A stretch of DNA of 64,000 nt, taken from Candidatus Nanopelagicaceae bacterium. Its GTDB lineage: Bacteria > Actinomycetota > Actinomycetes > Nanopelagicales > Nanopelagicaceae. Under the pieces are notes generated by a model. It saw only the letters and a list, made by a program, of their open reading frames with translations, was not told where the DNA came from and did not search any database. The position numbers and the translations under genes are program-made. Positions 1 through 64,000 of this stretch are shown piece after piece. The stretch covers positions 1 through 64,000 of the forward strand of contig VEQG01000003.1 of assembly GCA_018883345.1 (NCBI GenBank). Reading direction: 5' to 3'. The stretch's first letter is position 1; each line of letters starts with the position of its first letter.

Positions 1-580
1 CAGCAACTTCGCGAACTTGGGTTACGCCACCAGGTGCGCCTTCGACAGTTGTGGATCCAATAGTTTGGATGGAGTCGATAATCAATAGTTCTGGTTGTAC
101 GGAATCTATATGTGCAATTACGGCAGATAAATCTGTTTCGGCTGCTAACCAGAGATTTGGATTTACTGCGCCAATTCGTTCGGCGCGAAGACGTACTTGA
201 GAAGCGCTCTCTTCGCCAGAGATATAAAGTGTATGTACGCCATTAGTTGCTACCTGTGCTGCGACCGTTAGTAACAATGTTGATTTACCAACGCCAGGTT
301 CTCCGGCTAATAAAATCGCAGCGCCAGGAACAATTCCGCCACCCAAAACCCGATCTAACTCATCGATTCTGGTCGGACGAGCTTTTGCAGTTGCTAAATC
401 AACATCTCCGATAGGCGTTGCTGGTTGGGTAACGTGGCCGGCAACTAAAGATAATTTCTTTGGTGCGCCAACTTCTTCGACGCTACCCCAAGCTTGGCAT
501 TCGCCGCATCTACCAACCCATTTGGTGCTGGTCCAACCACATTCACCGCAGCGAAATGGGTCTTGCTTTACTTTTGCCAT
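1..580 (-). CDS. radA: DNA repair protein RadA, N-terminal part (continues past left edge)
   Basis: Reverse strand from CAT at 578-580 reads MAKVKQDPFRCGECGWTSTKWVGRCGECQAWGS (RadA zinc finger), followed by a Walker A-like region. Not in the ORF track because it is truncated. Confidence 0.9.
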   Translation of the reverse strand, partial: MAKVKQDPFRCGECGWTSTKWVGRCGECQAWGSVEEVGAPKKLSLVAGHVTQPATPIGDVDLATAKARPTRIDELDRVLGGGIVPGAAILLAGEPGVGKSTLLLTVAAQVATNGVHTLYISGEESASQVRLRAERIGAVNPNLWLAAETDLSAVIAHIDSVQPELLIIDSIQTIGSTTVEGAPGGVTQVREVA

Positions 581-586
581 GGCCCA

Positions 587-592
587 AGATTA
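587..592 (-). promoter_or_regulatory. putative leaderless -10 (TAATCT, 6 nt before radA ATG)
   Basis: TAATCT-tgggcc-ATG on reverse strand. Confidence 0.6.
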
Positions 593-613
593 GTCGGTAC
601 CGGCGACGCTCTA

Positions 614-619
614 TAGAAT
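614..619 (+). promoter_or_regulatory. putative leaderless -10 (TAGAAT, 6 nt before ATG)
   Basis: TAGAAT-cacaca-ATG. Confidence 0.65.
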
Positions 620-625
620 CACACA

Positions 626-1648
626 ATGTCTAGAGCCGCGTTAGAAAAGTTCCCGAAGGTAAATCTCCTATTCGGAAAGTCTCCAATCCATCGCCTTGAT
701 CGTTTAACTGAATATTTAGGCGGGGATGTCGAAATTTGGGCAAAACGTGAAGATGTAAATTCTGGTTTGGCTTATGGTGGCAACAAAACTCGCAAACTCG
801 AATATCTAGCAGCTGACGCCTTAGCTAAAGGTTGCGACACTTTAGTTTCAATTGGTGGCGTTCAATCAAATCACACTCGCCAAGTTGCAGCAGTTGCTGC
901 GCATCTTGGATTAAAAGCAGTACTGGTGCAAGAGCATTGGGTTGAGTGGGATGAAGTTAATTACGAAAAAACTGGCAATATTTTATTGTCACGGGTCATG
1001 GGTGCAGAGGTGCGTTTAGATCCAGCTGGTTTTGATATCGGATTTCGCGCTTCATGGGAGAAAGCGATTCAAGATGTTATTGATCGCGGCGGTAAGCCAT
1101 ATGCGATTCCGGCTGGTGCAAGTGATCACGAATTAGGCGGCCATGGATTTGCGGGTTGGGCTTTTGAAGTTGAAGATCAAGAGAAAGAACTTGGCTTCAA
1201 ATTCGATAAGACTATTGTTTGTTCAGTAACTGGTTCTAGCCAAGGTGGAATGATTGCAGGTTTCGCGCATTCAAATCGCGCTCAAGATGTTATTGGTATC
1301 GATGCCTCTGCAACTGTGCAACAGACATGGGATCAAATCAAACGAATTGCATCGCGTACTGCAAAATTAATCGAATTAGGCCGTGAATTAGAAGATTCAG
1401 AAATTGTGCTTTTAGACCGCTGGCACGATGGTATTTATGGCGTGGCTAGCGATCACACCATCGAAGCAATTCGCTTAACTGCAAGCTTAGAAGGCATGAT
1501 TACCGATCCGGTTTATGAAGGTAAATCAATTGCTGCGCTAATTGATCTAGTTAAAGAGGGTTATTTCCCTAAGGGTTCACGCGTTCTTTATTGCCACCTT
1601 GGTGGACAGCCAGCGATTAACGGATATACAACCGCTTTTGCCAATTAA
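626..1648 (+). CDS. acdS: 1-aminocyclopropane-1-carboxylate (ACC) deaminase
   Basis: PLP fold-type II family ([24 protein letters not shown]). Carries the Glu (DPVYEGKS) and Leu (CHLGGQPA) that separate ACC deaminase from D-cysteine desulfhydrase. Confidence 0.88.
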
Positions 1649-2460
1649 AGTGAAGCTGGGTGCTGGATTACAAATAGCGGAAGATTTTTCTTTTTAGCTT
1701 CTTGCATTCCAGCGTAACGCTTATCGCAAATCTCTTTAAGGATGTCGTAATTGCGCTTACCCATAAGTGCAATTAACTCCTCTGAATTGGATAGATAAAC
1801 CGGTTTCTTGCCAACGTGTGCATCGGTATCACTTGTGCAATACCAGTCAAAATCATCGCCGCCGTCGCCCCAAACCAGACGTTCATATTCACCAATTACA
1901 GTGATGTTGTATTCGCGCTCGCCATGTTCGCGAACCTCAAAGGATCGTCGAATTGGTAACTGCCAACAAACATCAGGTTTGACATCCAAGAAGTGCGAAC
2001 CTTCCTTCTCTGCCAAATGATGTAAAACGCATCCGAAAGTCGAGAATTCACCTTTGCGATTTAGAAAAATACAAGAATTATTTACAGTACGAGTTTTGCG
2101 TTCGTTGTCTTCATCAACTTCTGAAATATTTAAGCGACCTTTTTTATCGTGCGCAATATCGTAGAACTGCCACATATCAGGTGTTAATCGGGCAGCAGCT
2201 TTTAATACTCGAGCTTCGTCAGCCTCATCTGTATACATTGCGCCTTCAGTACAGCAACCTGCATTTGGTTGGTCAGCAAAAACGCCTTTGCAGCCATCTC
2301 CATAAACGCAAGTCCAGTTAGAGGTGAGCCAAGTTAAATCACATTTAAAGATTTGCTCATCATCTTCAGGGTCGAAGAATTCAACCCAATCACGAGCAAA
2401 TCCTGCTGAAATCTCAGACATAGTCGTGAAGCCTACGGGTAATCGCGCATTAATGCACAT
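1645..2460 (-). CDS. conserved hypothetical cysteine-rich protein (start may be ATG at 2421)
   Basis: 271 aa ORF with Cys clusters ([30 protein letters not shown]); internal start MSEISAGF is plausible. Confidence 0.7.
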
Positions 2461-2481
2461 CGTTATCGTTTGAATTTTAAG

Positions 2482-2487
2482 TAAACT
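2482..2487 (+). promoter_or_regulatory. putative leaderless -10 (TAAACT, 6 nt before ATG)
   Basis: TAAACT-aacggc-ATG. Confidence 0.55.
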
Positions 2488-2493
2488 AACGGC

Positions 2494-3276
2494 ATGAGAA
2501 TCTCAGTAATTGGCGCCGGAGTAATGGGCGAAGCGTTGATTGCTGCCTTGATCAAAGCAGGGCATGCACCCGCCCAGATAGAAGTTATTGAGAAGCGAGC
2601 CGAGAGAGCTGCTGAGTTAGTAAATAAGTACGCAATCAAAATTGGTTCAGATTTAAGTAACGTTGATGTCTTGCTTTTAGTGACCAAGCCGCAAGATGTC
2701 GATGCAGTGCTTGCCGACATCAATGGAAAAGTTAAAGCAGGGGCATTAGTTGTCTCATTTGCTGCCGGTAAGAAAATCGCAACCATTGCAAACGGCCTAA
2801 GTGGCATGAATCCAGTAGTTCGAGTTATGCCAAATACGCCGACTTTGGTTGGCAAAGGTGCCGCAGGTTACTCACTTGGTTCTGGAGTTACAGATCATCA
2901 AAAAGAATTCTTAATTAATTTCCTTGGCGCAGCAGGTATTGCAGTTGAGGTAAAGGAAGAGTTACAGGATGCGGTTACTGCAACCAGTGGCTCTGGTCCA
3001 GCCTATTTCTTTGCTTTTGTTGAATCCATGGTCAAAGGCGCAATGGATTTGGGTCTAACCGAAGATGTTGCAACACAACTTACAGTGCAAACAATTATTG
3101 GAGCGGCCGAACTTCTAGCAACTTCCGGAAAAAGCGCTACCACCTTGCGTGAAAATGTCACTAGTCCAAACGGAACCACCTATGCAGCTCTGCAATCATT
3201 TTCAGCCAGTGAATTAGAAGTTATTGTGGCGAAAGCTATGAAAGCAGCCAGAGATCGTTCAATCGAGTTAAGTTGA
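2494..3276 (+). CDS. proC: pyrroline-5-carboxylate reductase
   Basis: N-terminal Rossmann motif GAGVMGEAL; RVMPNTPTLVGKGA; SGSGPAYFF. Confidence 0.95.
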   Translation: MRISVIGAGVMGEALIAALIKAGHAPAQIEVIEKRAERAAELVNKYAIKIGSDLSNVDVLLLVTKPQDVDAVLADINGKVKAGALVVSFAAGKKIATIANGLSGMNPVVRVMPNTPTLVGKGAAGYSLGSGVTDHQKEFLINFLGAAGIAVEVKEELQDAVTATSGSGPAYFFAFVESMVKGAMDLGLTEDVATQLTVQTIIGAAELLATSGKSATTLRENVTSPNGTTYAALQSFSASELEVIVAKAMKAARDRSIELS

Positions 3277-4382
3277 AACGTTTATTTCTTGCTTTAATAC
3301 TAATTTTTTCGGTTTTGCCCACTGCAAATGCAGCTATTTCTGCAAAATCAATGGTGCAGTTGGCACAGGTTGATAACGCGGCAACTGGCCTAGTTGCTTT
3401 CGGTAGTCAAATTGCTGTTTACGGAAATCGTGAAACTAATGGTTTTGCACAATTGGTTAATGGCCCAACCATCGAACTTACTTCCGGCGTCGAATCTTTC
3501 GTTAGCGCTGCAACAGTTGATGCTTCAGGAAATTTCTATTTTGCTGGCGCGAGCTCAAATCCAATTGTCGGAACGCTTCCTCCGGTTCAGGGTGTGCTAA
3601 ATCCGGATAACGTGATTTCTGATCCAGTCAGCAGCAATAAAAGTGATGCCGTCAATTTAATTTATTGGAAAGTCGATAGTTTAGGTGCGCTAATTGAATC
3701 TCAATCGATGGTGATGCCGGCGGCGGTAATTCCTAATGCAATTCTTGTCGATGCTACTGGAATAACAGTTGCTGGTACTTCCTATGCAAACCCTGGCAAT
3801 AAAGCATTTGTAGTTAATTGGAATGGTAAACCTGTTTTTATCGGAAAGAGCAATACCCAAATTCACGCAATCACTAGGTCTCCAGATGGCGGATTAATTG
3901 CAATAGGGCAGAGCGCGGATAAGTTACTCAACACAACTTTGCGCGGCCGCGTGGATGGATTTCTTGCCAAAGTTGTAAATGGCAAATTTACTTCAGTAGT
4001 TAGAAGTTCCGAATCAAATTCCAATCGAGCTTGGCGTACTTCAACTTCGGCTCTTTTCTTAGGCGGCAATTCAAATAGCACTGCTGCAATTACCAAGTTC
4101 AATACTAATTTCGTACCAACTTGGACAGATCGATACCCATCTACCGGTAGTGCACTTACTGCTACCGTTGGAAAAGTAAATTACGGAGCTTTTGTTTCTG
4201 CCGGAGCATTTAAAGCGCTACCCAATTGGAAAAGGAAGAATGCAATTCTGGTTTTGACTTTTGATTCCAAAGGGGCAATTACCGCGGCAAACTACGTAAA
4301 TTCGACCGTAATGAATGGATTTACCGCGACCAGCGCCTTGGGGCCGATACTCCTATCGGGTGGTTTTTTATATCGAGCCTAA
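3273..4382 (+). CDS. secreted hypothetical protein
   Basis: Signal peptide MKRLFLALILIFSVLPTANA; repeated beta-strand-like sequence; TTG start overlapping proC stop. Confidence 0.7.
   Translation: MKRLFLALILIFSVLPTANAAISAKSMVQLAQVDNAATGLVAFGSQIAVYGNRETNGFAQLVNGPTIELTSGVESFVSAATVDASGNFYFAGASSNPIVGTLPPVQGVLNPDNVISDPVSSNKSDAVNLIYWKVDSLGALIESQSMVMPAAVIPNAILVDATGITVAGTSYANPGNKAFVVNWNGKPVFIGKSNTQIHAITRSPDGGLIAIGQSADKLLNTTLRGRVDGFLAKVVNGKFTSVVRSSESNSNRAWRTSTSALFLGGNSNSTAAITKFNTNFVPTWTDRYPSTGSALTATVGKVNYGAFVSAGAFKALPNWKRKNAILVLTFDSKGAITAANYVNSTVMNGFTATSALGPILLSGGFLYRA
4344..4369 (+). terminator. candidate intrinsic terminator within the 3' end of the upstream CDS
   Basis: CCGATA-CTCC-TATCGG stem-loop then gtgg and TTTTTT. 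Confidence 0.45.
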
Positions 4383-4428
4383 ACGCGCTAATCTTCGACC
4401 TTAATGTAAAGGCTCTCTAAGGAGATTT

Positions 4429-4527
4429 ATGGGTTCGGTTATCAAGAAGCGTCGCAAGCGTATGGCTAAGAAGAAGCACAAGAAGCTTCTTAAGAAGACA
4501 CGCATTCAGCGCCGCAACGCTAAATAG
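4429..4527 (+). CDS. small ribosomal protein bS22 (AURKAIP1/COX24-domain protein), 32 aa
   Basis: Translates to [32 protein letters not shown], near-identical in pattern to actinobacterial bS22; SD AAGGAG 5' of ATG; below ORF-track length cutoff. Confidence 0.92.
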
Positions 4528-4529
4528 TT

Positions 4530-6872
4530 TTAAGGTTTTAGCGAAACAAGTTGTCCGTTTATTCCGGCAACTAGATTACGAACCCCATTCAAAGTAATCC
4601 AACCATTTTGAATTGGATCATCACTTTGCCAACCGCTAATTAATGAGATTTTCTTTGAAATAGTGTCCAAAGCGCATAAACGCTTCTGGCAACCTAAAAT
4701 TAAAGTAGAACCGTTTAAATTAAGTGGCGCACTTGGTGTACCAAATTTAGCTGTGGTGTGAATTGTAGTTTCGCCATCGAGCGCACGAATTCGAACCTGG
4801 CTTGGATTTGGAAGAGTGGCACCTGTTGCCGCTAACCAACTGCCCAAAATTTTCGTACCGACTTTATTGATTGATACATCAAAGCCCAGAACTGACGCGC
4901 TATTGCTAGGAGAATCTAGAGTTTCATAAATCCAAGTATTAGCACTGGCGCCATCACGAGAAGCCAATCTGATCTCTCCAGAAGTTACTTCACGCTTTTG
5001 GTTAAAAACTAATACCGAGTCATAAAGTAAATAAGTTGTAGCGCCCGCTAAATATGCCTTTAGATGGAATGCCACATCTCCGGTAGTTCTGCCTTCAGTT
5101 TTGCGATCTCCATCAATAAGTTCGTAGCTCCATTTATTCGCTCGCTTAACTGCACCTAGCAGCACTCCTTGACTCTCATCTCTATAAAAGACTTGCAAAG
5201 TTGTAGTTGATGCCACGCAGGCACTTGAATAAGAAACATCGCTACCAGTTCGCACTCGGGAAACTTGATCATATGGCTGAATAGCTGAGGCATTTCCATC
5301 AACTACTTCAAAAGCATTCGAGGTGTCAGTTACAGTCGCATGGCGTAAATCGTTATTGACAATATCTCCATAAAAGAGATGAATTACTTGTCTAGTTCCG
5401 CTACCAGTTGAGCAAAGCGTTAAGTGACCGCCCAATTTGTTGGCTGTACGACCAGCGCTACCGCCCATTCCATCAATTACAGTCTTTTTCCAAGCGCCGT
5501 TTACAAATACTGCCGTTCTTAAAGTGCCGGTCTTGCTGCTTATGTAAGCAACAAAAGGTTTGTTATTTAGCATTGCCGAAGCTACAAATTTTGCATCGCT
5601 GGCGCTATCAATTACCGACGATTTCCAACTCGCAACAGGCGTTACCACCTCACTAGTTGTGGGTTCTGAAGTTCCATTGTTGTTGATTGCAGTAACAGCG
5701 AATGAATATGAAGTTCCGTTCTTAAGTCCTTTGACTGTGTATGGACTTGAATTTGCATAATCAATTACGCCAGTTTTTATATTTCGAATGGCATAACTTG
5801 CTACTTGAGCAGTACGAACATTGGTAGGCGGGTTAAAAGTGATTATTGCAGTGGAATCTCCCACAAGAACTTGAAGATTACGGACCGGATTTGGAATACC
5901 AACTGCAATTCCTGCAGGTGGCTTATTGCGCATATCTTCGAGCATGCCTAGCAATAGCGCACCTGGTTCGCGGAAAACTTCACCAGCATCGAGGTTTGGT
6001 GTCATTAATGAGTTAGCGCCTGCGCCTTGAAAAGTTGCTTCATCTAAATGCGAAACTGATGATCCACTCTCATATCTATTTGGTGCATAAATTTTTGGCT
6101 TAACACCGCCATTTGCAGCAATTCCTTTTGGACCAGACCAAGATAAATTTGAAGTCAGCGCTTTACCTAATTCAAGGCTAGGTGAAGGCAAATCGCTCAA
6201 ACGTCGACCATCATCTAATTGAAGGTAAGCATCATATGGAGTTGGTTGTTCTATAGATCCATATCCGAAGAAAGGGTCATAAGAATCTGTTGATAGGAAA
6301 CCAAGTCCATGACCCATCTCATGAATAAATACTGATTGCAGATCAAATTCAGAGCCTGAAGGTTTTCCATCGCCGCGAGTATTCCAAGGCGCAGCTGAAT
6401 TTACTTGAATAACCATCTCAGGATTGTTCTTATCTAAATCACGTCCAGCTAGCGCATTAGCCAAAGCAGATGGATACCAAAGAGTTGCATCTGGCGCACT
6501 TACAAAATTACTAAAGTAATTACCTGGACGGGCACTTCCTAATAATCCGTAAACTGTAGATCGACCCCAAGTGGCTTCAACTTTGATTGGAACGCTAGAT
6601 TTGAAATTAGCAGCCCAAACATCAACCGCCGCTTGAATTTCACTCTGCGCCCAAGCGGGAAAATTATTGTAAGTAACTTCAAATTTAGATTTTGCTTCAA
6701 GACTTGCGCCACTATTTGTAGTTGCGTTATAAGTTTGAACATTTGTGGCGCCAGCAAAGATGTGGCCCCAAACGGTTGATTCACGTTTGTAAAAGAGGGC
6801 TGATGCAGGAGGCGCGAATAATGGCGCCAGCAAAATAGTGGCGATTATCGCGGCTAGGCTCCGGCGCTTCAC
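4530..6872 (-). CDS. secreted zinc metalloprotease-like protein with fibronectin type III domain
   Basis: Signal peptide; HEMGHGLGF zinc-binding motif; FN3-like segment (PVRNLQVLVGDSTAIITFNPPTN...GTSYSFAVTAINNNGTSEPT); GTG start. Confidence 0.75.
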   Translation of the reverse strand: MKRRSLAAIIATILLAPLFAPPASALFYKRESTVWGHIFAGATNVQTYNATTNSGASLEAKSKFEVTYNNFPAWAQSEIQAAVDVWAANFKSSVPIKVEATWGRSTVYGLLGSARPGNYFSNFVSAPDATLWYPSALANALAGRDLDKNNPEMVIQVNSAAPWNTRGDGKPSGSEFDLQSVFIHEMGHGLGFLSTDSYDPFFGYGSIEQPTPYDAYLQLDDGRRLSDLPSPSLELGKALTSNLSWSGPKGIAANGGVKPKIYAPNRYESGSSVSHLDEATFQGAGANSLMTPNLDAGEVFREPGALLLGMLEDMRNKPPAGIAVGIPNPVRNLQVLVGDSTAIITFNPPTNVRTAQVASYAIRNIKTGVIDYANSSPYTVKGLKNGTSYSFAVTAINNNGTSEPTTSEVVTPVASWKSSVIDSASDAKFVASAMLNNKPFVAYISSKTGTLRTAVFVNGAWKKTVIDGMGGSAGRTANKLGGHLTLCSTGSGTRQVIHLFYGDIVNNDLRHATVTDTSNAFEVVDGNASAIQPYDQVSRVRTGSDVSYSSACVASTTTLQVFYRDESQGVLLGAVKRANKWSYELIDGDRKTEGRTTGDVAFHLKAYLAGATTYLLYDSVLVFNQKREVTSGEIRLASRDGASANTWIYETLDSPSNSASVLGFDVSINKVGTKILGSWLAATGATLPNPSQVRIRALDGETTIHTTAKFGTPSAPLNLNGSTLILGCQKRLCALDTISKKISLISGWQSDDPIQNGWITLNGVRNLVAGINGQLVSLKP

Positions 6873-6878
6873 GCATGA

Positions 6879-6884
6879 AACCTA
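6879..6884 (-). promoter_or_regulatory. putative leaderless -10 (TAGGTT, 6 nt before GTG)
   Basis: TAGGTT-tcatgc-GTG on reverse strand. Confidence 0.5.
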
Positions 6885-6889
6885 CCAAA

Positions 6890-6895
6890 TAGAAT
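6890..6895 (+). promoter_or_regulatory. putative leaderless -10 (TAGAAT, 7 nt before ATG)
   Basis: TAGAAT-taactcc-ATG. Confidence 0.65.
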
Positions 6896-6902
6896 TAACT
6901 CC

Positions 6903-7160
6903 ATGAAGCAGTCCATAGTCACGATATATGGTCGTACTGGCTGCCATTTATGTGAAAACGTTGCGAATTTGCTCAAACCACTCGAAGACTCCCTAAACAT
7001 TAAAATCGAAGAGCAATTAATTGATGGAAATAAAGAGTTAGAAGATCTTTATGGACAATTAATTCCAGTGGTTCATATTGACGGAAAACATTTTTCACAT
7101 TTCCGAGTTGAACTAGAAGAGTTTAAAGCTTTCCTTGAAAAACATCGTCAGCATCAATAA
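6903..7160 (+). CDS. glutaredoxin family protein
   Basis: 85 aa thioredoxin-fold, IYGRTGCHLCENV CxxC motif, IPVVHIDGK. Confidence 0.85.
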   Translation: MKQSIVTIYGRTGCHLCENVANLLKPLEDSLNIKIEEQLIDGNKELEDLYGQLIPVVHIDGKHFSHFRVELEEFKAFLEKHRQHQ

Positions 7161-8772
7161 TTTTATAACTATAACCTTGTTCTGCCAAAAATCGCTGACG
7201 GTTCTGTGCAAAGTCTTGATCAACAGTGTCTCGGCTTACAATTGAGTAGAAACGTGCACCACGTCCATCTGATTTAGGCCTCAAGATTCTTCCTAATCTT
7301 TGTGCCTCTTCTTGTCGGCTACCAAATGCACCACTTACTTGAATTGCGATTGTGGCGTCTGGCAAATCAACCGAGAAATTCGCAACTTTTGAAACTACCA
7401 AACATTTAAGTTCGCCAGTACGGAAAGCAGCAAATAATTCTTCACGTTCCTTTACTGGAGTTTCGCCTTTAATCACTGGAACCCCAAGCTTCTCACTTAG
7501 TTCATCGAGCTGGGAAATATATTGTCCAATTACTAAAACTTGATCTTCCGCATGCTTCTCTACGAGCGCCTGAACAACTTTAGTTTTTGTAGCAGTAGTA
7601 GCACACATACGATATTTCTCTTCAACTTCTGCAGTTGCATATGAAAGTCTTTCGGTTTCAGAGAGCGTTGCACGTATTTCAATGCACTCAGCTGGTGCGA
7701 TATATCCTTGAGATTCGATCTCTTTCCAAGGAACATCAAAACGCTTCGGGCCAATCAGTGAGAAAACTTCACCTTCCATTCCATCTTCGCGAACTAAAGT
7801 CGCAGTAAGCCCTAAGCGACGCCGAGATTGAATATCTGCAGTAAATCTAAAGATAGGTGCAGGCAATAGATGTACCTCGTCATAAATAATCAGACCCCAG
7901 TCATATGAATCAAAGAGATCTAAATGGGCATAAACACCATTCTTCTTTTTGGTCATAACTTGGTATGTAGCAATAGTTACCGGGCGAATCTCTTTCTTTG
8001 CACCGCTATATTCGCCGATTTCATCTTCATTTAAGGTGGTGCGGCGTAGCAATTCATCACGCCATTGACGAGCCGCAACGGTGTTTGTCACCAGAATTAA
8101 GGTAGTCGCTTTTGCATGTGACATTGCGGCCGCACCAACAATTGTCTTACCGGCACCGCAAGGTAGAACCACCACACCGCTTCCGCCATGCCAGAAACCT
8201 TCTGCCGCATGTTCTTGATATTGGCGAATATTCCAACCATCTTGGTTTAAATCAATTGGATGAGCTTGGCCATCAACATAACCTGCAAAATCTTCGGCTG
8301 GCCAACCTAATCTAAGTAGGTGCTGTTTGATTGCACCTCTTTGTGATGGATGCACCGCGATAGTTTCTTTATCAATTCTGGCGCCTAGCAACGGTGCAAT
8401 TTTCTTTGCACGGATTACTTCTTCCAAAACAGCGCTATCCGTTGTTACTAAAACTAATCCATGGATTGGATTTGATTCTAGACGTAAGCGACCATATCTA
8501 GACATGGTCTCAGCTACATCCAGAAGCAATGAATGCGGAACTGCGTAGCGAGAATATTTAATTAAAGTATCAATCACATTTTCAGCATCATGCCCTGCAG
8601 CTCGAGCGTTCCATAAACCAAGATTTGTTAATCGGTAAGTATGGATATGTTCGGGTGAGCGTTCTAGTTCTGCAAAAGGCGCAATTGCACGTCGGCATTC
8701 AGTTGAATTTGGATGATCAACATCTAGCAGAAGAGTTTTGTCGCTCTGGACAATTAAAGGCCCATCGCTCAC
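7123..8772 (-). CDS. DNA repair helicase XPB (ERCC3 family)
   Basis: Walker A LPCGAGKTIVGAA, DEVH box, SF2 motif VI QEEAQRLGRILRPK. Confidence 0.93.
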   Translation of the reverse strand: MSDGPLIVQSDKTLLLDVDHPNSTECRRAIAPFAELERSPEHIHTYRLTNLGLWNARAAGHDAENVIDTLIKYSRYAVPHSLLLDVAETMSRYGRLRLESNPIHGLVLVTTDSAVLEEVIRAKKIAPLLGARIDKETIAVHPSQRGAIKQHLLRLGWPAEDFAGYVDGQAHPIDLNQDGWNIRQYQEHAAEGFWHGGSGVVVLPCGAGKTIVGAAAMSHAKATTLILVTNTVAARQWRDELLRRTTLNEDEIGEYSGAKKEIRPVTIATYQVMTKKKNGVYAHLDLFDSYDWGLIIYDEVHLLPAPIFRFTADIQSRRRLGLTATLVREDGMEGEVFSLIGPKRFDVPWKEIESQGYIAPAECIEIRATLSETERLSYATAEVEEKYRMCATTATKTKVVQALVEKHAEDQVLVIGQYISQLDELSEKLGVPVIKGETPVKEREELFAAFRTGELKCLVVSKVANFSVDLPDATIAIQVSGAFGSRQEEAQRLGRILRPKSDGRGARFYSIVSRDTVDQDFAQNRQRFLAEQGYSYKIIDADDVFQGKL

Positions 8773-9857
8773 TTTAATAACTCCTTAATGAATGCGTGGA
8801 GAAAATTCTTTCGCTCATCGATTGCTTTGACACTTGCCCATTCATTTGCAGCGTGTGCTCCGCCACCAATAGCGCCTAAACCATCTAATACGCGGGCGCC
8901 GGCTGCTGCCGCGAAATTTCCATCACTTGCGCCGCCAACTTCAGCTGACCCTAACGGCGCCATTCCTATTGATTTAGCTACATTTTCTGCAATTTCATAA
9001 AGTTCTTTACAAGAAGCAGGTTCTAGTACCGGACGATTTAAGCCGCCAGTGATTTCTATTTTGGCACCAGGTGTAATCGCAGATAAAGATTGAATAGCAC
9101 GATCAACTCTTTCAAGATCACTTTGGCTAAATGAACGAGCATCAATCTCTAAAGTAGCTTCTGCGGGAACGGTATTTGCAGTAGTACCGCCCTTCAGCAT
9201 GGTTGGTACCACCGTAGTTCCAAATTCCGGATTTTCTAATTCTTTTAATTTTAGAATTTGCGCAGCAATTTCAACTGTGGCATTAATTCCTTTTTCGGGT
9301 TCGAGACCTGCATGTGAAGCTAAGCCAACTGCTTTCACAACATACATAGCAGTGCCCTTGCGCCCTGTTTTAACTTTGCCATCCAATGAAGCTTCAAGAA
9401 CCAAAACCGCCTGTGCAGTTTTAGAAACTTGCATAATTAAATCTTTAGAGGCATGGCTACCAATTTCTTCATCAGTAGTTGCAATTAATGCAACAGATCC
9501 TTGAATACCCTTCAGCGCATAAAGAGCTTGGACAAATCCAACTTTCATATCGAAAGTTCCTGGACCGCGCAGTACATCACCATCAATCTGCCAAATTGGA
9601 TTGAAGGAACCTATTGGCCAGACTGTATCCAGATGGCAGAGCAGAACTACTTTGGGATTCTTATCTCCCCACCAAAATAATGGACGGCCATTTACTTCAA
9701 GAATCTCAGCCGTAGCACCTAGTTCGCGAGTAGCAATTTCATTTGCTAGTTGGACTACTTTGTTACAGGCAGATAAATCATCAGATGGTGATTCACAGCG
9801 AACCAAACTTTCTAAGTCCTGCAACATAGGGGTAATTCTGCCAGTTTCGAGGGTCAT
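8769..9857 (-). CDS. M20 family metallopeptidase (carboxypeptidase G2-like)
   Basis: VVLLCHLDTVWPIG, GPGTFDMKVGF, TTDEEIGS motifs. Confidence 0.9.
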   Translation of the reverse strand: MTLETGRITPMLQDLESLVRCESPSDDLSACNKVVQLANEIATRELGATAEILEVNGRPLFWWGDKNPKVVLLCHLDTVWPIGSFNPIWQIDGDVLRGPGTFDMKVGFVQALYALKGIQGSVALIATTDEEIGSHASKDLIMQVSKTAQAVLVLEASLDGKVKTGRKGTAMYVVKAVGLASHAGLEPEKGINATVEIAAQILKLKELENPEFGTTVVPTMLKGGTTANTVPAEATLEIDARSFSQSDLERVDRAIQSLSAITPGAKIEITGGLNRPVLEPASCKELYEIAENVAKSIGMAPLGSAEVGGASDGNFAAAAGARVLDGLGAIGGGAHAANEWASVKAIDERKNFLHAFIKELLK

Positions 9858-12007
9858 AGCGGGGCGACCCCCGTAATGCGTATGATTTTGAAGGTTTGCA
9901 GCTCACCAGAACTGTGATCGCGAGCTAATAGCACACCATTGGCAATTTGTTGTGGGTCAACAATTCGATGCGAAACACCACCATTGTTATCTGCATATCC
10001 AATCGAAAGTGTTCGATTTAAATTCTTATTTAGAATTTCAAGAGTTTCATTAGCGGTAGTTCTTGGTATGGCTCCACTATTTCGCAGTTGGCTCTGTTTC
10101 GCAGTGGATTTTTCGCCAACTTTAATTGCGCGAATTGCACTTGCTATGGCTTCGGCAGTAGGAGGTTCAATCTCGCCAACAATTCGAGGTGGCTTTGGTC
10201 GGTTCTTGACTCGCTTATTATGTGGTGAGCTAAGCAGAATACCTTGGGCGCTTTCAGCAGCAGGAAGATATCCATTGCTTCTTAATACATTCAATACTTC
10301 TTCAATGTCAAAATCTGAAACTAAAACAGTTGGTGCAATTTGGCGCAGGGCAACATCAATTCTTTTGTCTGCCAAAATTTCTGATAGCACGGAAGGATCT
10401 TCACACCTTAAATAACAATGGATTGCGCCAACGCGCAACTGGCCATGTTTACGTGCCGTATCCGTAATCATGTAATCAAGCGGTTGCGGTAATGAACTCT
10501 TGGAAATTCTGGTTAAGAATTTAATAATTTCAGAACTTGATTTTCCGTGGTCAAGGCCTCTGCGAATTGAACTTTCGGTAAATCGATAAACTGTTGCTGC
10601 GCCACGGCTTTCGATGTCTGCAATCTGGCTCATCTCTACCGCCAACTCATGTTGCAATGGACCTGGCGCAATTGCAGTTTGATCGCTTTGAATCGTTATG
10701 AAGTCAATCGGTGTTGGTAACGCTGCGTTAACACCTAACTCTTCATCTCCTTCTAAAAGTTCTGCACCGAAAGTAGATAGCGCGCCTAAACCGGTGATCC
10801 CAAGCCACTCACACTCTTCTAAACTCCACTTGACCAAATCATCACGTAAATTTGCGCCACGGCGAAGCGGTGCCAGCCATTTCATGCGCTCAGTAAATGA
10901 ACCGATAGAAGGGGAGAGTTCGATATTGCTGCGAAGTTCCTCAAGTACACGAGAACGGATATTTGCAGCGCTAACGCGATCTAACTCTGGTCCAAGCGCA
11001 GAGAATTTCTGATCACTTCTACCTACTAAGCCAGATACCCTAGAAGTGATTAACCATAGTGAAACAATATTGCGCCACTTAGTTTCGAAATCTTGCGTTA
11101 ACCAAATATCAAATGAATTAGTTGGAGCAATTGTTTCATCTGCATCAATTGCAACTAAACCAGATAGATAACAGAGCTCTGCAACAAATGCGGCGCATCC
11201 TTCTGAAACTCCTAGATGTTGTGCCACTTCTTTTAGATCTCGGACTCCGACTCCGCCTGCTCGAAGTGCGGTCGGGGCAGTTTCGCCCCAGAAGTTAAGT
11301 AGCTCTTCGCACCACCTCAGTACATTTGAAATATTTGCAATTGCAGCGCGATCAATATCGCTCTGGTTATATTTCTTTCCATCTAACTCTGGCGCTTTAT
11401 CTGCTAAATCTTTATGAACTTTGCCGCCACGTAAATGAATCGCAACCTCAGCAGGCATGACCACATGTCGCTGATCTAGTGGTACTACAAAATGGTGTTC
11501 TAACAACCAAGCAATTCCCGGTCCGGGATTCTTGATGTCACCTACGCTGCCACGTGGTGGACCCCAGCAAAGTGCGCTCATAACTTTCTTGGCACTTTCT
11601 GGTGCATCATTTAATTTCTTTAAATCTAATTTAGTTAAAGAGCGCGGACCTAAACCTGCAGGTTCGGCGCCTATAGATTCTCTTACTTGAGTTGGAATTA
11701 CTCCTTCATAAATTAAAGCCAAATCTTCGAATTTCGCGTATGCAAATCGAGCTGAAGCAGAGGTGATTTTCTCAAGCTCTTTTACCTTTATGGGTTCTTC
11801 TAAAACAAGCAACGCTTCAAGAACTTGAAGTTCAAAAGCATTTAGTGAATCAATTACTCGAGCGATACTTGGACCGCTATTTGCGCGAACAGAAAGCGCT
11901 GCATAATCAGGCGGAGTTGGCGAGATTAAATCTGGCCTTAAAGCAAAAAGTCGCTCCAATGACGCATCATCTAGTGAGCGCAAATAGTCGGCAAAGGTGC
12001 GATACAT
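9854..12007 (-). CDS. helicase-associated / XPB-Ssl2-like C-terminal domain protein
   Basis: 717 aa; matches the actinobacterial 'helicase-associated domain' family near XPB (MITDTARKHGQLRVGAIHCYLRCEDP). Confidence 0.8.
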   Translation of the reverse strand: MYRTFADYLRSLDDASLERLFALRPDLISPTPPDYAALSVRANSGPSIARVIDSLNAFELQVLEALLVLEEPIKVKELEKITSASARFAYAKFEDLALIYEGVIPTQVRESIGAEPAGLGPRSLTKLDLKKLNDAPESAKKVMSALCWGPPRGSVGDIKNPGPGIAWLLEHHFVVPLDQRHVVMPAEVAIHLRGGKVHKDLADKAPELDGKKYNQSDIDRAAIANISNVLRWCEELLNFWGETAPTALRAGGVGVRDLKEVAQHLGVSEGCAAFVAELCYLSGLVAIDADETIAPTNSFDIWLTQDFETKWRNIVSLWLITSRVSGLVGRSDQKFSALGPELDRVSAANIRSRVLEELRSNIELSPSIGSFTERMKWLAPLRRGANLRDDLVKWSLEECEWLGITGLGALSTFGAELLEGDEELGVNAALPTPIDFITIQSDQTAIAPGPLQHELAVEMSQIADIESRGAATVYRFTESSIRRGLDHGKSSSEIIKFLTRISKSSLPQPLDYMITDTARKHGQLRVGAIHCYLRCEDPSVLSEILADKRIDVALRQIAPTVLVSDFDIEEVLNVLRSNGYLPAAESAQGILLSSPHNKRVKNRPKPPRIVGEIEPPTAEAIASAIRAIKVGEKSTAKQSQLRNSGAIPRTTANETLEILNKNLNRTLSIGYADNNGGVSHRIVDPQQIANGVLLARDHSSGELQTFKIIRITGVAPL

Positions 12008-12019
12008 AACCTGCCAATA

Positions 12020-12793
12020 TTAGTCGCTTCTCTTATCTCCTCGCGACCTGGGCGTGATCCAAGCGCCTAATGCAACAAATCTGCTTACGGTCGGGCCAAG
12101 CCAACGGTTCAACTTTCGGAATCTTCGAAAATCTACAATCTCCCAATTTTCAGCTAAAGCCTTGATGCGAAGGCGCGCATCTGGATTGATTGCATGAGGT
12201 GTGCCAACTGATTGCAGTAATGGAAAATCACTTGCGCTATCAGAATAGGCATGACAATTAAGTAAGGAAAAACCGCGTTCGGCGGCAAGTTCGCGAACTG
12301 CTCGCGCTTTTTCAACGCCATGAAGAATACTGCCATTTAGATGTCCAAGATATTTTCCATTTTCAATTGCAACTTTAGTTCCAATAGCTCCGGTGAAACC
12401 TAATCGATCTGCAATTAATTTGGCCATATCTTCTGGAGCGGCTGTAACTAACCAAACTTCAGTACCTTCTTGCAAATGTTTCTTAGCAATATCAATAGTT
12501 CCTTGTATCAAAGCAGGTGACACATATTCGTCATATACAGATTGTGCAATTGTGTAGATTTCATTGACATCATGTCCACCAATAAAATCGGTGGCTGCTT
12601 TTTGAAATCTTGCAATAACTTCTGGTTTCTCAGTTCCCGTTAAGCGAAATCTGACATTTGCCACTACGAATCTAGAGATATCTGCTTTAGTGAAGAATCC
12701 ACGTTGGTACATCGCGCGGCCGAGGAAGTACAAGGTGGAACCTTTGACCATGGTGTTATCCAAGTCAAAGAATGCAGCGCTTCTGGCGGCCAT
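12020..12793 (-). CDS. HAD-IB family hydrolase (SerB-like phosphatase)
   Basis: AAFFDLDNTMVKGST; LVTAAPEDMAKLIADRLGF; YSDSASDFPLLQSVG. Confidence 0.92.
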   Translation of the reverse strand: MAARSAAFFDLDNTMVKGSTLYFLGRAMYQRGFFTKADISRFVVANVRFRLTGTEKPEVIARFQKAATDFIGGHDVNEIYTIAQSVYDEYVSPALIQGTIDIAKKHLQEGTEVWLVTAAPEDMAKLIADRLGFTGAIGTKVAIENGKYLGHLNGSILHGVEKARAVRELAAERGFSLLNCHAYSDSASDFPLLQSVGTPHAINPDARLRIKALAENWEIVDFRRFRKLNRWLGPTVSRFVALGAWITPRSRGDKRSD

Positions 12794-12799
12794 GCCTTA

Positions 12800-12805
12800 A
12801 CCATA
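12800..12805 (-). promoter_or_regulatory. putative leaderless -10 (TATGGT, 6 nt before ATG)
   Basis: TATGGT-taaggc-ATG on reverse strand. Confidence 0.6.
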
Positions 12806-12812
12806 AACGCTT

Positions 12813-12818
12813 TATGAT
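12813..12818 (+). promoter_or_regulatory. putative leaderless -10 (TATGAT, 6 nt before ATG)
   Basis: TATGAT-ttccca-ATG. Confidence 0.65.
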
Positions 12819-12824
12819 TTCCCA

Positions 12825-13436
12825 ATGGCAACCGTGCACGTAGTTCGACATGGCGAGGTCGAGAATCCCAACAAGATTCTTTATGGCCGCCAAAGCGGCT
12901 GGTTTCTCTCTAAGCGCGGCGAAGAGATGGCTAAGGTTTTGGGTGATTGGGCCAAGCCTTTAAATATCGCCGCCGTTCATGCATCACCACTCGAACGCGC
13001 GCAGCAGACTGCAAAGCCAATGGCTGATGCACATAATCTTGAAATTAAAACCGATGAAAGATTAATCGAAGCCGCAAATGTTTTTGAAGGAAAACCATTT
13101 GGAGTCGGTGATGGCGTACTTCGCCAGCCATCCGCATGGCCAAAATTATGGAATCCATGGAAGCCATCATGGGGTGAGCCATATGTTGATCAAGTAAATC
13201 GAATGCTAGCTGCAGTCTTTGATGCCAGGGTTGCTGCAGATGGCAGAGATGCAATCGTAGTTTCCCATCAATTACCTATTTGGATTTTGCGAAGTGCAAT
13301 TGAAGGTCGACGTTTTTTGCATGATCCACGTAAACGCATATGCACATTAGCTTCAGTAACTTCAATTCACTTTGATGACGATGGAATGATTGCAGACTTA
13401 ACTTATACAGAACCTGCAAAGCATTTATTACCTTGA
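12825..13436 (+). CDS. histidine phosphatase family protein
   Basis: VHVVRHGEVENP RHG motif; DAIVVSHQLPI. Confidence 0.9.
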   Translation: MATVHVVRHGEVENPNKILYGRQSGWFLSKRGEEMAKVLGDWAKPLNIAAVHASPLERAQQTAKPMADAHNLEIKTDERLIEAANVFEGKPFGVGDGVLRQPSAWPKLWNPWKPSWGEPYVDQVNRMLAAVFDARVAADGRDAIVVSHQLPIWILRSAIEGRRFLHDPRKRICTLASVTSIHFDDDGMIADLTYTEPAKHLLP

Positions 13437-13966
13437 AAAAATTTATTGCAATCCTATTTGCCACCATTGCTTTGACTGCATGTGGCAATAGCAGCCAGGT
13501 TGCAACTAAGAGTTACATTGCCGGTAATGGCGCAGTAACTTTCATAGAACCTGAAGACCGAAAAATGGGACCTACTTTTTCTGGCAAAACCCTTGATGGC
13601 GATTATTTTGAATTACCAAATGGGGGAATCGTGGTTCTTAATGTATGGGCATCTTGGTGTTCACCATGTAGAGCTGAAGCACCAACACTTGCCGCACTCG
13701 CTAATAAATATAAAGGTGTAGTTTTCTTGGGTGTTTTAACTAGAGATTCAGAAGTTGCAGCGCGAGCATTCCAGAAACGATTTAATTTGCCTTATCCAAC
13801 ATTGGTTGATGATTCAGTTTTACTGGGATTTAGAGATACTTTAAGTGCGAATGCAATTCCAACCACTATTTTGATGGATCCAAAGGGTCGAGTTGCAGCG
13901 CGAATTTCAGGCGAAATTACAGTTGCCTCACTGAGTGACTTAATTGAGAAGTTGCATGCTGAATGA
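13433..13966 (+). CDS. TlpA/ResA-like thiol-disulfide oxidoreductase lipoprotein (cytochrome c maturation)
   Basis: Lipobox-like ALTACG; NVWASWCSPCRAEAP. Confidence 0.9.
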   Translation: MKKFIAILFATIALTACGNSSQVATKSYIAGNGAVTFIEPEDRKMGPTFSGKTLDGDYFELPNGGIVVLNVWASWCSPCRAEAPTLAALANKYKGVVFLGVLTRDSEVAARAFQKRFNLPYPTLVDDSVLLGFRDTLSANAIPTTILMDPKGRVAARISGEITVASLSDLIEKLHAE

Positions 13967-14688
13967 GTACAAATTTAGCTAACTTCCTACTCTCTGGAAA
14001 TTTAATTCTGGCACTTCCAATTGCGCTTCTGGCCGGACTAATCTCCTTTGCATCACCATGCGTAATTCCTTTGGTGCCTGGCTATTTAACTTATGCTGCT
14101 GGATTCTCTAAGAATCGTGGCAAACTCCTAATTGGTTCACTGCTTTTTGTACTTGGTTTTACTGCGCTATTTGTGGCTTACGGTGCGCTATTTGGAACTC
14201 TCGGAAACACCATTTCTGCAAACCAGAGAATTATTTCAACGGTCCTTGGGTTGTTCACCATAATTATGGGGTTAATTTTTATGGGACGCATTAATTTGAT
14301 GCGCTCCTTTAAATTTAATAAATCTGCAAATAGCGGCTTACTTGGTGCGCCGATCTTGGGATTTCTATTTGGATTGGGTTGGACACCTTGTATTGGCCCC
14401 GCGCTTGCTGCAGTTCAGACTCTTGCAATTGATAGTGCAAGTGCAACGCGTGGTGCGGTGCTATCTGCTGCATATTGCATTGGACTTGGCACACCTTTTA
14501 TTTTAAGTGGTCTTTATCTGGATAAATCAGAGAGCATGAGAAAATTCTTAGCGGTAAATGGTGATCGAATTTCTAAAATTGGCGGAATATTCTTGATTGT
14601 CATCGGATTGTTGCAAATTACAGGCACTTGGAATCATTTAATGAATTCATTGCGTGGTTTAATTTCTGGATTTGAGCCAATTTTATGA
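13963..14688 (+). CDS. ccdA: cytochrome c biogenesis protein CcdA
   Basis: Multi-TM; FASPCVIPLVPGY, GLGWTPCIGPALAA. Confidence 0.92.
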   Translation: MSTNLANFLLSGNLILALPIALLAGLISFASPCVIPLVPGYLTYAAGFSKNRGKLLIGSLLFVLGFTALFVAYGALFGTLGNTISANQRIISTVLGLFTIIMGLIFMGRINLMRSFKFNKSANSGLLGAPILGFLFGLGWTPCIGPALAAVQTLAIDSASATRGAVLSAAYCIGLGTPFILSGLYLDKSESMRKFLAVNGDRISKIGGIFLIVIGLLQITGTWNHLMNSLRGLISGFEPIL

Positions 14689-16127
14689 GCGACATTCAAC
14701 TCGGGTTTGTAGGTAGCGCAAGATACTTATGGCGCCAATTGACCAGTATGCGTACCGCATTGATTCTTCTGCTCTTGACTGCACTAGCCGCAATCCCAGG
14801 TTCTCTTCTTCCGCAGAGAACTAATGGACCGATACCGGTTAGGGATTTCTTCAACGCTAATCCCGAATTAGCCAAATTCCTCGACAAATTATGGCTTTTT
14901 GATGTTTATGGATCACCTTGGTTCAGCGCTATTTATATCTTGCTATTTATATCTCTAATTGGCTGTGTAATACCTAGAGTAATTGAACATAGTAAATCTC
15001 TATTTATTAAGCCACCGGCTGCGCCAAGCAGGTTAGAGAAAATGGAATTTTTTCAAACTTTCCCAGGAGATTTGGAAAAAGCGGAAACATATTTAAAATC
15101 GAAGCGTTTTCGGATCAGACGAGAAGCAGATTGGATAAGTGCCGAGAAAGGTTACTTGAGAGAGTTCGGCAATGTGCTTTTCCATTTATCTCTAATTTTA
15201 ATATTGATTGGCGTAAGTATTGGATCTTTATTTGGAATGCGTGGTGATTCAATTGTCAATATCGGGGAGCGATTCACAAATATTCCAACAAATTACGATT
15301 CGCTAACTTATGGCAAACTTTTTACGGATAAGAGTTTGCCACCGTTTTCAATCAAAGCCGAGAATTTTGTTGCTAAATACAATCCAATTACCAATATGCC
15401 TGAAGATTACACGCTTTATGTTTCAGTCGCAGACAATCCTGAATCAAAACCAGTAAGAAAAATTGTAAAAGTCAACTCACCATTAGATTTTGGTTCTACC
15501 TCTGTGTATTTACAAGCTAATGGATACTCGCCGTTGGTAACTGTAAGAAATGCTGCAAACGAAATTGTTTTTCAGGGTCCGGTTCCGTTACTACCGCAGG
15601 ATGCCAATTTAACTTCCACTGGTGCGATAAAGGTTCCGGATACCTCACCCCAAATCGGTTTTGTAGCTACATTCTTCCCAACTGTTGAACAGAGTGAAGG
15701 TGTGCCAGCAAGTAGTTCGTATCCAGAAGCGTTAGACCCAATGTTGTATTTAGGAATCTATGTTGGAGATCTGCAAATAGATAACGGAATTCCTCAATCT
15801 GTTTATCGATTGAATACTGACAAGATGAAACAAGTGGGCTTAAAGTCGCTAAAGATTGGCGAGAGCTACGAATTCGAAGTTGGCTCCATCACTTTTGAAG
15901 GATATGTGCCTTGGGTCAACCTAAATATTGTGAGAGACCCCGGAAAGCAGCTGGCTCTAATTGGTGGAATTTTGGCGATTCTAGGATTATTAGCTTCGCT
16001 ATTTACCCGTCATCGTCGTATTTGGATTCGGCGAAAAGGTGAAACGTTAGAAATAGCAGGTTTAGCAAAGAATGCAGCGCCAGGATTAGAAGCAGAGATT
16101 GAAAGAATAGTTAAGGAGCTAAAGTGA
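14685..16127 (+). CDS. resB: cytochrome c biogenesis protein ResB
   Basis: LTSMRTALILLLLTALAAIPGSLLPQR; downstream of ccdA, upstream of ccsB. Confidence 0.92.
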   Translation: MSDIQLGFVGSARYLWRQLTSMRTALILLLLTALAAIPGSLLPQRTNGPIPVRDFFNANPELAKFLDKLWLFDVYGSPWFSAIYILLFISLIGCVIPRVIEHSKSLFIKPPAAPSRLEKMEFFQTFPGDLEKAETYLKSKRFRIRREADWISAEKGYLREFGNVLFHLSLILILIGVSIGSLFGMRGDSIVNIGERFTNIPTNYDSLTYGKLFTDKSLPPFSIKAENFVAKYNPITNMPEDYTLYVSVADNPESKPVRKIVKVNSPLDFGSTSVYLQANGYSPLVTVRNAANEIVFQGPVPLLPQDANLTSTGAIKVPDTSPQIGFVATFFPTVEQSEGVPASSSYPEALDPMLYLGIYVGDLQIDNGIPQSVYRLNTDKMKQVGLKSLKIGESYEFEVGSITFEGYVPWVNLNIVRDPGKQLALIGGILAILGLLASLFTRHRRIWIRRKGETLEIAGLAKNAAPGLEAEIERIVKELK

Positions 16128-17041
16128 ACGCAAAGGATTGGGCTTACCTTTCTAATGATTTAGTTTATTCAAGCATGGCTGTTTTTACTTTAGCGTTCCT
16201 GGCACATGCTTTCGAAACTGCATGGTCTCTTCGCAATCCAGATGCTGCAGATAGTTCAACTGGAAATTTGTTAAACAAGACTTTGGATTACACAAAGACC
16301 GAGAAAGCCGCCCGTATTGCGACAGCTTTGATGATTCTAGGTACGGTAATTCTTTTCGGCGGTGTAGTGGCTCGAGGACTTTCTGCAAGCAGAGTTCCTT
16401 GGAGCAACATGTATGAATTCTCAATTACCGGCGCACTAGCTTTTTCTCTTGCTTATTTATTAACTTTGCGTAAGTACGACCTTCGTTGGCTTGGTCTTCC
16501 AGTATCAATTTTCGTACTGTTGGTTCTAGGAACAGCAGTAACGATTTTGTATCGGCCAAGTGCACCACTAGTGCCTGCCTTAAAATCAACTTGGTTGGTA
16601 ATCCACGTATCAGCAGCGATTATTTCTGGCGGAGTTTTCTTCTTAGCTAATGTGATTTCCGGAATGTATTTGTGGCTAGATTCAATTGAAAAGCGTGGCG
16701 GACGTAATCCTTGGGCAAAGCGATTGCCAGATTTAGAAACCTTAGATCAACTTGCCTATCGTTTAGTCGCATTTGTATTCCCACTTTGGACATTTTCAGT
16801 TATCGCAGGCGCGATATGGGCCGAACATGCATGGGGTCGGTACTGGGGTTGGGATCCAAAGGAAACTTGGGCCTTCATTACTTGGGTTGCTTATGCCGCA
16901 TATTTACATGCACGAGTGACTGTAGGTTGGCGCGGCCGCAAAGCAGCATGGTTATGTCTAATCGCAGGCTCAACATTTATCTTTAACTATGTTTACGTAA
17001 ATATCTGGGGAACAGGCAAGCACACTTACTCGGGTCTATAA
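16124..17041 (+). CDS. ccsB: c-type cytochrome biogenesis protein CcsB/ResC
   Basis: WAEHAWGRYWGWDPKETWAFITW haem-handling WWD-like motif. Confidence 0.95.
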   Translation: MNAKDWAYLSNDLVYSSMAVFTLAFLAHAFETAWSLRNPDAADSSTGNLLNKTLDYTKTEKAARIATALMILGTVILFGGVVARGLSASRVPWSNMYEFSITGALAFSLAYLLTLRKYDLRWLGLPVSIFVLLVLGTAVTILYRPSAPLVPALKSTWLVIHVSAAIISGGVFFLANVISGMYLWLDSIEKRGGRNPWAKRLPDLETLDQLAYRLVAFVFPLWTFSVIAGAIWAEHAWGRYWGWDPKETWAFITWVAYAAYLHARVTVGWRGRKAAWLCLIAGSTFIFNYVYVNIWGTGKHTYSGL

Positions 17042-17284
17042 GCCTTTCAAGAAATCAGGGTCATCATCTGGACCCTTTGGACCTCTACCTTTTGGTGGTT
17101 TACGGTATCTAGTTTTTCCGGCAATCAACCAGGCAATAGGGCCAATTACAGAGACAAATATCGCGATTAAAAACCAACCCCATTTTGGAAGCAATTTGAT
17201 TCTTGATTCATCGGTTCGGGCAATATCGGCAATTGCATAGATTGTTAATGCAATCGGCAACACGTACATCAAAATTCGACCCAT
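17036..17284 (-). CDS. PLD nuclease N-terminal domain-containing small membrane protein
   Basis: 82 aa, two TM segments, IADIARTDESRIKLLPKWGWFLIAIFVSVIGPIAWLIAGK. Confidence 0.8.
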   Translation of the reverse strand: MGRILMYVLPIALTIYAIADIARTDESRIKLLPKWGWFLIAIFVSVIGPIAWLIAGKTRYRKPPKGRGPKGPDDDPDFLKGL

Positions 17285-18120
17285 TAATTCATCACCAACG
17301 TTCCAACTGATAGGAGGGCAGCAAGAATGAGCTGGAACTTACCCGTAGCTCCGAGCACTTCAATCAACTCCTTGCCTTTTTTAAACTGTATCTGGTTTAA
17401 CAACCGCATGGCTGGAAATATTGCCAAGGCTGCAAAGATCGTGACCGTAAAACCAGTGAAAATCGCAACAAAGATTAGGAACATATAAAAACGTCGAGCT
17501 CGAGTATCGCCCAGTCGGACCGCCAAAGTTCGCTTGCCAGCTCGGGTATCGCCCTCTATATCTCTGATGTTGTTTACAGCCAGAAGCGCGCAAGAGACGG
17601 CACCGTTTGAAATCGCGGCCATGATTGCGGCAATCGAAATAGTTCCGGTCTGACTGTAGAAAGTACCTAGAGTTGCGACTAGGCCAAAGAAAATAAAAAC
17701 ATAAATTTCGCCAAGCCCTCGATAGCCATACGGATTCTTACCACCGGTATAGCGCCAGGCAGAGATGATGGCAGCCGCGCCAATCGCGATAAACCAATAT
17801 GAAGTTCGGGTAGCTAAGAAATAACCAGTTAATGCACCTATTGCAAAGAAAGATAAGGCCGCCTTTTTTACCTCATCAGCGCTCGCTAAACCACCAGCTA
17901 CCAATCGAGTTGGGCCAATTCGATCCACGTCAGTACCTTTGATTCCATCTGAATAATCGTTGGCAAAATTGACCGCAATCTGCAGAGATAAACCCACTAT
18001 TAGGCAGAGTAAGGCGTTGAGTAAATTAAATTCAGGAAGCGCAATTGCCACCGCAACTAATACTGGAGCGATTGCAGCAGGAAGGGTGCGAAGCCTTGCA
18101 CCAAGAAGCCATTTGTTCAT
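17284..18120 (-). CDS. menA: 1,4-dihydroxy-2-naphthoate polyprenyltransferase
   Basis: UbiA family; NFANDYSDGIKGTD; NNIRDIEGDTRAGKRTLAVRLG. Confidence 0.93.
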   Translation of the reverse strand: MNKWLLGARLRTLPAAIAPVLVAVAIALPEFNLLNALLCLIVGLSLQIAVNFANDYSDGIKGTDVDRIGPTRLVAGGLASADEVKKAALSFFAIGALTGYFLATRTSYWFIAIGAAAIISAWRYTGGKNPYGYRGLGEIYVFIFFGLVATLGTFYSQTGTISIAAIMAAISNGAVSCALLAVNNIRDIEGDTRAGKRTLAVRLGDTRARRFYMFLIFVAIFTGFTVTIFAALAIFPAMRLLNQIQFKKGKELIEVLGATGKFQLILAALLSVGTLVMN

Positions 18121-19070
18121 GAGGAGATTAATTTACCAAGCGCTTGGCGATCAATTTTCTCAAGCGCAGTTCTTGGAATTTCTTTTATTCTGAAGATATT
18201 TAGTGCTTTCACACCAAACTTAACCGAAAGAATTAATTGAATTTCTTCATCAGAAGTTTGACTGGTTGTAGCGATATTCAGCGCAGATCCCCATTCGCTA
18301 TTTTCGGAACCAAAAGCAGCAAACTGCTCTCCGAGAGCGTATTCAACTTTACTCAAAGAAACTTTTTTACCACCGCTGTTTATAACATCATCTGCTCTAC
18401 CGAGAATAATTAATTTACCGTTTTCAACTTTCCCTAAGTCACTGGTAGCAAAGAAACCATCCGTTAATGGAACTTTCGCCAACATTGGTCCTTTTATTTC
18501 AATAGTTTCACCAATTCTGATTTCAACTCCAGGCAATGGTTCTCCGTTGTAAACACAACCACCCGAAGTTTCAGTCATGCCGTAGGTGGTAATGCAATTA
18601 ATCCCTAAATTTTTAGCTTGTACCAAAAGATTTTCATCAGCATGAGCACCACCAACCAAAACCGCTTTACAGCCTTGGAGATGTTTTAGTAATTGCTCAT
18701 CGCCATTTAGCGCCCTGAATAATTGTGTAGGGACAATTGCTGTGAAATCTGCGCTTTCGGTTTCACTAACTGGTGCCGTTCCTAGTTCGATAGAGCGAAC
18801 TAGCACGTTAATCCCGGCAGTGTGTTCTGGCGATAGCAAAAGCGACCAGCGATCTCCGGGTTTTGCGCCTAGAAATAAATTTGAATTTCTTGCACTAAAA
18901 ATCATGGCGCTTGCTGGAATTAGAATTTCTTTAGGCGCACCCGTCGAACCACTTGTGGAGATAGAAACATCCCAGCCTTGGGCAAGCGCGGTAGCCAAAT
19001 TCTCTAAAGTTTGTGGAATCGACCACGAATGTTCGTATTTGAATACGCCTGACTTTGCACTGGTTTCCAT
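18117..19070 (-). CDS. menE: o-succinylbenzoate-CoA ligase (short form)
   Basis: AMP-binding [27 protein letters not shown]; in men cluster. Confidence 0.85.
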
Positions 19071-19078
19071 GACCCCCG

Positions 19079-19084
19079 TAGGCT
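19079..19084 (+). promoter_or_regulatory. putative leaderless -10 (TAGGCT, 7 nt before menB ATG)
   Basis: TAGGCT-aaggcgc-ATG; symmetric TAGCCT on reverse strand at 19080-19085. Confidence 0.55.
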
Positions 19085-19091
19085 AAGGCGC

Positions 19092-19970
19092 ATGAGCAAG
19101 CCAATCAAGCGTGAGTTCCCAAGTCGTCAGATTCCTAATTGGGTTGATGAGGGAAGTAAGCGCAATTTCCAGGATATTCGTTATGAAACCGCGGAAGGCA
19201 TTGCCAAAATCACGATTAATCGACCAGAAGTTAGAAATGCATTTCGCCCACAAACAATCATCGAATTAAAGGAAGCTTTTGATATCGCTCGTGATGATGA
19301 ACAAATTGGCGTTGTAATTTTCACCGGCGCTGGAGATGAAGCATTCTGTTCAGGTGGCGATATTAATGTCCGCGGCGATGATGGATACATTGGCGATGAC
19401 TCTGTCGGTTCCAAAGGAATTGGCCGATTAAATGTTTTAGATTTGCAAATACAAATTCGCAGAATGCCAAAACCGGTAATTGCAATGGTTGCAGGATGGG
19501 CAATTGGCGGAGGACATGTGTTGCACGTTGTCTGCGATTTAACAATTGCAGCAGAGAATGCGAAATTTGGGCAGACCGGTCCGATGGTCGGATCATTTGA
19601 TGGCGGATACGGTGCCGGATTATTGGCAAGACATGTTGGACAGAAAAAAGCACGTGAAATCTGGTTCTTAACTCGTCAATACAATGCCAAAGAAGCGCTA
19701 GATATGGGCCTTGTTAATACTGTTGTACCAATTAAAGAACTAGAAGCTGAAACAGTTCAGTGGGCGAGAGAAATGCTACAGAACTCTCCATTAGCACTTC
19801 GATTATTAAAGGCGGGCTTAAACGCTGCCGACGATGGTTTAGCAGGGGTTCAGCAATTAGCAGGCGATGCCACTTTGCTCTTTTACATGACCGAAGAAGG
19901 GCAAGAAGGTCGCGATGCGTATAAAGAGAAGCGCAAGCCAGACTTCGGAAAATTTCCAAAGCGTCCGTAA
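19092..19970 (+). CDS. menB: 1,4-dihydroxy-2-naphthoyl-CoA synthase
   Basis: Crotonase family; [35 protein letters not shown]. Confidence 0.95.
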
Positions 19971-20923
19971 TGCTTAACGAAATACTTGCAACTCTGCAGG
20001 TGCTATCTCTGCCTACGCGCACCAATTTTCGTTCCGTAACTAAACGCGAAGTCGCGCTCTTTAAAGGTCCAAGTGGCTGGGGCGAATTTTCACCTTTTCT
20101 TGAATATGGGAAAGATGAAGCCGCCTATTGGTTGGGTGCAGGGATAGAAGCTGCCTTTGGAGAATTGCCAAAATTACAGCGTGATGAAATTGAAATAAAC
20201 GCCACCTTACCTGCAGTAGATTCTCAAATAGATGTAGAAAGAATATTGAGCTGGTATCCAGGTGCGAAAGTTGTAAAGATAAAAGTTGGCGATGATTTAG
20301 AAGCGGATTTAAACCGAATTCAACATGCAATAAACTTTAATGACAATCTCAAAATTAGATTAGATGTAAATGGCGGTTGGTCAGTAAAGCAAGCCGAAGA
20401 TTCAATTGCACAAATTGTCCAAAGATTTGGACTCGAAAGATTTGAATATATCGAACAACCAGTAGCAACATTGCAAGAACTAAAAGAATTAAATTTACCC
20501 ATACCGGTTGCCGGAGATGAGGTAATTCGAAAAGCAAAAGATCCATTTTCAGTAGATCTGCAAGGTGCCGTTGATATTTTGATGTTAAAAGTTTCTCCGC
20601 TGGGAGGAATTGCACGTTCATTAGCAATCGCAAAGCATCACAATTTGCCGATAGTGGTTTCGAGTGCGTTGGAATCTGCGGTCGGTATTTCTCAAGGAAT
20701 TAAATTGGCGGCCGCTCTACCGCAATTGAATTATGCATGCGGACTAGCAACCGGAAAGTTGCTTTCAAATGATGTGGCTGAACTTCCGATAATTGCAGGT
20801 CGCATGAAGGTATCTGAAGTCCACCCAACAGGAATGTTGAATTTCCAAGCTGCCCCTGAGCGCATTACTTGGTGGAAAAATAGAATTCGCGATAGTTTTG
20901 AAGTATGGCAAGCACGGAATTAG
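19970..20923 (+). CDS. menC: o-succinylbenzoate synthase
   Basis: Enolase superfamily; KIKVGD, RLDVNGGWS, IEQPV, GDEVIR, VVSSALESAVGI. Confidence 0.92.
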   Translation: MLNEILATLQVLSLPTRTNFRSVTKREVALFKGPSGWGEFSPFLEYGKDEAAYWLGAGIEAAFGELPKLQRDEIEINATLPAVDSQIDVERILSWYPGAKVVKIKVGDDLEADLNRIQHAINFNDNLKIRLDVNGGWSVKQAEDSIAQIVQRFGLERFEYIEQPVATLQELKELNLPIPVAGDEVIRKAKDPFSVDLQGAVDILMLKVSPLGGIARSLAIAKHHNLPIVVSSALESAVGISQGIKLAAALPQLNYACGLATGKLLSNDVAELPIIAGRMKVSEVHPTGMLNFQAAPERITWWKNRIRDSFEVWQARN

Positions 20924-22374
20924 CGCAAAGAGTTATCCGTGACTTCATAGAGCATGGAATTACTGAATTTGTTTTAAGTCCAGGATCTCGAAATGCCCCA
21001 TTGGCGATCGCGCTTTATGAGGCTGAGCGCCAAGGTTTAGTCAATTTACATGTGCGAATCGATGAGCGAACTGCTGCTTTCTTTGCTTTGGGCATCATTA
21101 AGGCAACCAGAACACCTGTGGCAGTTGTCTGTACCAGCGGTACCGCGGTAGCTAATTACTACCCAGCTTTCCTAGAAGCGCATCATTCAGATCTTCCATT
21201 AATTGTTCTAAGTGCTGATCGCCCTGCACGATTACGTCAAACTGGAGCCAACCAAACTACCAATCAAATAAATCTATTTAATTGTGGAAGATTCTTTAAT
21301 GGAGATAATTACAAATTACATAAATTTGGTCCAACTCACATTAATTTAGAATTTGATGAGCCATTACTCTCTGACGCGAAAGAAGAGTGGCTAGATAATC
21401 TCTCTACCAAAGAGTTGCATGATGAAGATGCAAAAGTAGAAAACTTTGAAGTCCCCACAGGTAAAGGTTTAGTGGTAGTTGGACATGATGGAATAGATGT
21501 TTCTGAATTTGCAGATTCTTTAGGAGTTCCAGTAATTTCAGAGAATCCACTTTCATATGCAAAGGCAATACCTCATGCCTCTTTGTTCAGCGCACAACTA
21601 GATATTGATTGGGTAGTGGTAGCGGGCAGAACCACGTTATCAAGAAGTACAAACTCGTTAATTTCAAAAGCAAAGGCAGTTTTTGTAATCGATCCACGTG
21701 CCTCAAAGGTTGACCCAAAACGTTCGGCGACGAAGATTTTCAGCACCATTCCACAAATTATCGGAAGTGCAGAGAAATGGAATCTCAGTAGCGATTTAAT
21801 AAAAATTGATGGCTGGAGCGAACCGGCTGCAGCTCAATGTATTGCCGAGAATCTTCCGAATGGTTCGACTTTATATGTGGCCTCCTCACGTCCTATTAGA
21901 GATTTGGAAGCTTTTGCAGCGCCAAGAGCTGGGGTAGAGGTGTTTGCTAATCGTGGATTGGCGGGCATTGATGGCAATCTATCTACCGCTTTGGGCATTG
22001 CCAGTAAGCGTGAAAGTGCCTTTGCAGTAGTTGGAGATTTAGCATTTTTGCATGATTTAACGGCTTTAGTTAATCAAGAAAAAATCAAATTAAAGCTATT
22101 GGTTATCAACAACGATGGCGGAGGTATTTTTTCAACGCTTCCTCAAGCAGGAGTTGCAGGATTTGAAAAGATTTTTGGAACTCCACATGGTCGCGATTTG
22201 TTTGAAATTGCTAAAGCATTTGGGTTGCCTGTAACTGAAATAAATGATTTGAAGAGTTTAAAATCTTTTATATCACCACCAACTAAATTTGAGATTGCAA
22301 TTTTGCAGATGCCTGATCGTGAAAGCAATGCGGCGCTGATTAAAGATCTAGCGAAGCGCGTTAATTATCGGTAA
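20905..22374 (+). CDS. menD: 2-succinyl-5-enolpyruvyl-6-hydroxy-3-cyclohexene-1-carboxylate synthase
   Basis: ThDP enzyme; SPGSRNAPLAIALYEAE; GDLAFLHDLTAL..NNDGGGIF. Confidence 0.94.
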   Translation: MASTELAQRVIRDFIEHGITEFVLSPGSRNAPLAIALYEAERQGLVNLHVRIDERTAAFFALGIIKATRTPVAVVCTSGTAVANYYPAFLEAHHSDLPLIVLSADRPARLRQTGANQTTNQINLFNCGRFFNGDNYKLHKFGPTHINLEFDEPLLSDAKEEWLDNLSTKELHDEDAKVENFEVPTGKGLVVVGHDGIDVSEFADSLGVPVISENPLSYAKAIPHASLFSAQLDIDWVVVAGRTTLSRSTNSLISKAKAVFVIDPRASKVDPKRSATKIFSTIPQIIGSAEKWNLSSDLIKIDGWSEPAAAQCIAENLPNGSTLYVASSRPIRDLEAFAAPRAGVEVFANRGLAGIDGNLSTALGIASKRESAFAVVGDLAFLHDLTALVNQEKIKLKLLVINNDGGGIFSTLPQAGVAGFEKIFGTPHGRDLFEIAKAFGLPVTEINDLKSLKSFISPPTKFEIAILQMPDRESNAALIKDLAKRVNYR

Positions 22375-23610
22375 AAATTTGGCTTGACTCTCCGCAACTT
22401 CTCTATTTGCATCCGAGCCAGCGACAATTCCACATCCAGCAAAAGCGTGAACTTCTTTTCCGTTGATATAACCGCAACGAAGTGCAATACCAAGTTCGCC
22501 ATCTCCTTTGGCGTCAATCCAACCAATTGGTCCGGCATATCGTCTGCGGTTGATGCCTTCAATTCGCTTAATTAAGTCCGCAGCTTTAGAAGTAGGTGTG
22601 CCACAAACTGCGGCAGATGGATGTAATTTTGAGATTAGGGCGAAGATGTCTACTACTTTATGGGTATTTTTAATCGCACCTGTGACATCGGTGGCTAAGT
22701 GCATAACATTGGATAGATGCAAGACAAACGGGGCATCAGGAACATTTGTAGAAGAACAAAATGGCGCTAGCGCTTCTGCTACAGATCGAACCGCATATTC
22801 ATGTTCTTCCAAATCTTTTGATGAGCGAGCCAGTGATGCAGCAAGCGCTAAATCTTTATCGTCATCGCCAGTTTTGCTGATGGTTCCTGCTAGTACACGC
22901 GAAACCACCATTGAATTATTTAGACGAATTAGTAGCTCAGGAGTGGCGCCAATTAAGCCATTATTCGAATAGACCCAAGTGCCTGGATATTCACGAGCTA
23001 GATTGCGAAGCACGGAACGTACATCAATTTCACTTTCGGAATCAGCAGTGATTTCTCTAGCCAAAACCACTTTATCTAAAGAATCTTCTTGAATTTCAGA
23101 AACTGCAGTTAGAACTTTGGCTTTCCAGGTATCAATATCGCTCTCACGCCATTTAATCTTGGGAATTGAATTAGCAACGGCTCTCTCAATTAATTTTGGC
23201 TGATTACTTTTTCCAAACCACGTAATCCAAGTTGATTGATTACGTGTACCAACAATTACCTCTGGAATCACTAGTTCGCTCTCTTCATTTTCATCAAAAG
23301 CGAAAGAGGCAAATAAAACCGGACCAGTTCCGGGACCATGTACTTCATTGTTAATTTCAAATGTATCTAAATGTTTATGCCACCAATTTCTGGCATCTTC
23401 AAAACGATTTGGCCCTTTAACAGTGGTAGATGCATAAATACCCCAGCCAACTAAACCTTCACCATTTCTAACCCAGGTATAAGGATTTTGATCAGGCAGT
23501 AATTCCAATAATGGAAGATGCGCACCTAATCTGGAGGTATTTACAAGAGTGCTAATTTGAGCGACCAACAACCTTCCATAGTGCTGGAAGTGAAGTTCCA
23601 GCAATAACAA
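22348..23610 (-). CDS. menF: isochorismate synthase (5' end uncertain)
   Basis: Chorismate-binding family; LHPSAAVCGTPTSKA, GPIGWID, GCGIVAGSDANREVAES; ORF start overlaps bioY 3' end, so real start may be further in. Confidence 0.9.
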   Translation of the reverse strand: MLLLELHFQHYGRLLVAQISTLVNTSRLGAHLPLLELLPDQNPYTWVRNGEGLVGWGIYASTTVKGPNRFEDARNWWHKHLDTFEINNEVHGPGTGPVLFASFAFDENEESELVIPEVIVGTRNQSTWITWFGKSNQPKLIERAVANSIPKIKWRESDIDTWKAKVLTAVSEIQEDSLDKVVLAREITADSESEIDVRSVLRNLAREYPGTWVYSNNGLIGATPELLIRLNNSMVVSRVLAGTISKTGDDDKDLALAASLARSSKDLEEHEYAVRSVAEALAPFCSSTNVPDAPFVLHLSNVMHLATDVTGAIKNTHKVVDIFALISKLHPSAAVCGTPTSKAADLIKRIEGINRRRYAGPIGWIDAKGDGELGIALRCGYINGKEVHAFAGCGIVAGSDANREVAESQAKFLPIINALR

Positions 23611-24136
23611 TCTTTAGAATCTCACCGAAAATAAATGGTGTAAGTCCAGCGCTAAATGTCCAAGCCCAATCTTTGCCAGTGTATTCATGTAACCAAATTA
23701 GACCGAATGTAAAGATGATGACATTTCCAATAAACATCGTAGTTATTGCTGATAAAAAGCGTTGATCCCACTTACGTCCAGCTAGTGCACCAAGTACCCA
23801 AGAAGCAATCAACATACCTACTAAATAACCACCAGTTGGTCCTATTAATCTTTCGATTCCGTGGCCTTGATTTGCAAATACTGGAGCGCCTGCAAGCCCG
23901 ATTAATAAATAGAGCGCAAATGTTGCTGCACCTAAATTTGCACCATAAGCAGTAGCTAATAAGAGCACGCCAAGTGTCTGGCCAGTAACTGGCACCGGTG
24001 AGCCTGGCACTGGAATTACTACCTGCGCGAGCGCTGCTAGAAAGAGTGCGCCACCGAAGACGAGTAGCCCTTTAGAAATTGCAGTAGTTCTAGGCAATAC
24101 CGTTGCTGAAAGGTTTGAAGGTGTAACTGTGGACAT
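23552..24136 (-). CDS. bioY: biotin transporter BioY
   Basis: PVPVTGQTLGVLLLATAYG; GPTGGYLVGM. Confidence 0.93.
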   Translation of the reverse strand: MSTVTPSNLSATVLPRTTAISKGLLVFGGALFLAALAQVVIPVPGSPVPVTGQTLGVLLLATAYGANLGAATFALYLLIGLAGAPVFANQGHGIERLIGPTGGYLVGMLIASWVLGALAGRKWDQRFLSAITTMFIGNVIIFTFGLIWLHEYTGKDWAWTFSAGLTPFIFGEILKIVIAGTSLPALWKVVGRSN

Positions 24137-24142
24137 TTAGAA

Positions 24143-24148
24143 AGTGTA
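24143..24148 (-). promoter_or_regulatory. putative leaderless -10 (TACACT, 6 nt before bioY ATG)
   Basis: TACACT-ttctaa-ATG on reverse strand. Confidence 0.6.
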
Positions 24149-24178
24149 TAGCGTGAAGTGAAACCATAAAAAATAGGG

Positions 24179-24184
24179 CAGAAT
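24179..24184 (+). promoter_or_regulatory. putative leaderless -10 (CAGAAT, 7 nt before ATG 24192)
   Basis: CAGAAT-gggctcc-ATG, same layout as gltA. Confidence 0.5.
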
Positions 24185-24191
24185 GGGCTCC

Positions 24192-24887
24192 ATGTCACGC
24201 GCAAATATGGATAAGAATCCAGATGAAGTCGCTGCAATGTTTGATGGCGTCGCAAAGCGCTATGACTTGGTAAATGATCTTTTGAGTTTGGGCCAGACTA
24301 AATCTTGGCGCAGAAAAACCACCGCAATCATCGGGCCAAAAGCTGGAATGGAAATTTTAGATTTAGCAGCTGGCACAGGTTCTTCTTCAGTTCCATTGGC
24401 ACAAGCCGGTGCAAAGGTAATTCCAGCTGATTTTTCCGAAGGCATGTTGGAAGCCGGTCGCAAACGCCATCCACATTTACCTTTCACAAAAGCTGATGCG
24501 CTAAACCTGCCATTTGAAGCAAAGCGTTTCGATGTTGTGACCATCTCCTTTGGTCTTCGAAATACCGTTGATTTTGATAAGGCGCTCGCAGAGATGTTGA
24601 AGGTGACCAAGCCAGGGGGAAGATTGGTGGTCTGCGAATTTAGCCAGCCAACCTGGAAGCCATTTCGAATCCTCTACCTGAACTACCTAATGAAGGCCCT
24701 ACCAAAAATCGCAAAATGGACCAGCTCCAACCCGGATGCCTACATCTATTTAGCCGAATCCATCAGGGCTTGGCCAGATCAGGCGGCCTTAGCGGCTCGA
24801 ATTGAGGCGGCAGGCTGGGTTGGCGCCCGTTGGAAGAACCTGACCTTCGGAATTGTTTCAGTTCACAGCGCTAGCGCTCCCGTTTAG
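24192..24887 (+). CDS. menG: demethylmenaquinone methyltransferase (UbiE/MenG); start moved from 24183
   Basis: DGVAKRYDLVNDLLSLGQTKSWRR; LDLAAGTGSSS; KPGGRLVVCEFSQP. Confidence 0.92.
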   Translation: MSRANMDKNPDEVAAMFDGVAKRYDLVNDLLSLGQTKSWRRKTTAIIGPKAGMEILDLAAGTGSSSVPLAQAGAKVIPADFSEGMLEAGRKRHPHLPFTKADALNLPFEAKRFDVVTISFGLRNTVDFDKALAEMLKVTKPGGRLVVCEFSQPTWKPFRILYLNYLMKALPKIAKWTSSNPDAYIYLAESIRAWPDQAALAARIEAAGWVGARWKNLTFGIVSVHSASAPV

Positions 24888-24911
24888 TTTCTCGTATTCG
24901 TGGCCCACGCT

Positions 24912-24917
24912 TAGGAT
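24912..24917 (+). promoter_or_regulatory. putative leaderless -10 (TAGGAT, 6 nt before nuoA GTG)
   Basis: TAGGAT-tacagc-GTG. Confidence 0.6.
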
Positions 24918-24923
24918 TACAGC

Positions 24924-25283
24924 GTGAATCCATACGTGCCAATTCTGGTTATCGGTGCCATCGGACTCGGCTTCGCAGTATTTTCAGTAGCCGTAGCTGC
25001 CATCACTGGACCAAAGAGATACAACCGAGCAAAGCTAGATGCATACGAATGCGGTATCGAACCTTCACCGCAAGCCGCAGAAGGTGGGCGCTTCCCAGTT
25101 AAGTACTTCTTAACTGCGATGCTATTCATTATTTTCGATATTGAAATTGTCTTCTTGTATCCATGGGCAGTTACATTCGATCAGCTTGGTTTATTTGGAC
25201 TCGTAGAAATGATTCTCTTCATCGGAACCGTGTTTGTTGCATATACGTATGTGTGGCGCCGCGGTGGATTGGAATGGGACTAA
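24924..25283 (+). CDS. nuoA: NADH-quinone oxidoreductase subunit A
   Basis: YECGIEPSPQAAEGGRFPVKYFLTAMLFIIFDIEIVFLYPWA. Confidence 0.96.
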   Translation: MNPYVPILVIGAIGLGFAVFSVAVAAITGPKRYNRAKLDAYECGIEPSPQAAEGGRFPVKYFLTAMLFIIFDIEIVFLYPWAVTFDQLGLFGLVEMILFIGTVFVAYTYVWRRGGLEWD

Positions 25284-25286
25284 CAA

Positions 25287-25844
25287 GTGGGCTTAGAAGA
25301 AAAATTACCTTCAGGCTTTTTACTAACCACCGTTGAAGGACTTGCAAATTACATGCGCAAGTCATCGGTTTGGCCTGCGACCTTTGGTCTTGCATGTTGT
25401 GCAATCGAAATGATGGCGGTTGGTTCGGCTGCAAAATATGACATTTCACGTTTCGGTATGGAACGTTTCTCTGCAACACCTCGTCAAGCAGATTTGATGA
25501 TTGTTGCGGGTCGTCTTTCTAACAAGATGGCGCCAGTACTTCGCCAGATTTACGATCAAATGCCAAATCCAAAATGGGTTATTGCAATGGGCGCATGTGC
25601 ATCTTCTGGTGGAATGTTCAATAACTATGCAATCGTGCAAGGCGTCGACCACGTAGTGCCTGTAGATATTTATTTGCCAGGCTGTCCACCTCGCCCTGAA
25701 ATGTTGCTCGATGCAATTTTGAAATTGCACGAAAAGATTGGCGAATCAAAACTTGGCGTAAATCGCGCTGAAGTAATCAGAGAAGTTGAGGCTGCAGCGA
25801 TGGCTGCAATTCCTACTCAGGCACAGAAAGGACTTCTGGCGTGA
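25287..25844 (+). CDS. nuoB: NADH-quinone oxidoreductase subunit B
   Basis: [27 protein letters not shown]. Confidence 0.97.
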
Positions 25845-26473
25845 GCGAAGATAAAGGAATGTTTGGTGTTCAAGGCACCGGAGATACTTCTGGTTATGGC
25901 GGTTTAGAGCGAATTCAAGTTACGCCAGGCTCTTCAGAACGACCATATGGCAGCTACTTTGATGAAGTTGCAGATGATTTAGAGCGTGCATATCCTGAAT
26001 TTTCAGATGCCATTGAAAAGGTTGTGGTTGATCGCGGCGAACTAACTCTTCATGTAAAGCGCGAAAAGTTAGTCGATGTTGCTCGAGTACTTCGCGATAA
26101 ATTGTTATTTGAAATGTGCATGGGTGTTAATGGAGTGCACTATCCAAATGAAACCGGTCGCGAACTTCATGCGATTTATCCATTGCTATCGATTACAAAC
26201 AATCGCCGAGTTCGAATAGAAGTAGCTTGCCCAGATTCTGATCCACACATTCCTTCACTTGTAGAAATATGGGCGGGAAACAATTGGCACGAACGCGAAA
26301 CTTTTGACATGTTCGGAATTATTTTTGACGGACATCCTGCGCTGACTCGAATTTTGATGCCAGATGATTGGCAAGGTCATCCTCAAAGAAAAGATTATGC
26401 ACTTAATGGAATTAATGTTGAGTACAAAGGTGCATCTACACCAGCTCCGGATAATCGAAGGGCGTACAAATAA
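25841..26473 (+). CDS. nuoC: NADH-quinone oxidoreductase subunit C
   Basis: [37 protein letters not shown]. Confidence 0.96.
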
Positions 26474-27811
26474 ATGACAACATTTGATCCATACGCTTCG
26501 TCGCGCGAAACTACTGAAGGAACTGTTTATTCAGTTACCGGCGGTGACTGGAATGAATTAACGGCCGAAATTGGTTCTCAAAAAGAAGAGAAGATTGTTG
26601 TAAACATGGGACCGCAGCACCCATCAACGCATGGTGTGCTTCGATTAGTTCTCGAACTTGAAGGCGAGACTGTTTCTGAAATTCGTTGTGGAATTGGATA
26701 TCTACATACTGGCATCGAAAAGAACACCGAGTATCGCACTTGGACTCAAGGAACCACTTTCGTTACTCGTATGGATTATTTATCTCCATTATTCAACGAA
26801 ACTGCATATTGCTTGGGTGTTGAGAAACTCTTAAATATCACTGATCAAATTCCAGAGCGCGCCTCTGTAATTCGAGTAATGATGATGGAACTAAATCGCA
26901 TCTCATCACATATGGTTGCTTTAGGCACTGGCGCTCTTGAATTAGGTGCAATGGCCCCTATGTTTAACGCTTTCCGTGAGCGCGAAAAGGTATTAAGCAC
27001 CTTCGAACGGATTACCGGTCTGCGTATGAATATGGCGTATATCCGTCCAGGTGGAGTACAACAAGATTTGCCAGCAGGCACAGTTCAGTATGTTCGTGAC
27101 TTGGTAAAAGATTTACGTATTCATCTAAAAGATAACTCTGATCTTTTGGTTGGAAATACCATTTGGATGAAGCGCACCGAAGGAATTGGATATTTAGATT
27201 TAGCAGGCTGCACCACACTTGGTGTTACCGGACCAATTCTTCGCTCTGCCGGACTTCCTTGGGATTTGCGTAAAGCACAACCATATTGCGGCTACGAAAA
27301 TTACGATTTCGATGTGGTTACTGCAGATACTGCTGATGTCTACGGTCGTTTCTTGGTTCGTGTTAATGAATTAGAGCAATCACTTCGAATCATCGAACAA
27401 GCTTGCGATAAGTTAGACAAACTAGATGGAGCACCAGTTATGGTGGCAGATAAGAAAATTGCTTGGCCAGCACAACTAGCAGTTGGTGCGGATGGAATGG
27501 GTAATTCTCTAAACCATATTCGCGAAATCATGGGTTCATCTATGGAATCTTTGATTCATCACTTTAAGTTAGTTACCGAAGGTTTCCGCGTTCCAGCAGG
27601 TCAGGCTTATGCAGCGGTGGAATCACCTCGCGGCGAACTTGGCGCATATGTAGTTTCTGATGGCGGAACCCGTCCTTACCGTGTTCATTTCCGTGAACCA
27701 TCATTTAACAATCTGCAATCAACATCAGCGATGTGTGAAGGCTCTATGGTCGCCGACATCATTGGCGCTGTTGCATCAATCGATCCAGTTATGGGAGGTG
27801 TTGATCGCTAA
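26474..27811 (+). CDS. nuoD: NADH-quinone oxidoreductase subunit D
   Basis: [33 protein letters not shown]-terminal [10 protein letters not shown]. Confidence 0.97.
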
Positions 27812-28434
27812 TGTTCAATGACCAAGATCTTGCAGTAATGGATTCAATAATTTCTCGTTACCCACGTAAGCGCTCTGCCATCATGCCGCTTCTGCATTAT
27901 GTGCAATCAAAAGCCGGTTATGTAACCAATGAAGGCATCGAATTAATTGCACAGAAATTAGAGATTGAAAGTGCAGAAGTAACTGCAGTTTCAACCTTCT
28001 ATACGCAGTATTTAACGCATCCTGCCGGCGAATATCACGTTGGTGTATGCATCAACACTCTTTGTGCGGTTATGGGTGGAGATGCAATTTGGGAGAGCGT
28101 TACCGAACATCTCGGTATTGGTAATCATGAAGTTACTGCGGATGGAAAAGTTTCACTCGAAAGAATTGAGTGCAACGCAGCTTGTGATTATGCGCCAGTT
28201 GTTATGGCTAACTGGGAGTTCTACGACAACATGACTCCGCAGAAAACTAAAGATTTAGTTGATGGCGCACGAAATGGAAATCCACCAGCGCCAACACGTG
28301 GTCCAAAGAAGCTGCCTACCTTCAAAGAGAACTCAAGAGTTCTTGCAGGTCTTGATGATGGATTAGCAAACGAAGGCGTATCTGCGGGAGAAGCAACTTT
28401 GCTCGGTCTGAAATTAAGCAAGGAGGGCAAATAA
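27811..28434 (+). CDS. nuoE: NADH-quinone oxidoreductase subunit E
   Basis: STFYTQYLTHPAGEYHVGVCINTLC; ECNAACDYAPVVMAN 2Fe-2S ligands. Confidence 0.95.
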   Translation: MFNDQDLAVMDSIISRYPRKRSAIMPLLHYVQSKAGYVTNEGIELIAQKLEIESAEVTAVSTFYTQYLTHPAGEYHVGVCINTLCAVMGGDAIWESVTEHLGIGNHEVTADGKVSLERIECNAACDYAPVVMANWEFYDNMTPQKTKDLVDGARNGNPPAPTRGPKKLPTFKENSRVLAGLDDGLANEGVSAGEATLLGLKLSKEGK

Positions 28435-29738
28435 TGTTAAAGCCAGTTTTATCTGCTCACTGGGATGAAAGTGATTCATACACAATTGATGGCTACAAGC
28501 GTCATGGTGGTTATGAAGCTGCAAAGAAAGCGTTGGCAATGGATGCCGATGCCGTTATTCAATTAGTAAAAGATTCTGGATTGCGCGGCCGCGGTGGCGC
28601 AGGTTTCCCAACCGGTATGAAGTGGGGATTCATTCCGCAGAACGATGGCAAAGAACATTACTTAGTTGTTAATGCTGACGAATCAGAACCAGGTACCTGT
28701 AAAGACATGCCATTGCTAATGGCTAATCCACATGTGCTTATTGAAGGAATGATCATTGCTTCTTATGCAATTCGCGCAAAGCATGCATTCGTTTATCTTC
28801 GCGGCGAAGTTGCGCACGTTGCTCGTCGTGTAAATGCAGCAATTGCAGATGCATACAAAGCAGGCTTTTTAGGCAAGAATATTTTTGGAACCGGCGTTGA
28901 TCTAGAACTAACCCTTCACATTGGCGCAGGTGCATATATCTGTGGTGAAGAAACTGCATTGCTAGATTCGCTTGAAGGCTTCCGTGGTCAACCACGCCTT
29001 CGCCCACCATTTCCCGCAATAGCTGGTCTGTATGCACGACCAACAGTGGTTAATAACGTTGAATCTATTGCTTCAGTGCCGGCAATTGTGGCAAATGGCG
29101 CAGATTGGTATCAGCAATTCGGAACTGAAAAATCAAAGGGCATGACCCTTTATTCACTTTCCGGTCACGTAACAAACCCTGGTCAATTTGAAGCACCACT
29201 TGGAATTACTTTGCGTCAACTACTTGATATGTCTGGCGGAATTCGCGCTGGACATAAGTTGAAGTTCTGGACACCTGGTGGTTCTTCGACGCCAATGTTT
29301 ACTGACGAACATTTAGATGTTCCGTTGGATTATGAAGGCGTTGGTGCCGCAGGTTCAATGCTTGGCACTAAAGCACTTCAAATTTTTGATGAAACCACTT
29401 GCGTGGTGCGTGCCGTACTTCGTTGGGTTGAGTTCTACAAACATGAATCATGCGGAAAGTGCACACCATGTCGTGAAGGCACCTGGTGGTTAGTTCAGGC
29501 CATGAAAGATATGGAAACTGGAAAAGCAACTGAAGCTGATTTGGACAAATTGTTAGATCTTTGCGACAACATTATGGGTCGTTCTTTCTGTGCACTTGCA
29601 GATGGTGCAGTTAGTCCAGTTGCATCTTCAATTAAATATTTCCGTGATGAATACATCGCACACATTACAAATAAGGGTTGCCCATTTGACCCAGTTGCAT
29701 CAACGCTATTTGCAGTCAGTTCACAGGAGAACGCATGA
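28434..29738 (+). CDS. nuoF: NADH-quinone oxidoreductase subunit F
   Basis: [33 protein letters not shown]. Confidence 0.97.
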
Positions 29739-32104
29739 CCACACAAGCTGAAAAACCTTCTGTAGAAGCAGTTGAAATGATTGCCGTTGTAATCGACGGT
29801 TTTGAAGTATCAGTTCCAAAAGGCACACTGGTAATTCGTGCAGCCGAAAAACTTGGCATTCAAATTCCACGTTTCTGTGATCATCCACTGCTTGATCCAG
29901 TTGGTGCTTGTCGCCAATGTTTAGTTGATATCGAAATCAACGGACGTAAATTCCCAAAACCACAAGCATCATGCACCATTCCAGTCGAACCTGGAATGAT
30001 CGTAAATACTCAATTGACATCCGCTGTTGCTGATAAAGCACAGAAGGGAATCATGGAGTTTTTGCTGGTAAATCACCCACTTGATTGCCCTGTTTGCGAC
30101 AAGGGTGGCGAGTGCCCACTACAAAACCAAGCTATGGCTAACGGAAATGCGGAGTCACGTTTTACCGGTTACAAGCGCACCTTTGAAAAGCCAATCAATA
30201 TTTCTTCACAAGTTTTGTTAGATCGCGAACGTTGCGTGCTCTGTGCGCGTTGCACTCGTTTTGCAGATCAAATTGCAGGCGATCGCTTTATTACTCTCAA
30301 TGAACGTGGCGCTCTGCAGCAAGTTGGAATTTACGAAGAGCAACCTTTTGAATCTTACTTCTCTGGAAATACAGTTCAAATTTGTCCAGTGGGCGCGCTA
30401 ACCGGAGCTACATATCGTTTCCGTGCTCGTCCATTTGATTTAGTTTCAACACCATCAGCTTGCGAGCACTGTGCATCAGGTTGCGATATGCGCACAGATG
30501 TACGTCGCGGTAAAACATTGCGACGTTTAGCCGGTGAAGATCCAACTGTTAATGATGAATGGAATTGCGATAAAGGACGCTGGGCATTTAAGTACCAAAC
30601 AGCGCAAGATCGCATCACCACACCATTAGTACGTAATGCTGCCGGAGAACTTGTTCCAGCATCATGGCCAGAAGCGCTAGAAGCGGCAGCTGCAGGTTTA
30701 ACAGCTGGACGCGCTGCAGTCTTGGTAGGTGGTCGTGCAACCGTTGAAGATGCATATGGTTATTCAAAATTTGCTCGTGTCACTCTAGGAACAAACGACA
30801 TTGATTTCCGTTCTCGTGTTTCTAGCGATGAAGAGCGTGCATTCTTGGCAAGCAATGTAATCGGCAACGAAACTTCATATCGAGATATTGATAATGCAGA
30901 TCAAGTTGTATTGGTTTCATTCGAACCAGAAGAAGAATCTCCAATAGTTTTCTTGCGCCTTAACAAGGCTTTCAGAAAGAGAGCTCTAAAGGTTCACGCA
31001 GTTGCTTCAAAACTTTCTATTGGCAACGAAAAATTAAAGGCAAACTTTATTTGCGTGGCACCTGGCAATGAAGTTGCAGGTTTATCTGGACTTACTTTGA
31101 CTGAAAAATCAGTTATTTTGGTCGGAGAGCGCGCTGCTGAGACTCCAGGATTGCTTACTGCAGTATCTGGTTTAGCAGCTCGTGCAAATGCAAAATTGGC
31201 ATGGATTCCACGTCGCGCAGGTGAAAGAGGTGCAATCGAAGCAGGCGCTATCGGAAATCTTCTGCCAGGTGGCCGTCCAGTATCTGATGCGGGAGCGCGT
31301 GTTGATATCTCTGCTGCATGGGGTGTGCATGGTTTACCAGAAGCGCGTGGACTTTCAACAGATGAAATTTATGCCGCAGCAGCAAATGGAGAAATTAATG
31401 CGCTGCTTGTTGGCGGCGTAGATCCACTTGATGGTTCGAATCCAACAATAGCTTTAGATGCATTGCAAAATGCATTTGTAGTTTCACTTGAGATGCGACC
31501 ATCTGCGGTTACAGATCGAGCAAATGTAGTACTTCCGGTTGCCGCAGTTGCAGAGAAGAGTGGCACTTTCTTAAATTGGGAAGGTCGCGGTAGAAGTTTT
31601 GACATCGCAATTCCTGATTCAATTCAAAGAAGTGATTTGCGAATTCTTTCGGTATTGGCAGATCAAATCGGTCGCAAAATTGGAATTTCTACAGTTTCAC
31701 AAGCTGCTGCTGAATTAAATTCAATTGGCACATGGGATGGTAAGAAATCTGAATTTGGTGGAGTAAATGCAGCACCTGCTGCAACTCTTACAGGTGAGCA
31801 GGCGTTACTTACTTCGTGGCGTCGACTTCTAGATAACGGTTCTTTGCAAGATGGAGAAGCGAATCTAGCTGGCACCGCCCGTAAGACGGTAGCTGTGATT
31901 TCACCAAAGCGCGCCAGTGCAATTGGTGTTACAGATGGCGATCTAGTAAAGATTTCAAATGGAAAAGGCGCTGTGGTGCTACCAGTATTAATCGAAGCCA
32001 TTCACGATGACGCTGTCTGGGCGCCACGTAATTCAGCTGGATCGGAGTTACTACGCACCTTAGGTGTTGCTTCAAATTCAGTAGTTACGGTGGTGAAGGC
32101 ATGA
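29735..32104 (+). CDS. nuoG: NADH-quinone oxidoreductase subunit G
   Basis: N-terminal 2Fe-2[32 protein letters not shown]; molybdopterin oxidoreductase-like body. Confidence 0.96.
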
Positions 32105-33312
32105 ATTCATTAACAAATGCACAACTAATTGCTGGTGATCCAGGTTGGTTAATTGTTATCAAAGCTGTAATCACCTTTGCAGTATTGGTGGTCTTTACGC
32201 TCTTAGCAATTTGGTGGGAACGTCGCTTCATTGGATTTATGCAAGAGCGTCCGGGGCCAAACCGAACTGGCCCGCAAGGTTTATTGCAATCATTGGCTGA
32301 CGGCGTGAAGTTGGCTCTTAAAGAAGACATCATTCCTAAAGCTGCCGATAAAGTGGTATTTATTTTGGCTCCAATCATCGCGGCTTCAACCTGCTTTATG
32401 TCATTTGCCATCATGCCAATGACTGGCGAAGTACAGATGTTCGGCAAAACCACTGCAATGCAGATGACCGATTTACCAATCGGCGTTCTATATGTACTTG
32501 CTGTTGCTTCAGTAGGTGTTTACGGAATTGTGCTTGCTGGTTGGTCTTCAGGTTCGACTTATCCACTTCTTGGTGGACTACGTTCAAGCGCACAAGTTAT
32601 TTCTTATGAAGTAGCGATGGGTCTTTCGCTGGTTGCGGTATTTATTTATGCCGGCTCTATGTCAACCGGGGATATCGTCGCTGCGCAAAATAAGTGGTGG
32701 AACGTGGTGGTGCTATTTCCTTCATTTGTTATCTATTTGATTTCAATGATTGGCGAAACTAACCGTGCACCTTTTGACTTGGCTGAAGCGGAAGGCGAAT
32801 TAGTTGGTGGATTCCATACTGAATATTCATCACTTAAGTTTGCGCTCTTCTTCCTAGGCGAATACATCAATATCGCAACAGTTTCAGCTCTTGCAACGAC
32901 GCTCTTCTTCGGCGGATACCGAGCACTTCCTGGCCTTGGATTTACAGAGCAATGGCTTGGTGGATGGTTCGGCATGGTCTGGTTCTTTGCCAAAGTCTGC
33001 TTCTTCTTCAATATTTTCGTTTGGGTGCGTGCGACTCTGCCACGTATTCGTTATGACCAATTTATGAAGTTTGGTTGGAAAGTTTTGATTCCATCATCAC
33101 TAATTTGGATTCTAGTTGTAGCAACTCTTCGTGCACTTTCTGCAAATGGTTCATCACGATTTGTGATTGCAGGATTTGCAGGCGGTGTAGTGCTTTTGGT
33201 TATGGCGCTTAGCTCAGCTTGGGATAAAGCAAAGCAAGAAGCAAAGATTCCACCGGTACTTGATGTACCGGCCCCATCATTTCCTGTTCCTAAGATGCCG
33301 GAGGGTCGTTAA
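32101..33312 (+). CDS. nuoH: NADH-quinone oxidoreductase subunit H
   Basis: [59 protein letters not shown]. Confidence 0.97.
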
Positions 33313-33932
33313 TGTCTGACAGATCAGAGTTGGAACCGAAGAAATTTGATATCGATAAGGTATCAACTACTCCGGTTGGACCAGCGCGCGAAGGTTCATT
33401 CTTAGAACAAGCAAAAGGTTTCTGGGTAACACTTAGAAATGTTGGACGTCCACGAATCACGGTTGAATATCCAGAGGTTAAAGCGCCAACCGAGGAGCGT
33501 TTCCATGGACGCCACCAACTAAATCGCCACCCTGATGGTTTAGAGAAATGTGTTGGTTGCGAACTGTGCGCCTGGGCATGTCCTGCTGATGCGATTTATG
33601 TAGAAGGCGCGGACAACACAGATGCAGAACGTTTTTCACCAGGAGAGCGATACGGCAAGGTTTATCAAATCAATTATCTGCGTTGCATTTTCTGTGGCCT
33701 TTGCATTGAAGCATGTCCAACACGTGCTCTAACAATGACAAACGAATATGAATTAGCAGATCGCACTCGCGATAAATTGATTTTTGAAAAAGAGGATTTA
33801 TTGGCTCCACTTCGCAGTGGAATGTTGCAACCTCCACATCCAATGTATCCAGGTACTGACGAAGGCGATTATTACCGCGGAAAAGTTACCGAAGCGCACT
33901 CTGCTCAAGTTAACAATCAGGAGGCCAAATAA
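33312..33932 (+). CDS. nuoI: NADH-quinone oxidoreductase subunit I
   Basis: Two 4Fe-4S motifs [39 protein letters not shown]. Confidence 0.97.
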
Positions 33933-34724
33933 ATGAATTTGGTGCTTGAAAATTTAGGTACTACTGGCACGCCTGAAGCAGTTCAGTTTTACATCATGGC
34001 GCCGCTAGCAGTTGCTGCGGCTTTAGGGATGTTAATTGTTAAGAAAGCAGTGCACTCTGCAATTTTGATGGCATACGTGATGCTTAGTTTGGCCTTCTTC
34101 TATATTGCTCAAGATGCGCCATTCCTAGGAATTGTTCAGATTGTGGTTTATACCGGCGCGGTGATGATGCTCTTCTTATTCATTTTGATGTTAGTTGGCG
34201 TTGATTCGAAAGAATCCCTCGTCGAAACCATTAAAGGAATTAGATTTGTCGCAATTTCAGCATCACTTGGAATTGGTTTACTTTTAGTGGCACTGATTGG
34301 TAAAGCAACATTTGGCTTCCCGGCAAATGGTTTGGAAAGTGCAAATGCAGATGGCAACGTACAGGCAATTGCATACAAATTATTCTCAACTTATGTATGG
34401 GCATTTGAAGTGGTTTCGGCGCTGTTAATTACCGCAGCATTGGGCGCGATGGTTTTGGCGCATAGCCAACGAGTAACTCCTCGTGCAACGCAAAGAGAGT
34501 TGGCAGTTCGTCGTTTCCGTGGCGAAAGTCTGGGCGATGCAGCTGGCAAGCCAGCACCTGGTGTATTTGCTCGTTACAACGGCGTTGATGTTCCAGCCCT
34601 GCTGCCAGACGGAACTCCTGCTGTTGAATCAATTAATGACACCTTGAAAGCGCGCGGCACCATTCGTGATCCTCGCCAATATTCGTTAAATGAAATTGCG
34701 AACACCGAAGGAGAGGAGCGCTAA
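33933..34724 (+). CDS. nuoJ: NADH-quinone oxidoreductase subunit J
   Basis: AQDAPFLGIVQIVVYTGAVMMLFLFILMLVGVD. Confidence 0.95.
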   Translation: MNLVLENLGTTGTPEAVQFYIMAPLAVAAALGMLIVKKAVHSAILMAYVMLSLAFFYIAQDAPFLGIVQIVVYTGAVMMLFLFILMLVGVDSKESLVETIKGIRFVAISASLGIGLLLVALIGKATFGFPANGLESANADGNVQAIAYKLFSTYVWAFEVVSALLITAALGAMVLAHSQRVTPRATQRELAVRRFRGESLGDAAGKPAPGVFARYNGVDVPALLPDGTPAVESINDTLKARGTIRDPRQYSLNEIANTEGEER

Positions 34725-35024
34725 ATGAATCCAATCAATTACCTTTATTTAGCTTCAATTCTCTTTACGATTGGCGCAGTCGGAGTAGTAGTTCGACGTA
34801 ATGCCATCGTGGTGTTTATGTGCATCGAATTAATGCTCAACGCTGGCAATCTAGCGTTCGTAACTTTTGCGCGCATCAACGGAAATATTGAAGGACAAGT
34901 TGTTGCCTTCTTTACGATGGTGATTGCGGCTTGTGAAGTAGTTATTGGTCTGGCGATTATCGTGACGATTTATCGCTCCCGTCGATCTGCATCTGTTGAT
35001 GATGCAAGTTTGTTGAGTCGATAA
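34725..35024 (+). CDS. nuoK: NADH-quinone oxidoreductase subunit K
   Basis: 99 aa; [17 protein letters not shown]. Confidence 0.96.
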
Positions 35025-36904
35025 TGATTGGTTACTTAATCGGATTACCTTTGCTCGGCGCAGCCACGCTTCTAATAGGTGGACGTCGCACAGATAAGTG
35101 GGGACACCTTCTTGCAACTGCGCTATCAGGATCTTCATTCCTGCTTGGACTGAAGCTATTCAACGACATGTTGGCGCTACCAACCGAAGATCGCGCAATG
35201 ACTCAGAAGCTCTTCACCTGGATACATGTTGGTGATTTCCATGTTGATGCGGGGTTGTTACTAGATCAACTTTCTATTTGCTTCGTCCTGCTAATTACTG
35301 GCGTCGGCACCTTGATTCACATTTATTCAATTGCTTATATGTCTCATGATTTAGATCGCCGTCGCTTCTTTGCATACCTAAATCTCTTCATCTCAGCGAT
35401 GTTGCTTCTAGTGTTAGGCGATTCCTATTTAAATCTTTATGTAGGTTGGGAAGGCGTTGGTCTTGCTTCATACCTATTAATTGGTTTCTGGAATCAAAAA
35501 CCTGCCTATGCAACAGCAGCTAAGAAAGCTTTCGTCATGAACCGCATTGGTGACATGGGGCTCTCATTTGCAATCATGATTGCATTTGTAACTTTCGGCG
35601 CAATTTCATTTGAAGAAATTGAAAATCAAGCACACAAGGCTTCTACTGCAGCGCTTACTGCAATTGGAATCATGTTGCTAATTGCCGCAACTGGTAAATC
35701 TGCGCAATTCCCGCTTCAAGCATGGCTTGGAGATGCGATGGCTGGCCCAACGCCGGTGTCGGCTCTTATTCACGCAGCGACCATGGTTACAGCTGGTGTT
35801 TATTTAATAACTCGATCTAATTTCATTTTTGATTTAGCTCCTAATGCGCAGACTGCCGTCGCTGTAGTTGGCGCCATCACACTTCTATTTGGTGCATTGG
35901 TCGGTACTGCTAAAGATGACATCAAGAAGGCATTGGCGGCATCAACAATGTCGCAGATCGGTTACATGATTCTTGGTGCCGGCCTTGGCCCAGCAGGTTA
36001 CGCATTTGCAATTATGCATTTGCTAACTCACGGCTTCTTTAAGGCAGGAATGTTCCTAGGTGCTGGTTCGGTGATGCATGGAATGAACGATGAAGTAAAT
36101 ATGCGCAAATATGGTGCGCTTAGAAAGTTCATGCCAATTACTGCGATTACCTTTGGGTTTGGTTATCTAGCAATTATTGGCGTGCCGCCATTTGCAGGCT
36201 TCTATTCAAAGGATAAATTAATTGAAGTTGCACTTAATGCTGGTGGCATAAAGGGCTATCTATTAGGTGGTGCGGCGCTACTTGGTGCTGCAATTACTGC
36301 CTTCTATATGTCCCGCGTTGTAATTCTTACTTTCTTTAGCAACAAGCGTTGGGATGACAATGCTCATCCACATGAATCTCCGATTTTGATGTGGTTGCCA
36401 ATGGCGATTCTTTCAATTGGGTCAATCGCATCTGGTTTCCTATTTACTAAAGGTGATGCGCTACAGAATTGGCTAGCACCAGTGGTGGCTTCGCATTCAG
36501 AACATGCTGAACATCATGAATTGCTACCTCCACTTACGGTTAGCTTAATTGCACTTACTTTGGTTGCAATCGGAGTTGGCTACGCAATATTCAAATATCG
36601 CGCAGAATCTAATCCGAACGCACCTGAAAACGTCTCAGTATTTACGCGAATTGCTCGTAAAGACTTGATGCAAGATGCATTCAACGAAGCGGTATTTATG
36701 CGTCCTGGTCAGGCATTAACCAAGTCACTGGTATCAATCGATGAAAATGTCATTGATGGTGCAGTGACCGGGGTTGGCAGTGCCGCAGTTGGATCAGGGC
36801 AACTACTTCGCAAGTTACAAAATGGTTTTGTTCGTAGCTATGCAGCCATGATGTTGGTTGGTATAGCGCTTCTACTTATTGCAATTTGGGTGGTATCACA
36901 ATGA
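35024..36904 (+). CDS. nuoL: NADH-quinone oxidoreductase subunit L
   Basis: [42 protein letters not shown]. Confidence 0.97.
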
Positions 36905-38421
36905 GCTTCTTGACGGTATTGGTATTGCTGCCACTAGTAGGTGCAGCGTTAATTGCGACAGTGAACAAAGAGAAGGAAGATGCCATCAAGAAGATGGCCT
37001 TCCTAACTACTTTGATTGTGGCAGTAGCCGGAATCGCACTTGCGTTGCAATTTGATCGAGGCGATGCAGGACTGCAATTTGTAGAGAAGCGTTCTTGGAT
37101 TCCGGCATTTGGAATCAATTACGCAGTTGGAATAGATGGCATCGCCCTAGTACTAATTTTGATGTCTGTAATTTTGGCACCAATCGTGGTGCTTGCAGGC
37201 TGGAATGAAGCAACTGGTGGTCGTTGGTCAGTAAAGACTTTCTACATTCTGATTCTGGTTTTAGAAACCATGATGATTGGTGTTTTTGCGGCAACAGATG
37301 TCTTCCTGTTTTACGTATTTTTCGAAGCAATGTTGGTGCCGGTTTACTTCCTAATCGGTGGCTACGGAACGGGCGAACGTTCTCAAGCAGCGGTTAAATT
37401 CTTGCTTTACAGCTTGCTTGGTGGCTTATTGATGTTGGCATCAATCATTGGCTTGTATGTAATTGCGGGCTCACAAGTTGGACGCACCTTTGATATTGGT
37501 GCGTTATCTACGCTCCAGATTTCACCATCAACGCAAAACTGGTTATTCCTAGGCTTCTTTATCGCCTTTGCAATCAAAGCTCCGTTATGGCCATTCCATA
37601 CTTGGTTGCCAGATGCTGCTAATTCAGCAACACCGGGAACATCGGTTTTGCTACTTGGTGTCTTGGATAAAGTCGGAACTTTCGGAATGATCCGTTACTG
37701 CTTAACACTATTTCCAGATGCAACCAAGACTTTCACCCCAGTAATTTTGGTGCTGTCAGTAATCTCAATTATTTACGGTGCGTTCTTAGCAATCGGTCAG
37801 CGCGACATTAAACGACTAATTGCATTCACTTCGATTTCTCACTTTGGTTTTATCACCATGGGAATCTTTGCGATGACCTCACAAGGACATAGTGGTGCAA
37901 CTTTGTATATGTTTAATCACGGCTTCTCAACTGCAGCGCTCTTCTTAGTTGCAGGCTGGATGGCATCACGTCGTGGATCTTCAACCATTTCAGATTTTGG
38001 TGGATTACAGCGCGTTACTCCGATAATGGCTTGGTCATTCTTCTTGGCAGGAATGTCATCACTAGCATTGCCTGGACTATCAAGTTTCGTGAGTGAGTTC
38101 TTAGTATTAGTCGGAACTTATACACGTTATCCAGTTGCAGCCATTATTGCGACCTTCGGAATAGTTTTGGCGGCACTTTATATATTGATTCCAGTACAAA
38201 AAGCGCTGCACGGACCAACTACGCCAGGTAATGAAAATCTTCCTGATTTAAATATCCGCGAAAAAGTTGCGATTGCGCCAGTAATGGCAATCATCATTGC
38301 ACTTGGATTCTTCCCAGCTCCGCTACTTAATGTAATTAACCCAGCAGCAGAGGCAACCATTTCCGCGCTTGGATTTAGCGATCCAGCACCAACTATTGAC
38401 TCAGTAGGAGAGCACAAATGA
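36901..38421 (+). CDS. nuoM: NADH-quinone oxidoreductase subunit M (ATG at 36901, not 36886)
   Basis: [53 protein letters not shown] overlap with nuoL. Confidence 0.96.
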
Positions 38422-39938
38422 GCGGCTTCATAGCGCCAGTACTAAATTACGCAATTCTGGCGCCAATTATTGTTGCGCTTGCCGGCGCTGTGATTGGCGT
38501 TTTAGTTGAGGCCTTTGCATCCCGATCAAAGCGTGCATCTCTACAGTTGGTAATCACATTAGCTACATTATTTGGTTCGCTCTTCTTTGTACTTGTAAAT
38601 CGTGGCAAAGAAGTTACAGATGCCGCAGGCGGTTCAGTTACATTTGATGGTGCTGGATTTTTAATTCAGCTGGCTATCTTGATTATTGCAATTCTCGGAA
38701 CTCTACTTTTAGCAGATGAAAAGAATTTCACTGCAGTTGCATCAGCGCTACCAGGTTCAATTGAAGAACAAGAAGCATCTGCAGCAGGTTTACGAGTAAC
38801 AGAGGTATATCCACTATTTCTATTCTCTGTAGCAGGCATGCTGCTATTTCCGGTATCAACAGATTTGATAACTCTCTTTGTGGCACTTGAGATGCTTTCA
38901 TTACCACTTTATTTGATGACTGGACTATCTCGACGTCGTCGTTTGATGTCCCAAGAAGCAGCGCTTAAGTATTTCTTGCTCGGTGCCTTCGCATCAGCAT
39001 TCTTCTTATTTGGTGCCGCATTCCTTTATGGATCTTCAGCGAGCATTACCTTGGGTGGAATTCGCCAAGCAGTTGTTGGCGGAACCGGAAACAATGTTTT
39101 CTTGCTGATAGGAATTGTCTTCCTTTCTGTGGGATTATTATTTAAAGTGGGTGCAGTTCCTTTCCATGCTTGGACTCCAGATGTTTATCAAGGTGCACCA
39201 ACACCTATTACCGCATTCATGGCAGCCGCGACCAAGTTGGCAGCATTTGGCGCCATGCTTCGCATTTATTATGTTTCATTTGCAAATGCCGAGTGGTCAT
39301 GGCGTCCAATCATCATGGTTATCTCAATTGCAACTATGGCTCTAGGATCTTTGGTAGCCATTGCGCAACGAGATGTGAAGCGAATGTTGGCTTATTCTTC
39401 AATCGCTCATGCGGGATTCTTGCTAACTGGCGTTTATGCGCTTACCCAAAATGGTTTGAGCGCAACTATTTTCTACTTAGCAACATACGGGCTAACCACT
39501 ATCGGTGCTTTCGCTCTAGTTACTTTAATTCGCGATGCAAATGGTGAAGTTACAGACTTAAATCGTTGGGCTGGTTTGGCAAAACGTTCACCTCTTGTGG
39601 CATCGCTATTTGCTGCCTATTTACTTGGATTTGCTGGAATTCCATTGACCGCAGGTTTCATTGGAAAATTCTCAATCTTCTCAGCAGCATATGAAGCTGG
39701 TGGTAAGTGGTTAGTTATTGCGGGTGTTCTTTCATCTGCAGTTGCGGCTTTCTTCTACATTCGAGTAATTGTGTTGATGTTCTTCAAAGATGCCGTAGAA
39801 GATGGCACCACAGTAGTTATTCCAACAGCTCTTACTAGAAACGTTGTTTTGGTTAGTGGTGTGGCTACGGTTCTTTTTGGCGTAATTCCACAACCATTAA
39901 TCAACTTCATTAATACTTACTCAAGTTTTATTCGATGA
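38418..39938 (+). CDS. nuoN: NADH-quinone oxidoreductase subunit N
   Basis: GAVPFHAWTPDVYQGAPTPITAFMAAATK. Confidence 0.96.
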   Translation: MSGFIAPVLNYAILAPIIVALAGAVIGVLVEAFASRSKRASLQLVITLATLFGSLFFVLVNRGKEVTDAAGGSVTFDGAGFLIQLAILIIAILGTLLLADEKNFTAVASALPGSIEEQEASAAGLRVTEVYPLFLFSVAGMLLFPVSTDLITLFVALEMLSLPLYLMTGLSRRRRLMSQEAALKYFLLGAFASAFFLFGAAFLYGSSASITLGGIRQAVVGGTGNNVFLLIGIVFLSVGLLFKVGAVPFHAWTPDVYQGAPTPITAFMAAATKLAAFGAMLRIYYVSFANAEWSWRPIIMVISIATMALGSLVAIAQRDVKRMLAYSSIAHAGFLLTGVYALTQNGLSATIFYLATYGLTTIGAFALVTLIRDANGEVTDLNRWAGLAKRSPLVASLFAAYLLGFAGIPLTAGFIGKFSIFSAAYEAGGKWLVIAGVLSSAVAAFFYIRVIVLMFFKDAVEDGTTVVIPTALTRNVVLVSGVATVLFGVIPQPLINFINTYSSFIR

Positions 39939-39953
39939 ATTAGTCATTAAGTT

Positions 39954-40943
39954 ATGTCTAAATTCGGTATCCCAAGCCTTTCGCCTGATCTTGAGGCGGT
40001 TATTGCTTCGGGTCTAAGCGATACCGAAAAGATTCTTAATGAGCGTATCGAAGGCAAATACTTATTTGCAAATGAAACTGCTAGACATTTAATCGTGGCA
40101 GGTGGCAAACGGTTTCGGCCATTGATTACCATTTTGGGATCTTTAGTTGGAACTGGTGTAAATGAACGCGTAATAAAAGCGGCCGCAGTATGCGAATTAA
40201 CTCACCTGGCGACTTTGTATCATGACGATGTAATGGATGAGGCTCCACTTCGCCGCGGTGTAGAAAGTGCAAATAGCCGTTGGGGAAATTCTGTTGCCAT
40301 TCTTACTGGTGACTATTTATTTGCAAAAATGTCACAAATTTTGGCTGAATTAGGGCCAGAAGCCGTGAAATTACAGGCTGATACCTTTGAAAGATTGGTG
40401 ATTGGCCAGATATTGGAAACACAAGGTCCCGGCAATGGTGTTGATCCGTTAGAACATTATTTGCAAGTAGTTGCAGATAAAACCGGTTCCTTGATTGCCA
40501 CTTCATTACGTTTTGGTGCCATGTTTTCCGGATGCAGTAAAGCCGAGATTGAAACTCTAACTGAATTCGGTGAAAAAATTGGTGTTGCCTTCCAATTGGC
40601 AGATGACATTATTGATATTGCTAGCGATTCATTGGATTCAGGTAAGACTCCTGGCACAGATTTACGCGAAGGCATACCTACCTTAGTAACTTTAAATGCC
40701 ATGAAATCAGAGGATCCAAAGGATGCCTCATTGAAATTGGCGCTATCTGGTCCAATCAAATCTGAAGAAAAAGTTCAATGGGTAATTCAAGAACTTCGTG
40801 GACATAAGTGCATGGCGGAATCACGAACTCAATTACAAACAATTGCAAAAGAGGCGCGCACGGCGCTTGGCCCATTGCCAATTAGTGAAACTAGTACGGC
40901 TTTATATTCTCTTTGCGATTTAGTTATTGACCGTATTGGTTGA
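39954..40943 (+). CDS. polyprenyl synthetase family protein (likely menaquinone side chain)
   Basis: GGKRFRPLI; LYHDDVMDEAPLRRG; FQLADDIIDI. Confidence 0.92.
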   Translation: MSKFGIPSLSPDLEAVIASGLSDTEKILNERIEGKYLFANETARHLIVAGGKRFRPLITILGSLVGTGVNERVIKAAAVCELTHLATLYHDDVMDEAPLRRGVESANSRWGNSVAILTGDYLFAKMSQILAELGPEAVKLQADTFERLVIGQILETQGPGNGVDPLEHYLQVVADKTGSLIATSLRFGAMFSGCSKAEIETLTEFGEKIGVAFQLADDIIDIASDSLDSGKTPGTDLREGIPTLVTLNAMKSEDPKDASLKLALSGPIKSEEKVQWVIQELRGHKCMAESRTQLQTIAKEARTALGPLPISETSTALYSLCDLVIDRIG

Positions 40944-41801
40944 TTTAACTAGATCAAACGCTAAAGCAACTAGTGCACACCAAATAATTAAGAACCCAAC
41001 CCAACGGGCAGCTGGCATCGCTTCATGGTTTATCCAAACTCCGATTGAAAATTGCAGGGTTGGCGTGATGTATTGCAGTAGACCTAATGTTGAATAAGGT
41101 AATCGGGTGGCAGCGCCATTAAATAAAAGTAACGGTATTGCAGTGACCGCACCTGCCGCAGTCAAGAGCAGAGTTAATCCAAGATTATTTCCCCATTGGC
41201 CTTCGCCGCGACTGCCCAGATAGAACAAGAATCCTGCATAAGGGATAAATGAGATCAAAGTTTCGATTGCTAGACCTTCAAGCGCCCCTAGATTTAAGCG
41301 TTTTTTGATTAAGCCATATGAGCCCCATGAAGCGGCAAGGGTAAGTGCAATCCATGGCAAGCGACCATAATCAAAAGTTAAAACCAATACGCCGAGCGCA
41401 CCCATTCCGACCGCCAACCACTGCAATTTGCGCAACTTCTCTTTTAATAAAATTACGCCAAAAGCAATGATAAATAAGGGGTTTATGTAATATCCAAGGG
41501 CAGCTTCGACTACATGACCATTGTTTGTTGCCCATATGTAGACCAACCAATTAATTGAAATTAAAGCAGAGGCAATAGTTAATCTAAGAAAAATTCGCTT
41601 TGTAAACATCAACGCAAACATATTGCGAAGTTGTTTCTGGAAAGCCAAAATCAAAATACAGAACACAGAGGTCCATGCTGCTCGATGCGAAACGATTTCT
41701 TGCGGTGAAGCTGGTTGCAATAATGGCCAGTAAAGTGGAAACAGTCCCCAAAGAACGTGGGCCGATACTCCGAAAGTTAAACCGAGTTTGTATTTATTCA
41801 A
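40920..41801 (-). CDS. rarD: EamA/RarD family transporter
   Basis: GVSAHVLWGLFPLYWPLLQPASPQEIVSHRAAWT; 10 TM pattern; likely TTG start. Confidence 0.88.
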   Translation of the reverse strand: MNKYKLGLTFGVSAHVLWGLFPLYWPLLQPASPQEIVSHRAAWTSVFCILILAFQKQLRNMFALMFTKRIFLRLTIASALISINWLVYIWATNNGHVVEAALGYYINPLFIIAFGVILLKEKLRKLQWLAVGMGALGVLVLTFDYGRLPWIALTLAASWGSYGLIKKRLNLGALEGLAIETLISFIPYAGFLFYLGSRGEGQWGNNLGLTLLLTAAGAVTAIPLLLFNGAATRLPYSTLGLLQYITPTLQFSIGVWINHEAMPAARWVGFLIIWCALVALAFDLVKSTNTVNN

Positions 41802-41816
41802 TTTAATTGTCGTTAA

Positions 41817-42305
41817 TTATCGATAGTTAACAAACTGAACAGCGAAGTCAAGAGAGGCGTTCTTAACAAGTGCAATTACCTCTTGTAAGTCATCTCGAGA
41901 TTTACTGCTAACTCGAAGTTCATCACCTTGAATCTGCGTCTTAACTGCTTTGGGACCTTCATCTTTGATTAGCTTGGCTACTTTTTTAGCGTTCTCAGTC
42001 GAGATGCCCTCTTTGAGTGGAACATTTATTTTTGTCAGCTTGCCAGATTGCTGTGGCTCAGATGGATCCAGATGTTTTAAGGAGACATTTCGTTTGATCA
42101 TCTTCTCTTTTAAAACTTCGAGGGCAGCTTTGGCGCGCTCTTCGGTTTCGGACTCAATTTTTATGGTTTCGCCCGCCATCTCTAGCTTGGTGCCGGTGCC
42201 TTTAAAATCGAATCGGGTATCTAGTTCGCGGGATGCTTGATTGACCGCGTTATCTAATTCCGCGCGATCAATTTTTGAAACGATATCGAAACTGCTATCA
42301 GCCAT
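41817..42305 (-). CDS. YajQ family cyclic di-GMP/nucleotide-binding protein (start 42305)
   Basis: [40 protein letters not shown]-track start at 42344 is too long. Confidence 0.93.
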
Positions 42306-42312
42306 GTGTGCA

Positions 42313-42318
42313 ACGCTA
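42313..42318 (-). promoter_or_regulatory. putative leaderless -10 (TAGCGT, 7 nt before ATG)
   Basis: TAGCGT-tgcacac-ATG on reverse strand. Confidence 0.5.
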
Positions 42319-42327
42319 TCAAAAGAA

Positions 42328-42355
42328 AAACCCGCCTCACGCATGAGGCGGGTTT
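42328..42355 (-). terminator. intrinsic terminator of the DUF5679 gene
   Basis: 12-bp perfect stem AAACCCGCCTCA/TGAGGCGGGTTT, loop 4 nt; T-rich tract on reverse strand. Confidence 0.88.
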
Positions 42356-42381
42356 AACTACGAATGCTTACTTATAAAGCG

Positions 42382-42543
42382 TTACTGTGCTTTACCAAGA
42401 ATGCGGTTCACCTTGGTGCCGCAAACTGGGCAGATGCCCTGCGCCATGCGACGACCAGAGTCAGAAACCTTTACGGTTCCTTCGAATTCACGCTTCTCCT
42501 TGCACTTTACGCAGTAAGCGTCACCTTTATATGTCTCTGCCAT
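42382..42543 (-). CDS. DUF5679-like small zinc-ribbon protein (start 42543)
   Basis: MAETYKGDAYCVKCKEKREFEG...GICPVCGTKVNRILGKAQ; two CxxC pairs; SD GGAG upstream of ATG. Confidence 0.8.
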   Translation of the reverse strand: MAETYKGDAYCVKCKEKREFEGTVKVSDSGRRMAQGICPVCGTKVNRILGKAQ

Positions 42544-42696
42544 ATGTACCATCTCCAATCGACACACCCGGGTGGACCCCTCGGCGTTCAGATAGAAGAT
42601 TACCCCTCACCACGCACAAAACCACGCTCATTTGGGGGAGGTTGAGCGTATTTCTCATGGATTTGAGCCTATTCGCCCCTTCAATTACCCTAAGCC

Positions 42697-42723
42697 TTAG
42701 CACTCGGGGGTCGAGAGTGATAA
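42697..42723 (+). promoter_or_regulatory. CIRCE element (HrcA operator) upstream of groEL
   Basis: TTAGCACTC-N9-GAGTGATAA; one mismatch to TTAGCACTC-N9-GAGTGCTAA. Confidence 0.9.
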
Positions 42724-42770
42724 TTCGGCCCAACATTAAAGAAACTTATACAGAACGCATAAGGAGATAA

Positions 42771-44393
<1,623 letters not shown>

Positions 44394-44422
44394 TTAATTA
44401 GATTCCAAACTGAAACTGCGTA

Positions 44423-44428
44423 TAAACT
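44423..44428 (+). promoter_or_regulatory. putative leaderless -10 (TAAACT, 6 nt before ATG)
   Basis: TAAACT-tcccct-ATG. Confidence 0.5.
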
Positions 44429-44434
44429 TCCCCT

Positions 44435-45094
44435 ATGTCTTTTGATGCAACCGATTTAGCTCTTAGCGCTGCTGTCGAAACAGCTGGCGCGAAGGAGCTG
44501 GTCGGTGCATTCATTAGCGTTGATTATGATGATGAAAATCGTCTAGCGAATTATCTTTTTGAATCAAATCTGCCTGGTTATAACGGTTGGCGTTGGTCTG
44601 TAACCATAACTAAGTTAGATGAAATTTCACCTGCAACCATTTGCGATGTAGTTGTAATTCCAGGCCCAGATTCTTTGTTAGCGCCAAAATGGATTCCTTA
44701 TGCAGATCGGTTGCAGCCTGGCGATGTTGGCGTTGGCGACATTGTTCCAAGCCAGCCTGATGATCCTCGTTTAGTTCCAGGATTCGCAGCACTTCCACAA
44801 GATGAAGAGCTAGATCCAACTCAGTTATGGGAGTTAGGTCTTGGTCGCTTAAGAGTGTTATCAATCGAAGGTCGCGACCAAGCAGCTAGCCGTTGGTATG
44901 AAGGGGACCGTGGTCCTAATGCGCCAATTGCGAAAGCTGCTCCAAAACCATGCGGCTCATGTGGTTACTTTCTGCCTATTGCAGGCTCATTGCGAAGCGC
45001 ATTTGGCGTTTGTGCAAATGCAATCTCTCCCGAAGATGCAAAAGTGGTTTCCGTGGATCACGGATGCGGTGCACATTCGGAAGCGACCGTTTAA
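44435..45094 (+). CDS. DUF3027 domain-containing protein
   Basis: Family-typical GYNGWRWSVTIT, VVIPGPDSLLAPKWIPYADRLQPGDVGVGD. Confidence 0.85.
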   Translation: MSFDATDLALSAAVETAGAKELVGAFISVDYDDENRLANYLFESNLPGYNGWRWSVTITKLDEISPATICDVVVIPGPDSLLAPKWIPYADRLQPGDVGVGDIVPSQPDDPRLVPGFAALPQDEELDPTQLWELGLGRLRVLSIEGRDQAASRWYEGDRGPNAPIAKAAPKPCGSCGYFLPIAGSLRSAFGVCANAISPEDAKVVSVDHGCGAHSEATV

Positions 45095-45153
45095 GTCGTC
45101 TAAATCAATAAGTTAGAATTTGTCTCTCAATTCGCAGATCAAAGGAGCTCGCT

Positions 45154-45543
45154 ATGCCAACAGGTAAAGTGAAGTGGTTTAGCCTGGAAAAGGGCTTTGG
45201 ATTTATTGAATCCGATGAAGGCGAAGATGTTTATTTGGCAGCAACTGCTCTCCCAGAAGGTGTCACAACGGTAAAGCCTGGCACCAAACTTGAATTCGGT
45301 GTTGCTGACGGTCGTCGTGGCCCACAAGCGCTCTCTGTGCGTGTAATTGAAGCGCCAACATCTTTAGCAGCTTCATCACGTGCTGCAACCGATGACTTAG
45401 CTTCAATTATCGAAGACTCAATCAAAATTCTAGATCGCGTCGGTAACAATATTCGTCGCGGTAAATACCCAACTACAGTTGAAGCACAACGTTTAGGTAA
45501 AGTGCTTCGTGGTATTGCACAGCAAATCGAAGATAACGCTTAG
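45154..45543 (+). CDS. cold-shock domain protein with C-terminal extension
   Basis: MPTGKVKWFSLEKGFGFIESDEGEDVYL; SD AAGGAG upstream. Confidence 0.92.
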   Translation: MPTGKVKWFSLEKGFGFIESDEGEDVYLAATALPEGVTTVKPGTKLEFGVADGRRGPQALSVRVIEAPTSLAASSRAATDDLASIIEDSIKILDRVGNNIRRGKYPTTVEAQRLGKVLRGIAQQIEDNA

Positions 45544-45555
45544 GAACATAAGCAA

Positions 45556-45807
45556 ATGTTTAGTTACGTCAAAAAAGTTTGGCGTAAATTGCCGCACCCG
45601 CTTCGCTGGCTAACTGCTGCTACTGTCGGTTTCACATTGCTGGTACTAGGCATTGTGTTCTTAGTTATTCCTGGCCCAGGAATTCCATTGATAATTGCGG
45701 GTCTTGCGATTTTGGCTACCGAATTTACATGGGCTGAAATTTGGTTAGCGAAAACCAAGGGACATGTAAGTCGCGCCGTAAATCGAGTTAAAAAGAAGAA
45801 GTCTTAA
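45556..45807 (+). CDS. PGPGW transmembrane protein family (TIGR02611-like)
   Basis: VFLVIPGPGIPLIIAGLAILATEFTWAEIWL. Confidence 0.82.
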   Translation: MFSYVKKVWRKLPHPLRWLTAATVGFTLLVLGIVFLVIPGPGIPLIIAGLAILATEFTWAEIWLAKTKGHVSRAVNRVKKKKS

Positions 45808-45983
45808 AGACCGCTGCGTCGATCTCTGCGCACGGTGTAGATAATTCCTACAAAGCCAAGTGCTGCGCCAACAACGCAAGTCCAAATGAATTTAGATTCT
45901 GCATCAATAAGCAGGCCGATGATTCCAGCAACAATCCAAGCAATTATGCCTGCGATTATTAGCGTTACCATCTTTGTTTTCAT
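45804..45983 (-). CDS. small membrane protein, 59 aa (DUF2530-like)
   Basis: Reverse strand reads MKTKMVTLIIAGIIAWIVAGIIGLLIDAESKFIWTCVVGAALGFVGIIYTVRRDRRSGL*; below ORF-track cutoff; family assignment by resemblance. Confidence 0.7.
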   Translation of the reverse strand: MKTKMVTLIIAGIIAWIVAGIIGLLIDAESKFIWTCVVGAALGFVGIIYTVRRDRRSGL

Positions 45984-45989
45984 GCGATG

Positions 45990-45995
45990 AGTGTA
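45990..45995 (-). promoter_or_regulatory. putative leaderless -10 (TACACT, 6 nt before ATG)
   Basis: TACACT-catcgc-ATG on reverse strand. Confidence 0.55.
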
Positions 45996-45999
45996 TTCT
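45994..45999 (+). promoter_or_regulatory. putative leaderless -10 (TATTCT, 7 nt before ATG)
   Basis: TATTCT-catctca-ATG; shares base pairs 45994-45995 with the reverse-strand -10. Confidence 0.55.
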
Positions 46000-46006
46000 C
46001 ATCTCA

Positions 46007-47263
46007 ATGTTTTCGAAAATAAGCCCGCATGGAAACTGGAGAGCGCTTCGCCATCGCAATTTTCGAATACTTTATGGAGCAAGCGTCTTAACAAATATCG
46101 GAACTTGGGCGCAACGTATTGCCCAAGATTGGTTAGTGCTCGAGCTAACCAACAATAACGGCACTTACCTTGGCATTGTTACCGCGCTGCAATTCCTGCC
46201 GGTAATGCTTTTAAGTATGCAAGGCGGGGTTTTAGCAGACAAAGTAGATAAGCGAAAAGCCCTGATTATCACCAATTTAGGAAGTGGGCTGACTGCGCTT
46301 TTACTTGGCGTGTTAGTAATCTCAAATGTAGTAACAATGAACTACATTTATATTTTAGCTATTTTACTGGGCGTATTTAGTGCAATCGATGCACCGTTTA
46401 GATCTAGTTTTATCATCGAAGTCGTGGGTAAAGATGATCTTACAAATGCCATGAGTTTAAATAGCGCAAATTTTCACTTTGGCCGTCTGGTTGGTCCAGC
46501 TATCTCTGGTTTTCTGATCGCTGGATTCGGAACTGGTCCATCATTCATAATTAACGGCATTTCATTTATCGTAATTATGTTTACCTTTATGGCGGTAAGG
46601 CAGCACGAACTGCATTTGCCTGAAAAAGAGAAAACCGCAGGCACTCTAAAGGAAGCATTTGCTTACATCAAGAAGCGTCCTGATTTGCAAATGATTATGC
46701 TTACTATTTTCTTTGCCGCAAATTTCGGATTAAACGCACAGATTTTCAATGCATTAATGGCGACAAAAGAATTTGATAGAGGTGCCGCTTCCTACGGAAT
46801 TTTAGGCACTGCCATGGGCATCGGAACCTTAACTGGCGCCCTTTATTCAGCGCGCAGAGATCGAACCGGAAAGCCACTCTTCGTTCCTTTAGCTGCAATG
46901 AATTTTTCAATCTGGGTTTTGGCCTTAGCGATAGCGCCGACCTATGAAATCTATTTGCTTTTGCTTCCGATTAATGGATTCAGTGCATTAACCACAATGA
47001 TTTCAGCCAACACCTATATTCAGGCAAACTCCGATCACGCGATTCGAGGTCGGGTAATGGGTATTTATATGTTCATATTCATGGGTGGCACGCCCATAGG
47101 TTCTCCGATTATTGGGTTCACTGCCGAACATCTTGGCCCACGTATAACAATTGCGGGTTGTGCGCTTATCACTTTTGGTGCCGCGCTCTTTGCCTTCATA
47201 AAATACCGAAAAATAGCGAAAATTCCGGCAGATATTACGGTTTCGTCAGTACTTCAGAACTAA
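46007..47263 (+). CDS. MFS transporter (start moved from 45974)
   Basis: MFSKISPHGNWRALRHRNFRILYGASVLTNIGTWAQRIAQDWLVLELT; 12 TM pattern. Confidence 0.88.
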   Translation: MFSKISPHGNWRALRHRNFRILYGASVLTNIGTWAQRIAQDWLVLELTNNNGTYLGIVTALQFLPVMLLSMQGGVLADKVDKRKALIITNLGSGLTALLLGVLVISNVVTMNYIYILAILLGVFSAIDAPFRSSFIIEVVGKDDLTNAMSLNSANFHFGRLVGPAISGFLIAGFGTGPSFIINGISFIVIMFTFMAVRQHELHLPEKEKTAGTLKEAFAYIKKRPDLQMIMLTIFFAANFGLNAQIFNALMATKEFDRGAASYGILGTAMGIGTLTGALYSARRDRTGKPLFVPLAAMNFSIWVLALAIAPTYEIYLLLLPINGFSALTTMISANTYIQANSDHAIRGRVMGIYMFIFMGGTPIGSPIIGFTAEHLGPRITIAGCALITFGAALFAFIKYRKIAKIPADITVSSVLQN

Positions 47264-48383
47264 CTTTATGCACTGCTAAATAAGCGATTGCAATATAAAC
47301 GGGCACAATTAAATACGCTCGAGAAATTCCAATGTAATCACCGATAAAAGCTAGTAAGAATGGGGCAGAAGCAATTGCAATTCCAGCCGCATAAGCAGAA
47401 TACCCCATCGCTAAATCTGGACGATTATCGCTTAGTCGAATCAATCTAATTGAGATCATTGCAAATTGTCCGCTGATTCCTAATCCAATGAAGAGTAAAA
47501 GCAAAATCGAGATAGTTAAATTATGTGACAACCAAAATGCAGCAAAAGATGCCATCTGTAAAATCAAAAATATTTTTACACGCATGTCGACTGAGAATTG
47601 CTTTAACACCACCGGACCAAACCATCGGCCTAAACCCATACCTGTGCCAAGCGTGGCAATGCATAGAATAGAAATCGCAGGATTGGCACCAGTTCTATCC
47701 ATAATTAAAGTCGCAGCCCAAAATGCCGTTGCAAATTCCGATGAAATAGAAGCGTAGAAACCAAACCATGCGATCCAATATGATTTACTTAATTTGCCAA
47801 CTTGTTTTGGTACATCATGGTCATGAGCGCCCTCAATTTTATTACGGCCAAGGAAATAAACCAGGATCACCATTGGTACGCAGGCTAATAAACCCAACCG
47901 CCAAGAGATGTCATAGAAAGCTAATGTGCCAACAATTACAGTTCCGAAAACATATCCTGCTGAGTTAACCCCATTCATTTGAGAGATAGCTAAATCAGAA
48001 TTCTTAGGATAATGATGTGATAGTTGCGTGATTGCATTATTTATTGTGATGGTAAAGCCGGTGCTTAAGAAGAGCGTTGCAGGAAGAGTGACAGCTACAG
48101 AATTTCCGGTGGCAAAAATGGGAACGCCCAGTGCGAAAATAGTTAAACCAAGCCAGGCGGAATTCTTACGGCCAAATCTATGAACCAAGCTGGTTTGCAG
48201 CGCGCCAGCGATTATTGATGCTAGTCCCATCATGGTTCCATGCAAACCAGCAATCGTGAGTGATGTGTTCTGCTCTACGCGCAATAATGGTTGCGCAGGG
48301 CCAAAACCACCTAGAAAGAAATTAAGAATTGTGACTTGGCCAGTGATTGTCCAAAAAGTTGTATCACGCTTTAATTTATTCAA
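47235..48383 (-). CDS. MFS transporter
   Basis: Multi-TM, FGRKNSAWLGLTIFALG; likely TTG start coupled to serC stop. Confidence 0.85.
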   Translation of the reverse strand: MNKLKRDTTFWTITGQVTILNFFLGGFGPAQPLLRVEQNTSLTIAGLHGTMMGLASIIAGALQTSLVHRFGRKNSAWLGLTIFALGVPIFATGNSVAVTLPATLFLSTGFTITINNAITQLSHHYPKNSDLAISQMNGVNSAGYVFGTVIVGTLAFYDISWRLGLLACVPMVILVYFLGRNKIEGAHDHDVPKQVGKLSKSYWIAWFGFYASISSEFATAFWAATLIMDRTGANPAISILCIATLGTGMGLGRWFGPVVLKQFSVDMRVKIFLILQMASFAAFWLSHNLTISILLLLFIGLGISGQFAMISIRLIRLSDNRPDLAMGYSAYAAGIAIASAPFLLAFIGDYIGISRAYLIVPVYIAIAYLAVHKVSSEVLTKP

Positions 48384-49505
<1,122 letters not shown>

Positions 49506-49508
<3 letters not shown>

Positions 49509-50168
49509 CGGGTAATAACGGTTTGCGTTCCAATCGCAGCTAATCTCTCCCGAATTTTGAGACCGTTCAAATCTAATTCGGTCATGAAGACGAGAATATC
49601 TGCCTTGCCAGAATTCAATTGTGAAAGGTGTCACGAGATATCCACCCCAATGTGGCGGTGTTGGAACTTTACTTCCTTCTGGCCATTTCTCAGCAGCGCC
49701 CTTAAATCTGTTTTCTAATTCTTCTCGATTTGCAAGTGGTGCAGATTGTTGTGAAGCCCAAGCACCAATTTGTGATGACCATGGTCGAGATTGGAAATAT
49801 GCATCTGACTCTTCTGCAGAAACTTTACTTGCATATCCTTGAACAATTACTTGTCTTTCGATTGGATACCAAGGAAAGAGCAGAGAAACTTGAGAATTTA
49901 ATTCGAGTGCTTGTGCTTTCCTTGAATTGTAATTGGTAAAAAAAGTAAATCCTGCTTCGGTAACATCCTTAAGAAGTACGGTACGACTGGAAATTATTTC
50001 TTCCGAACCTAAAGTCGATAGCACCATGGCGTTAGCTTCAACGATTGATGGAACTTCGCTCGCCTCCTTGAGCCAAATTTTGAATGCACCGATTGGGTCA
50101 GTTTCGGGCAGGGCTAACTCTCGCTCGCTGTATGAGCGGCGCATGGCTTGGATCTCTTCCCGGTTCAT
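49506..50168 (-). CDS. pdxH: pyridoxamine 5'-phosphate oxidase
   Basis: SSRTVLLKDVTEAGFTFFTNYNSRKAQ; C-terminal RLHDRIRFER. Confidence 0.95.
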
Positions 50169-50237
50169 GTATCAAAGGTCACTTTACTAGCGCTTTATAT
50201 AAGCCAGCTAATGGTTTTTACCCCTAAAAAACAGGGG

Positions 50238-50243
50238 CAGAAT
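50238..50243 (+). promoter_or_regulatory. putative leaderless -10 (CAGAAT, 7 nt before gltA ATG)
   Basis: CAGAAT-tagcccc-ATG. Confidence 0.5.
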
Positions 50244-50250
50244 TAGCCCC

Positions 50251-51366
50251 ATGAGCGAAGATTTTAAGCCTGGTCTCGAAGGCGTAATTGCATTTGAATC
50301 TGAAATTGCCGAACCAGATAAGGAAGGTAGCGCACTTCGTTATCGCGGCGTAGATATTGAAGATTTAGTTGGCCGAGTCTCTTTCGGAAATGTTTGGGGA
50401 TTATTAGTTGATGACCAATTTAATCCTGGATTACCTCGTGCCGAAAAATTTCCACTCCCTGTGCACTCAGGTGATGTTCGAGTAGATGTGCAATCTGCAA
50501 TTGCAATGTTGGCACCAGCTTGGGGATTCAAACCATTATTAGATATTACTGATGAAGAAGCTCGCGATAATTTAGCCCGCGCATCTGTAATGGTACTTTC
50601 ATATGTAGCTCAATCAGCTCGCGGATATGCAATGCCTGCAGTACCAGAATCTGAAATTGATAAGGCGCATACAGTCACTGAGCGAATGATGATTCGTTGG
50701 CGCGGTGAACCAGATCCAAAGCATGTCAGAGCAGTAGATGCTTATTTTGTATCTGCAGCCGAGCATGGAATGAATGCATCTACATTTACGGCTCGTGTAA
50801 TTGCATCAACAGGTGCAGATGTCGCGGCTTCATTGTCAGGCGCGATTGGTGCAATGTCAGGTCCACTACATGGTGGTGCACCTTCTCGTGTTCTACATAT
50901 GATCGAAGAAGTTGAAAAACGCGGTGATGCGCGCGCATATGTAAAAGAGTTATTAGACAAGAATGAACGTTTGATGGGATTTGGTCATCGTGTTTATCGA
51001 GCACAAGATCCACGTTCACGTACTCTCCGTCGAACATGCGAAGAATTGAATGCACCACGTTACGAAGTTGCGAAAGCGCTGGAAGAGGCTGCCCTAACTG
51101 AATTGCGTGAACGTCGTCCAGATAGAGTTCTAGAGACAAATGTTGAGTTCTGGGCTGCAGTACTTCTTGATTTTGCGGAAGTGCCACCACATATGTTCAC
51201 ACCAATGTTTACCTCAGCACGTACCGCTGGTTGGTCTGCACATATTTTGGAGCAGAAGCGCACCGGCCGCTTAATTCGTCCTTCCGCACGCTATATCGGC
51301 AAAGGCCCACGTAAGCCTGAAGATGTAACTGGCTGGGATGATTCTGTAGACCAACTACATAAGTAA
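50251..51366 (+). CDS. gltA: citrate synthase (actinobacterial citrate synthase 2 type)
   Basis: LRYRGVDIEDLV; LSGAIGAMSGPLHGGAPSRVLHMI; MGFGHRVYRAQDPR. Confidence 0.94.
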   Translation: MSEDFKPGLEGVIAFESEIAEPDKEGSALRYRGVDIEDLVGRVSFGNVWGLLVDDQFNPGLPRAEKFPLPVHSGDVRVDVQSAIAMLAPAWGFKPLLDITDEEARDNLARASVMVLSYVAQSARGYAMPAVPESEIDKAHTVTERMMIRWRGEPDPKHVRAVDAYFVSAAEHGMNASTFTARVIASTGADVAASLSGAIGAMSGPLHGGAPSRVLHMIEEVEKRGDARAYVKELLDKNERLMGFGHRVYRAQDPRSRTLRRTCEELNAPRYEVAKALEEAALTELRERRPDRVLETNVEFWAAVLLDFAEVPPHMFTPMFTSARTAGWSAHILEQKRTGRLIRPSARYIGKGPRKPEDVTGWDDSVDQLHK

Positions 51367-51385
51367 CTCTTCGCGGAGTTAACAA

Positions 51386-51391
51386 TAAGAT
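51386..51391 (+). promoter_or_regulatory. putative leaderless -10 (TAAGAT, 6 nt before ATG)
   Basis: TAAGAT-gtcggc-ATG. Confidence 0.6.
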
Positions 51392-51397
51392 GTCGGC

Positions 51398-53200
51398 ATG
51401 TTACTTGAGCCGCATCATGATGGAAGTGAACTTTATGTAAGCAACTCTGCCCCCAAATTGGGTCAGAAAGTGACATTTAAAGTTCGAATACCAAATACCT
51501 ATAAATTTACTGACGCGGTAATGCGGTATTACCATGATGGCGAACCTCGCACTGCACACCTTAAGCGTTTAAAGAAGAGTCGTGCCGAATCATGGTGGGG
51601 CGTCACTATTCCTATCATTAATTACGAAACCAGATACCGGTTCTTATTTGCGGGGAACGGTAAGTATGACTGGCTTTCTGCCGCGGGTTTATTTGATCAC
51701 GATGTTCATTCAAATACAGATTTTCAATTAATTGCACGACCTGAATATCCAAAATGGTTGAACAGTTCCGTTTTTTATCAAATTTTTCCAGATAGATTCG
51801 CAAAAACTTCAGAGAAGAAACTTCCAAATTGGGCAGTTGCACGCGATTGGAATTCTTTGCCAAGAGATAAAAGCAAGAACACCGGAATTGAAGTCTATGG
51901 CGGTGACTTAAAGGGCGTTGAAGAACACCTAGATCACATCACTGAACTTGGTGCTAACGGAATTTATTTCACGCCATTCTTTCCTGCTCGTTCAAATCAT
52001 AGATATGACGCTAGTAGCTTTGATGAGATTGATCCAATTCTTGGTGGCAATGAAGCCTGGTTTAACTTAGTTAAAGCGGCAAATAAGAAGAAAGTACGCT
52101 TGGTTGGAGATATCACTTCTAATCATTGTGGCGCTGGACATTACTGGCTTGAAAAAGCGAAGAAGGATAAAAAAAGTAAAGAAGCAGGCTATTTCTATTG
52201 GAATAAAAATTACAAATGGGGATATGAAGGTTGGTGGGGACTTGAGTCACTGCCTAAATTAAATTACGCATCTAAAGAACTTAGAAAAGCTATGTATGAA
52301 GCCCCAAATTCAATTATTCGCAAATGGTTATCTCCTAAATGGGGAATGGCTGGCTGGCGCGTAGATGTTGGAAACATGACCGGCAAATATGGCGAAATAG
52401 ATATGCATGACGAAGTGATGTACGGAATTCGCAAGGCGGTGGAAGAGACAAAACCTGATGCTTGGTTAGTCGCTGAAAATGCTGATTTTGTCGCAAATGA
52501 TTTAGCAGGACTTGGTTGGCATGGCACAATGAATTACCAAGGATTCTCACGCCCGTTATCTTCTTGGATGAACGAATCTGCAAAGTTGAGTGGGGGTTTT
52601 CAGGGCCTCCCAATTGATGCGCCAAGAATTACCGGCAAGCAATTTGTCGATACCATAAAGAATTTCAACGGATCGATTCCTTGGAGAGCTCTTATTGCAT
52701 CTATGGTCTTGCTTGATTCTCACGACACTCCAAGATTTAGAACCATCGTTGCAGGGGATAGAGCAAAGCATCTTGCGGCGATGTCTATGTTGATGACTTA
52801 TCCGGGTGTACCTTCGATCTTCATGGGTGATGAACTTGGATTTGAGGGTCTTTCCGGTGAAGATGCACGTAGAACTATCAATTGGGAAGATCGCAGTAAT
52901 TGGGACCAACCATTTTTGGCTGAAGTTAAGAAGCTCACCAAGATTCGTAGAACTGAAGATGCGATTATTAATGGCGGATTAAGATGGGTTGCGGCTGAAG
53001 ATAATTATTTGGCTTATTTAAGAGAATCAAAGAAGAGTAAAGTTTTAGTGGTAATCGCAGCCAAACCTTGCACTGTCGATATTGATTTATCTAAGTTGGG
53101 CTATAAAGTATCAAAGACTTTATTTGGTCAAAAAGCTACAGGTACCAGAATTAAATACAAAACTAATACTGCAAATCAAGGCATTTGGAAGCTCTCATGA
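51398..53200 (+). CDS. cytoplasmic glycoside hydrolase family 13 (neopullulanase/cyclomaltodextrinase-like)
   Basis: VFYQIFPDRFA; GWRVDVGNM (nucleophile Asp), WLVAENADF (acid Glu), LLDSHDTPRF; no signal peptide. Confidence 0.9.
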   Translation: MLLEPHHDGSELYVSNSAPKLGQKVTFKVRIPNTYKFTDAVMRYYHDGEPRTAHLKRLKKSRAESWWGVTIPIINYETRYRFLFAGNGKYDWLSAAGLFDHDVHSNTDFQLIARPEYPKWLNSSVFYQIFPDRFAKTSEKKLPNWAVARDWNSLPRDKSKNTGIEVYGGDLKGVEEHLDHITELGANGIYFTPFFPARSNHRYDASSFDEIDPILGGNEAWFNLVKAANKKKVRLVGDITSNHCGAGHYWLEKAKKDKKSKEAGYFYWNKNYKWGYEGWWGLESLPKLNYASKELRKAMYEAPNSIIRKWLSPKWGMAGWRVDVGNMTGKYGEIDMHDEVMYGIRKAVEETKPDAWLVAENADFVANDLAGLGWHGTMNYQGFSRPLSSWMNESAKLSGGFQGLPIDAPRITGKQFVDTIKNFNGSIPWRALIASMVLLDSHDTPRFRTIVAGDRAKHLAAMSMLMTYPGVPSIFMGDELGFEGLSGEDARRTINWEDRSNWDQPFLAEVKKLTKIRRTEDAIINGGLRWVAAEDNYLAYLRESKKSKVLVVIAAKPCTVDIDLSKLGYKVSKTLFGQKATGTRIKYKTNTANQGIWKLS

Positions 53201-55293
53201 AGAAATTAGTAGCGTTAGCAGTAGTTGCACTCTCGTTTTTAACTTATTCCTCTGCCGCAGAAGATTTGACGGCGCTAGCCAGACCAACCATCAGAGGTGG
53301 TGCCGCTGATTCTCAAATATATTTTGTAATGACAGATAGATTTGCAAATGGAGATGTCAGCAACGATGAGGCAGGATTAACGGGTTTTCCAGCAGTTACG
53401 GGGTATGACCCTTCGGATATCGGCTATTTTCATGGCGGCGATTTCAAAGGGTTAACTTCAAAACTCGATTACATCCAAGGTTTGGGTTTCAACTCGATTT
53501 GGATCACACCGCCAGTTAAACAGCGGTATGTTCAAGGAGACTCAGCCGCGTATCACGGTTACTGGGGTCTTGATTTCACAACAATCGATCCGCATTTAGG
53601 AACCGAGGAAGATTTCAAGAATTTTGTTTCTGAGGCTCATAAGCGAGATATGAAAGTTATTGTAGATATTGTCATAAACCACACCGGTGATGTAATCAAA
53701 TATAAGGGGGATGTTTATAGTTACTCTGAAATTTCAGAATATCCCTACAAAGATTGCAGCGGAAAAAAATTTGATCTGAATAAATTCATCGGAAAAGCTA
53801 ATTTCCCAAAATTATGTGCGGCCAAATCTTTCCCAGTACCACCAGTAGTCAGTGATAAAAATAAGAACATCAAAGCCCCAGCATTCTTAAATGACATTAC
53901 CAATTATCACAACAGAGGAGATTCAACATTCAGTGGAGAATCTTCAACATTCGGAGACTTCTTTGGACTAGATGATGTCTTTACAGAAAAACCAGTAGTA
54001 ATTGCAGGATGGACCAAAGTCTGGCAAGACTGGATTACTAAGTTTGATATTGATGGATATCGAATCGATACTGCAAAACACGTAAATTCAGAGTTTTGGA
54101 AAGTATTTCTACCAGCAGTATTAAAAACCGCAGCTGCAGCTGGCAAAACTTCATTTCCAATATACGGTGAAGTATGGGATACAGATCCAAACTACCTAGC
54201 TAAGTATGTTACTGATTATAAATTTCCTGGCGTCTTAGATTTTGCTTTCCAAGCGGCCGCTTCAAAATATGCAACTTATGGAAATGGCGAGAGAGATCTC
54301 CTTGAAATCTTTAATCAAGACGATTTATATACGACCGCGACCACCAGTGCATATGGTTTAACGACATTCCTAGATAACCATGACATGGGGCGAATCGGAA
54401 TGTTTCTACAAGGCAACACAGATGCAACGGCTTCACAATTAGTTGAACGTGCCAATTTTGCGAACGCTCTACTTTTCCTACTTAGAGGCGGGCCAACTGT
54501 TTACTATGGTGATGAAAAGGGTATGACCGGTTTTGGCGGCGATAAATCGGCTCGCCAAGATATGTTCCCAACACAAGTATTGGATTGGCAAAAAGAGGTT
54601 CGGATTGGCGGAGAACCAATTGGAACAAAGAGCGCATTTGATGTAACCAATCCAATTGAAAAAGTTATGTCTGAACTGCAAGCTCTAACGAAAAAATATA
54701 AAGCTCTTCGATCTGGCACTCAGCAACTTAGATATGCAAACGATGGATCATTTGCGGTTAGTAGATATGCAGACAAGCAAGAATTCTTGGTGGCCTTTAA
54801 CGGGCGAGATGCTGATGCAAAATTAAACCTAAATGTTTCTACTGACAATTCAAAATGGGCAATAATTTCAGGTAAAGCGAACGATGTTTCAATCACTGGC
54901 AAAAACGTAACTTTGACGCTCCCTGCCCGAAGCTGGGTGGTCTTGAAAGCAGATTCAGAATTTGCTCCGACTTCTAAATTGAGTATTACTTTAAATAAGC
55001 CAATAGTTGATATTCGCACATACGAGCAATATGTAGCGTTAACAGCTGCAGTGCCAGGTAATGATTTCAATGAAGTTACCTTTGCGGTTCGCCAAAAGGG
55101 AAAGCCATGGAGCATTGTGGGAACTTCTGATCGTCGCATCCTTGGAGTGACTGGATTCAAAGATGGTTTGTACCGTGTTTACTTGCATCAAGATAAATAC
55201 AAAAAAGGTACCCAGCTGGAAATTGTCGCAATTGCAGTTAATGCAAATGGCGAAAAAATCGCCTCAGGATTGCAGAGTTACTTAATCAAGTAG
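53197..55293 (+). CDS. secreted alpha-amylase family GH13 protein (start ATG 53197)
   Basis: Signal peptide MKKLVALAVVALSFLTYSSAA; DGYRIDTAKHV, YGEVWDTDP, TFLDNHDMGR; extra C-terminal beta domain. Confidence 0.92.
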   Translation: MKKLVALAVVALSFLTYSSAAEDLTALARPTIRGGAADSQIYFVMTDRFANGDVSNDEAGLTGFPAVTGYDPSDIGYFHGGDFKGLTSKLDYIQGLGFNSIWITPPVKQRYVQGDSAAYHGYWGLDFTTIDPHLGTEEDFKNFVSEAHKRDMKVIVDIVINHTGDVIKYKGDVYSYSEISEYPYKDCSGKKFDLNKFIGKANFPKLCAAKSFPVPPVVSDKNKNIKAPAFLNDITNYHNRGDSTFSGESSTFGDFFGLDDVFTEKPVVIAGWTKVWQDWITKFDIDGYRIDTAKHVNSEFWKVFLPAVLKTAAAAGKTSFPIYGEVWDTDPNYLAKYVTDYKFPGVLDFAFQAAASKYATYGNGERDLLEIFNQDDLYTTATTSAYGLTTFLDNHDMGRIGMFLQGNTDATASQLVERANFANALLFLLRGGPTVYYGDEKGMTGFGGDKSARQDMFPTQVLDWQKEVRIGGEPIGTKSAFDVTNPIEKVMSELQALTKKYKALRSGTQQLRYANDGSFAVSRYADKQEFLVAFNGRDADAKLNLNVSTDNSKWAIISGKANDVSITGKNVTLTLPARSWVVLKADSEFAPTSKLSITLNKPIVDIRTYEQYVALTAAVPGNDFNEVTFAVRQKGKPWSIVGTSDRRILGVTGFKDGLYRVYLHQDKYKKGTQLEIVAIAVNANGEKIASGLQSYLIK

Positions 55294-56088
55294 CCAAAAT
55301 TCTAAGGCGTTAGAAATCTGCTTGGCCCAAGCCCTTTCATTATGCCCGGCACCTCGATAGACCGTGCTCTTGAAATTTGAATTCCAACCAAGTTGGCGCA
55401 TCAATTGATCGGCGTAATCCTGATCATTCTTATATGTGCTATCTAGTTTCTGATCTCCACGACTCATCCAAACTTTATGGGTACCTGGCTTTGGCAAATC
55501 ATTAAGCACGTGATCGACTAAAGGTTTGCCGCCTATTACCCAATGCGGCGAAAATGCTAAAGCGGTCGCAAAGAAATCTTTTCTAATTCCTAAGGCGTTT
55601 AAAGTTGCCAAACCACCCATGCTCGAGCCAACCATTGCGGTATTTTCAAAAGTTGGTTTAAAGTTTATGGATTCAGTAATTAATGGAACTATTTCTTCGG
55701 CAATTAATTGATGGTAAGTGTCTCCATGCAGATCATCAATATTCAGCTCAGTTTTTACCAGTGGCTTTACTGGTCCTTGGAAAGCACTCTGTGGCGTTAA
55801 ATCTTTAAAACGACCGTGTGGGTTCTCTTTGGTGCTTGAGTGAAAAACTCCAATAATTGCAGGTGGCGTTAATTCATGTTTTTCAAAAATCTTAATGGCA
55901 TTTTGCGCCATTCTCCAAGTAAATCTCCTCGTGGCGGTCCGTGGGTCAAATACATTTTGGCCATCATGTGCAATCAGCAGGTGGGTTGGGTTTTTCGGTG
56001 CCCAATAATCGACCAATCGACCATTAAAGCTGACACGGCGCACTTGGCCCGGAACATTTCTTACTTGGAAATGCGAAATCTCCTTCAT
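55282..56088 (-). CDS. alpha/beta-hydrolase esterase (enterochelin esterase/EstD-like)
   Basis: LLIAHDGQNVFD; nucleophile elbow GSSMGGLATL; GAGHNERAW. Confidence 0.85.
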   Translation of the reverse strand: MKEISHFQVRNVPGQVRRVSFNGRLVDYWAPKNPTHLLIAHDGQNVFDPRTATRRFTWRMAQNAIKIFEKHELTPPAIIGVFHSSTKENPHGRFKDLTPQSAFQGPVKPLVKTELNIDDLHGDTYHQLIAEEIVPLITESINFKPTFENTAMVGSSMGGLATLNALGIRKDFFATALAFSPHWVIGGKPLVDHVLNDLPKPGTHKVWMSRGDQKLDSTYKNDQDYADQLMRQLGWNSNFKSTVYRGAGHNERAWAKQISNALEFWLLD

Positions 56089-56094
56089 GATGAA

Positions 56095-56100
56095 ACACTA
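56095..56100 (-). promoter_or_regulatory. putative leaderless -10 (TAGTGT, 6 nt before ATG)
   Basis: TAGTGT-ttcatc-ATG on reverse strand. Confidence 0.55.
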
Positions 56101-56105
56101 GCACT

Positions 56106-57401
56106 GTGAAGCGAAACATTATGTGGTTCCGTCGAGATTTACGTCTTGGTGATAATCCAGCACTTTTGGCCGCGATTGAGAATTCTGATGAAATAGTTCC
56201 GCTCTTTATTTTGGATCCAAAGCTTATAAAGCAAGCAGGCAATAAGCGATTGGCGTACTTAGCAAATTCATTGCGATCACTTGATGAATCGCTTGGCGGC
56301 AAGCTTCATGTTGTTGCAGGGGATCAAGTTGAGGTGTTGAAAAGCTACAAAGCTGCCGAAGTTCATATTTCAAAAGAGTATGAACCTTATGGGGCAGCGC
56401 GTGATCAACGAGTAGCAGATTCAGGTATCAACTTGATTGAGACCGGTAGCCCATATGCAGTTGCGCCAGGTCGAGTCCGAAAACCTGATGACACAAATTA
56501 TCGCGTGTACACGCCTTTCTATAAAGGCTGGATGGCACATGGTTGGCGAAATCCAGTTGCAGCACCAAAAGAAATAAACGCTTTCGGGCCGAATAAAGCA
56601 CAACGAGAATTTCCAGATTGGAAAACTGATTGTGAAATACCACTTGCGGGAGAATCAAACGCGCTGGCACGTTTTGCATGGTTCAAAGCCAATGCTTTAG
56701 ATAGTTATGACGAACAGCGCAATATGGCTGGAATTGATGGAACTAGCAAGATGAGCGCACCATTAAAATTTGGCGAAGTTCATCCAAGAACTTTGTTATT
56801 TGGTTTAGGTGCGAGCAAAGCTCATGATACTTTCCGCAAGGAAATTGCTTGGCGTGAATTTTACGCGGATGTACTTTTTCATAATCCAAATACAATCGAT
56901 GAGTATTACACTCCAAAATTTGCAAACATGAGATATGACCAACCTGGAGAGAAATTTAAAGCTTGGTGCGAAGGCAAAACCGGTTATCCATTTGTCGATG
57001 CTGCAATGCGTCAACTCGTTACAACTGGCTGGATGCATAATCGCACCCGAATGGTGGTGGCATCATTTTTGGTAAAAGATTTACATATTGAATGGCAACA
57101 TGGTGCTAACTTCTTTATGGAACATTTAGTTGATTTTGATCCTGCCAGCAATTCACATGGCTGGCAGTGGACAGCTGGTTGCGGCACAGATGCCTCTCCC
57201 TATTACAGAGTATTTAATCCGACCGAACAAGGCAGAAAATTTGATCCGGATGGCGATTACATTCGCAAATACATCCCAGAACTAGCCGCGCTACCAAATG
57301 AATTAATCCACGAACCTGGCCTTTCATACATCGCGCCTATCGTTGACCACAAAGTTGAACGTTTGGAATCTTTGGCACGCTTAGATGAGATTAAGGGTTA
57401 A
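56106..57401 (+). CDS. deoxyribodipyrimidine photo-lyase / cryptochrome family
   Basis: MWFRRDLRLGDNPALL; WREFYADVLFHNP; MHNRTRMVVASFLVKDLHIEWQHGANFF; FDPASNSHGWQWTAGCGTDASPYYRVFNP. Confidence 0.94.
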   Translation: MKRNIMWFRRDLRLGDNPALLAAIENSDEIVPLFILDPKLIKQAGNKRLAYLANSLRSLDESLGGKLHVVAGDQVEVLKSYKAAEVHISKEYEPYGAARDQRVADSGINLIETGSPYAVAPGRVRKPDDTNYRVYTPFYKGWMAHGWRNPVAAPKEINAFGPNKAQREFPDWKTDCEIPLAGESNALARFAWFKANALDSYDEQRNMAGIDGTSKMSAPLKFGEVHPRTLLFGLGASKAHDTFRKEIAWREFYADVLFHNPNTIDEYYTPKFANMRYDQPGEKFKAWCEGKTGYPFVDAAMRQLVTTGWMHNRTRMVVASFLVKDLHIEWQHGANFFMEHLVDFDPASNSHGWQWTAGCGTDASPYYRVFNPTEQGRKFDPDGDYIRKYIPELAALPNELIHEPGLSYIAPIVDHKVERLESLARLDEIKG

Positions 57402-57437
57402 GTTTCACCGCTAAACCTCACCCCAATATGGCTCGCC

Positions 57438-57462
57438 AAGGGTGAGTTTTTCCATCACCCTT
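57438..57462. repeat. inverted repeat AAGGGTGA-N9-TCACCCTT just upstream of LuxR-type gene
   Basis: Perfect 8-bp arms at 57438-57445 and 57455-57462; third copy AAGGGTGA at 57507-57514. Confidence 0.85.
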
Positions 57463-57467
57463 AGGCC

Positions 57468-58937
57468 ATGGTTTATAGCGAGCTTCGAGATTTTGCATAT
57501 AAGGCTAAGGGTGATGAACTGCGCAATTATGCAGCTCAGCTCTTAAAGCAAGATCCCAACCTCGTTCATGAAGCAGATTCTCTTGAATTGGTCGCATTCT
57601 TAGTTGATACAGATTTTGCAGGGGCGGAAGCAAAACTTGAAACACTCCAATTTAAATATTCCAATTCACCACAAAGTCAACAAATTATCTCTACGTCAAA
57701 TTTGGTTAGGTCTCATTTAAATTTCGCTTTTGGGCGTTTTAAAGCTTTGCAGATAAATGTTGAAGAAGAGTTGAAGTCTTTCGAATCTGGAATTTCAAAA
57801 ATTGAAGTCGCCGATATTCTTCAAATGCTTAGGTTGAGTTCGCAAAAAGACTTAATACTTAATGATTTCGTATCTTTAAGTCGAATCGCGAAAACGCTAG
57901 AAAAGTCCCTAAATTCTGAAGATAAAGATCAAGTTTTCTATTTGAGAAATTCTATTTTAGCTATGACAAGGGCCTCCGAAGGCGAACACCGAAAAGCATT
58001 AGAACTTGCAAATAAAAACATAAAAATTGCCGAGCAAAATAACTACACTGGCATTCTTTTTCCCTTTGATTCACTATATGTAAAGGCAATCTCTTTGATG
58101 GCCATGGCATTACCTCAAGAATCGCTGCTAGTTTTTGAAAAACTTAAGAGTGAGTCACTCAAATATGAGCAGTGGCCTTGGTATTACTTGGCTGATGGTT
58201 ATTTCTCGCGAGAGCTGGCAATAAATAATAAATTGCCTGAAGCTCTGTCCATAATTCGTGAAGAGCGTGAATTAATTTCAAAAATGAATTTACAAAACGA
58301 ACTATCTTTTTTCCCTGATTCAAGCGAACTTTTTATTCGATATTTAATTAAGGATATTGAACGAATTGAAATTCTTACTAATCGATTACCTAATACAATT
58401 TTGGTACAACAAATTCGCGCTCTCAAAGAGGAGTGGAATGGGCGTGACATGCTTGAGTGGATTAAGTCTCTTCCAGAAAGCACTGCTAGAGAAAGAATTT
58501 ACAAATTGGTGGCTCTATCGGACTATTTTTCAGATCGAGAGAGTGTTGCCGTTGATTACATGCGACAAGCCTTAAAACTGGTTGAAGAGACTGGTGCAAT
58601 TGAATTCTTGTTAAGGCAACATAAGCTTTTCGACATCATCATAAAAGCGGCACATCAATTATCAACACCGTTTACAGAAGATATTGCACGCAGAATCACG
58701 GATCGTGCTCGAGAGAATCAACAAAATAGAAGTGGATCGATTCCGGTTCCATTAACTACGCGCGAATTAGAAGTAATTAGACATTTAGCAACCGGCAAAC
58801 CAATCAGTGCTATATCAGAAGCGCTACACGTCTCGATGAACACCATGAAGACCCACTTGAGAAATATCTATAGAAAGCTGGATGTAGATGGCCGTGAGTC
58901 TGCGGTTGAAAAAGCTAAAAGCCTCTTCTTAATTTAG
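57468..58937 (+). CDS. LuxR-family transcriptional regulator with alpha-solenoid-like N-terminus
   Basis: C-terminal HTH PLTTRELEVIRHLATGKPISAISEALHVSMNTMKTHLRNIYRKLDVDGRESAV; no Walker A seen. Confidence 0.85.
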   Translation: MVYSELRDFAYKAKGDELRNYAAQLLKQDPNLVHEADSLELVAFLVDTDFAGAEAKLETLQFKYSNSPQSQQIISTSNLVRSHLNFAFGRFKALQINVEEELKSFESGISKIEVADILQMLRLSSQKDLILNDFVSLSRIAKTLEKSLNSEDKDQVFYLRNSILAMTRASEGEHRKALELANKNIKIAEQNNYTGILFPFDSLYVKAISLMAMALPQESLLVFEKLKSESLKYEQWPWYYLADGYFSRELAINNKLPEALSIIREERELISKMNLQNELSFFPDSSELFIRYLIKDIERIEILTNRLPNTILVQQIRALKEEWNGRDMLEWIKSLPESTARERIYKLVALSDYFSDRESVAVDYMRQALKLVEETGAIEFLLRQHKLFDIIIKAAHQLSTPFTEDIARRITDRARENQQNRSGSIPVPLTTRELEVIRHLATGKPISAISEALHVSMNTMKTHLRNIYRKLDVDGRESAVEKAKSLFLI

Positions 58938-58994
58938 TTAATTTGGCCCGATTTTTCCCTAATCCGTAACCCTGATAACCTTACGCCGCTTAAC

Positions 58995-59079
58995 GGTAGA
59001 TTGCCCGAGCGGCCAATGGGAGCGGACTGTAAATCCGCCGGCTCTGCCTTCGAAGGTTCAAATCCTTCATCTACCACCA
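58995..59079 (+). tRNA. tRNA-Tyr (anticodon GTA), CCA encoded
   Basis: Acceptor GGTAGAT/ATCTACC, anticodon loop CTGTAAA, long variable arm, T arm GGTTCAAATCC, A-CCA 3' end. Confidence 0.93.
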
Positions 59080-59091
59080 AAGCACAGAAAT

Positions 59092-59116
59092 GCGTCGCCT
59101 TTATGGTGGCGCTTTT
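59092..59116 (+). terminator. intrinsic terminator after tRNA-Tyr
   Basis: GCGTCGCC-TTTAT-GGTGGCGC (two G-U pairs) then TTTT. Confidence 0.7.
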
Positions 59117-59129
59117 CTGATTTCAGGGA

Positions 59130-59135
59130 TAACTT
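59130..59135 (+). promoter_or_regulatory. putative leaderless -10 (TAACTT, 6 nt before ATG)
   Basis: TAACTT-cacgtc-ATG. Confidence 0.5.
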
Positions 59136-59141
59136 CACGTC

Positions 59142-60338
59142 ATGGCTTTTGACGTAAATCGAATTCGCAAAGAATTTCCATCGCTTGAATCGGGAATAGC
59201 TTTTTTTGATGGACCAGGTGGTTCGCAAGTTCCAAAAAGTGTCGGGGATGCAATTGCGAAAGCAATTGTGCAGCCAACTTCGAACCGAAATACAGTAACG
59301 ATATCCGAACAGAATGCTGAGAAATGTGTTTTGGATTATCGTCAAGCTGTTGCAGATTTATTAAATTGCGACCCCAAGGGAGTAATTTATGGCCGCAGTT
59401 GGACACAATTAATTTATGACTTATCTCGAAACTTGGCAAAGAGTTGGGGGCCAGGTGATGAAATTATTGTTACTCGACTTGATCATGATTCAAATATTCG
59501 ACCATGGGTACAAGCCGCAGAATCAAAAGGTGCCACCATCAAATGGGCAGAATTCGATACCCAAACCGCCGAATTGCCCGTGGAAGCAATTTCAAATTTA
59601 CTTTCAAGTAAAACCAAATTTGTGGCATGTACCGGTGCTGCAAATACTCTAGGAACTAGACCAGATATTGCTGCGATTGCAAAGGCCGTTCATGGAGTTG
59701 GCGCTTTATTCTTAGTAGATGCGGTTCATTTAACGCCACATGCGGTGATTGATTTCAAAGCAATTGGCGCCGACTTTATAGGTTTTTCTTCATACAAGAT
59801 TTTTGGACCACATTGTGCTTCTTTGGTTGCGGATCCTGCTTTGCTGGAGACCATTAAGAATGACAAATTAGCTCCATCAACCTTGGTTGTTCCAGAACGA
59901 TTTGAATTTGGCACGTTGCCGTATGAAATTATGGCTGGAGTTACTGCCTCTATTGATTTCATTGCAGGCATGGATCATGAAGCCACAGGCTCTCGGCGAG
60001 AGCGAATAGTTAAATCCATGCAAGCTTTAGAGGATTACGAACATCCGCTATTTGAATATATGGAAAATCAAATAAAAAGACTGCCTGGCGTAACTACTTA
60101 TGGCCATGCTAAACATCGCACCCCAACTTTGTACTTCAGTTTTGCAGGTAAGAATGGCGTAGATATTTATAAACATTTAGCAAAGACAAAGGTCAATGCT
60201 CCTTGCCATAATTTTTATGCATTCGAAGCATCACACAAACTTGGATTAGGAGATGGCGGTGCTCTGCGTGCAGGTTTAGCACCTTATTCAACTAAAGAAG
60301 ATATAGATCGTTTAGTTGCAGGTTTAGAGAGCTTTTAA
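59142..60338 (+). CDS. cysteine desulfurase-like protein (TIGR01976-like PLP enzyme)
   Basis: FFDGPGGSQVPKSV; VDAVHLTPH; FSSYKIFGPHCASLV (PLP Lys). Confidence 0.88.
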   Translation: MAFDVNRIRKEFPSLESGIAFFDGPGGSQVPKSVGDAIAKAIVQPTSNRNTVTISEQNAEKCVLDYRQAVADLLNCDPKGVIYGRSWTQLIYDLSRNLAKSWGPGDEIIVTRLDHDSNIRPWVQAAESKGATIKWAEFDTQTAELPVEAISNLLSSKTKFVACTGAANTLGTRPDIAAIAKAVHGVGALFLVDAVHLTPHAVIDFKAIGADFIGFSSYKIFGPHCASLVADPALLETIKNDKLAPSTLVVPERFEFGTLPYEIMAGVTASIDFIAGMDHEATGSRRERIVKSMQALEDYEHPLFEYMENQIKRLPGVTTYGHAKHRTPTLYFSFAGKNGVDIYKHLAKTKVNAPCHNFYAFEASHKLGLGDGGALRAGLAPYSTKEDIDRLVAGLESF

Positions 60339-61709
60339 AGCAGAGACAACTTTGGTAAGCGATGCTTTTGCATCTCCAAATAACAAAGTTGTCTTTGAAT
60401 CATAAAGCAATTCATTTTCGATACCAGCAAAACCTGGGCGCATTGAGCGTTTCAAGAAAATGATATTCGCTGCTTGATCTACATCCAGAATAGGCATTCC
60501 ATAAATTGGTGCCCCAGGTGTGGTCTTAGCTGCAGGATTAACTACATCGTTTGCGCCAACCACTAACGCGACATCAGTTTGTGCAAAAGTTGGATTAACT
60601 TCTTCCATTTCACTTAATTGTTCGTAAGGAACATTTGCTTCAGCAAGTAGCACATTCATGTGCCCTGGCATTCGACCTGCTACTGGATGAATTCCGTAAG
60701 CAACATCAATGCCTTTTGCAGTTAGTAGATCAGCCATTTCACGAATAGTGTGTTGAGCTTGTGCGACCGCTAAACCATAACCAGGAACAATAACGACTCG
60801 CCTTGCGTAATTAAGCAAAATTGCCACATCGTCAGGGGAACCACTTCGAACTGGACGTGATTCTTGTTCGCCACTTCCAGCTACAGCCTTTGCGGTGAAT
60901 GCTCCGAAAAGTGTGCCAAACAGAGAACGACCCATTGCTTCTGCCATCAATCTGGTCAAAATAGTTCCAGATGCACCTACTAAAGTTCCAGCAACGATCA
61001 AAAGAATATTTTCAAGTACATATCCACTAGCTGCAACGGTCAAGCCAGTAAAGGCATTTAAGAGTGAAATTACGATTGGGACATCGGCGCCACCTACTGG
61101 AAGCACAAATAACACGCCAAAAATCAGTGAGAGCAGAGCAAGCAATTCAAGTAATGAATTGCCTCCTTGAACGATCACATAACCGGCATTCACAATTATT
61201 GCGACAAGTGTGCCTGCAATTACAAAACGTCCCCCAGGGAAAATAACTGGGCGAGTAGTCATTAACTCTTGCAATTTTAAGAAGGTAACGACCGAACCGC
61301 TAAATGAAACACAACCCACAACAACTGTGAATACTGTTGCAATAACTGCAAGAGTAGAAGCTGAATTACCAAGATTTAGGTATTCGACTATCGCCACCAA
61401 AGCGGCTGCGCCACCTCCGACACCATTAAATAGCGCAACCATCTGTGGCATCTGCGTCATTTGAACCATACGCGCAGCTGGTACGCCAACTGCAATACCT
61501 ACAACTAAGGCACCAATAATTAGTGGCAGATTTTGTAAACCTTTTCCATCTTCTCTATAAAAGAAAACCACAAATGTGGCGACACCTGCACCGGCTGCTC
61601 CAATTAAATTTCCACGGCGTGCGCTCTTTGGGTGAGATAAACCTTTAAGTGCCAGAATAAATGCAACAGATGAAAGCAAACCAAGAAGGTCATAGAGATT
61701 TCTGCTCAT
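60324..61709 (-). CDS. pntB: NAD(P) transhydrogenase subunit beta
   Basis: LPVGGADVPIVISLLNAFTGLTVAASGYVL; VVIVPGYGLAVAQAQH; ANDVVNPAA. Confidence 0.95.
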   Translation of the reverse strand: MSRNLYDLLGLLSSVAFILALKGLSHPKSARRGNLIGAAGAGVATFVVFFYREDGKGLQNLPLIIGALVVGIAVGVPAARMVQMTQMPQMVALFNGVGGGAAALVAIVEYLNLGNSASTLAVIATVFTVVVGCVSFSGSVVTFLKLQELMTTRPVIFPGGRFVIAGTLVAIIVNAGYVIVQGGNSLLELLALLSLIFGVLFVLPVGGADVPIVISLLNAFTGLTVAASGYVLENILLIVAGTLVGASGTILTRLMAEAMGRSLFGTLFGAFTAKAVAGSGEQESRPVRSGSPDDVAILLNYARRVVIVPGYGLAVAQAQHTIREMADLLTAKGIDVAYGIHPVAGRMPGHMNVLLAEANVPYEQLSEMEEVNPTFAQTDVALVVGANDVVNPAAKTTPGAPIYGMPILDVDQAANIIFLKRSMRPGFAGIENELLYDSKTTLLFGDAKASLTKVVSALKAL

Positions 61710-61711
61710 GG

Positions 61712-61993
61712 TTATTTCTTTCCTTTGAACATCTCAAGCATTCGATCTGTTACGACGAATCCACCAATCATGTTGATAGTAGCCAAAACAATTGCGATCA
61801 CACTCAGTGCTAACTCAAGACCGCCCTCTGCGTGACCTGCAACCAATATTGCTCCTACCAAAATAATTCCGTGGATTGCGTTGGCACCAGACATCAGTGG
61901 AGTATGTAGAGTTGTGGAAACTTTCGAAACCACTTCAAAACCAACGAATACTGCAAGTGTAAATATTGCTAACAGTGCTAAACCATTGCTCAT
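61712..61993 (-). CDS. NAD(P) transhydrogenase subunit alpha, membrane part
   Basis: FEVVSKVSTTLHTPLMSGANAIHGIILVGAI; between the pntAA- and pntB-type genes. Confidence 0.94.
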   Translation of the reverse strand: MSNGLALLAIFTLAVFVGFEVVSKVSTTLHTPLMSGANAIHGIILVGAILVAGHAEGGLELALSVIAIVLATINMIGGFVVTDRMLEMFKGKK

Positions 61994-63105
61994 GAGTTTC
62001 TCCTTGAACCATCGTGTGTCAGCGCCGAAGCAGCCACTATTTCATCTTCAAAATCGATATTTAAGGCTACTTTTTCACCATCTTTTGCTGGTGTTGTAAT
62101 TAGGGTCAATAGATTTAGTAAGTTACGAGAATAGAGACTTGATGCGTGGAATGGCAGAGAACTTGGCACATCTTTTCCACCCCAAATAATCACACCACCG
62201 CTTGTCGTAATAATCTCTCCTGCAACTGAGCCTTCGACATTTCCACCTGTTTCTGCAGCGAGATCTACTATCACCGAACCAGGAGTCATTGCATCAACCA
62301 TAGCTTTGGTCATTAATCTTGGCGCAGTCCTACCTGGCACTGCTGCGGTTGTAATGACAACATTCGATTTAGCAATATATGGAGTAAGTAAATCTTGTTG
62401 CTGTTTCGCTCTCTCTTCGGTCATTTCTCTTGCATATCCACCTGCGCCCGCAAGTGATTCCAATTGCAAGTCAATAAAAGTTGCTCCCATTGATTTAACT
62501 TCATCAGCGGAAGATGGGCGAACATCGTAAGCGCTAACAACTGCACCTAAACGTCGCGCAGTCGCAATAGCTTGAAGTCCGGCTACGCCTGCGCCTAAAA
62601 CTAAGACTTGCGCCGGAGTCACAGTTCCCGCTGCAGTCATTAACAGCGGGAAGAATCTTGGGCTTAGCTCTGCACCAATTAAGGCTGCCTTATAACCTGC
62701 ACAAAGCGCTTGTGAAGTTAATGCATCCATTGATTGAGCTCTAGAAATTCTAGGTACTAATTCCATTGAAAAAGCAGTCGCACCCACTTTTGCGAGAGCA
62801 TCGATATTTTCTACGGCAGTAGTTGGTGAAAGGAAAGAAATTGTCACTGCACCTTTTTTCAAACTAGCTGATTGTGATGGCGATAATGGTTGCACCGAAA
62901 GTACAACATCGGCATCCCTTAAAACTTCTCCCGCGATTTTTGCACCGGCCGATTCGTAGTCTTTATCAGTTGCTTGCGCATGAATTCCTGCGCCGCTTTC
63001 GATAATAACTTCAAAACCAAGCTTGGTGAATTTATTGATGACGTCTGGGACTAGCGCTACGCGCTTCTCTCCAGCCCTGATTTCTTTAGGAACTGCAACA
63101 CGCAT
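61990..63105 (-). CDS. NAD(P) transhydrogenase subunit alpha, soluble part
   Basis: MRVAVPKEIRAGEKRVALVPD; VLGAGVAGLQAIATARRLGAVVSAYDVRP. Confidence 0.95.
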   Translation of the reverse strand: MRVAVPKEIRAGEKRVALVPDVINKFTKLGFEVIIESGAGIHAQATDKDYESAGAKIAGEVLRDADVVLSVQPLSPSQSASLKKGAVTISFLSPTTAVENIDALAKVGATAFSMELVPRISRAQSMDALTSQALCAGYKAALIGAELSPRFFPLLMTAAGTVTPAQVLVLGAGVAGLQAIATARRLGAVVSAYDVRPSSADEVKSMGATFIDLQLESLAGAGGYAREMTEERAKQQQDLLTPYIAKSNVVITTAAVPGRTAPRLMTKAMVDAMTPGSVIVDLAAETGGNVEGSVAGEIITTSGGVIIWGGKDVPSSLPFHASSLYSRNLLNLLTLITTPAKDGEKVALNIDFEDEIVAASALTHDGSRRNS

Positions 63106-63111
63106 GTAGCA

Positions 63112-63117
63112 AATGTA
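63112..63117 (-). promoter_or_regulatory. putative leaderless -10 (TACATT, 6 nt before ATG)
   Basis: TACATT-tgctac-ATG on reverse strand. Confidence 0.55.
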
Positions 63118-63151
63118 CTCAGCAAGCGCCTTACTTACTAGTGATTGCTAC

Positions 63152-64000
63152 TTAATTTCCCTTTAATTCACCACGCGTTAAGTGATAGAGCAGAGCTTGA
63201 ATTGTGGTCCGGCGATGGAATGCTTCACGCCAAATAACTGATTTATCTCCATCAATTACGCTTGCTTCAACTTCTTCTCCACGATGCGCTGGTAAACAAT
63301 GCATAAAAATCGAATCTTTTGCAGCGTGTGACATAAGAGACTCAGTGACTGCAAAAGGTGCTAGCACTTTCATTTTCTCATTACGTTCAGACTCTGGATC
63401 TCCCATCGACATCCAAACATCTGTATAAATTACAGAAGCGTCTTTTGCGGCAGCAATAGGATCATTTGTTAACTCAATAGTTCCACCATTTTTGTTTGCA
63501 ATTGCTTTTGCCTCTGCAACTACATTGGAATCTGGCGCCCACTTGCCATCAGGTGTGGCTGCAACAACATGTGCACCCATAATTGCTCCCATGATTAACC
63601 AAGCATGAGTCATGTTGTTGCCATCTCCAAAATAAGAGAATTTACGACCAGATATATCTTTTCCGAATACTTCGCGAATAGTCAGCCAATCAGCAAGTAA
63701 TTGAGTTGGATGATCATCATCTGTTAAAGCATTGATTACTGGAATTGTTGAATTAGCTCCGAGTTCGTTTACATCAGATTGTTTGAAGGTCCTGATGATT
63801 AGCGCATCACAAAAGCCACTGATAATTTTTGCAGTATCTGCAATGGTCTCACCGCGACCTAATTGAAGTTCGTCACCTCGAATGAAAATAGGGGTTCCGC
63901 CTAGATGCGCAGTTGCAGTCTCTGAGGCCAAACGAGTCCTTGTGGACGGTTTGGTCATATAAATCGCTACCGATTTATTTCTCAGCTGATCAGGTGCTGA
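63152..64000 (-). CDS. argF: ornithine carbamoyltransferase (continues past right edge)
   Basis: SAPDQLRNKSVAIYMTKPSTRTRLASE (reading frame open to position 64000), FMHCLPAHRGEEV, DDDHPTQLLADW. Confidence 0.93.
   Translation of the reverse strand, partial: SAPDQLRNKSVAIYMTKPSTRTRLASETATAHLGGTPIFIRGDELQLGRGETIADTAKIISGFCDALIIRTFKQSDVNELGANSTIPVINALTDDDHPTQLLADWLTIREVFGKDISGRKFSYFGDGNNMTHAWLIMGAIMGAHVVAATPDGKWAPDSNVVAEAKAIANKNGGTIELTNDPIAAAKDASVIYTDVWMSMGDPESERNEKMKVLAPFAVTESLMSHAAKDSIFMHCLPAHRGEEVEASVIDGDKSVIWREAFHRRTTIQALLYHLTRGELKGN

Follow-up and report, generated by a model that had tools for sequence, protein, structure and literature searches.

The 23-bp spacer between two divergently oriented genes, one encoding a DUF2530 small membrane protein and the other an MFS transporter, is in our judgement very probably a single bidirectional promoter of the 23-bp class, from which two leaderless mRNAs would be started. 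The spacer occupies positions 45984-46006 of the window (the whole analysed stretch of 64,000 nucleotides), which comes from a Candidatus Nanopelagicaceae draft genome of 1.4 Mb and about 42-45% GC, and it reads GCGATGAGTGTATTCTCATCTCA. The DUF2530 gene (59 aa; 45804-45983, minus strand) starts with an ATG at 45983, seen as CAT at 45981-45983, and the MFS gene (418 aa; 46007-47263, plus strand) starts with the ATG at 46007-46009. Six bp before the first of these start codons lies TACACT (AGTGTA at 45990-45995 on the plus strand), and 7 bp before the second lies TATTCT (45994-45999, plus strand), and both predicted core promoters fit within the spacer. The two candidate -10 elements, TACACT-N6-ATG and TATTCT-N7-ATG, stand on opposite strands and overlap in a 10-bp core, AGTGTATTCT, at 45990-45999, with the base pairs of the TA at 45994-45995 in common. 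No AGGAGG-like motif is present in the spacer (45984-46006) in either orientation. The sequence-only reading had described a 23-bp divergent spacer whose two hexamers share this TA, and when read letter for letter its letters and coordinates proved exact.

Both genes belong to conserved protein families, and by this measure both are real. The DUF2530 product matches PF10745 (E=6e-8) with 33.3 bits, above the Pfam gathering cut-off of 25.5, and the family was found in 251 of 296 genomes of the order; the transporter matches MFS_3 (PF05977, E=1.9e-61). The called start of the MFS protein lines up with those of relatives residue by residue (M-F-S-K-I-S-P-H-G-N-W versus M-R-I-K-V-N-E-N-G-N-W), and an alternative TTG start at 45974 is therefore unlikely. 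At the far end of the DUF2530 gene, the palindrome TTAA at 45804-45807 forms both its stop codon on the minus strand and that of a convergent PGPGW gene (plus strand, 45556-45807); because of this sharing, hardly any room is left at the two ends of the DUF2530 gene, which is 180 bp long.

Leaderless signals are abundant in this genome. We read 1.196 of its 1.398 Mb, called 1151 genes with start codons picked from coding potential alone, and then tallied the position of TANNNT before each start. Of all starts, 13.7% had the motif at N6 and 5.1% at N7; of the divergent ones, 25.8% and 10.8% did, respectively, against a background of about 0.3-1.5%. Leaderless-like starts (214) and Shine-Dalgarno-like starts (229) did not overlap at all (0 of 214). 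The N6 peak was also seen in two relatives (20.5% and 16.4%, 400 kb each), and a weak one in high-GC actinobacteria (3.2% versus about 0.2%). A leaderless -10 element is thus recognisable from sequence alone in this order. As the peaks fall at N6, the modal distance, and at N7, the second one, both sides of the window spacer sit in leaderless register: the -10 element ends 6 bp before the DUF2530 start and 7 bp before the MFS start, within the 6-7 bp by which we define a leaderless start.

Most loci that we examined in the family have DUF2530 and MFS genes side by side in divergent orientation. When genome contigs were searched with the MFS protein, no relative came up. With GroEL, the nearest named relatives were Actinobacteria bacterium IMCC25003 (88%) and Candidatus Nanopelagicales MAGs, from which we take the source to be very probably an actinobacterium of this order and of freshwater type; of the contigs matched via GroEL, L202 alone had the DUF2530-MFS locus in its flank. 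The comparison covered 69 genomes of nine genera, which are phylogenetically linked, so that the counts are not independent: TANNNT stood at N6/7 before the DUF2530 start in 69/69 genomes (shuffle mean 5.1) and before the MFS start in 39/69 (shuffle mean 3.6). The TA was shared in five of the 69 (shuffle mean 0.18), namely in the window and in four g11 genomes, which carry AGCCTACAAT in N7/N6 register, also in 23 bp. Since other g11 members have separated -10 elements (spacers of 32-52 bp) and the letters differ, we read the occurrences in the window and in g11 as independent. Depending on the genus, the elements stand apart, abut (25-26 bp in g8), have the TA in common (23 bp) or are nested (17 bp in g16 and 18 bp in L012), and a single gene pair thereby samples all four geometries. 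In most g12 genomes (L005-L031) the genes are separated by about 12 bp (CAT GAGAGAAGAGTA ATG), the reverse -10 element lies directly against the MFS ATG, and neither a leaderless -10 element nor a good Shine-Dalgarno motif precedes the MFS start.

These counts bear on the idea that only the DUF2530 promoter is real, TATTCT being there by chance and the MFS gene being served by read-through from upstream or by a promoter inside the DUF2530 gene. Same-strand genes do lie upstream of the MFS gene, among them PGPGW, which ends at 45807, and transcription running on from there through DUF2530 might be a further source of MFS mRNA. The forward element is moreover less conserved than the reverse one (39 versus 69 of 69); among g12 and g13 relatives it is mostly out of register, in most g12 genomes alongside the spacer of about 12 bp, and the MFS gene can therefore be expressed in another way there. 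We nevertheless regard this idea as unlikely, as an in-register forward -10 element occurs 11 times more often than expected from shuffles, in eight of nine genera and in every or nearly every member of g2, g8, g11 and g16. Furthermore, the MFS ATG of the window has no Shine-Dalgarno motif, and a read-through mRNA would lack one as well.

The geometry of the window recurs elsewhere in its own genome. Of the divergent spacers, 120 were 12 bp or longer, and among these a reverse leaderless signal was present in 49, a forward one in 41 and both in 24; ten of these 24 had overlapping -10 elements and six shared the TA, compared with a mean of 0.09 and a maximum of 2 in 2000 rounds of shuffling. 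Besides the window locus (C19 45980), the same geometry is found at five further pairs (C27 51602, C27 55108, C54 59153, C18 13303 and C42 66358). Every 23-bp spacer of the genome shares the TA (5/5), as does the one 22-bp spacer. Five pairs at 23 bp and none at 19, 20, 24 or 25 bp might point to quantised spacer lengths, which with such small numbers is suggestive only. When N8 was allowed, an extra 26-bp pair appeared, in one variant on contig C22 and in another on C16. At C22 6611 and C16 10520 lie similar divergent pairs, in opposite orientation and with slightly different spacers, and these copies suggest that the draft genome includes sequence of a second strain.

The spacer had been presented as a very compact and, by implication, rare case. 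It is not the shortest, however, as doubly leaderless spacers of 16, 16, 17 and 18 bp occur in the same genome, in which the overlap of the -10 elements goes deeper (TAGGATA and TACCGTA are examples and fit the published 18-bp class), and its rarity was overstated, since the arrangement recurs both here and in relatives. The 16-bp spacers of two unrelated divergent pairs (C27 2820 and C42 109434) have an identical core, TAAACTTTA, which gives TAAACT in the forward and TAAAGT in the reverse direction, in N6/N7 register. A second genus is represented by genome G124, where one 22-bp and one 23-bp spacer both share the TA. In both genomes (C40 2385 of the window's genome and G124 73422), AGAATACTCT with its shared TA is retained at a divergent pair that encodes a small protein and a response-regulator-like one; the called forward start of this pair is 1 bp downstream, and the real one may be a few codons further on. 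No shared-TA pair was found in 400 kb of G066 (genus g9), and the arrangement is therefore not uniform across relatives.

The spacer sequence is thus non-random, its reverse element is conserved and its geometry recurs. The proposal of two leaderless promoters with common -10 base pairs is strongly supported by the genome-wide statistics (6 versus 0.09) together with the conservation of the two elements. One might still argue that these are chance hexamers in an AT-rich gap and that neither gene is leaderless, as TANNNT is a weak pattern and a consensus scanner made no promoter call at either hexamer. Such a chance origin is scarcely credible to us and was rejected on the offset-specific enrichment of the own-genome N6/N7 profile, the conservation among the 69 genomes and the shared-TA count against shuffles.

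Similar arrangements are met beyond the family and at other gene pairs. In other families of the class, TANNNT stood at N6/7 before a candidate DUF2530 start in 23 of 28 loci, which is weaker evidence because the choice of start was free. In two genomes of family f4 (L287 and L289) the TA is shared again, in spacers of 22 and 24 bp, and there the partner of DUF2530 is another gene, encoding a permease of 486-487 aa which, judging its sequence by eye, we take to be of the NCS2 type. Another divergent pair, presumably dapD and LOG (names that we assign from reading the proteins by eye), is doubly leaderless in 30 of 30 genomes; its TA is shared only in the window's own genome and in G277, and in other relatives the -10 elements are separated, in spacers of 29-31 bp.

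If the spacer is a bidirectional promoter, RNA polymerase would load on the 10-bp core in either orientation. The central TA, being self-complementary, would serve as -12T and -11A for either -10 element; the reverse -7T would come from A45990, which is T on the minus strand, and the forward one from T45999. Loading in one orientation would give a DUF2530 mRNA that begins at its own ATG, the predicted start being the A at 45983 on the minus strand, 7 bp from -7T. The opposite loading would give an MFS mRNA that begins at the ATG or one base before it (46006-46007, plus strand; 7-8 bp from -7T). With -12T and -11A shared and the usual distance of 7 bp, the start sites would be 23 bp apart. As the forward discriminator is 7 bp long, this start is ambiguous: it may be A46006, giving 23 bp between start sites and a one-base leader, or A46007, giving 24 bp and a leaderless message. 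We infer both the start sites and activity in two directions from these distances.

Only one orientation would be occupied at a time. This mutual exclusion is a prediction that follows from geometry only, and any regulatory consequence would be hypothetical, because five bidirectional promoters tested in Escherichia coli fired too rarely at their basal level for competition to be of consequence (Warman 2026, PMC12825309). It is thus plausible, and we would give it even odds, that the two promoters are both active yet independent in function, with the shared TA as an arithmetic by-product of no regulatory meaning; this concerns the consequence of the arrangement and is compatible with the anatomy proposed here. 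Two leaderless promoters in a gap of 22-23 bp, here N6 and N7 in 23 bp, are forced to overlap at their -10 elements, and overlap is permitted because TA is its own reverse complement. Many relatives have separated -10 elements at the same pair (29-60 bp), as do those with the dapD/LOG pair (29-31 bp), and the little basal competition at the five E. coli promoters agrees with independence too. On the other hand, steric exclusion becomes unavoidable if either direction fires often, and E. coli promoters that had been strengthened did repress the divergent RNA (PMC12825309).

It had also been claimed that both -35 regions must lie inside the opposing coding sequences. The geometry holds (about 45971-45976 and 46013-46018), but no -35 element is recognisable there. 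The best TTGACA-like hexamer at 15-19 bp matched 2 of 6 positions in the forward direction and 4 of 6 in the reverse one, and the latter score was reached by about 21% of shuffled upstream regions. Among the 214 leaderless promoters of the genome no clear -35 signal emerged, as hexamers with four or more of six matches preceded 26.6% of them versus 21.1% after shuffling; this slight excess was not convincing, and the claim is not supported by it.

The spacer contains a dyad, GATGAG-N6-CTCATC (45986-46003), centred exactly on the shared TA. Could the spacer then be chiefly a repressor operator? The dyad was flagged as an inverted repeat by a sequence scan, and once the fixed A/T is set aside, symmetry holds at six of nine positions (P about 0.01 by the binomial). 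Still, this exact copy is the sole one in the genome, one-mismatch copies are near the control level, and the other shared-TA spacers have chance symmetry (27% over all). An operator was thus rejected as very improbable, and the dyad is probably a product of chance. A terminator-like match at 45986-46003 is the same dyad directly before an ATG and was rejected too.

Taking the spacer as a bidirectional promoter, its interest lies less in this single case than in its recurrence. We put forward, tentatively and with rather more doubt than confidence, that doubly leaderless divergent genes form a distinct and recurrent architecture in these small actinobacterial genomes, in which such pairs would be mechanically coupled at the promoter. 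Contraction of the spacer would halt there at fixed lengths, about 22-23 bp with a shared TA and about 16-18 bp with nested -10 elements, because TA is self-complementary and no UTR serves as a buffer. If this is true, about 5-8% of divergent pairs in the window's genome would be coupled in this way. At unrelated gene pairs, promoter core, both predicted transcript starts and the entire intergenic region are apparently packed into some 23 bp, which sets a practical lower limit to the boundary between two coding sequences. Such pairs would offer a natural test set for polymerase exclusion at a shared -10 element coupling two genes, with no leader and no evident -35 element to complicate it.

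Literature searches on Nanopelagicales with leaderless, on leaderless with overlapping promoters and on leaderless with bidirectional promoters returned nothing on point. In ordinary separate divergent promoters, the form found in many relatives of this locus, a divergent pair likewise has one promoter for each gene, whereas in the window the -10 elements overlap and polymerase should not be able to occupy both. Leaderless transcripts are common in Actinobacteria, making up nearly one-quarter of transcripts in mycobacteria (PMC4633059); the window differs in that its two putative leaderless promoters face apart and share base pairs. The closest likeness is to the bidirectional promoters described by Warman, Grainger and co-workers, in which -10 elements on opposite strands also overlap and start sites are 18, 10 or 23 bp apart (PMC10268837; PMC12825309). 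In the 23-bp class -12T and -11A coincide, as we derive from the spacing, and the window, with a predicted distance of 23 or 24 bp, resembles it. The E. coli paper makes no mention of leaderless genes (PMC12825309), whereas in the window both start codons are predicted start sites, with no 5' UTR on either side. The type of promoter is therefore already known; what appears to be new is that both transcripts are predicted to be leaderless, and promoter, 5' ends and intergenic region appear to collapse into one element.
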